Shown here: positions 1-36,009 of the stretch, piece after piece
Layout of the letters: each line of letters starts with the position of its first letter
Position numbering within the stretch: the stretch's first letter is position 1
Assembly: GCA_937132045.1 (NCBI GenBank)
Contig: CAKZNX010000306.1
Location: forward strand, 1 to 36,009
Length of the DNA stretch: 36,009 nt
Direction: 5' to 3'
Source: an uncultured bacterium
GTDB taxonomy: Bacteria; Armatimonadota; HRBIN16
The notes under the pieces: model-generated
Databases searched by the model: none
What the model was told of the DNA's origin: nothing
Seen by the model: the letters and a program-made list of their open reading frames with translations, nothing else
Made by a program: the position numbers and the translations under genes

Positions 1-344
1 GTGCCGAGTGTGAACGAGCGCTGGAACGTGCCATACGCCCGCTCGATGCGCACATAGTCCTTGCGGCGCTCCTCATCATGGAACTTGCGCTCGCCCTTCA
101 CGCACAGCGTGTCGCCCGTCAGCTCGATTTCCACCTCTTCGGGCTTCACGCCAGGCAGCTCCATGTTGATGGTGATTTCGTTGTCGTCCTCGCGCACATC
201 CACAGCGGGCGCCCACACGTGAGGGAGAGTCGGCTCCGTGCGACGCGCCGCGGGGTTGCCGAAGAACTGATTCATCAACGCGCTCATCTCGCGCTCGAAG
301 CGATTGAGCATGTCGATGGGATCCTCCCAGCGCACCAATGCCAT
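1..344 (-). CDS. Small heat shock protein Hsp20/alpha-crystallin family, C-terminus truncated by window edge
   Basis: Reverse-strand translation MALVRWEDPIDMLNRFEREMSALMNQFFGNPAARR...VDVREDDNEITINMELPGVKPEEVEIELTGDTLCVKGERKF...YGTFQRSFTLG; strong SD AAGGAGGTGACC upstream. Not in the ORF track because no stop lies inside the window. Confidence 0.93.
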   Translation of the reverse strand, partial: MALVRWEDPIDMLNRFEREMSALMNQFFGNPAARRTEPTLPHVWAPAVDVREDDNEITINMELPGVKPEEVEIELTGDTLCVKGERKFHDEERRKDYVRIERAYGTFQRSFTLG

Positions 345-394
345 CGTTGGTCACCTCCTTCTTCGTTGAAGTTTGGTTTTGGCGCTATATTTCG

Positions 395-419
395 CTGCCC
401 GTGGATTGTCCACGGGCAG
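395..419 (-). other. Perfect hairpin in the dnaK-hsp20 intercistronic gap
   Basis: CTGCCCGTGGA-ttg-TCCACGGGCAG, 11-bp perfect stem with a 3-nt loop; no T-tract follows. Confidence 0.7.
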
Positions 420-431
420 ATTGTTTCCGAA

Positions 432-2261
432 TTACTCGGGCTTGAATTCGGCGTCAATCACCTCGCCGTCGCTGGACGAGCCGGTACCACTGCCGCCGGT
501 CTGTGCTCCGGTGCCGGCGTAGCTCTGCGACGCCTGCTCGTACAGCCTCTGCGACAGCTGATACGACGCCTGCTGAAGCGCCTCCATGCGCTGCCGGATG
601 AGGCTGACATCGTTCTTGTTGATCGCGTCGCGCAGGTCGGAAATCGCCTGCTCGATGCGCAGCTTCTCGTCCGAGGGCACGCGGTCGCCCAGGTCGCGCA
701 ACATGCGCTCGGTCTGGTAAGCCAGCGAGTCCGCCTGGTTGCGCACTTCGGCTTCCTCGCGGCGTCGGCGGTCCTCCTCCGCGTGCGACTGAGCCTCCTT
801 GACCATCCGGTCGATCTCGTCGCGCGTCAGGTTGCTGGAGCCGGTGATGGTGATCGCCTGCTGCTTGCTGGTGCCCAGGTCCTTCGCCGACACATGCATG
901 ATGCCGTTCGCGTCGATATCGAAGGTCACCTCGATCTTGGGCACGCCGCGCGGTGCAGGTGGAATGCCCGTCAGATGGAACCGCCCCAGCGTCTTATTGT
1001 CGCGTGCCATCTCGCGCTCACCCTGCAGAACGTGGATCTCCACCTCCGTCTGCCCATCGGCGGCGGTGGTGAAGATTTCGCTCTTGCGGGTCGGAATGGT
1101 GGTGTTGCGCTCGATCAGCTTGGTGAACACCCCACCCAGCGTCTCGATACCCAGCGACAGCGGCGTTACGTCCAGCAGGACGACGTCCTTCACCTCGCCG
1201 CCCAGCACGCCAGCCTGAATCGCTGCGCCGATGGCGACCACCTCATCCGGGTTCACGCCCTTGTTCGGCTCTTTGCCCGTGAGCTTGCGCACCAGCTCCT
1301 GCACGCACGGCATGCGCGTGGCTCCACCGACCAAAATCACCTCGTCTAGGTCCTTCACGTCCAGCTTGGCGTCCTGCAGTGCCTGATGGAACGGACCCTT
1401 CAGCCGGTCCACCAGGTCGGCGGTGAGCTCCTCGAACTTGGCGCGCGTGATCTTGTACAGCAGATGCTTCGGACCCTCTGCATCGGCGGTGATGAACGGC
1501 AGGTTGATCTCGGTCTCTACCATGCTGGAGAGCTCGATCTTCGCCTTCTCTGCCGCCTCACGCAGACGCTGAAGCGCCTGCGGGTCCTTGCGCAGGTCAA
1601 TGCCGGTGTCCTTTTTGAACTCGTCCGCCGCCCAGTTCACGATGCGCATGTCGAAGTCGTCGCCACCCAGGTGGGTATCGCCCGAGGTGGATTTGACCTC
1701 GAAAACGCCGTCGCCCACCTCCAGGATGGACACGTCAAACGTACCGCCACCCAGGTCAAACACCAGGATGGTTTCGTTGGACTTCTTGTCCAGTCCGTAT
1801 GCGAGTGACGCGGCGGTCGGCTCGTTGATAATCCGCAGCACTTTCAGACCAGCGATCTCGCCCGCGTTCTTGGTCGCCGTGCGCTGAGCGTCGTTGAAGT
1901 ACGCCGGTACGGTGATGACCGCAGCATCTACCTTCTCGCCAAGGTACGCCTCCGCGTCCGCCTTCAGCTTCTGCAGGATCATCGCCGAAATCTCTTCCGG
2001 CGTGTACTCCTTGTCGTCGATGCGGATGCGCTCGCGCGTACCCATCTTGCGCTTGATCGAGATGACGGTGCGGTCGGGGTTGATGATTGCCTGTCGCTTC
2101 GCCGCCGCCCCGACAAGTCGCTCACCGGTTTTGCTGAAAGCCACCACAGACGGCGTCAGGCGGCTACCCTCGGCGTTCGGGATTACGACAGGCTCGCCAC
2201 CCTCCATCACCGCAACCACCGAGTTGGTTGTCCCAAGGTCTATACCGACTGTCTTTCCCAT
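432..2261 (-). CDS. dnaK: Chaperone protein DnaK (Hsp70)
   Basis: [32 protein letters not shown]...; [33 protein letters not shown]-terminal [10 protein letters not shown]. Confidence 0.99.
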
Positions 2262-2326
2262 TCCTGTCCTCCGGTTGGATGAGTGCTCTTCCGCGTGTTG
2301 TTCCTCGTTCGGTTCTTCCGTGCATT

Positions 2327-2355
2327 ATTATATCACTTGAGTATGCTCATGTCAA
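2327..2355 (-). promoter_or_regulatory. sigma70-type promoter of dnaK: TTGACA (2350-2355) - 17 nt - TATAAT (2327-2332)
   Basis: Reverse complement reads TTGACATGAGCATACTCAAGTGATATAAT: both hexamers match consensus with a 17-nt spacer, about 70 bp upstream of the dnaK start. Confidence 0.85.
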
Positions 2356-2356
2356 G
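2336..2356 (-). promoter_or_regulatory. HAIR-like operator (HspR-associated inverted repeat)
   Basis: CTTGACA-TGAGCAT-ACTCAAG on the minus strand, 12/14 match to the HAIR consensus CTTGAGT-N7-ACTCAAG, inside the dnaK promoter. Confidence 0.75.
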
Positions 2357-2511
2357 TGATTTTAGGACGAGTAATAGAATATTTTCGATAAAAACCCGGC
2401 GCTCGTCGGGAACACCCAGCTGACCCCAGTAGCCTCCTGAATTCCTGTGCTTACGCGGAGCTACAACTGGCGTCTCGCTATGCCGATACTCTAAGCATAG
2501 GGGGACAACGA

Positions 2512-2889
2512 ATGCGAGAGCCTCAAGAGGAACCCATATCGCGACGTGAGATAAGGCGGCGAGTGTTTCGCTGGACACGTATTCACCGGGTTTACCTGCT
2601 TCCCAATGGACACCGCTGGCGCACCCAGACGATATACCAGCGTCGCACTTCAACGGCGCAGGAGCCTGTCGTCGTGCGGTACCTGTGCGCTCTGCACCCC
2701 CATCTGGAGTTGACCTTGCTGCAATCGCCCGTAGACCACACGCTTCCCGGAGTCGTGCGAACGCCGCACCCCGAGAGACCCGGAAGGTTTCTCGTGCTGT
2801 TCTGCCCGGAGTGCTGCGGAGCAGGATATAACTTCCTCACCTTCCCCATGCCCTACCCCAGCGGTGAACCCCCTCCGCCGCAGACTTAA
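2512..2889 (+). CDS. Hypothetical protein, Arg-rich N-terminus, CPECCG motif
   Basis: ORF of 125 aa with AGGGGG SD-like sequence 5' of ATG; no family recognised; competing minus-strand ORFs exist. Confidence 0.5.
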   Translation: MREPQEEPISRREIRRRVFRWTRIHRVYLLPNGHRWRTQTIYQRRTSTAQEPVVVRYLCALHPHLELTLLQSPVDHTLPGVVRTPHPERPGRFLVLFCPECCGAGYNFLTFPMPYPSGEPPPPQT

Positions 2890-2949
2890 CAGGAACCGGC
2901 ACGGAGTGTGGTGAAGTAACACTGGGCATCTGCCGATGAGGAGGTTCAC

Positions 2950-4617
2950 ATGCCGCCAACTGTTTGCAACGTCGCAAAGCAGCTCGGCTTGCTCGATGAG
3001 GAGCTGATACCGTTCGGGCAGTACAAAGCCAAAGTGCGCCTCAGTGCGCTGGAGCGACTGGCATCCTCGCCTGCTGGCAGGTTAATTGTGGTCACCGCCA
3101 TCACTCCCACACCCGCTGGCGAGGGCAAAACAGTCACCACCATCGGTCTGGGCGACGCTCTGCATCGCCGTGGCGAGCGTGCGTCCGTGTGTATCCGTGA
3201 GCCGTCGCTTGGACCTGTTTTCGGTGTTAAGGGTGGTGGAGCAGGAGGAGGCAGGGCACAGGCATTCCCCGCTGACGACATCAACCTGCATTTCACCGGC
3301 GACTCTCACGCTGTGGCTGCTGCCCACAACCTTCTGGCTGCCCTCATTGAAGCGCACATCTATCATGGCAACAGAGCGGGCTTCGATGTGCACGGCGTCT
3401 GGTGGAACCGTGTGCTGGACGTACCCGACCGCTCCCTGCGCCAGGCAATCACGGGCATCGGCGGCAAGTCGAACGGTGTGCCGCGTGAGACCGGCTTTGA
3501 GATTACCGCCGCCTCGGAGATGATGGCATTGCTGTCGCTGAGTACCGACCTGCACGATCTTCGACGCCGACTGGGGCGCCTTGTGGTGGGAGTCACATCC
3601 GGTGGAAGCCCCATCACCGCTGACGATATCGGCGCGGCTGGCTCGATGGCGGTGCTTCTGCGCGATGCGCTGATGCCTAACCTTGTGCAAACTCTGGAAG
3701 GTACTCCGCTGTTCGTGCATACGGGTCCGTTCGGCAATATCGCCACCGGTTGCAGCTCGGTGCTGGCAGACCGCCTGGCTCTGCAGACCTGCGACTATGT
3801 GGTCACCGAGGCAGGGTTTGGAGCCGACCTGGGCTTCGAGAAGTTCTGCCATATCGTGTCGCCGGTACTTGGCAAGGCGCCAGATGTTGCGGTACTGGTC
3901 ACCACCGTGCGTGCGCTGAAGGTGCACAGCGGGAAATACAAAGTGGTGACCGGCAAGCCGCTTCCGGCGGAACTGGATGCCGAGGACCTATCTGCTCTGG
4001 AGCATGGTAGCAAGAACCTTGAAGCGCACATCCGCATCGTGCACCGGCTGGGTGTGCCGGTGGTCGTGGCAATCAACCGCTTTCCAACCGATTCTGCGGC
4101 GGAGATCGCTCTGCTACAGCGTTTGGCAACCGCTGCAGGAGCCGAAGGTGTGGCAGTTTCCGAAGTCTTCGCGCGCGGCTCGGAGGGAGGGGTTGCGCTG
4201 GCGGAGGCGGTGCGCGAAGTATGCGCACGGGTTGACAACCGGTTCGCGCCCCTGTATACGTGCGATCTGCCTCTGCAGGCAAAGATCGAAACCGTCGCGC
4301 AACAGGTGTACGGTGCGAAGGATGTGCGCTACGAGACCGGAGTGCGATCGCAGCTAAAGCAGTTCGAGCGCTGGGGCTACCAGAGCCTGCCGATATGCCT
4401 GGCGAAGACGCAGTTTTCGCTCTCGCATGACCCCAGTCTGAAGGGTGCACCCAGCGGATTCACCCTGCCCATCACCGACGTTCAGCTCGCAGCTGGTGCG
4501 GGGTTCGTGCGGGTGTTCTGCGGGGACGTCATGACGATGCCCGGTCTGCCAGCCGAGCCAGCTGCCCTGCGCATGGACCTTGACGAGAAAGGGCAAATCA
4601 CCGGCGCCTCCTGGTAG
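2950..4617 (+). CDS. fhs: Formate--tetrahydrofolate ligase
   Basis: VVTAITPTPAGEGKTVTTIGLGDAL, REPSLGPVFGVKGGGAGGG, NLLAALIEAHIYHGN; GAGGAGG SD. Confidence 0.97.
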   Translation: MPPTVCNVAKQLGLLDEELIPFGQYKAKVRLSALERLASSPAGRLIVVTAITPTPAGEGKTVTTIGLGDALHRRGERASVCIREPSLGPVFGVKGGGAGGGRAQAFPADDINLHFTGDSHAVAAAHNLLAALIEAHIYHGNRAGFDVHGVWWNRVLDVPDRSLRQAITGIGGKSNGVPRETGFEITAASEMMALLSLSTDLHDLRRRLGRLVVGVTSGGSPITADDIGAAGSMAVLLRDALMPNLVQTLEGTPLFVHTGPFGNIATGCSSVLADRLALQTCDYVVTEAGFGADLGFEKFCHIVSPVLGKAPDVAVLVTTVRALKVHSGKYKVVTGKPLPAELDAEDLSALEHGSKNLEAHIRIVHRLGVPVVVAINRFPTDSAAEIALLQRLATAAGAEGVAVSEVFARGSEGGVALAEAVREVCARVDNRFAPLYTCDLPLQAKIETVAQQVYGAKDVRYETGVRSQLKQFERWGYQSLPICLAKTQFSLSHDPSLKGAPSGFTLPITDVQLAAGAGFVRVFCGDVMTMPGLPAEPAALRMDLDEKGQITGASW

Positions 4618-4760
4618 AAGGACCTGATGATTCGGGTGCGGCTGTCAACGCCGTGGAAGTCAGGGGCTTTCTGAAGACATGGGTTATTAACCACTATGCA
4701 GGCACTGACGGCAAAATAGGTCAATATCTCGTCATTCGGAGTGAAGCATCTTGAGCCGCA

Positions 4761-4788
4761 GGGCACTGCGCTCTGGAGCGCAGTGCCC
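4761..4788. other. Long perfect hairpin between the convergent fhs and transporter genes
   Basis: GGGCACTGCGCTC-TG-GAGCGCAGTGCCC, 13-bp inverted repeat; possible terminator but no clear U-tract. Confidence 0.55.
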
Positions 4789-4793
4789 ATGAT

Positions 4794-6413
4794 TCAAAGC
4801 ATCCAGGACAGCGCCTTCAGCATCACCTGCGCCACCAAAATCTTGAAGATCAGCGCCACCGGATACAGGCTCGCATAAGCCAGTGTGGGCAGATCGGTCT
4901 CGGATTGCGCTGCCGCTGCACCCAGAGCGGGCGGATTGGTCATGCACGCAGCCAGTGCGCCCATCGCGGCAAGCAAACTCATCCGGTATACCGCCAGCGT
5001 CAGCACCAGCACCAGCAACACGGTGGAAGTGGTGATGAACGCTCCCGCCACGAACAGCCCGGGTCCCTGTTGCTGGAGCACGCGAACGAAATCCGCGCCC
5101 GCGCTCGTTCCAGCGCCTGCAAGGAACAGCATCAAGCCCAGCTCGCGAGTCAGGTTCCTGCCAGCCGGGGGCACATACAGAGCGAGCGGACCGATCCTTC
5201 CGAAGTGCCCCATCAGCAGGCTGACCACGAACGCGCCTCCCGCAGCTCCCATCTTCACCTGAAGACCGTCTGATAGATGAATGGGTACCGAGCCGACTGC
5301 TACGCCCACCATCAACCCGATGAGGAAGGTCACCATGTTCGTTTCGTCTTTGTGCGTGCCTGTTCCCACTGTGTAAGCGAAACGTTCTACACAGTGTCGC
5401 TCTCCTACGATGCGCAGGGTGTCTCCCAGTTCCAGAGCGATGCTTCCCATGGGTGTCAACTCGGCGCCCTGACGGCGAATGCGCGTGATCACCACGCCGT
5501 ACTGCTCCCACACCTTCAGGTCACCGATTCGCTTGCCTGCCAGCCTGCCATCGGTCACATCCACATCCGCGGCAACCACGTTCGGGTTGACGTCCATCGG
5601 CACCTGTGTCTCCTCACCGAGCAACAGCCGCAGTTTTTCCAGTTCCTCCTCCGGTCCAACTGCCATCACCACATCCCCGCAGTGCAGCACGAAGTCGGGT
5701 GAGGCGGCGAAAACGGTGTCCCCGCGGCGCACACGTGAGATGTTGGCGAAGCTCATCCGGTGGGGGTTGACCTCGCGAATGGTCTTGCCGTCGCAATTCG
5801 GGTTGGTGATGACGAACCGTTTTGCCTGCAGGCTTGGTGACTCTTGCTGCTGCTGAGCCTTCCACTGCTCCTCTTCCTGACGAAGGTTTCGGCGCAGCAG
5901 GCGTGGCAGTAACTGCATCAGCAGCACCGTCCCAAGCATGCTGAAGGGATACGCGATACCGTAGCCGACACTGACCACCGAGACGCTGTCAGAGGCGACC
6001 CTTTCTACCGCGTCGATGGCGGCGGCAAGTGCAGGGGTGTTCGTCACGGCACCGGTATACAGTCCGGTTGCGAGCTCCGGTGTAAGCCCCCAAATCCGCG
6101 CTACGGCGGCGGTACTCACTGCGGCTGCCAGTACGCTCACGGCGCCTATCAGCACGAAAGGCACGCCCTGTTTGCGAAAGGCGCGAAAGAAACGAGGACC
6201 TGCTTGCAGCCCGACAGCATAGACGAAGAGCAGCAGTCCGAGGTCACGCACCTCCCGGGGTACCTTGAAGCCGAAGTGCCCAAAGGCGAGTGCAACAAAC
6301 AGCACACCTGCCGTTCCCAGTGAAATGCCGCGAACGGACAGCCTGCCGAGCCAGCATCCGGTGGCGAGGATCAGCAGGAGGACGAACATCTGCTCCTGCC
6401 AGAGTTCGCTCAT
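4794..6413 (-). CDS. AspT/YidE/YbjL-type putative antiporter with two RCK_C (TrkA-C) domains
   Basis: Two membrane halves with repeated motifs TNTPALAAA and TNPPALGAA, and two central RCK_C-like segments (ISRVRRGDTVFAASPDFVLHCGDVVMAVG; ITRIRRQGAELTPMGSIALELGDTLRIVG). Confidence 0.88.
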   Translation of the reverse strand: MSELWQEQMFVLLLILATGCWLGRLSVRGISLGTAGVLFVALAFGHFGFKVPREVRDLGLLLFVYAVGLQAGPRFFRAFRKQGVPFVLIGAVSVLAAAVSTAAVARIWGLTPELATGLYTGAVTNTPALAAAIDAVERVASDSVSVVSVGYGIAYPFSMLGTVLLMQLLPRLLRRNLRQEEEQWKAQQQQESPSLQAKRFVITNPNCDGKTIREVNPHRMSFANISRVRRGDTVFAASPDFVLHCGDVVMAVGPEEELEKLRLLLGEETQVPMDVNPNVVAADVDVTDGRLAGKRIGDLKVWEQYGVVITRIRRQGAELTPMGSIALELGDTLRIVGERHCVERFAYTVGTGTHKDETNMVTFLIGLMVGVAVGSVPIHLSDGLQVKMGAAGGAFVVSLLMGHFGRIGPLALYVPPAGRNLTRELGLMLFLAGAGTSAGADFVRVLQQQGPGLFVAGAFITTSTVLLVLVLTLAVYRMSLLAAMGALAACMTNPPALGAAAAQSETDLPTLAYASLYPVALIFKILVAQVMLKALSWML

Positions 6414-6433
6414 GTCTCACCTCCCGCAGTTAA

Positions 6434-6457
6434 CATACCGCATTCTGTCACGGTATG
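6434..6457 (-). promoter_or_regulatory. Inverted repeat with candidate promoter upstream of the YidE-like gene
   Basis: CATACCG-N10-CGGTATG; the minus strand reads TTGCAT-N17-TATGTT, overlapping the repeat. Confidence 0.4.
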
Positions 6458-6501
6458 CAAATCGCATAGGGAGACGCGAGCAACGGAGGGCGGTTCACCG
6501 G

Positions 6502-7365
6502 CTAAGGGGCAGGCTCGCCGCAGATAGTTTCCACAATGCGGGTAAGGTCTTCCGGATTGTAGAAGTGGATTTCGATGGTGCCTTTGCCGCTGTTCGCACG
6601 AATGCTGACTCGGGTTGCGAGGACGTCTCGCAGACGGTCTTCCAGTGCCTGCACGTGGGGGTCAGAGGAATGTGTTTCACGTGAAACATCCAGGTCCGGC
6701 ACAGACGCCTCACGGGACGCCAGCCGTGCGGCGCGCTCGGTCTCACGAACGCTCCACCCACGCTGAAGGGTCTTGAGGAAAACCTCACGCCTGCGTGACT
6801 CTGGAGCCATCAAAAGCGCACGGGCGTGCCCTTCCGTGATCTTGCCGGAACGTATAGCCGAAAGTATCTCCACTTCGAGCGACAGCAGACGCAGGGTGTT
6901 GGCAACGGCTGTGCGGCTCTTACCCACACGCCTCGCCACCTCCTCCTGCGTCAACCCAAATCGCTCCATCAGCTGCTGATAGGCAAGAGCCTGTTCCACC
7001 GCGTTGATATCCTCGCGCTGAACGTTCTCCACGAGCGCAAGTTCCAGACGTTCTGCGTCGGTCACCGGACGCACAATGGCAGGTACCGTCTCCAGCCCCG
7101 CCAACTGCGCCGCACGCCAGCGCCGTTCCCCCGCCACCAGCCGATAACGACCATCTACAAGCGGCTCCACAAGCACAGGCTGAAGTATACCGTGCTCCCG
7201 AATGGATGCCGCCAGCTCCTCCAAGCCGGCTTCCTCCATCTCGCGTCTCGGCTGATCCGGGTTTGGGCTGATCAGCGAGACCGGGATTTCCGAAGTGACC
7301 TCGTTCGCAGGCTCTGCCGTAGATATCAGTGCTGACAGACCCTTACCCAACCCCCGACGTGTCAT
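6502..7365 (-). CDS. parB: Chromosome partitioning protein ParB (Spo0J family)
   Basis: RGLGKGLSALIS; GERRWRAAQLAGL (ParB/CTPase box); ALVENVQREDINAVEQALAYQQLMERFGLTQEEVARRVGKSR (HTH). Confidence 0.97.
   Translation of the reverse strand: MTRRGLGKGLSALISTAEPANEVTSEIPVSLISPNPDQPRREMEEAGLEELAASIREHGILQPVLVEPLVDGRYRLVAGERRWRAAQLAGLETVPAIVRPVTDAERLELALVENVQREDINAVEQALAYQQLMERFGLTQEEVARRVGKSRTAVANTLRLLSLEVEILSAIRSGKITEGHARALLMAPESRRREVFLKTLQRGWSVRETERAARLASREASVPDLDVSRETHSSDPHVQALEDRLRDVLATRVSIRANSGKGTIEIHFYNPEDLTRIVETICGEPAP
6673..6688. promoter_or_regulatory. parS: parS centromere site
   Basis: TGTTTCACGTGAAACA, exact 16-bp palindromic parS consensus, inside parB and encoding VSRET. Confidence 0.95.
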
Positions 7366-8119
7366 CCTGCATCACCTCCAGAGCGAACTGACGGTACGCC
7401 TCCGCCCCTCGTGACCTGGCGTCGTAAACAACAGCAGGTAAGCCAAAGCTGGGAGCCTCGCTCAGGCGAACGTTTCGCGGGATCACGGCACTGGAGACAG
7501 CTGCCCCGAAGAAGCCACGAACCTCTTCCTCCACCTGCTGTGCCAGACGCAGACGCGGATCCTTCATCGTTAACAACACATGCGCTATGCGTAGATGGGG
7601 GTTGAGCCGACGCCGAACCAATTCCACGGTGCGCATCAGCTGCGTTATGCCCTCCAGCGCATAATACTCACACTGGATCGGCACGATGGCGCGGTCGCAC
7701 GCCGTTAGACAGTTCACCGTGAGCAGACCCAGTGAGGGCGGTGTGTCGAGAAACAGATAATCATAGCGGGATCTGACGGGCTCCAGTGCGGCTTTCAATA
7801 CCTGTTCGCGGCTGATGCGCGTCATCAACTCGATCTCAGCGCCTGCCAGGTCCAGCGTCGAAGGCACCACGTCCAGCCCGGCGATCTCGGTCGGCAGAAT
7901 GACCTCCTCCAGCGGCAGCTCGTCCACCAAAACGTGGTAAACGCTGGCTTCCAGCTTACCCTTCTCAATACCAACTCCGCTGGTCGCATTGCCCTGAGGG
8001 TCCACATCCACCAGCAGCACACGACGACCTGCCAGGGCGATGGCTGCCGACACATTCACTGCCGTCGTTGTCTTGCCAACCCCACCTTTCTGGTTGACTA
8101 CCGCGTAGACAACCCCCAT
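7343..8119 (-). CDS. parA: Chromosome partitioning ATPase ParA (Soj)
   Basis: MGVVYAVVNQKGGVGKTTTAVNVSAAIALAGRRVLLVDVDPQGNATSGVG; start chosen at 8119 with SD GGGGAGGG; 3' end overlaps the parB start. Confidence 0.96.
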   Translation of the reverse strand: MGVVYAVVNQKGGVGKTTTAVNVSAAIALAGRRVLLVDVDPQGNATSGVGIEKGKLEASVYHVLVDELPLEEVILPTEIAGLDVVPSTLDLAGAEIELMTRISREQVLKAALEPVRSRYDYLFLDTPPSLGLLTVNCLTACDRAIVPIQCEYYALEGITQLMRTVELVRRRLNPHLRIAHVLLTMKDPRLRLAQQVEEEVRGFFGAAVSSAVIPRNVRLSEAPSFGLPAVVYDARSRGAEAYRQFALEVMQDDTSGVG

Positions 8120-8177
8120 ACGCGCGCCCTCCCCTGTGCCTTCGGCTTCAACATGCACCCCGTACATTCCTGCACGA

Positions 8178-8206
8178 TTGACTTTTGCACGGTCTGTTGA
8201 TAGACT
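8178..8206 (+). promoter_or_regulatory. Candidate promoter for the exopolysaccharide block: TTGACT-N17-TAGACT
   Basis: TTGACT at 8178-8183, TAGACT at 8201-8206, 17-nt spacer, upstream of the GTG at 8238. Confidence 0.5.
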
Positions 8207-8237
8207 GAAAACACCGTACTGGAGGAACTGCAATCCG

Positions 8238-10445
8238 GTGTTGCGTGAGCGTTCGGTTCTAACGTACCTGCTGGATGTACTCTCGCGTCGGCGAGCCTTT
8301 GCCGCTGCCTGCTTTGTTCTGGTAGTGCTCGGCACGGCGTTGGCAACGTTCACCGCACAGCCAGTGTATCGGGCGAAGGCAATTGTACAGATAGAGCAAC
8401 CCTCCGGTTTTGTGCTGAGAACCGACATCTTCGGAGCCGGCTTCACCCGAACCCTGCCGCAGGAGCAGGCGGAGCTAGTCGATACCTATCCATACAAGCT
8501 GCTGGTCGACTCGGTAGTTACCATAGTTCAGCGTCTCAACATAGAATTGCCGGTATACACAAGAAGCGAACAAATACGGACGCTATTCGAGAATATTCTA
8601 TGCGATTCTGGTGGTGTATCAGATACCGATACCTGCATTAATTACCGCGCGGCGCGGCTGCAGGGACACTCCCGTCCGCAGCCTAAAGAGGAGGACGAGT
8701 TCGACCAGTATCTTCGGGCGCGACTCGTCGAGGACACCGGACTGATCGAGCTCTTTGCGGAGGCACGCTCACCGCTCCAAGCACAGAACGCCGCCAACGC
8801 CGCCGCGCTGGTGATGGTGTGGCAGAACGAGCGTCTGCGCAAAGAGGAGGCGCGCAATACCGTGCGCTTCATCCGCGACCAGCTCGACGGACCCGGCGGG
8901 GTGAAAGCACTGCTTGCTCGTGCGGACGACCAACTCGCCGCGTTCAAGAGGCAGAAAGCCTTCCTGGATGCCGGCGAGGAGACCCGCGCCCTCCTCGATC
9001 AGCTGGTGGAGGTCAGCAACCTGCGCTGGCAAGGAGACCTGCGACTGACCGACCTGCGCACTCGCCTTGCAGCAACGCGACAACAGCTGGGCAAAGAGCC
9101 TTCCACGCTGGTTTCCCCCACTATCTACGAGAACCCCACCGTGCAGGAAATCAAGAAACAGCTCGTCACCGCGGAGGCAGACCTGTTGTCCCTGCAGGCG
9201 CAGTTCACAGACGAGCACCCGCGAGTGCAGTCCGCGCTGGCACGTGTGGATGCTCTTCGTGATCGCCTGCGCCAGGAGGCGTTGCGTATTGAGAGCGTTC
9301 AACGGCTGCCTAACCCTGTCCATCAGGAGTTATACAAAAGTGCCGCCTTGCTCTCCGCCGACATCGTGGGGCAGGAAGCGCAGATGACCGCCCTGCAGGG
9401 CACTCTGGACGACCTCCGTCGCCGGATGCTTGCCGTGCCGGAACTGGAGAGGCAGTTGACACAGCTCCTGCGCGAACGGCAGGCACTGGAGAGACAATAC
9501 CTGTTTCTGATGGAGCGGTTGCAGGAAGCGGAACTCACCCATGCGGTAAAGCTGGGCAATGCGCGCGTTGTGGAACTGGCGCAGCTGCCGGGCGAGCGCG
9601 TCCGACCTCGTCGTATCCTCAATATGCTGATGGGCATCGTGCTGGGCATGATGCTGGCTGCTGGCTTTGCGCTGTTGATCGAACAGATGGACCGCCGCTT
9701 GCCTTCTGCCCAATACGCAGCGGAGTGGCTGGACGTGCCGTTGCTGGCTGTCGTCCCTGCCGTTCGTGATAGGGCTCATGGCTCGCCTGTGGGTGACGCT
9801 GAGGCTGTAGAAGCATTCCGGCGCCTGCGAACGGCTGTGAGGCTGGCGTCCAGGGAACAGCCCATACGCAGTCTGATAGTCGCCTCCGCGCTGCCGCAGG
9901 ACGGTGGAACATTTGTGGCGCGCCAGCTCACGGTCAGTATGGCACAGGCTGGGCACCGGGTGCTCCTGGTAGACGCGAACCTGCGCGAGCCGTCTCAGCA
10001 CCGCACCGATGGGCAGCCTCCCTCTCCCGGGCTGGCGGAGTGGCTGCAGGGAGATGTGGACCTGCACCAGTGCATCCGTTCTTCAAGTACCAACAACCTC
10101 TGGCTGCTACCGGCAGGCGACGTCCCATCCAGTGCGACTGATCTGCTGGAAAGTCACAGGATTCGCCAATTACTTACACACTTTTCGCAGGAGTATGATT
10201 TTGTGGTGCTGGATGTGCCCCCTGCCGACCGGTATGTGGACGCGCAGATACTTGCCCTGCACTGCGACGCCGTCATCCTGGTGGTGCAGCCGGGTACGAC
10301 CCTGCGCGATGCTGCGCTCAGTGCGGTGCAGACTTTTCGGGCTCTGCCAAACTCCCGTCTGCTCGGTATCGTGGCGAATCACGTGACGGGTTCGTCCAGT
10401 ACGGGCGCCGTGCATCACTCTGCCAGAAGGAGGCATACATCGTGA
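8238..10445 (+). CDS. Wzz/GumC-like polysaccharide copolymerase fused to a CapB/CpsD-like BY-kinase domain (degenerate P-loop)
   Basis: N-terminal TM + Wzz region (VYRAKAIVQIEQPSGF), coiled-coil, second TM (ILNMLMGIVLGMMLAAGFALLIEQMDRRL), then LIVASALPQDGGTFVARQL / VLLVDANLREP / YDFVVLDVPPA. Start is likely GTG at 8238; the ORF track start at 8136 is probably too far upstream. Confidence 0.85.
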   Translation: MLRERSVLTYLLDVLSRRRAFAAACFVLVVLGTALATFTAQPVYRAKAIVQIEQPSGFVLRTDIFGAGFTRTLPQEQAELVDTYPYKLLVDSVVTIVQRLNIELPVYTRSEQIRTLFENILCDSGGVSDTDTCINYRAARLQGHSRPQPKEEDEFDQYLRARLVEDTGLIELFAEARSPLQAQNAANAAALVMVWQNERLRKEEARNTVRFIRDQLDGPGGVKALLARADDQLAAFKRQKAFLDAGEETRALLDQLVEVSNLRWQGDLRLTDLRTRLAATRQQLGKEPSTLVSPTIYENPTVQEIKKQLVTAEADLLSLQAQFTDEHPRVQSALARVDALRDRLRQEALRIESVQRLPNPVHQELYKSAALLSADIVGQEAQMTALQGTLDDLRRRMLAVPELERQLTQLLRERQALERQYLFLMERLQEAELTHAVKLGNARVVELAQLPGERVRPRRILNMLMGIVLGMMLAAGFALLIEQMDRRLPSAQYAAEWLDVPLLAVVPAVRDRAHGSPVGDAEAVEAFRRLRTAVRLASREQPIRSLIVASALPQDGGTFVARQLTVSMAQAGHRVLLVDANLREPSQHRTDGQPPSPGLAEWLQGDVDLHQCIRSSSTNNLWLLPAGDVPSSATDLLESHRIRQLLTHFSQEYDFVVLDVPPADRYVDAQILALHCDAVILVVQPGTTLRDAALSAVQTFRALPNSRLLGIVANHVTGSSSTGAVHHSARRRHTS

Positions 10446-11506
10446 AAGGTTTGATCCTCAGTGGAGGCAAAGGCACCCGCCTGCGTCCCATCACCCATAC
10501 CGGCGCCAAACAGCTCATTCCCATCGCCAACAAGCCAGTGCTGTTCTACGGCATCGAAGCCGTACGGGACGCTGGCATCACGGATGTCGGCATCATCGTG
10601 GGCGATACACGTCAGGAGATTATGCAGGCGGTTGGCGACGGCAGTCGCTGGGGTATCCGCGTCAACTATATCCACCAGCCGGAGCCACTGGGGCTGGCGC
10701 ACGCCGTCAAGATTGCACGGGACTTCCTTCGCGACGAACCTTTTGTGATGTACCTCGGCGACAATCTGGTCAAAGAGGGCATCACGCCCTTCGTGCGAGA
10801 GTTCGAACAGCTCCGTCCAAACGCGCAGATACTGCTGGCGCGTGTGCCAAACCCGCACGATTTCGGGGTCGCCGTGCTGGAGGGCGACCGCGTGGTTCGC
10901 CTCGTCGAGAAGCCCAAACAGCCCCCGTCCGATCTCGCTCTGGTCGGCGTGTACATGTTCGACTCCCATATCTTCGAAGCGGTAAACGTCATCCAGCCTT
11001 CCGATCGGGGCGAGCTGGAGATTACCGACGCCATCCAGTACCTGATCGACCATGGTTATCAGGTGCGCTCGCACATCATCAGCGGGTGGTGGAAGGACAC
11101 CGGCAACCTCGAAGCCATTCTGGAAGCAAACCGCATCCTGCTGGAAGACCTCGAACGGTGCGTTCAGGCAGAGGTGGACGATCGATCGCACCTGCACGGC
11201 AGGGTGTGGCTCGGCGAGGGCACAAGGGTAGTCAACAGCGTCATCCGCGGACCGGTCATCGTAGGTGCGAACTGCCTTATCGAGAACGCCTACATCGGTC
11301 CCTTCACTTCCGTCGCCGATGGCGTGCAGATTGTCGCCAGCGAGATCGAGCACAGCGTCATCCTGGAGGGTGCTCGCATCCTGAATGTGGGGTCGCGCGT
11401 GGAGGACAGCCTTCTGGGGCGAAACGTCACCGTCTGCCGCGATGAGGGCAAGCCGCGTGCCGTGCGGTTGATGTTGGGGGACAACAGCCAGGTCAATCTG
11501 CTGTGA
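10442..11506 (+). CDS. Glucose-1-phosphate thymidylyltransferase-like nucleotidyltransferase, long form with left-handed beta-helix C-terminus
   Basis: MKGLILSGGKGTRLRPITHTGAKQLIPIANKPVLFYGIEAV; GWWKDTGNLEAILEANR; hexapeptide-repeat-like C-terminus. GTG start. Confidence 0.93.
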   Translation: MKGLILSGGKGTRLRPITHTGAKQLIPIANKPVLFYGIEAVRDAGITDVGIIVGDTRQEIMQAVGDGSRWGIRVNYIHQPEPLGLAHAVKIARDFLRDEPFVMYLGDNLVKEGITPFVREFEQLRPNAQILLARVPNPHDFGVAVLEGDRVVRLVEKPKQPPSDLALVGVYMFDSHIFEAVNVIQPSDRGELEITDAIQYLIDHGYQVRSHIISGWWKDTGNLEAILEANRILLEDLERCVQAEVDDRSHLHGRVWLGEGTRVVNSVIRGPVIVGANCLIENAYIGPFTSVADGVQIVASEIEHSVILEGARILNVGSRVEDSLLGRNVTVCRDEGKPRAVRLMLGDNSQVNLL

Positions 11507-12699
11507 GAACATGGCACTTCACCACGCGCTGGCTGCTCGGATCGCAGTTTGCGGCGCGTCTGCTGGGTCTGGTCAACAACGTCCTGCTGGCGCGCCTGCT
11601 GGCTCCGGCTCTGTTCGGCAGCTTCGTGCAGGCGATGGCGGTGGCTGGCGCGCTGGCTCCCCTTGCCGACGCGGGCGTTTCCGCAGTGCTCACCAGGCAC
11701 GTTGCCCGTCGTCCGCAGGCGCGTTTCATGCTATCCGCGGCGCTGGGGTTGCGGTTTCTGCAGGGCGCCATCCTGTGGGTGGGGGTGCTCGCGGTGGCGT
11801 GGTGGGTGAGGAGCTCGTCGCAGTTCGCGCTGGCGCTGGTGCTGGCTGGGGCGTACTGGGTAACGGCGTGTTTCATCCAGTTGTTGGCTGGGGTAGCTCG
11901 GGCGCGCGTGCAGGCGCACCTCGAGGCGCGTTCCGTACTTCTGGAGCGTGGCATAACCGTCCCTGCGGCGGCGTTTGGTGCGGTCGCGCTGGGGCTGACC
12001 GGTGCGCTGGTGGGCGTGCTGGCGGGCGGTGTGGCTGGGCTTCTCTATCTGGTGCGTCGCCTGTCCTTTCCGCGAATACGAGCGAACACGCTGGCGTGGA
12101 AGTGTCTGCTGTCGGCAGGCGCACCGCTGGCAATCGGCGATGTGTGCCATGGTCTCATCATACGCCTGGATATTCTGGCGGTGGGTTTCACTTTTGGCGA
12201 CCAGAGCGCAGGCTACTATGGTGGTGCCAGCACACTGCTCTGGGCGGGGATGCTGGTGCCCGGCTCGATGGCGCTGGCACTGGTGCCCGCACGGTCGCAG
12301 GTGGGCAGCTCCTCAACCCTCGACCACCGTATACTGCGCTGGATGCTGGTGGTGGCGGGGTTGATGGCGTTGTTGCTGAGCGCGGGTGCTCCTGTTTGGG
12401 TCAGGTTGCTGTATGGGTCGGCGTTCGGACCGGCGGCGGATGCTTTGCGTGTGCTGGCGTGGGCGTTCCTTCCGGCGGCGGTGGTGGCGTGGGGCAACGC
12501 CGTACTGCTGGTTCGTCACCGCACGGCGTGGGTGGCGGTCGTGGCAGCAGCTGGGCTGACCTGTCTGGCGGTGTGTCTGTGGTGGCTACCGATGTTCGGA
12601 CCGTTGTTTGCTGCGGTGGCACAGGTGGTCACGCAGTGCCTGATGGCGCTGTTGCTCTGGTGGCTCGTGCGGCACAGCCTCGAGGCATCGTCCGGGTGA
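11503..12699 (+). CDS. Oligosaccharide flippase (Wzx/MATE-like) membrane protein
   Basis: 398 aa, hydrophobic throughout; WLLGSQFAARLLGLVNNVLLARLLAPALFGSFVQAMAVAGALAPLADAGVSAVLTR; GTG start overlapping the previous stop. Confidence 0.82.
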   Translation: MRTWHFTTRWLLGSQFAARLLGLVNNVLLARLLAPALFGSFVQAMAVAGALAPLADAGVSAVLTRHVARRPQARFMLSAALGLRFLQGAILWVGVLAVAWWVRSSSQFALALVLAGAYWVTACFIQLLAGVARARVQAHLEARSVLLERGITVPAAAFGAVALGLTGALVGVLAGGVAGLLYLVRRLSFPRIRANTLAWKCLLSAGAPLAIGDVCHGLIIRLDILAVGFTFGDQSAGYYGGASTLLWAGMLVPGSMALALVPARSQVGSSSTLDHRILRWMLVVAGLMALLLSAGAPVWVRLLYGSAFGPAADALRVLAWAFLPAAVVAWGNAVLLVRHRTAWVAVVAAAGLTCLAVCLWWLPMFGPLFAAVAQVVTQCLMALLLWWLVRHSLEASSG

Positions 12700-12764
12700 A
12701 ACTTTGCCATCGCGAATCTGTCTTATACGGAGGGTTGAACAGACGCTCCAACGGGGAGGATAAC

Positions 12765-14489
12765 GTGAAAGCTTTCTTGCGTCGCCGAGCAAAGTTACTG
12801 CTATTCGGCTGTTTGCCGGTGCTCATACTTCTGGGAGCTGGTGGCTGGTGGGGCTACCGCTGGATGCGGAAACCGCCAGCGCCCGCGCGGCTGGTAGAGG
12901 TCTCTCGCGGCGATGTGGAGATTATCGTCGCGGAGTCGGGTGTGCTGGAACCGCTGCGCAAGGTGGAGGTTAAAAGCAAAATCGCCGGACGCATCCTCAG
13001 TCTGAACGTGGAGGCAGGCGACGTGGTGCGCGAGGGGCAGCTTATTGCCCAGATCGATCCGGTCGAAGTGGAGGCGAGTTTGCGACAGCAGGAGGCACAG
13101 CTGCGCGCCGCGCTTGCCCGGCTGGAACAGGCGAAACTGCTCAGCGGTTACCAGGGCGAGGATGTTTCCGCGCAGATAGCGCAGGCCCGCAACGCCGTGC
13201 GCACCGCCGAATTGCGCTATCAGCAGGCGCTTCGTGAAGCGCAGACTCAGCCCGAACTCACCCAGGCAGCGCTCGAGCAGTCGGAGACCAGTTATCAGGC
13301 TGCCGTAGATGGTCTGAACCTCCTGCTGAGAGTAACCCACCCACAGCAGCGCACCGATGCTCAGGCGGCGGTGAACGAAGCCCGCGCCCAGCGCGACGAC
13401 GCCCGACGGCAGCTCGACCGGCAGAGGCAGCTCCTCGCGAAAGGCTTTGTCTCCCAGCGCGAGGTAGACCTTGCCGCCACCCAGCTGACCGCCGTCGAGG
13501 CGCGTCTCCAGCAGGCGGAACAGCGACTGCAGACCCTCGAGGAACAGCAACGCCTCCAGCGAGCCGACGCCGAAGCGCGGGTGAAACAGGCGAAAGCGGC
13601 TCTCGAGCAGGCGCGCGCTCAGGCGAAGCGGGACGAATTGCGCCAGAGGGAAGTGGAGGCGGCGCGCACCGCACTGGAAGATGCCCGGCTTCGTCTGAAG
13701 CTGGCGGAGGCGAACCGTGTGCAGCTTCCTGTTCGCCAGAAAGAGGTACAGCAGGCACAGGCGGCGGTGGAACAGCTGCAGAGCGCCCTGAAAGAGGCGC
13801 GTACCCGACTGGCAGACACCACCATCCGCGCACCCATGAGCGGCGTGGTCACCCAGAGATACATCGAGTCGGGCGAGCTGGTCACTTCCGGCGTGGCGAC
13901 CTTCTCGTCGGGTATGCCGCTGGTGCAGATTGCCGACCTCTCCAAAATGCGCATCAAACTGCAGGTCAATGAGGTGGACATCGGTAAGGTGCAGGTGGGA
14001 CAGAAAGTGGAAATCCGCCTCGACTCCCTGCGCGACGAGGTATTCGAGGGACGGGTGCGCAAGGTGGCTCCTGCGTCCACCGTCCAGCAAGGCGCGGTGG
14101 GTGGGGCAGTCATCAAGTTTCCCGTGGAGGTGGAGATTGCCAAACCCGACCCGCGCATGAAGCCGGGAATGAGCGCCAAGTGTCGTATCATCGTGGAGCG
14201 CCAGCAGAACGTACTGCGCCTGCCGAGGGAGGCGCTGGAGTTCGTGGATGCCAGCACTGCGAAGGTGGCTGTGGTGCACCGCGAAATGGTGAACGGACAG
14301 CCGGTAGACAAGAACGAGACCCGCACGGTGAAGACGGGCTTGCGCGGTGACGCCTTCGTGGAAATCGTTGACGGATTGAAAGAAGGCGAGAAGGTGCGTC
14401 CTCAGCCGTTTCGGGGACCGAAGCGCCAGCAATTCGAGATGAGCGTGGGCGCCTCCAGTGGCGAGCGCGAGCAGGAGCAGAGGCAATGA
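12765..14489 (+). CDS. HlyD/MacA-type periplasmic adaptor subunit with unusually long coiled-coil
   Basis: GTG start with GGGGAGGA SD; N-terminal TM; VEIIVAESGVLEPLRKVEVKSKIAGRILSLNVEAGDVVREGQLIAQID; long Q/A/R/E-rich coiled-coil; IRAPMSGVVTQRYIESGELV. Confidence 0.92.
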   Translation: MKAFLRRRAKLLLFGCLPVLILLGAGGWWGYRWMRKPPAPARLVEVSRGDVEIIVAESGVLEPLRKVEVKSKIAGRILSLNVEAGDVVREGQLIAQIDPVEVEASLRQQEAQLRAALARLEQAKLLSGYQGEDVSAQIAQARNAVRTAELRYQQALREAQTQPELTQAALEQSETSYQAAVDGLNLLLRVTHPQQRTDAQAAVNEARAQRDDARRQLDRQRQLLAKGFVSQREVDLAATQLTAVEARLQQAEQRLQTLEEQQRLQRADAEARVKQAKAALEQARAQAKRDELRQREVEAARTALEDARLRLKLAEANRVQLPVRQKEVQQAQAAVEQLQSALKEARTRLADTTIRAPMSGVVTQRYIESGELVTSGVATFSSGMPLVQIADLSKMRIKLQVNEVDIGKVQVGQKVEIRLDSLRDEVFEGRVRKVAPASTVQQGAVGGAVIKFPVEVEIAKPDPRMKPGMSAKCRIIVERQQNVLRLPREALEFVDASTAKVAVVHREMVNGQPVDKNETRTVKTGLRGDAFVEIVDGLKEGEKVRPQPFRGPKRQQFEMSVGASSGEREQEQRQ

Positions 14490-15715
14490 GTTTGCTCGAC
14501 TCCTTGTTCACCGCACTGGCGAACCTGCGTCGGCACAAACTGCGTTCGCTGCTGACCATGCTGGGCGTCATCATCGGCGTCGCGGCGGTCATCCTTATGG
14601 TGGCGCTGGTGGAGGGTGCCCGTTCCCGTGTGGTGGAGGAGTTTCGTCAGCTCGGCTCCAGCCTGATCATTGTGGTGTATGACCCCTCCCTTCGCAAGCG
14701 CGGCGAGACGCCCGGCACCATAGAGGGCTTGCGCATGGACGACGCGCGCGCCATCCTGCAGGAGTGTTCCAGCGTGAAGATGGTCAGCGCCGAGCTGGAG
14801 GCAGGCACGCAGAAGGCGCGGTACGGCGGAGAGGAGCTGGACGTGGTCATCGACGGATGCCAGCCCGAGTATCTCTACCTTCACAATCTGCAGGTCGAGC
14901 AGGGGCGCTTTATCACGCAAGAGGACATCGACCAGTGGGCGAAGGTGGTCGTGCTCGGCAAGGAGGCGCACCGCCGTCTCTTCGGTGGACGCGACCCCAT
15001 CGGAGAGAGCATCGAGATCGCGGGCGTGTCGGTAACCGTGGTGGGCGTGATCGCGGCGAAAGGGAGAACCTTCGGGCAAGATTGGGATAAGCGTGTGTTC
15101 GTGCCCATCACCACCCTGCAGAAGCGGTTCGTGGGCGCAGACCTGGTCTCGGTTATCTTCGCTCAGCCGCGCTTCCCTGAGCGTACCACCGAGGCGATGG
15201 ACGAAATCTGGCAGCTGCTGATGCGCCGCCACGATAACCAGCCCTACTTCCGCGTGGACAGCCAGGAGCGACTGCTCTCGTCGATTGGGCGCGTGCTCAG
15301 CATCTTCGGACTGGTGGTGGGCGCAATAGCCGGGCTGTCTCTGCTGGTGGGCGGCATCGGCATCATGAACATCATGCTGGTCACGGTCGCCGAGCGCACC
15401 CGAGAGATAGGCATCCGCAAGGCGGTGGGCGCGCGCAACCGCGACATCCTCCTGCAGTTCCTCATCGAATCGATGACGCTGTCCGGGGTAGGGGGGATTA
15501 TCGGTATCCTGCTGGGCTGGGGCGGTAGTCTGCTTGTGGGCTGGGCGACTCAACAGGCGAAACTGTTCGGCGGCGAGGGGCTGACCACCCACCTGCCTCT
15601 GTGGGCAGCGATAGCGGGCTTTCTGTTCTCGGCGGCGGTCGGCATCTTCTTCGGCATCTACCCAGCGTGGCGGGCGTCCCGTCTCAACCCCATCGAGGCA
15701 CTGCGTTACGAGTAG
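14486..15715 (+). CDS. ABC transporter permease, MacB/FtsX-like
   Basis: LRRHKLRSLLTMLGVIIGVAAVILMVALVEGAR; GGIGIMNIMLVTVAERTREIGIRKAVGARNRDILLQFLIES; ATGA overlap with the adaptor. No NBD fused. Confidence 0.95.
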   Translation: MSLLDSLFTALANLRRHKLRSLLTMLGVIIGVAAVILMVALVEGARSRVVEEFRQLGSSLIIVVYDPSLRKRGETPGTIEGLRMDDARAILQECSSVKMVSAELEAGTQKARYGGEELDVVIDGCQPEYLYLHNLQVEQGRFITQEDIDQWAKVVVLGKEAHRRLFGGRDPIGESIEIAGVSVTVVGVIAAKGRTFGQDWDKRVFVPITTLQKRFVGADLVSVIFAQPRFPERTTEAMDEIWQLLMRRHDNQPYFRVDSQERLLSSIGRVLSIFGLVVGAIAGLSLLVGGIGIMNIMLVTVAERTREIGIRKAVGARNRDILLQFLIESMTLSGVGGIIGILLGWGGSLLVGWATQQAKLFGGEGLTTHLPLWAAIAGFLFSAAVGIFFGIYPAWRASRLNPIEALRYE

Positions 15716-15718
15716 CGG

Positions 15719-16621
15719 CTAGCCCTTCAGGTCTCTCAACGCCAGCCGAGCCAGCCCCTCTGCAGGAGAAGCAGTCGGCACGATAATCTGTGCGTTTGCG
15801 AACTCCGCCAGCACACGCTGACGCAGCGGGGCAATCACCCACTCCCCCGCTGCGAACACGCTTCCCCCCAGTACCACCGGGAAGGCTTCTTCTGGCGCAA
15901 ACAGCCTGTGCGCCACTGCCACCACATCGCTACCCAGTGTGGCGCCTGCCTCTTGCAGGATGCGCTGAGCGACCCTGTCGCCAGCGTCTGCCGCCCTGCT
16001 CACCCGCACCGCGAAACCCGCCAGCACATGGCGAGGCATCTCCTCGCGATACACCCTGCGCACGATGTCGTATACCCGCTGCAGCCCGAAGTAGTCCATC
16101 ATCTCATCCCGCAGCATGGTCGCCTCACCGCGTCCGTCCAGCGACCGCACCACCGCTCGTAATGCCTGAATGGCGATGTCTGTTGCACTACCCTCATCGC
16201 CCAGCAGCATACCCCACCCACCCACCGACACGTGGCGCTCCTCACCCCGCCAGCCGACGGTGCTCGAACCCGTTCCCGACACGACGCCAATACCGTATGG
16301 CTCCAGCACCCCTCCGGCGGCAAGAACGGCGCGGTGCTCGTGCGCACCGCGCCACTCCGCATGGGGAAACGCCCGCTTGACGTGCACCCGGATCATGGCG
16401 ATGTCGGGCAACATCACCGAGTAGAGGCGCACCACCTGATTGCCGTCAACCTGCTGCACCAGCTGCAAGAAAACCTCGGCAACTGAGCGTTCGCACTCAT
16501 CGGGCGACACGAAGTTCAGGTTGACGCCGCCGCTGCGTGCGCGAGCCACCACTTCGCCCGCCTCGTTCAGAACCACCCCTTCCGTCTTCGTGCCGCCGCC
16601 GTCAACGCCTGCGACCAGCAC
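15719..16621 (-). CDS. N-acetylglucosamine kinase-like protein, BadF/BadG/BcrA/BcrD ATPase family
   Basis: VLVAGVDGGGTKTEGVVLNEAGEVVARARSGGVN; GIGVVSGTGSSTVGW; GWGMLLGDEGSATDIAIQAL. GTG start. Confidence 0.9.
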   Translation of the reverse strand: MLVAGVDGGGTKTEGVVLNEAGEVVARARSGGVNLNFVSPDECERSVAEVFLQLVQQVDGNQVVRLYSVMLPDIAMIRVHVKRAFPHAEWRGAHEHRAVLAAGGVLEPYGIGVVSGTGSSTVGWRGEERHVSVGGWGMLLGDEGSATDIAIQALRAVVRSLDGRGEATMLRDEMMDYFGLQRVYDIVRRVYREEMPRHVLAGFAVRVSRAADAGDRVAQRILQEAGATLGSDVVAVAHRLFAPEEAFPVVLGGSVFAAGEWVIAPLRQRVLAEFANAQIIVPTASPAEGLARLALRDLKG

Positions 16622-17389
16622 CTAATACACCTCCGTCTGCGACAGATGAGGACTCCACGGCGAAAGCACCTTGCCTTTGTCGTCCCTCTGCACCGCGACC
16701 ACGCTGGCAGGTACTTCGCCCACGTGCCCATCCGCGAAGAGCATGTTGATGGTATTGCCGTGTCGTGTGCGCAGTTTGCGGTAGTCGTCCCACCTGTCGC
16801 CGCGCGAAAAAACTGCAAGCCGTTGCACGTAGCGCGCTTCCTTGTCGTCGCGGTTGTCTGGTGTGTCGAATCCGAGGAATAGCGGTTGCTGTTCGGCGGA
16901 GATGTCCGGCAGGAGGTGCGTGTTCAAACCGCCTGCTGCACTATCGGCAATCACTGCCAGCAGCGAACCGCTCGCGGGCAGTCGGTTTGGACGCACACCG
17001 GAAGCTCCCAGAAAGAAGCCATACGATACATGCCTCTTCTGGTCCGAGTCCGGGTCGACATATGGCGGCGCATCCTTATCCGGGTCGGCGGGGCAATAGA
17101 ACCGCTTGGGGTCGATATACCCACCGATCAGCATTGTCCAGAATACCAGCTTATCGCCCCGTTGCTTATCGCGATAGTAAGCGAGTGGCAGGGTCTCATC
17201 CCAGTCCAGCATGTAGGCGCGCAGCGCGCTGGACATCTCACGCATATTGCTCAGGCAGCTGGCGTTCAGTGAGCGACGACGCAGGTCCAGATAGCCCGGC
17301 ACCAGTATCGCCACCACCGCCAGCGCGATGCCTATCACCCAGAGCCTTTCGCGGAAACTCGGTCCCTGTCTCGGCTGTTCTTCCTGCAA
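16622..17389 (-). CDS. DUF1559/H-X9-DG-type secreted or anchored protein without canonical prepilin motif
   Basis: TTG start with GGGAGGAAC SD; single TM; ASCLSNMREMSSALRAYMLDWDETLPL; RHGNTINMLFADGHVG (H-X9-DG). Confidence 0.75.
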   Translation of the reverse strand: MQEEQPRQGPSFRERLWVIGIALAVVAILVPGYLDLRRRSLNASCLSNMREMSSALRAYMLDWDETLPLAYYRDKQRGDKLVFWTMLIGGYIDPKRFYCPADPDKDAPPYVDPDSDQKRHVSYGFFLGASGVRPNRLPASGSLLAVIADSAAGGLNTHLLPDISAEQQPLFLGFDTPDNRDDKEARYVQRLAVFSRGDRWDDYRKLRTRHGNTINMLFADGHVGEVPASVVAVQRDDKGKVLSPWSPHLSQTEVY

Positions 17390-17406
17390 GTGGTTCCTCC
17401 CTGCGA

Positions 17407-18579
17407 TTAACCGAACTGTTCGCGGATGCGGCGCACCGCCTCTTCCACGCGCTCGCCGTGATGGTCGCCGCTGACGGTGATGGAGAAGCGCACATAGCCC
17501 TCCCCATGTTCCCCATAGCCGATGCCGGGTATCGCCAGGATGCCAGCGCGCTCCAGCAGTTGCTTGGCGAATTCGATGGAAGACATCCCGCCGGGCGTGG
17601 GTACCCAGACGTAGAAGGTCGCCTTCGGCTTCTGCACATCCCAACCGATCGCCTGAAGCCCTTCCACCAGAATGTCGCGTCGCCTCTGATAAAGGTTGAG
17701 GGTCGGCGTATTATCCGAGTACAGCAGGGCGTATGCGGCGGCACGGGACAGCGCCGCAAACTGCTTGCTGTCGATGTAACTCTTCATCTTGTTCAGGTTC
17801 GCGATGGCATCGCGGTTGCCCGCGGCGAACCCCACGCGCCAGCCCGTCATGTTGAACATCTTGGAGAGGGAGTTGAACTCGATCGCCACGTCCTTCGCGT
17901 CCTCGATCTGCAGAAGGCTCGGGTGGCGATAACCCTCGTAGACCACCTCGGAGTAGGCAGCGTCGTTCACCAGAAGGATGTCGTAGTGGCGTGCGAACTC
18001 CACCGCCTGCTGATAGAACTCGCGCGTGGCAACCGCGCCCGTTGGGTTGTTCGGGTAGTTCAGGAACAGCAGTTTGGCGCGCCTGGCAACCTCCGAGGGC
18101 ACGGCAGAAAGGTCGGGCAGAAAGCCGTTCTCGCGCTTGAGGGGCAGCACGTAGGTTTCGCCACCCGCCATGCGCGTGTTAATGGCGTAGACGGTGTATG
18201 CGGGGTCGGGTACCAATGCGATGTCGCCAGGATCGATGTATGCCCAGGCGAGGTGTGCAAGCCCCTCCTTCGATCCGATAAGCAGCAGTACGTCGCCCTC
18301 CGGGTCCACCGGCACCCCGTAGCGCCGGCGGTACCACTCGGCTACCGCCTGCAGGAAGAAAGGCTCGCCGAACGGGGTTTCGTCGTAGCGGTGCGTGGCG
18401 GGGTCCTGCGCCGCCTCATACAGCTTGTCGATAATATCACGCGGCGTCGGCTGGTCGGGGTCGCCGATGCCGAAGTCAATCAGGTCACGCCCTTCTGCCA
18501 GCGCCTTCGCCTTCAGTTTTGCGATTTCGCCAAACAGATACGGCGGAGTCTTGTCCAGACGAGATGCACGTGCAGGCAA
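17407..18579 (-). CDS. dapL: LL-diaminopimelate aminotransferase
   Basis: RLDKTPPYLFGEIAKLKAKALAEGRDLIDFGIGDPDQPTP; LLFLNYPNNPTGAVA; FNSLSKMFNMTGWRVGFAAGN; AAGGAGGAAC SD, TTG start. Confidence 0.93.
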   Translation of the reverse strand: MPARASRLDKTPPYLFGEIAKLKAKALAEGRDLIDFGIGDPDQPTPRDIIDKLYEAAQDPATHRYDETPFGEPFFLQAVAEWYRRRYGVPVDPEGDVLLLIGSKEGLAHLAWAYIDPGDIALVPDPAYTVYAINTRMAGGETYVLPLKRENGFLPDLSAVPSEVARRAKLLFLNYPNNPTGAVATREFYQQAVEFARHYDILLVNDAAYSEVVYEGYRHPSLLQIEDAKDVAIEFNSLSKMFNMTGWRVGFAAGNRDAIANLNKMKSYIDSKQFAALSRAAAYALLYSDNTPTLNLYQRRRDILVEGLQAIGWDVQKPKATFYVWVPTPGGMSSIEFAKQLLERAGILAIPGIGYGEHGEGYVRFSITVSGDHHGERVEEAVRRIREQFG

Positions 18580-18596
18580 ACCAGTTCCTCCTTCAA

Positions 18597-19436
18597 TCAG
18601 ATGTCAATTTCTCCGACGAAAACTTCGGTGGCGGGACCGGTCATCAGCACACGCCCATCGCCCAGCCACTCGACCTGCAGGTCGCCACCCGGGAGGTGAA
18701 CCAGCACCTCCCTGCTCGTCAATTTGTTCAGCGCCCCGGCAACCACTGAGGCGCACGCTCCGGTGCCACAGGCAAGGGTAATCCCTGCACCGCGCTCCCA
18801 CGTACGCACGATGATCTCCCGCGAGTTGACCACCTGCACGAACTGCACGTTGGTGCGTCGGGGGAACAGTTTGTGGTTTTCGATTTCGGGACCCACTTTC
18901 TCCACCGGAAAGCTGGACACGTTGTCCAGAAAGATGACCGCATGAGGGTTACCCATGGAGACAGCGGTGAACTCCAGCTTCCTGCCCGCCACCCGCAGGG
19001 GATAGCCTACCACGCTCTCCACACCATCCACCCGAACCGGTATCTCCTCCGGGGCGAGGCCTGGCACCCCCATATCCACGGTCACTGAGGTCACTTTCCC
19101 GCCCTGTGTGCTGAGCTTCAGCGGTTTCACCCCTGCCAGCGTCTCCACGTTCATCTGCGTGCTGTTCACGTGCTGGCGGTCATAGACATATTTGGCGAAA
19201 CAACGGATACCGTTGCCGCACATTTCCGCCTCGCTACCGTCGGGATTGAACATGCGCATCCGCAGGTGTGCTACCCGCGAGGGCAGAACCAGAATCAGCC
19301 CGTCCGCGCCCACACCGAACCGGCGATCGCAGAGGCGACGTGCCAGCTCAGGCAGGGTCTCTTCGGCGATTTCCGACTTCAGGCACTCGAACACGACGAA
19401 GTCGTTACCGATACCGTGCATCTTGGTGAACTGCAC
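18597..19436 (-). CDS. dapF: Diaminopimelate epimerase
   Basis: MQFTKMHGIGNDFVVFECL; GADGLILVLPS; FNPDGSEAEMCGNGIRCFAKYV; GAGITLACGTGACASVVAG. Confidence 0.98.
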   Translation of the reverse strand: MQFTKMHGIGNDFVVFECLKSEIAEETLPELARRLCDRRFGVGADGLILVLPSRVAHLRMRMFNPDGSEAEMCGNGIRCFAKYVYDRQHVNSTQMNVETLAGVKPLKLSTQGGKVTSVTVDMGVPGLAPEEIPVRVDGVESVVGYPLRVAGRKLEFTAVSMGNPHAVIFLDNVSSFPVEKVGPEIENHKLFPRRTNVQFVQVVNSREIIVRTWERGAGITLACGTGACASVVAGALNKLTSREVLVHLPGGDLQVEWLGDGRVLMTGPATEVFVGEIDI

Positions 19437-19579
19437 TTTACGCTTTCATCAACCTCCTGTCCGTTTCGACGGTTGTCGTTGTGGTCAACGGGGGACGCCA
19501 CCGTATGTGCCCAGCGGCGCACGACGCTTCCCCTGCGGATAAGCATCCCCCTGCTTCCAGCGATGCGACAGTCCAGCGG

Positions 19580-19885
19580 TTACACGTTCTCCGTCGAGGT
19601 CTCGCTGGTCTCGGCGCCTTCGGCAGGCGTGCTGACCGCTCGCGCTGCTGCATCCGGTGGACGGTAGGTGGAGACCGGTCTGGAAGGCACGACCGAAGTG
19701 ATCGCGTGTTTGTACACCAGCTGGGTGGGCTTGCCCGGACTATCGAGCAACACCGTGAAGGCATCGAAACCGCGAACCAATCCGCGCAGTTGCACGCCTC
19801 CAATCAAGTAGATGGTAACGGCGATATTCTCTTTGCGCACCTGGTTCAAAAAAACATCCTGCAAGTTGATTTGAGTCTTCGCCAT
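19580..19885 (-). CDS. hfq: RNA chaperone Hfq
   Basis: [66 protein letters not shown]: Sm1/Sm2 motifs, adjacent to miaA. Confidence 0.95.
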
Positions 19886-19915
19886 GTTCTAGGCTCCCCT
19901 CCATACCAAAATCCA

Positions 19916-20860
19916 TCAAATGTCCCTTTTCTCGCTTCGCAGTCGCTCCAGTATCTGCCGCGCCGTCCTCTCAGCGCCTTGCGAAGCATCTACCCACTCG
20001 ATCTGCTTATCGGCGCGGAACCATGTTAATTGACGCTTGGCGAAACGCCTTGTTTCACGTTGTATCAGCGCTACTGCCTCCGAGAGCTCCATCTTGCCCT
20101 GAGCCACCTGCACCAGCTCCCCATAACCCAGCGAGCGCATGGCGGGCAGATGGGGGTCGTAACCGGCTTCGAGCAGCCGACGCACCTCCTCCAGCCAACC
20201 CTGCGCAATCATCCGCTCCACTCGTTCGTTGATGCGCTGATAGAGCAGTTCCCGAGACATGGTCAACCCGAACCGACGACACCTGCCCACCTCGGGGGGC
20301 GGTTGACGCCTCTGCCACTCCGAGATGGGACGTCCGGTAACCTGATACACCTCCAGCGCACGGATAATCCGCACGGCATCGTGGGGATGGATTCGCGACG
20401 CTGCGAAGGGGTCCACTTCCTGCAGTCGGGTGTACAGTGCTCGGCTGCCCAGACGCCTTGCTTCCTGCCACAGCGAGTGTCGCAGCGCCTCATCAGCCGC
20501 GGTGGGCGGTATCTGAAAGCCGTCCAGTAACGCCTTCACATACAACCCGGTACCACCCACCACCAGCGGAACCGCCCCACGTTGCCGAATCTGCCGGATC
20601 GCCTCTAGTGCCAGCTGCTGGAACCTCGCCACGCTGAAAGGTTCATCGGGACGGCATACATCGATAGCATGGAAGGGCACTCGCTGGCGTTGTTCCGGCG
20701 AAGGCTTGGCGGTGCCGATGTCCATCCCCTGATACACTGCCATGCAGTCCGCAGAGATAATCTCTCCGCCCAGTGCCTCTGCTAACAGGATGCCAACATC
20801 GGTCTTGCCGGTCGCGGTCGGTCCCACGACTGCCAGTACATCAGGCAGGAACTCACTCAT
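19916..20860 (-). CDS. miaA: tRNA dimethylallyltransferase
   Basis: VLAVVGPTATGKTDVGILLAEALGGEIISADCMAVYQGMDIGTAKPS; VVGGTGLYVKALLDGF; start trimmed to MSEFLPDVL at 20860. Confidence 0.96.
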   Translation of the reverse strand: MSEFLPDVLAVVGPTATGKTDVGILLAEALGGEIISADCMAVYQGMDIGTAKPSPEQRQRVPFHAIDVCRPDEPFSVARFQQLALEAIRQIRQRGAVPLVVGGTGLYVKALLDGFQIPPTAADEALRHSLWQEARRLGSRALYTRLQEVDPFAASRIHPHDAVRIIRALEVYQVTGRPISEWQRRQPPPEVGRCRRFGLTMSRELLYQRINERVERMIAQGWLEEVRRLLEAGYDPHLPAMRSLGYGELVQVAQGKMELSEAVALIQRETRRFAKRQLTWFRADKQIEWVDASQGAERTARQILERLRSEKRDI

Positions 20861-20968
20861 TGGGTCCGTGTTGCTCAAGGTTTGGCGGTCAGCAAACGCG
20901 CCTTGCAACTTGACAAGGTACAGAGCTTCAGTGCAACCCAGTATACCATAACGGCGGGCTGACCTGCA

Positions 20969-21162
20969 AGGTAAACGGGGGTGTTGGAAAAAGACTGAAC
21001 CTATCTCCCTATCCCCCTTCCCGACGCAAGACGGGGGAGTTCGGAACCTCTCGCCGCATCGGGGAGAGGCAGGGACAGGGGTGTGAAAGGGTTTCTCATA
21101 ACCGTTCTGGTCATCGATTCCTGGCTGGCGACAGGTTTTCACACAGCCTCAGGTAAACGGGG
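20969..21162 (-). mobile_element. MITE-like dispersed repeat, copy 1 (element about 20977-21150; flanking direct repeats AGGTAAACGGGG at 20969-20980 and 21151-21162)
   Basis: Reverse complement aligns over its whole length with 30401-30566; imperfect terminal inverted repeats (GGGGGTGTTGGAAAAA / GAGGCTGTGTGAAAAC); 12-bp flanking direct repeat. Confidence 0.8.
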
Positions 21163-21246
21163 CAACAGCGCAGGAGAGCACAGTGCCTCACGCGAAGCAT
21201 TAGCCCCAGAGAATCGCCAAACCAGCGGCACCTCCGGAGGGGACAG

Positions 21247-23877
21247 ATGAAATCGGGAAGCACTTTTTTCCCAGAAGCGCTGCGTCGCAGGGTGCTAGAA
21301 AACGTGGAACGCTATGCATGGGCGAAGCAGACCGCTCAGCGCCTGGTGGAGACGGCACGCCCCTGGCGCGAGATGAGTGATGATGCGCTCTGGGGACTGA
21401 TGTTTGGTCCCTCCATCACGCGCGCATGGCATGTGTGGTCCGACGGATACTGCCCCGCCTGCAGGGGCGCGGTGCCCATGTACAACTGGCTGATAGAACC
21501 GCTCAAACACCCCTGGAAACTACGGTGCCCTCACTGCCAGATGCTCTTTCCTACCAACGACTTCGAGGCATACTACCGCTCTGGGCTGAACCAGCAGGGC
21601 GTCTTCGACCCTGCACGCGCCGACCGCTCGCTGCTATTCCACGCGCAACACCCTGACCCCATCGACCCCCTGCACCGGTTCGGCGTAGACGATGGCGAAG
21701 GTTACGTAGAGGGCAGCAACCGATGGCGATTCATCGGCGCATACCTGATTTTTGGGCAATGGAAAGGGCTGGTGCTGGCAGGCATCAGGAACCTCGCGGC
21801 GGCGTACCTCGTGACGGGCGACGCGGTATATGCGCGCAAAGCGGGCATCCTGCTCGACCGCGTGGCTGACCTCTATCCGCAGTTCGACCACATCACGCAG
21901 GCGTTTGTATACGAGACTGTGCGCACAGAAGGTTACGTATCCACATGGCACGATGCCTGCGAGGAGACCCGCCTGATGGCGATGGCATACGACCTCGTGT
22001 TCGACGCCCTGCGTCGCGATAGCCAGCTGGTGCAGTTCCTTACCGCCAAAGCGCGCCAGCACGCCCTGACGAACCCGAAAGCCTCCTTCACCGACATCCA
22101 CCGCAATATCGAGGAAGGTCTGCTGATCGACCCCCTGCGAAACGAACGCAAAATCACCAGTAACTTTCCCCGCACGCCCTTCGCGAAAGCGGTGCTGATG
22201 GCGGTGCAGAACTACTCGCGCAACCGGTCCGCCATCACCGAGTTGCTGGACCAGACGCTGAAGCAGGCAACCGCCGTGGATGGCACCACAGGAGAGAAAG
22301 GGCTGGCGAACTATACGGCATTGGCGGTTCGCGCCGTTGCCGAGCTGGTGGGCACGTTCGACCGAGCTGACAGTGGGTTCCTGCAACGGGCGCTCCGCCG
22401 ATTCCCGCTTCGAGACACTTTTCGGTTTCATCTGGACACGTGGGTCTGCGGTCAATTCTATCCCCACACAGGCGATACCGGTGTGGTAGCGCGGCGAACG
22501 ACGGAATATGCCGGCGTGAGCTTCCTGCGCCTGCCCAGTGGCGGCGACGGCATCTTCTCGCCCCATCCGGTCTTCTCGCCACCGATGTTCAGCCTTTTCT
22601 GGAGACTGTATGAAGCCACAGGCGATGTGGATTTCGTTCGCCTGCTGTACCTCGCCAACGGCAGGAAGGTGGACGGCTTACCGCACGACCTGCTGGCGGA
22701 CACCCCATCCGATTTCCAGAGGCAGGTGCAGGCGGTTATCGCGAAGCACGGTGCGGATTTCCGTCCGGAGAGCGTTAACAAGCGGCAGTGGTGTCTGGCA
22801 GTGCTGCGTTCCGGCAGGGGCGAGCGGTGTCGCGCCGTATGGCTGGATTACGATGCAGGCGGACAGCACGGGCACTTCGACGGCATGAATCTGGGTCTCT
22901 ACGCACACGGGCTCGACCTGATGCCAGATTTTGGTTATCCGCCGGTGCAATACGGCGGCTGGGGGTCGCCCAAAACGACTTGGTACGCCTCAACGGCAGC
23001 GCACAATACGGTGGTGGTGGACGGACGAACACAGCAGGCTGGTTCCGGCAAGTACACGCTATGGCACATCGGCGATGGGGTGCAGGTGATACGTGCGTCG
23101 GCTGCGGGTGTGTACGGCATTCCGCAGTACGAGCGTACGGTCATGCTGGTGGACGTCTCGCCGCAGGACTTTTACGTGGTCGACATCTTCCGGGTGGTGG
23201 GAGGCACCACACACGATCGGTTCCTGCACGGTACCTTTGGTAGAACGCACACCAGCGCACGCTCCAGCACAGCAACCGCTCCGGCGGAATATGCGCAGAT
23301 ACCCATGCGCCAGTTTGTGCGCCTCTCGCGCACAGAAGACAACGCGTCTCTACAGTTGGACTGGCTGGTGGAGGATCGCCTGAAATACCTCCCGCGCGGG
23401 CAACAGGTGACTCTACGATGCACTGACCTGACCTCTGCCAGCGAGGATTATCTCTGTGAGGGATGGGTATCGTTCTCCGGCTTTTCCGGCACCGAAGAGG
23501 CGTGGATACCTCGTCTGATGGTGCGCCGGCAGGGCAAGGCACCCCTCGCGTCCACGTTCGTGTGCCTGATGGTGCCCTTCGCGGGCAGAGGATGTCCTGT
23601 GGTGTCGGTTCGACGTATGCCGTTGCACACCACCGACGGAATGCCTTACGGCGAGGCGCACGTGGCGCTCGAGGTGACGCTGTCGAACGGCAACACCGAC
23701 CGAATAGTGCTGATGGATACAGAAAACCCCCTCAGACTCGAACCCGGTTTTGACAGAGTGCGCAGGGCAGTGCAGCGCGACTGGAACCTGACCGTGGCAG
23801 AGGAGGTCGCTTTTGAGCGGCTGGACGGCAGGAGCAGGCGTCTGATGCAGGTCTCCTGTTCAGGGGAGAGTCGCTGA
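21247..23877 (+). CDS. Heparinase II/III-family polysaccharide lyase-like protein with N-terminal CxxC pairs
   Basis: 876 aa; alpha/alpha-toroid-like N-terminal region; YCPACRGA...LRCPHCQMLFPTNDFEAYY; DYDAGGQHGHFDGMNLGLYAHGLDLMPDFGYP; AAHNTVVVDGRTQ; SD GGAGGGGA. Confidence 0.85.
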   Translation: MKSGSTFFPEALRRRVLENVERYAWAKQTAQRLVETARPWREMSDDALWGLMFGPSITRAWHVWSDGYCPACRGAVPMYNWLIEPLKHPWKLRCPHCQMLFPTNDFEAYYRSGLNQQGVFDPARADRSLLFHAQHPDPIDPLHRFGVDDGEGYVEGSNRWRFIGAYLIFGQWKGLVLAGIRNLAAAYLVTGDAVYARKAGILLDRVADLYPQFDHITQAFVYETVRTEGYVSTWHDACEETRLMAMAYDLVFDALRRDSQLVQFLTAKARQHALTNPKASFTDIHRNIEEGLLIDPLRNERKITSNFPRTPFAKAVLMAVQNYSRNRSAITELLDQTLKQATAVDGTTGEKGLANYTALAVRAVAELVGTFDRADSGFLQRALRRFPLRDTFRFHLDTWVCGQFYPHTGDTGVVARRTTEYAGVSFLRLPSGGDGIFSPHPVFSPPMFSLFWRLYEATGDVDFVRLLYLANGRKVDGLPHDLLADTPSDFQRQVQAVIAKHGADFRPESVNKRQWCLAVLRSGRGERCRAVWLDYDAGGQHGHFDGMNLGLYAHGLDLMPDFGYPPVQYGGWGSPKTTWYASTAAHNTVVVDGRTQQAGSGKYTLWHIGDGVQVIRASAAGVYGIPQYERTVMLVDVSPQDFYVVDIFRVVGGTTHDRFLHGTFGRTHTSARSSTATAPAEYAQIPMRQFVRLSRTEDNASLQLDWLVEDRLKYLPRGQQVTLRCTDLTSASEDYLCEGWVSFSGFSGTEEAWIPRLMVRRQGKAPLASTFVCLMVPFAGRGCPVVSVRRMPLHTTDGMPYGEAHVALEVTLSNGNTDRIVLMDTENPLRLEPGFDRVRRAVQRDWNLTVAEEVAFERLDGRSRRLMQVSCSGESR

Positions 23878-24014
23878 GGGTGCGAAAGTGCTCGCACCCC
23901 TCTCCCGACCTCTCCCCGAGGCGGGGAGAGGCGCAGGTTCTCCTTCCGTCGCAGGGAAGGGGCAGGGGGTTAGGTTGCCAGAAGACAACGGCGGCTCTGT
24001 TATGAAACACCCTC
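23876..24014. repeat. Copy 3 of the hairpin-rich repeat (core 23900-23980; outer limits uncertain)
   Basis: CCTCTCCCCG-agg-CGGGGAGAGG (23909-23931) followed by CCTTCC...GGAAGG and GGGGGTTAGG, as in copies 1 and 2; GAGGGTG-like left end and CACCCTC right end. Confidence 0.55.
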
Positions 24015-24022
24015 GGACGGAG

Positions 24023-24051
24023 TTGACATACCCCGACCAACCTGATACGAT
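24023..24051 (+). promoter_or_regulatory. Candidate promoter TTGACA-N17-TACGAT
   Basis: TTGACA 24023-24028, TACGAT 24046-24051, upstream of the PII-like gene. Confidence 0.6.
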
Positions 24052-24128
24052 TCAGTACAGATAGCGCCTGTTGCTGATACTTCTTTCTGTGCCCGTAAGT
24101 CGTGAGCTTTCGAGAGGAGGATGAGACC

Positions 24129-24425
24129 ATGAAAATGCTCATGATTGTGTGCGAGACGGGCATTGACTATCGCGTGGTCAAGGTGCTCGACGAGTTGCAT
24201 GTGCCCGGTTACACCCGGTACTCGGGGGTGTCGGGCGTAGGCGAAACAGGTAGACGACTGGGCTCCCCCATTATGCCCGGACAGAACACCGTCTTTCTCA
24301 GCGTCATGTCTGAAGAACTGACGCAACAGGTTGCCGAGAAAATGAAACAGCTGGTGGACAGCTTCGAGGAGCGACGCAAGCCCGCTCTGCGCGTCTTCGC
24401 GATGCCAGCCGAGATTCTGCTGTGA
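24129..24425 (+). CDS. Nitrogen regulatory PII-like / PG0541-type small protein
   Basis: MKMLMIVCETGIDYRVVKVLDELHVPGYTRYSGVSGVGETGRRLGSPIMPGQNTVFLSVMSEELTQQVAEKMKQL; start trimmed to 24129 with GAGAGGAGG SD. Confidence 0.72.
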   Translation: MKMLMIVCETGIDYRVVKVLDELHVPGYTRYSGVSGVGETGRRLGSPIMPGQNTVFLSVMSEELTQQVAEKMKQLVDSFEERRKPALRVFAMPAEILL

Positions 24426-24447
24426 ACTCCTCCTGACGTCGTATGCA

Positions 24448-24484
24448 GCGGCTCTTCCTGCACTGGGAAGAGCCGCGTTTCTTG
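24448..24484 (+). terminator. Rho-independent terminator after the PII-like gene
   Basis: GCGGCTCTTCC-tgcactg-GGAAGAGCCGC followed by GTTTCTTG. Confidence 0.7.
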
Positions 24485-24493
24485 CGGGTGCCG

Positions 24494-26485
24494 TTACTTG
24501 TTCCAGCCGAGTCGTCCGTTGATGGAGATGGAATACGTCGCCACGCCCGTCCACATGGTGATGATCGACCAAAACATCTCGGCGGTGAACTCCGCCAGAA
24601 TAATGCCCACCGCTACGTTTCGCAGGCGGTCGTACCCACGCAAGCCAAAATACTTCTGCACTACCACCTTCACCACCAGCGCCACCAGAAGCCCGAACCA
24701 GTAGTAATCCACGCCGAAGTTGAGTGAGAGCGCATAGCCTGCGGGATGAAGCCAGAAACCAGGAAAGCGGAAGCGGATGGCATCCAGCAACATCACGAAG
24801 GAGAAGCCGAAGCCCACCGCCATCAACGCCGTAAAGTTGGTGGAAGAGGCGCTCTCCACATAGTGGCGAATGGTGCCTCCCAGTCCCCACTTGCCAAGGC
24901 GGTTGCCGTGCCCTTTGGTGTAGCCTTCATAGATATAGGCGAAGTGCGAACAGAGCATCCCCAGCACCAGCGCCAGTATCACCGTGATGAACACCGTCCG
25001 CGCGGGCAGGGCGGTCACGTCTGCCAGCTTGTAGCCCTCCAGGTGGTAGGGCATGTTGTGCGTGCGGTGGATGCGATTCATCAGGAAGAAGAGGTGATAC
25101 AGCCGCACGGTCTCCGCTTCGGTGAAGGAGCGACTGCCAACCGCTGCCACCAGCACCTGCTGAGGTCCCATGAACGCCATCTCGTGGGAAGGCGGACCCA
25201 GCTGCGCACGCATGCGCGTGAGGGCAACACTGAAAATCAGAAACAGGAAGACATACACCAGCACCAGCAACGCCGACAAACCCAACGCCATCCCAGCCAC
25301 GCACAGCCCCGCCAGCGACAGCACCAGCACCACAGCTGCCGTGCGTGGCTGCAGGTCGTCTTCGCGGAAGCGGGTGCCCTGTTGGATGTGCGCCCAGAGG
25401 TCGCGCAGGTAGGGGCGTGCCGCCCACATCGAGCCGACGAACAGCCCCAGAAACGCTCCCCAGGTCTGCTCACTAAAGTAGGGTGGACTGGGCACCAGCC
25501 CGCTGCCACCGAACTGCCCCTGTTCGTATCCCCAGTGAGCCATCAGCAGTTGCGTGACCTTACGCACGAGGAAGAAGAAGACCAGCGAGAAGAGCATATC
25601 GGTTGGCATGAACAGCCCGATAGCGCTCATGTAGGGAAATAGCCCAACCGGTACCCATCCGATGGAGTTCCACGGAGGTTGCTGAGGGAGTATCTTGTTC
25701 AGCTCCGAGATGAAGCGCACGTTGATACGAGGCACTGCCGGATATGCGAAGTTGATTCCGTTCAGAGTGTCGATGGCAAGCATCACTGCGAATGCGCCCC
25801 ACAGGTAAGGGCTGCGCCAGATAGGCAAAGCTGGCTGAGTGAGGTAGAGTGGCACCTGCAGGATGGGAAAGCTCAGCCGTTCGTGGCGGATCCAGCGCTC
25901 GCGCATGAGGGCGTTGATGCACAACATGCAGATGCTCAGCAGAGCCAGAACCACCGTCCACCCGACGATTGGCTTCAACCATACCACAAAGTGTGCCAGC
26001 GTGAAAGCGAGGTCTCGCCCCCCAGTATGATAACCGCGCAGACGTTCAGCGTCCAGGATGAAAAACCACTCCGAGAGATACGGGATGACATGCGATCGGT
26101 TCCAGGGAAACGAGTCGGTGTAGAGCGCATAGGCAGGGATGAGCAGGTGTACGCCGTGCATCCACTCCGCTCCGATAGCCGTAGCGACCGAGAGAAAGAC
26201 GTATATGTGTGCCAGGTCCGCAGGCTCCAACGCCAGGCGCGGAAAGCGCTTGCGCAGGAGGACATTGACCACCGCCAGCACCATCAGGGTGCAGGTAGGG
26301 GGCACCAGGAGAGAAAAGATGACGTCGACGCTGACCGCTGCCGCCCAGTATGCGTTAGCAGGGAGCAGGCAAATCGCGATGACCCAGGCGCGGATGCGAA
26401 GCCGGGACCGCGGCGCGCCAGCGAGACGTGACGGCGCCTCCCGAACCGCAGATGGCTGGACGACGGGAGCTGTGCGCATCTCCAT
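24494..26485 (-). CDS. Large multi-pass membrane protein, DUF6784/DUF6785-like
   Basis: 663 aa with many TM segments; WMHGVHLLIPAYALY...EWFFILDAERLRGYHTGG; GWVPVGLFPYMSAIGLFMPTDMLFSLVFFFLVRK; FWLHPAGYALSLNFGVDYYWFGLLVALVVK. Confidence 0.75.
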   Translation of the reverse strand: MEMRTAPVVQPSAVREAPSRLAGAPRSRLRIRAWVIAICLLPANAYWAAAVSVDVIFSLLVPPTCTLMVLAVVNVLLRKRFPRLALEPADLAHIYVFLSVATAIGAEWMHGVHLLIPAYALYTDSFPWNRSHVIPYLSEWFFILDAERLRGYHTGGRDLAFTLAHFVVWLKPIVGWTVVLALLSICMLCINALMRERWIRHERLSFPILQVPLYLTQPALPIWRSPYLWGAFAVMLAIDTLNGINFAYPAVPRINVRFISELNKILPQQPPWNSIGWVPVGLFPYMSAIGLFMPTDMLFSLVFFFLVRKVTQLLMAHWGYEQGQFGGSGLVPSPPYFSEQTWGAFLGLFVGSMWAARPYLRDLWAHIQQGTRFREDDLQPRTAAVVLVLSLAGLCVAGMALGLSALLVLVYVFLFLIFSVALTRMRAQLGPPSHEMAFMGPQQVLVAAVGSRSFTEAETVRLYHLFFLMNRIHRTHNMPYHLEGYKLADVTALPARTVFITVILALVLGMLCSHFAYIYEGYTKGHGNRLGKWGLGGTIRHYVESASSTNFTALMAVGFGFSFVMLLDAIRFRFPGFWLHPAGYALSLNFGVDYYWFGLLVALVVKVVVQKYFGLRGYDRLRNVAVGIILAEFTAEMFWSIITMWTGVATYSISINGRLGWNK

Positions 26486-26537
26486 AGACCATCCAGCGTA
26501 GCGTGGAAACGGGGGAGGAGATGCTTCTGGCTACATG

Positions 26538-27281
26538 CTACCCGCGATCGCAGCGTGCATAGTTCGAGTTCAGCGTCGGGGGCGGTGTGGACCAGTAGTA
26601 TTGCAGGACGACCTGCTCGGGGTCCTCCAGCCCCTTTCGCAGTTGCCACTTGGCGTGGCTATCCACGTACAGCACATTGGCGCCGCCGTTGTGGATGAAC
26701 GAAGGACGGTCGATCAGGTAGCACTCACGTGGCCAGACCGTCTCATCGCCGGGGCACCAGAACGGCACAAAGAACCCGTCGTTGAGGGTTTCCGCCTCGT
26801 CCACAAGCATGATCACGTTTGCTGGCTTGTCGATGGAGGCAAGGGGGCGGTGCTGGGACAGGTAGCCGTTGATGGAGTAAGAAAACTTCACGCTCCTTCC
26901 GGTGGTACCCACCCGCGCCGCGCTGCCGGTCCAGCCATCCGACGGGCAGTAGTAGACGAGCTCGTTTTTGACGTAGGGGTATATCCCTCCATCCTTCACA
27001 TTCCACAGAGGGTCATCGCGTATCAGTCCTGCTGGTACCCAGTGCCCGTCCCGCATACACATCAGGTGCGGGCGCAGGATCGCCGTACCAGGCAGTCGTT
27101 CATCGTAGTCGTTGATGTACTGAGCAAACGCCAGACCCAGCTGCTTCATGTTAGACAGGCACGAGGACTGGCGTGCCTTCTCACGTGCCTGCGAGAACAC
27201 GGGAAACAGGATCGCTGCCAGTATCGCGATAATCGCGATAACCACCAGCAATTCGATCAGGGTAAAGCCAAGACGACGCAT
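26538..27281 (-). CDS. Prepilin-type N-terminal cleavage/methylation protein, DUF1559-like
   Basis: [81 protein letters not shown]. Confidence 0.95.
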
Positions 27282-27341
27282 CGTGGTTTCGCCTCCTTCG
27301 ATCGTCTCAAGATGTACATCGCCTCCCCCGTTCCATTTTCC

Positions 27342-27370
27342 ATTGTACGTGTTATCACTTAGAAAGTCAA
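27342..27370 (-). promoter_or_regulatory. Promoter TTGACT-N17-TACAAT for the prepilin gene
   Basis: Minus strand TTGACTTTCTAAGTGATAACACGTACAAT in an AT-rich intergenic region. Confidence 0.65.
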
Positions 27371-27540
27371 CTATCTTATTATATTTTTTTCAATAAATCC
27401 AGTCTACTAACAAACTTACCCGGTTATACGCTTGTTCTACCCGTCCGGAGCAAGGATCGCCGTACAGCTACGCCGCTGCGGCAGGCAGGAAGCACACACC
27501 CACCTGGGGAACTTTGTGCGTATCAGAAGGAGGTCACACG

Positions 27541-27894
27541 ATGAAGGTCATCACCGCGGATGCCGTACCGTTTCAACCTGTGGTCACGGAAGGGGCGCAG
27601 GGAGCGTTTATTAAAGAGCTGATCACCGACCGGGACGGCGCGCCCACCTTCGCGATGCGCCTCTTTGAAATCCTTCCCGGAGGCAACACCCCCCTGCACA
27701 GCCACCCGTGGGAGCATGAAGTGTTTATCCTCAGCGGAAGGGGCGAATTGCGCGGGGAAACTCAGATGCATCCCTTCTCGGCAGGAGATGCGGTGTTTGT
27801 TCCCCCCAACGAAACGCACACCTTCGTGAATACCGGTGAAACGCCTCTGCGATTGCTCTGCATGATACCGGTTCAACAATCCTGCTGTCGATAA
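27541..27894 (+). CDS. Cupin-domain protein
   Basis: MRLFEILPGGNTPLHSHPWEHEVFILSGRGELRGETQMHPFSAGDAVFVPPNETHTFVNTGETPLRLLC; SD AGAAGGAGGTC before ATG 27541. Confidence 0.9.
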   Translation: MKVITADAVPFQPVVTEGAQGAFIKELITDRDGAPTFAMRLFEILPGGNTPLHSHPWEHEVFILSGRGELRGETQMHPFSAGDAVFVPPNETHTFVNTGETPLRLLCMIPVQQSCCR

Positions 27895-27906
27895 AGGGAG
27901 GTCAAC

Positions 27907-28788
27907 ATGGCACAGGAAGTTTCCCTCGCGGTGAAGCTGGGTTACAAGCCCACCGATAAGGTACTCATCGTCAATGCGGACGACGTGGGCATGAGCTATG
28001 CGGCTAATCAGGCAACCATCCAGGGCATGGAGAAGGGGCTGATTACCACCGGCTCCATCATGGTGCCGTGCCCGTGGTTTCTGCATGTTGCCGAATATGC
28101 ACGCACGCATCCGAAGGCGGATTTCGGCATCCACCTGACGCACACCAGCGAGTGGAAATACTACCGCTGGGGACCCGTTGGCGACCGGTGCAAGCTGAAA
28201 GGTCTGATCGACCCGCAGGGTTACATGTGGAGCGATGTACCACAGGTGTACGCCAACGCCACCCCCGAACAGGCGATGATTGAGGCGCGCGCCCAGATCA
28301 AGATGGCGATGGACAATGGCATCGACATCACACACCTCGACTCGCACATGGGAACCCTGCAATACAGCGACAAATACTTCTATGAGGTGTACGTGCCTCT
28401 GGCGAAAGAGTTCAACCTGCCGGTGCGCATGGGTTCGCAGGACCTTCTGGCGCAGTTTGGCTACCCCGATATGCGTCGCAAGGTGGCAGAGCAGGGCATC
28501 CTGTTCCCGGACTACCTCATCCATGGCGGGCGCAAACCGGGCGAGAACGTCACCGCCTACTGGAAGCGCATGTTGCGGGAGCTCAAGCCGGGCGTTACCG
28601 AGCTGTACATCCACCCTGCCCTTGCCACCGAGGAGATGCAGCACATCGCCGGCTCGTGGAAGGAGCGTGCCGAAGAGTTTCGCCTCTTCACCACCGACGC
28701 GGAGATACGGCGTATCCTGAAGGAACAGGACGTGAAGCTCATTGGCTGGCGGGTGATTCGAGACCTGCAACGCAAAGAACGACGCTAG
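27907..28788 (+). CDS. YdjC/ChbG-family carbohydrate deacetylase-like protein
   Basis: VLIVNADDVGMSYAANQATIQGMEKGLITTGSIMVPCPWF; FGIHLTHTSEW; DITHLDSHMGTLQ; SD GGGAGGTC. Confidence 0.92.
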   Translation: MAQEVSLAVKLGYKPTDKVLIVNADDVGMSYAANQATIQGMEKGLITTGSIMVPCPWFLHVAEYARTHPKADFGIHLTHTSEWKYYRWGPVGDRCKLKGLIDPQGYMWSDVPQVYANATPEQAMIEARAQIKMAMDNGIDITHLDSHMGTLQYSDKYFYEVYVPLAKEFNLPVRMGSQDLLAQFGYPDMRRKVAEQGILFPDYLIHGGRKPGENVTAYWKRMLRELKPGVTELYIHPALATEEMQHIAGSWKERAEEFRLFTTDAEIRRILKEQDVKLIGWRVIRDLQRKERR

Positions 28789-30353
28789 CTGGCGGCGCGG
28801 CGGCGCAAGGACCTCAGCGCGTAGTCCATTTCCTCCGCGCGCAGAAGCTTCGCAATGGCGAGGTACAGTCCCCCGCCCGCCGCCATCACCAGCACGATCG
28901 CCGCCAAGGAGACCAGCTTTGGATGCAGGTTGTGCTGAAGCAGAGGGTACACCAGCAGGCTACGTACGGCGTAGCCAAAAGCACCGCTCACCGCAGATGC
29001 CAGCACCAGCCGTCCGAAGGGAAGCCACAGCTGTCCAACCGGTATCTGCACCTTGCGACGCAACGCGCCCAGCATCCATGCCACGTGAAGAACAGCGGCA
29101 ATGGAGCCTGCCAGCGCCAGCCCTTTGTGCGCCAGTGGACCCATCAACAGCCAGTTGAGCGGAACGAACACGAGTGTCACCAGTGTGCCGATGACCACCG
29201 GGGTGATGGTATCCTGCACGGCGTAGAAGGCGCGGTTCAGGATCGCCTGACTGGAGAAGGCGAACAGACCGATGCAGTAGAACACCAGCGCCTCGGCGGT
29301 AATCTGCGTATCGTAGGGGGTGAACTTGCGATACTGCAGGAGAATGGAAACGATGTCGGTGGAAAGCACCATCATGAACACCGAGATCGGCAGGGTCAGG
29401 AACCACAGCGCCCGCAACCCCTGCAGAAGCGTCCGTCGGAACGCCTCCATGTCGCCACGCGCCGCCTGCGCGCTGAGGGTCGGAAAGACCGCGATGCTGA
29501 TAGCCTGAGCGAAGATGCCCAGAGGCGCCTGCATCTGCTTATTGGCGTTATCGAGTGCGGATACTGCACCCGGTGGCAACAGGGAAGCGAACGCACGATT
29601 GATCAACACAAAGACCTGCGGTAACGACAACCCCAGGATCACCGGCAGAACCAGCCTGCCCACCTTAACCACGCCCGGGTGCTTGAGGTTCAGGCTGAAG
29701 TGGTATCGCACCCCCACCCGGCGCAGAAACGCCATCTGCAGCAGCAGGTTGCCCAGAATAGCCCCTACCAGCGCGCCCCACGATAGCCCAGCTACTCCCA
29801 GATGCCCACCGAGCAACCACCCTCCAGCGATGATGCCCAGATTGTAGACGATGGGTCCAAGCGCGGGCACCAGAAAATGACCGCGCACATACAGCGTTGC
29901 CATCATCAGTCCGCCCAAGAAGAAACATATCTGCGCTGGCAGTACGATGCGGGTGAGCGAGGCGGTCATATCCAGCTGCCACGGTTCGAAGCCCGGGGCG
30001 ACCAGAGGCACCAGCTGTCGGGCAAACACCTCCCCAATGAGCACGAAAGCGGTAACCACCAGCGTCATAAAGGTGGCGACGACCGAGAACACCTTCCACG
30101 CTTCTGCCTCCTCGCCTCGGGTGAGATATTCGGTGAAAACGGGCACGAACGAGGAGGAGAGCGCACCGCCCGCTATCAGGAAGAAGAGCAGGTCGGGAAT
30201 GGAAAACGCTGCGCGAAAGACATCGGTATAAGCGTTTTGACCAAACCACGCGGCGATGGCGGTATCGCGCAGCTGCCCCAGCACGCGGCTGAGGAAGATC
30301 GCCGCCATCATCACCGCCGCGGCGCGGGCAACTCTGTGGGTTTCCTGTGTCAT
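28785..30353 (-). CDS. murJ: Lipid II flippase MurJ
   Basis: RVARAAAVMMAAIFLSRVLGQLRDTAIAAWFGQNAYTDVFRAAFSIPDLLFFLIAGGALSSSFVPVFTEYL; start trimmed to MTQETHRV at 30353. Confidence 0.95.
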   Translation of the reverse strand: MTQETHRVARAAAVMMAAIFLSRVLGQLRDTAIAAWFGQNAYTDVFRAAFSIPDLLFFLIAGGALSSSFVPVFTEYLTRGEEAEAWKVFSVVATFMTLVVTAFVLIGEVFARQLVPLVAPGFEPWQLDMTASLTRIVLPAQICFFLGGLMMATLYVRGHFLVPALGPIVYNLGIIAGGWLLGGHLGVAGLSWGALVGAILGNLLLQMAFLRRVGVRYHFSLNLKHPGVVKVGRLVLPVILGLSLPQVFVLINRAFASLLPPGAVSALDNANKQMQAPLGIFAQAISIAVFPTLSAQAARGDMEAFRRTLLQGLRALWFLTLPISVFMMVLSTDIVSILLQYRKFTPYDTQITAEALVFYCIGLFAFSSQAILNRAFYAVQDTITPVVIGTLVTLVFVPLNWLLMGPLAHKGLALAGSIAAVLHVAWMLGALRRKVQIPVGQLWLPFGRLVLASAVSGAFGYAVRSLLVYPLLQHNLHPKLVSLAAIVLVMAAGGGLYLAIAKLLRAEEMDYALRSLRRRAAS

Positions 30354-30363
30354 GCTGGGAGAT

Positions 30364-30392
30364 ATTGTACTGTGCACTGAACGCAGAGTCAA
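30364..30392 (-). promoter_or_regulatory. murJ promoter TTGACT-N17-TACAAT
   Basis: Minus strand TTGACTCTGCGTTCAGTGCACAGTACAAT just upstream of MTQETHRV. Confidence 0.65.
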
Positions 30393-30575
30393 ATGCCCAT
30401 GAGGCTGTGTGAAAATCCGTCGCGATCCAGGAATCGACGAACAGAACCGTTGGTAAAAGTCCTGTCACGCCCATCTCCCTGCCTCTCCCCGAAGCGGGGA
30501 GAGGTTCCGAACTTCCCCTTCCCGCGTCGGGAAGGGGGTGGGGAGATAGGTATGGTCGACACCCTCAATGCCCAT
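30392..30575 (+). mobile_element. MITE-like dispersed repeat, copy 2 (element 30401-30566; flanking 9-bp direct repeats AATGCCCAT at 30392-30400 and 30567-30575)
   Basis: Inverted copy of 20977-21150; ends GAGGCTGT...ACACCCTC form a short TIR; hairpins CCTCTCCCCG/CGGGGAGAGG (30482-30504) and CCCCTTCCCG/CGGGAAGGGG; outer ATCTCCC/GGGAGAT. Confidence 0.85.
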
Positions 30576-30604
30576 TTACAGGCTTTGCGGTCATGTGGTA
30601 CTAT
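30575..30604 (+). promoter_or_regulatory. Candidate promoter TTTACA-N18-TACTAT for the HEAT-thioredoxin gene
   Basis: TTTACA 30575-30580, TACTAT 30599-30604. Confidence 0.5.
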
Positions 30605-30651
30605 GAGGCGGGGCGGTTAAGGGTTTTATTCACCAAGCAAGGAGGTATGGG

Positions 30652-31800
30652 ATGGGCACTCCTTTGCAATCGGGCGCCGAAGAAGAGAAAAGAGCCCAGA
30701 AAGTGCATCCCTTTTGGGGGATTATGGTGATTGTGGCGGCTCTGGCGCTGATTTTCGTGATGGTATACCCCTTCATCGCCAGCCGTCAGCATCGTGAGCT
30801 TCCCCTGCCTACCACCGAGGAGACCCCCGTCCAGGTAGCGGAACGGATGGAAGGTCTGTCTCCCGAAGATCGCGCGAAGCTGGCTGAGGAACTTTTCCAA
30901 AGCCCCAATCCCCTGATACGCCTGGCAACCGTCGAGGCGATCGAGGACTGGAAGATACGACAGGCGTACCCATTACTGCAGGGTGCCCTGGAGGATAACT
31001 GCTCGGCGGTGCGACGGCGGGCTATGGAGGCGCTCTGGCGGCTGGATCGCGAACGCGGTTTGCGTCTGCTGCTGGCAGGGCTGCACGACGAGGACGTGGA
31101 TATCCGCCGCGGCGCTATCAGCCAGATTCGCTTCGCCAACGAGAAGCGCGCGGTTCCAGCCGTTGTTCCCCTGCTGGATGACCCAGATCGCACCGTGCGC
31201 TTTTTTGCCCTTGGGGTCCTGCGCAGGCTCACCGGACAGCCCTACTTCACTCGCAGTTCCGACCCTCCGGAGAAGCAAAAAGCGGTGATCCAGCAGTGGA
31301 AGCAATGGTGGAACAAGGAGCGGGCACGCTGGCAGGAAGAGCAAAAGTGGGCAACCGCCTCAGCCATACACCCGAAACGCGCCGATACTGCACCGCCGTT
31401 CGCGCTGAGAACGCTGGATGGATCACGATTGCGTCTGAGCGACCTGCGCGGCAAAATGGTGGTCGTGCATTTCTTCGCTACGTGGTGCGCCCCCTGTGAG
31501 ATCGAAATGCCGGAGCTCGTGCGCCTGCGCGAAGCTTACTTGCCTGAGGAGCTGGTAATGATCGGCGTGGCGGTGAACGAGACGGAGGGCGAGCGTGTCG
31601 TGCGCGAGTGGATTGAGCGGTTCAAAATCACCTATCCGCAGGCGCTTGCCACGCCCGATATCATCTCCGCCTACTGGGTACAGGGCGTGCCGATTACCTA
31701 CGTGATCGACCCGGAGGGGCGCATCCGGTACCGATTCGAGGGTGAAAGAGACTTCGTGACACTGCAGAAGGTGGTCGAACGGATACGACGCGGAGGGTAG
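30652..31800 (+). CDS. Membrane-anchored HEAT-repeat protein with C-terminal TlpA-like thioredoxin domain
   Basis: TM near the N-terminus (GIMVIVAALALIFVMVYPFIAS); HEAT-like units (LIRLATVEAIEDW, AVRRRAMEALWRL, DIRRGAISQIRF, TVRFFALGVLRRL); VVHFFATWCAPCEIEMPELVRLRE; GVPITYVIDPEGRIRYRFEGE. Confidence 0.9.
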   Translation: MGTPLQSGAEEEKRAQKVHPFWGIMVIVAALALIFVMVYPFIASRQHRELPLPTTEETPVQVAERMEGLSPEDRAKLAEELFQSPNPLIRLATVEAIEDWKIRQAYPLLQGALEDNCSAVRRRAMEALWRLDRERGLRLLLAGLHDEDVDIRRGAISQIRFANEKRAVPAVVPLLDDPDRTVRFFALGVLRRLTGQPYFTRSSDPPEKQKAVIQQWKQWWNKERARWQEEQKWATASAIHPKRADTAPPFALRTLDGSRLRLSDLRGKMVVVHFFATWCAPCEIEMPELVRLREAYLPEELVMIGVAVNETEGERVVREWIERFKITYPQALATPDIISAYWVQGVPITYVIDPEGRIRYRFEGERDFVTLQKVVERIRRGG

Positions 31801-31810
31801 CCCCAGCCCT

Positions 31811-32500
31811 TTACCGCCACCAGTTCACCACCCACACCAGCACAGGCGCTATAACGAGCGCCGGCAAAAAGTTCGCCACGGGTATCTGGCGCAGGTTCAG
31901 CAGGCGAATGCCCAGTCCCAGCATCATTAGCCCGCCAGTGGCGAACATCACGTTCTTCATCCCTTCCGTCAGCACGTTCCCAATCCATCCTGCGCCCAGC
32001 GTGAGCGCGCCCTGCACCACCAGCACCGTGCCCGCCGAGAACAGCACGCCCCACCCCAGCGCAGCCGTGAAGAAGGCGGCGGAGACACCGTCCAGCAGGC
32101 TCTTCACCAGCAGAAGGCTGTAGTTGCCCGTCAACCCATCCTGAATGCACCCCATGATGGTCATCGGTCCGACACAGAACAGGATGCTGGTGCTGACGAA
32201 CGCCTGGCTGAAGGTGCTGCCGCCCTCGTTGCTGAAGCGGCGCTGAAGGGTGTTGCCAAGGGCGTCCAGCCTGCCCTCGATGTCCAGCCCTTCCCCGATA
32301 ATTGCGCCGATCAGCAGACTGGCAAGTGGAAGAAGCGGGTTCTTCTCGCCGAGGCTCATCTGCACCCCGATCATCAGCGTCATCAAGCCGATGATCTGCA
32401 TGGTGGTTTCGCGCAGGCGCGGCTTGAGCAACCGGCGCGCCGTTAGTCCCACTCCAGTGCCAACGAGCACCGTTGCCGTGTTGATCAGGGTGCCGATCAT
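31811..32500 (-). CDS. DUF554 family membrane protein
   Basis: MIGTLINTATVLVGTGVGLTARRLLKPRLRETTMQIIGLMTLMIGVQMSL; FCVGPMTIMGCIQDGLTGNYSLLLVKSLLDGVSAAFF; start trimmed to 32500 (ATGA overlap with upstream gene). Confidence 0.93.
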   Translation of the reverse strand: MIGTLINTATVLVGTGVGLTARRLLKPRLRETTMQIIGLMTLMIGVQMSLGEKNPLLPLASLLIGAIIGEGLDIEGRLDALGNTLQRRFSNEGGSTFSQAFVSTSILFCVGPMTIMGCIQDGLTGNYSLLLVKSLLDGVSAAFFTAALGWGVLFSAGTVLVVQGALTLGAGWIGNVLTEGMKNVMFATGGLMMLGLGIRLLNLRQIPVANFLPALVIAPVLVWVVNWWR

Positions 32501-34032
32501 ACCCCGCCCGCGCCCTGCTCCTGTTCCACCTCTTTGCGCAGGAGACGCTTGAGGATTTTGCCGGTACCCGACTTGGGCAGCGACTCGCGGAACTCCACAC
32601 GTCGGGGTACCTTGAAGTTCGCCAGCCGCTGTCGGCAATAGCGGATGATCTCACGCTCGGTCGCTTCGGCGCCGGGCTTCAGCACCACATAGGCAACGGG
32701 TGCCTCGCCGCGCAGCTCGTCGTACTCGCCGACGACCGCCGCCTCAGCGACAGCCGGATGCGTATGGAGCACCTCCTCCACCTCGCGCGGATACACATTC
32801 AGACCGCCCACGATAATCATGTCCTTCTTGCGGTCCACGATGTAGAAAAAGCCGTCTTCATCCACCTTGCCGATGTCGCCGGTATGGTACCAGCCGCTGC
32901 GCATGGCTTCGGCGGTAGCTTCTGGCAGGTTGTAGTAACCCAGCATGACGTTCTCGCCGCGCACCACGATCTCACCCAGCTCGCCCACCGGCACTTCGTT
33001 GTCGTTGTCGTCGAAGATTTTCATCTCCACGCCGGGGATGGGTAGTCCAATGCTTCCCGGCTTGCGTAATCCTTTGAGCGGGTTGACGGCGGTCACCGGC
33101 GAGCACTCGGTCGGACCGTCGCCTTCCACTATCGCCACGTTGAAGCGTTTCTCGAAGGCTTGCATGACCGCGACCGGCATGGGCGCACCGCCCGATACGC
33201 AGACGCGCAGCGACGACAGGTCGTATTCGCGCGGCAGGTGGAAGTGCAGGATGGCGGCATACATGGTGGGCACCGCCGGGAAGATGGTGCAGCGATGCTT
33301 CTCGATCGCCTCCAGCACTCCGTCTGGCGAGAACCTCTCCAGAAGCGTGCTGGTGCATCCCACATGGATTGCCAGATGCATGCACACAGTGCCCGCGAAG
33401 GCGTGGAACAGTGGAAGCACCGTCACGAAGTTATCGCCGGGCGTCATCTCCAGCACAGGCACGCACGACTCGCAGTTGGCGATGAGGTTGCGATGGCTGA
33501 GCATACAGCCCTTGGGAAAGCCTGTGGTGCCGGAGGTGTACAGAAACACGGCGGGATGTTCGCGCGGATTGAACTCGGGTGGGGTGGGCACCGGGGCAGG
33601 CTGTTGCCACAGCGCATCGAAGGACAGAAAGTCGGGTGCCTCGGCGCCTGCCAGCAGGAGGTGCGCCAGCGAGGGCACCTGCGGCTTCACCGCCCGAAGC
33701 ACATCGGCGAGCAGGGGAATGGTAATCGCAACTTCCACTCCCGAGTCATTGTAGATGTAACGCAGCTCATCGGGCTTGAGCAGGGGATTGGTGGGCACGG
33801 CGATCGCTCCCAGTGCCTGACAGGCGTAGTATGCCATGACGAACTGAGGCAGGTTAGGCATCAGGAGACCGACGCGGTCGCCCTTTTCGATGCCCAGTTC
33901 CCGGAAACCCTTCGCTACTCCGCTCACCGCACCAAGCAGCTGCTGATAGGTGATAGAGCGGTCATGAAACAGCAGAGCCTTTTGATCGGGATGGCGTTGC
34001 GTGGTTTGTAAAAGCATTTCGAATAGATTCAT
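32497..34032 (-). CDS. Long-chain fatty-acid--CoA ligase / AMP-dependent synthetase
   Basis: FLYTSGTTGFPKGCMLSHRNLIANC; GWYHTGDIGKVDEDGFFYIVDRKKDMIIVGGLNVYPREVEEVL; LPKSGTGKILKRLLRKE. Confidence 0.95.
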   Translation of the reverse strand: MNLFEMLLQTTQRHPDQKALLFHDRSITYQQLLGAVSGVAKGFRELGIEKGDRVGLLMPNLPQFVMAYYACQALGAIAVPTNPLLKPDELRYIYNDSGVEVAITIPLLADVLRAVKPQVPSLAHLLLAGAEAPDFLSFDALWQQPAPVPTPPEFNPREHPAVFLYTSGTTGFPKGCMLSHRNLIANCESCVPVLEMTPGDNFVTVLPLFHAFAGTVCMHLAIHVGCTSTLLERFSPDGVLEAIEKHRCTIFPAVPTMYAAILHFHLPREYDLSSLRVCVSGGAPMPVAVMQAFEKRFNVAIVEGDGPTECSPVTAVNPLKGLRKPGSIGLPIPGVEMKIFDDNDNEVPVGELGEIVVRGENVMLGYYNLPEATAEAMRSGWYHTGDIGKVDEDGFFYIVDRKKDMIIVGGLNVYPREVEEVLHTHPAVAEAAVVGEYDELRGEAPVAYVVLKPGAEATEREIIRYCRQRLANFKVPRRVEFRESLPKSGTGKILKRLLRKEVEQEQGAGGV

Positions 34033-34178
34033 CGCCCTGTTACACCTCCTTGCCCTTCGATTCGTGAAACCGGCGCTCCTTTCCTGCGGAACAGGAATCG
34101 CACTCCGGCATATCCAACAGGCTCATGGCGGACCTAGAGACCGTACACCGGTAACTGAAAGAAGGGAGCTACGGGCGC

Positions 34179-35210
34179 ATGGCTTACGAACAATGGGGAA
34201 TCGGCATCGTTGGACTGGGCGGCATTTCAAACATGCACCTGACGGCATATCGTAATGCCGGACTGCAAGTGGTGGGTGGTGCAGACATCGACCCCGCTCG
34301 GGTGGAAACGATGAAGGTAAAGTGGGATTTGCCCATCGCCACCACCGATGTGGAATCGCTCATTGCCCATCCCGAAGTGAAAATCGTGGACGTTACCGCT
34401 CCGCACTTCCTGCACGTACGCGAGCCGATTTTCCGGCTGGCAGCCAAGTACGGCAAGGCGCTCTACGTGCAGAAACCGCTGGAACAATACTACGCCAGCG
34501 CCCGCAAGCTGGTGTCTATCGCCGAGGAGGCGGGCATTCCGCTGATGGTCAATCAGAACTCGGTGTTCGTGCCCGGCTTTCAGGTTATCGAACGATACCT
34601 GCGCGACGGCGCTATTGGCACCCCGTACTATTGCCAGATTGAGAACCGCAACTGGTTTGACCTCAGCGGACATCCGTTTTACGGCAAGGGCGAGCGATGG
34701 GTGTTAAGCGACATGGGCGTACACCATCTGGCGCTGGTCGTGCACTGGTTCGGCAGCTGGCGCAGCGCCTACGCGATCATGGGGCGTGATCCATCGCAAA
34801 AAGGTGTCGTGGGCGATACCTGGAGCGTGATGAACATCCGGTTTGAGAGCGGAATGCAAGCCTGCATTATCAACAACTGGAGCTACTTCGGGCATCTGCG
34901 GCGCCCCCACTCGGTGGAAGAGGTGGTTATTCAGGGCGACGGCGGCGCCATCACTGCCACGAGCGAGGAGGTGGTCATCGTCGCTCAGGAGCCACCTGCG
35001 GAGATTCGTCCGCGCTTCACCGGCAAATGGTTCCCCGATGCCTTTAGCAACGCGATGCTGCACTACATCCAGGCGCTGGATGAAGTCAAGCCGCACCTGT
35101 GCAGTGGCAGGCACAATTTGCAAGTGGTGGCGCTCATCGAGGCGGGCTACCGTTCGGCACAGGAGGGACGGGAGATAACCCGCGCCGAAATCATGGGAGA
35201 GGACGCATAG
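34179..35210 (+). CDS. Gfo/Idh/MocA-family oxidoreductase
   Basis: WGIGIVGLGGISNMHLTAYRNAGLQVVGGADIDPAR; VTAPHFLHVREPIFRLAAKYGKALYVQKPLEQY. Confidence 0.95.
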   Translation: MAYEQWGIGIVGLGGISNMHLTAYRNAGLQVVGGADIDPARVETMKVKWDLPIATTDVESLIAHPEVKIVDVTAPHFLHVREPIFRLAAKYGKALYVQKPLEQYYASARKLVSIAEEAGIPLMVNQNSVFVPGFQVIERYLRDGAIGTPYYCQIENRNWFDLSGHPFYGKGERWVLSDMGVHHLALVVHWFGSWRSAYAIMGRDPSQKGVVGDTWSVMNIRFESGMQACIINNWSYFGHLRRPHSVEEVVIQGDGGAITATSEEVVIVAQEPPAEIRPRFTGKWFPDAFSNAMLHYIQALDEVKPHLCSGRHNLQVVALIEAGYRSAQEGREITRAEIMGEDA

Positions 35211-35221
35211 AGGAGGAAACG

Positions 35222-35971
35222 ATGAGCCGACTGAATGTGCTGGTATGGGACGAGAACCCTGCCCATGCTCCAAAAACCATCTATCCGAACAGTATCAACG
35301 GCGCCGTAGCGGAGGGACTGAAAGAGCTCGATACCGAAGGTGTGCTGGAGGTGCGCACCGCCAATCTGGACCAAGCAGAGCAGGGATGCTCTGCCGACCT
35401 GCTGGCAAGCACCGATGTACTGGTCTGGTGGGGACACGCCCGGCACGGCGAAGTCAAGGACGATCTGGCGGAGCAGATTGCCCGTCGGGTGCGGGAAGAA
35501 GGCATGGGCTTTGTGGCTCTTCACTCGGCGCACTATTCCAAACCGTTCCGGGCAGTGCTGGGCTGTACCGGTCATCTGAAGGGCGGCTGGCGCGAGAACG
35601 ACCCACCGGAGGACGAACACATCCGCGTGTGCGCACCGTGGCATCCGATTGTGGAGGGCGTGGACGACTTCGTGCTCAACGGTGAAGAGATGTATGGAGC
35701 GCCCTTTGACGTGCCGCCGCCTCTGGTGGTGATACTGCAATCGTACTTCCCGCTGGGCGGAGAGACGTTCCCCGCCGGCTTGTGCTGGACGGTGGGCAAG
35801 GGCATCGACCCGGAGTTCACGTCCGGTCCGGGTGGTGGAGTGGGACAGGGCGAAGGCATCGGGCGTGTGTTCTACTTCCGCCCCGGACATGAGACCATGC
35901 CGACCTACTTCCACCCAACCGTTCGGCGCATTCTCTACCGCGCGGTGCTCTGGGCAGGCAAGAGGTTATAG
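35222..35971 (+). CDS. ThuA-domain (trehalose utilization-like) protein
   Basis: MSRLNVLVWDENPAHAPKTIYPNSINGAVAEGL; DVLVWWGHARHGEV; GFVALHSAHYSKPFRAVLGCTGHLKGGWREND; RVFYFRPGHETMPTYFHPTVRRILYRAVLW; SD GAGGAGGAAAC. Confidence 0.95.
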   Translation: MSRLNVLVWDENPAHAPKTIYPNSINGAVAEGLKELDTEGVLEVRTANLDQAEQGCSADLLASTDVLVWWGHARHGEVKDDLAEQIARRVREEGMGFVALHSAHYSKPFRAVLGCTGHLKGGWRENDPPEDEHIRVCAPWHPIVEGVDDFVLNGEEMYGAPFDVPPPLVVILQSYFPLGGETFPAGLCWTVGKGIDPEFTSGPGGGVGQGEGIGRVFYFRPGHETMPTYFHPTVRRILYRAVLWAGKRL

Positions 35972-36009
35972 GATCTGCCCGCCTCGGTGCAGGAGGCAAG
36001 CTTCCCCGC

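Follow-up and report, generated by a model that had tools for sequence, protein, structure and literature searches.

Two short, related intergenic sequences lie in opposite orientations in a 36,009-nucleotide stretch of bacterial DNA (the window), which is contig C306 of a 3.53-Mb draft genome (433 contigs, 99% complete). What are these sequences, and what determined the positions at which they lie? The host can be inferred to be a hot-spring-type bacterium of the order Fimbriimonadales (Armatimonadota), the order being deduced from the named genomes in which the closest transposases occur.

Two element copies and their flanks

The copies and their associated features are listed below. They are referred to as MITEs, for the reasons given in the next section.

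20978 to 21150, plus strand: MITE copy 1, 173 bp, left end GGGGTGTTGGAAAA, right end TTTTCACACAGCCTC, boundaries set by comparing ~40 copies
20969 to 20977, no strand assigned: left target-site duplication (TSD) of copy 1, AGGTAAACG, its 9-bp length set by family comparison
21151 to 21159, no strand assigned: right TSD of copy 1, AGGTAAACG
21000 to 21083, plus strand: C-rich double-palindrome module inside copy 1; relatives match only query positions ~23–107, without terminal inverted repeats (TIRs) there
23876 to 24014, minus strand: third, related, older element, 139 bp, with the end GAGGGTGTTTCATAA at 24000–24014
30401 to 30566, minus strand: MITE copy 2, 166 bp
30392 to 30400, no strand assigned: promoter-proximal TSD of copy 2, AATGCCCAT
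30567 to 30575, no strand assigned: promoter-distal TSD of copy 2, AATGCCCAT

The first-pass annotation had described 20977–21150 as an inverted homologue of 30401–30566 that is bracketed by a direct repeat and that looks non-autonomous, there being no transposase in the window. Each of these claims held: copies 1 and 2 align in inverted orientation with a local score of 220 (shuffle maximum 54), a repeat search finds a single ungapped block of 139 nt that is 83% complementary, the direct repeat AGGTAAACGGGG is present at both 20969–20980 and 21151–21162 and no recognisable transposase was found in the window. The suggestion that 8–12 bp of the repeat could be a TSD was narrowed to 9 bp, AGGTAAACG, by comparison with other copies; the direct repeat at copy 1 is longer than this (an extra GGG) because the element itself starts with G's. 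The 9-bp duplication of copy 2 is perfect and that of the third element is no longer recognisable.

Most of the blocks that the annotation listed as shared between the copies come from the C-rich interior module, which is not specific to the MITE family. The module is an independent repeat found without element ends at many places in the genus and in other families of the phylum (loci L076–L104 are examples in congeners), and a version of it is carried by a 186-bp MITE in the congener G005 (L208). Interior similarity in other genera is confined to the palindromic module and was therefore not counted in support of the MITE. An RNA function for the interior was set aside, as the window contains no Rfam match and shuffled sequences fold as well as the RNA of copy 1 (z 0.44).

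The MITE family and its partner IS

A BLAST search of the window's own genome returned 44 matches, defining a family of ~40 copies with a 176-nt consensus whose ends are GAGGGTGTTGGAAAA and TTTTCACACACCCTC. Placed side by side, the copies have common ends of approximately GAGGGTGTTGGAAAAAGACC...GGATTTTCACACACCCTC; a sister subfamily has the end GGATTTTTGAAACACCCTC, and further related elements share these ends only. The mean pairwise identity of full copies is 76%, and the family is therefore old. Where both ends of a copy are readable, the flanking 9-mers match at six or more of nine positions in 54% of cases, as against 2.6% of mismatched pairings, and perfect 9-bp duplications are seen at L002 (GATGCACCT) and at window copy 2 (ATGGGCATT). 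Taken together, these results identify the duplication as 9 bp long. The assemblies of this genome and of several relatives are fragmented and many of the genome's own copies lie at contig ends. At two loci (L060 and L064), TIR ends are found beside another dispersed repeat (GTCATTGCGAGGAGCGCAGCGACGAAGCAATC), in L064 again next to GTCAA.

Orthologous loci in congeners are empty at both window sites, with one copy of the target. At the copy 1 site, upstream of miaA, G003 has the single target copy CCCCGTAAACCTTGCAGG; at the copy 2 site, upstream of murJ, no element is present in G003, G009 or G006 (in the last of these the sequence reads GTAAACGGGCATTTGACA).

To find an autonomous partner, the genus was searched for GAGGGTGTNNNAAAA, and G005 yielded inverted pairs of ends 975–998 bp apart. 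These belong to near-identical ISs of ~1 kb with the TIR GAGGGTGTTC[GA]AAAA, in two forms: one of 1012 bp with an open transposase frame of 305 amino acids, and one of 989 bp whose frame is broken by a 23-bp deletion. The duplications around them are clear, mostly 9 bp with a few of 10–11 bp, and the IS and MITE ends agree over GAGGGTGT and diverge in the bases that follow. The transposase matches Pfam DDE_Tnp_1 (PF01609) above the cut-off (31 bits, E 2.4e-7) and has conserved D, D and E motifs (VDGTG, LVGDxLYG and RIEQVFGSVK), yet it passes neither the NCBIfam IS5 model NF033579 (transpos_IS5_2; 39 bits, cut-off 140) nor the IS4 model NF033592 (18.6 bits, cut-off 115). It is thus a divergent, IS5-like DDE_Tnp_1 enzyme that fails the IS5 family model. 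Amongst 201 genomes of the phylum it was found in this genus only, and in a scan of 85,000 species only in Fimbriimonadales or other Armatimonadetes or in unnamed MAGs. An AlphaFold model (L177, shallow alignment) had a mean pLDDT of 35 and was discarded as unusable. An IS256/Mutator partner, suspected from a TSD of 8–9 bp, was rejected, Transposase_mut (PF00872) being absent from 10 congeneric genomes.

In the window's own genome, an intact partner element would be marked by ends of the type GAGGGTGTTTCAAAA or GAGGGTGTGTGAAAA. No intact DDE_Tnp_1 transposase is present there, merely a distant 138-amino acid relative or fragment and a sub-threshold match, and the MITEs are therefore orphans in this assembly. 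For the same reason, the enzyme that mobilised the window copies can only be inferred, from the shared ends, TSD length and target; that it came from this IS group, rather than from a lost close relative, is likewise an inference.

Several further observations concern the behaviour of the elements in G005. Five IS copies (L128, L129, L132, L136 and L137) have the 23-bp frame-breaking deletion in common, so that a defective IS has multiplied, presumably in trans. At L132, L134 and L136, which are different sites, a MITE and an IS are joined by the identical 9-mer tcgagctct, and at L136 a 9-bp duplication encloses the whole pair; the pair thus seems to have moved as one composite. Tandem arrays of elements with identical 9-mers between them are found at L141, L137 and L169; the shared 9-mers at L141 (ctagcaacc) and L137 (ccaccccct) are as expected if the same promoter-proximal site were reused.

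Past mobility is shown by the family, its ends, the 9-bp duplications, the empty sites and the autonomous element in congeners. The sequences are short, non-coding and multi-copy, with common terminal inverted repeats, a target-site duplication and empty sites, and there is an autonomous partner with matching ends, in congeners rather than in the own assembly. All tests for membership of a MITE family with its IS are passed except proof of mobilisation, which in the absence of a transposition assay is inferred, and the family is classified accordingly. The MITE-like reading of the first-pass annotation was in this way supported by every one of its proposed tests that was run, namely a genome-wide BLAST (many copies, common ends, recurring 9-bp duplications), a search for empty sites and a search for an IS with matching ends. 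What the annotation missed is the most informative feature of the element, its position beside promoter -35 boxes.

Insertion at predicted promoter -35 boxes

All three elements in the window adjoin a predicted promoter, as follows.

20964 to 20969, minus strand: predicted -35 box of the miaA promoter, TTGCAG, adjoining the element TSD and conserved in all 9 congeners
20940 to 20945, minus strand: predicted -10 box of the miaA promoter, TATACT, at an 18-bp spacer from TTGCAG and likewise conserved in the nine congeners
19919 to 20860, minus strand: miaA, downstream of this promoter, named by sequence recognition
30387 to 30392, minus strand: predicted -35 box of the murJ promoter, TTGACT, its first T being the last base of the TSD
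30364 to 30369, minus strand: predicted -10 box of the murJ promoter, TACAAT, 17-bp spacer, conserved in congeners
24023 to 24028, plus strand: predicted -35 box adjoining the third element, TTGACA, at the same offset as in the other copies
24046 to 24051, plus strand: -10-like TACGAT of the third element's adjoining promoter, 17-bp spacer

The same arrangement recurs across the family: the last base of the 9-bp target is the first T of TTGAC in a -35 box, and a -10 box follows after 17–18 bp. TTGAC lies at an offset of 7–9 from an end in 30 of 40 own elements when one mismatch is allowed (28/40 exact), and the promoter can face either element end (19 left, 10 right). Counted outward from the TIRs, offset 8 holds TTGAC at 21/50 ends in the own genome and 28/104 across the genus, with 10 more genus ends at offset 9 and only 0–2 at other offsets; because usually just one end faces a promoter, these counts represent most elements. 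The insertion position, approximately -44 to -36 relative to the predicted start, is thus fixed, with the proviso that the promoters are predicted from sequence and not mapped, although the tmRNA 5′ end fits.

The enrichment extends to promoter-like sequences beyond TTGAC itself. TANNNT is present at 16–18 bp from 20 of 22 insertion-site TTGACs in the own genome as against 9 of 40 intergenic TTGACs (Fisher p 1.6e-7), the figures for the genus being 32/41 and 15/80 (Fisher p 2.6e-10; the first count had 42 genus sites, 32/42, and the control run 41). The coding/intergenic mask used for this control is approximate and several of the target tests draw on the same loci, so that the p-values are not independent. 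Some ends without TTGAC also hold the canonical register, nine of 68 keeping a -10 box (at least 5/6) where the background is 0.3%. Copy 1, at miaA, is one of the nine, and the off-consensus -35 sites TTGCAG, TTGCTA, TTGCCA, GTGACA and ATGCCA all keep the register to a good -10 box. The same target is seen at loci whose transposases are just ~50% identical (L187 and L189). Not every site conforms: by our reading, five of 19 sites in G005 lack a recognisable promoter, and one of the five falls within a coding region, its target carrying TGGAC. Insertions that have a TTGAC-like flank but are not at promoters include L147 (TGGAC in a coding region) and L168 (TTGAC without a -10 box).

At murJ the own genome reads ATGGGCATT-[166 bp]-ATGGGCATTTGACT and G005 reads ACAGGTATT-[different 186-bp MITE]-ACAGGTATTTGACA. 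The MITEs being different, these are independent insertions at the same nucleotide in two species. In G004 (L204) and G001 (L203) another insert occupies the same site upstream of murJ, between a conserved GTAAAC and the -35 box, and it is possible that these are decayed elements. A further own copy (L011, 1448–1644) lies directly upstream of the promoter of tmRNA (ssrA, identified by ARAGORN), which has TATAAT ~12 nt before the gene and an off-consensus -35 box.

What guides insertion

We consider it very likely that these elements form a promoter-targeted IS/MITE group that integrates at approximately -44/-36 upstream of promoters. In this model, the MITE would have been mobilised in the past by a ~1-kb Fimbriimonadales IS with a divergent, IS5-like DDE transposase, whose cuts in the target, staggered by 9 bp, would always fall at the same place: the 9 bp between them would run up to and include the first base of a -35 hexamer in a sigma70-type promoter. 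Because 9 bp are duplicated, the promoter would retain its full -35 and -10 boxes and lose only its former upstream DNA, and the same site would remain available after insertion, which would explain the tandem re-insertions. That the position is chosen through recognition by the transposase of either promoter DNA or promoter-bound RNA polymerase/sigma is inferred. A bolder version has promoter-bound RNA polymerase guiding the transposase, which might touch sigma region 4, for instance, or follow DNA bent at the -35 box; the integration site would then be set where the polymerase footprint ends on its upstream side. Two features favour this version: the motif is asymmetric, lying to one side of the target whichever element end faces it, and the register is kept at weak -35 boxes. 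The guide itself is inferred, and we put this version at slightly less than even odds, somewhat ahead of the rival described next.

The most serious rival is that the transposase simply reads TTGAC beside its 9-bp target regardless of promoter function, the prominence of promoters then reflecting their content of TTGAC and the loss of insertions in genes. TTGAC is indeed the strongest common feature, and the few insertions flanked by TTGAC-like sequence off promoters (TGGAC within a gene at L147, TTGAC lacking a -10 box at L168) favour direct reading of DNA. Against this, and with the caveat of the approximate mask, a correctly spaced -10 box accompanies only 19–22% of intergenic TTGACs but 78–91% of insertion sites, and the off-consensus sites hold their register to a good -10 box. 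On balance we lean away from this rival without dismissing it. A second possibility is that insertion is untargeted and selection retains the harmless copies upstream of promoters. The own copies are old enough, at 76% mean identity, to have been filtered in this way, but selection cannot fix a distance to one nucleotide, the near-identical and hence young G005 copies have the same position, and independent insertions in two species share one murJ nucleotide; we regard this explanation as very improbable.

Two other explanations can be almost completely discounted. Were TTGAC..TATAAT part of the element, as an outward-facing promoter, its constant distance from the element end would be accounted for, but congeners without the element have conserved murJ and miaA promoters and the 9-bp duplication separates the element from the -35 core. 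The alternative that the family is a non-mobile REP/BIME- or terminator-like palindromic intergenic repeat, flanked by direct repeats through chance, draws support from the C-rich palindromic interior, which is widespread without TIRs. It is contradicted by the common TIRs, by 9-bp duplications far above the control, by the empty sites, by an autonomous element with the same ends and by the unexceptional folding of copy 1. The REP/BIME-like class, a palindrome with neither TIR nor TSD, is fitted by the interior module alone; the element has both.

Comparison with known systems places the partner IS near the IS5-type ISs, which it resembles in having a single DDE transposase (~305 amino acids here), a PF01609 match, a weak match to transpos_IS5_2 and a length of ~1 kb. 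IS903, an IS5-type element, makes a 9-bp duplication, as does the partner IS. IS5 itself uses short YTAR-like targets, whereas the partner IS has the TIR given above and a target fixed to promoter -35 boxes. Prokaryotic MITEs, including Correia/CREE, RUP, Chunjie and MITEAba12, have been reviewed (PMC10969869), and the present family shares with them its short length, lack of autonomy, intergenic location, TIRs and TSDs, tens of copies and mobilisation in trans (inferred here). Single-nucleotide targeting of a promoter edge was not found in the relevant passages of that review, and whereas Correia brings its own promoter, the family described here abuts that of the host. The yeast retrotransposon Ty3 integrates at Pol III genes in a narrow upstream window set by the transcription start apparatus (PMC8632968). 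Both systems use an upstream window and leave the gene intact, but Ty3 is an unrelated type of element and any link to RNA polymerase/sigma rests here on inference alone. Tn7 (attTn7) is similar in its safe-haven insertion at a strict position. A dedicated targeting protein directs Tn7 to one chromosomal site; the partner IS, in contrast, has one gene only and inserts at many promoters. No bacterial IS targeting -35 boxes was described in the literature searched, which was limited in coverage and consisted mostly of titles and abstracts, so that absence is unproven. Within that limited search, the choice of target resembles that of Ty3 more than that of any bacterial IS found.

Landing beside promoters to the nucleotide would be an unusually clear case of host-sparing targeting by a one-gene element without an accessory targeting protein. 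It would also provide a natural tool, each insertion marking a promoter to the base, and to our knowledge few promoters have been mapped in this phylum. Such a transposase could serve to deliver DNA to positions immediately upstream of promoters, and it opens a test of whether bacterial transposases read RNA polymerase at promoters. Guidance by polymerase, if true, would give bacteria an equivalent of those transposons that find their targets via the transcription machinery. For the host, the effect of serial insertion at one position is that many genes, murJ, miaA and the tmRNA gene included, have their upstream regulatory DNA replaced.
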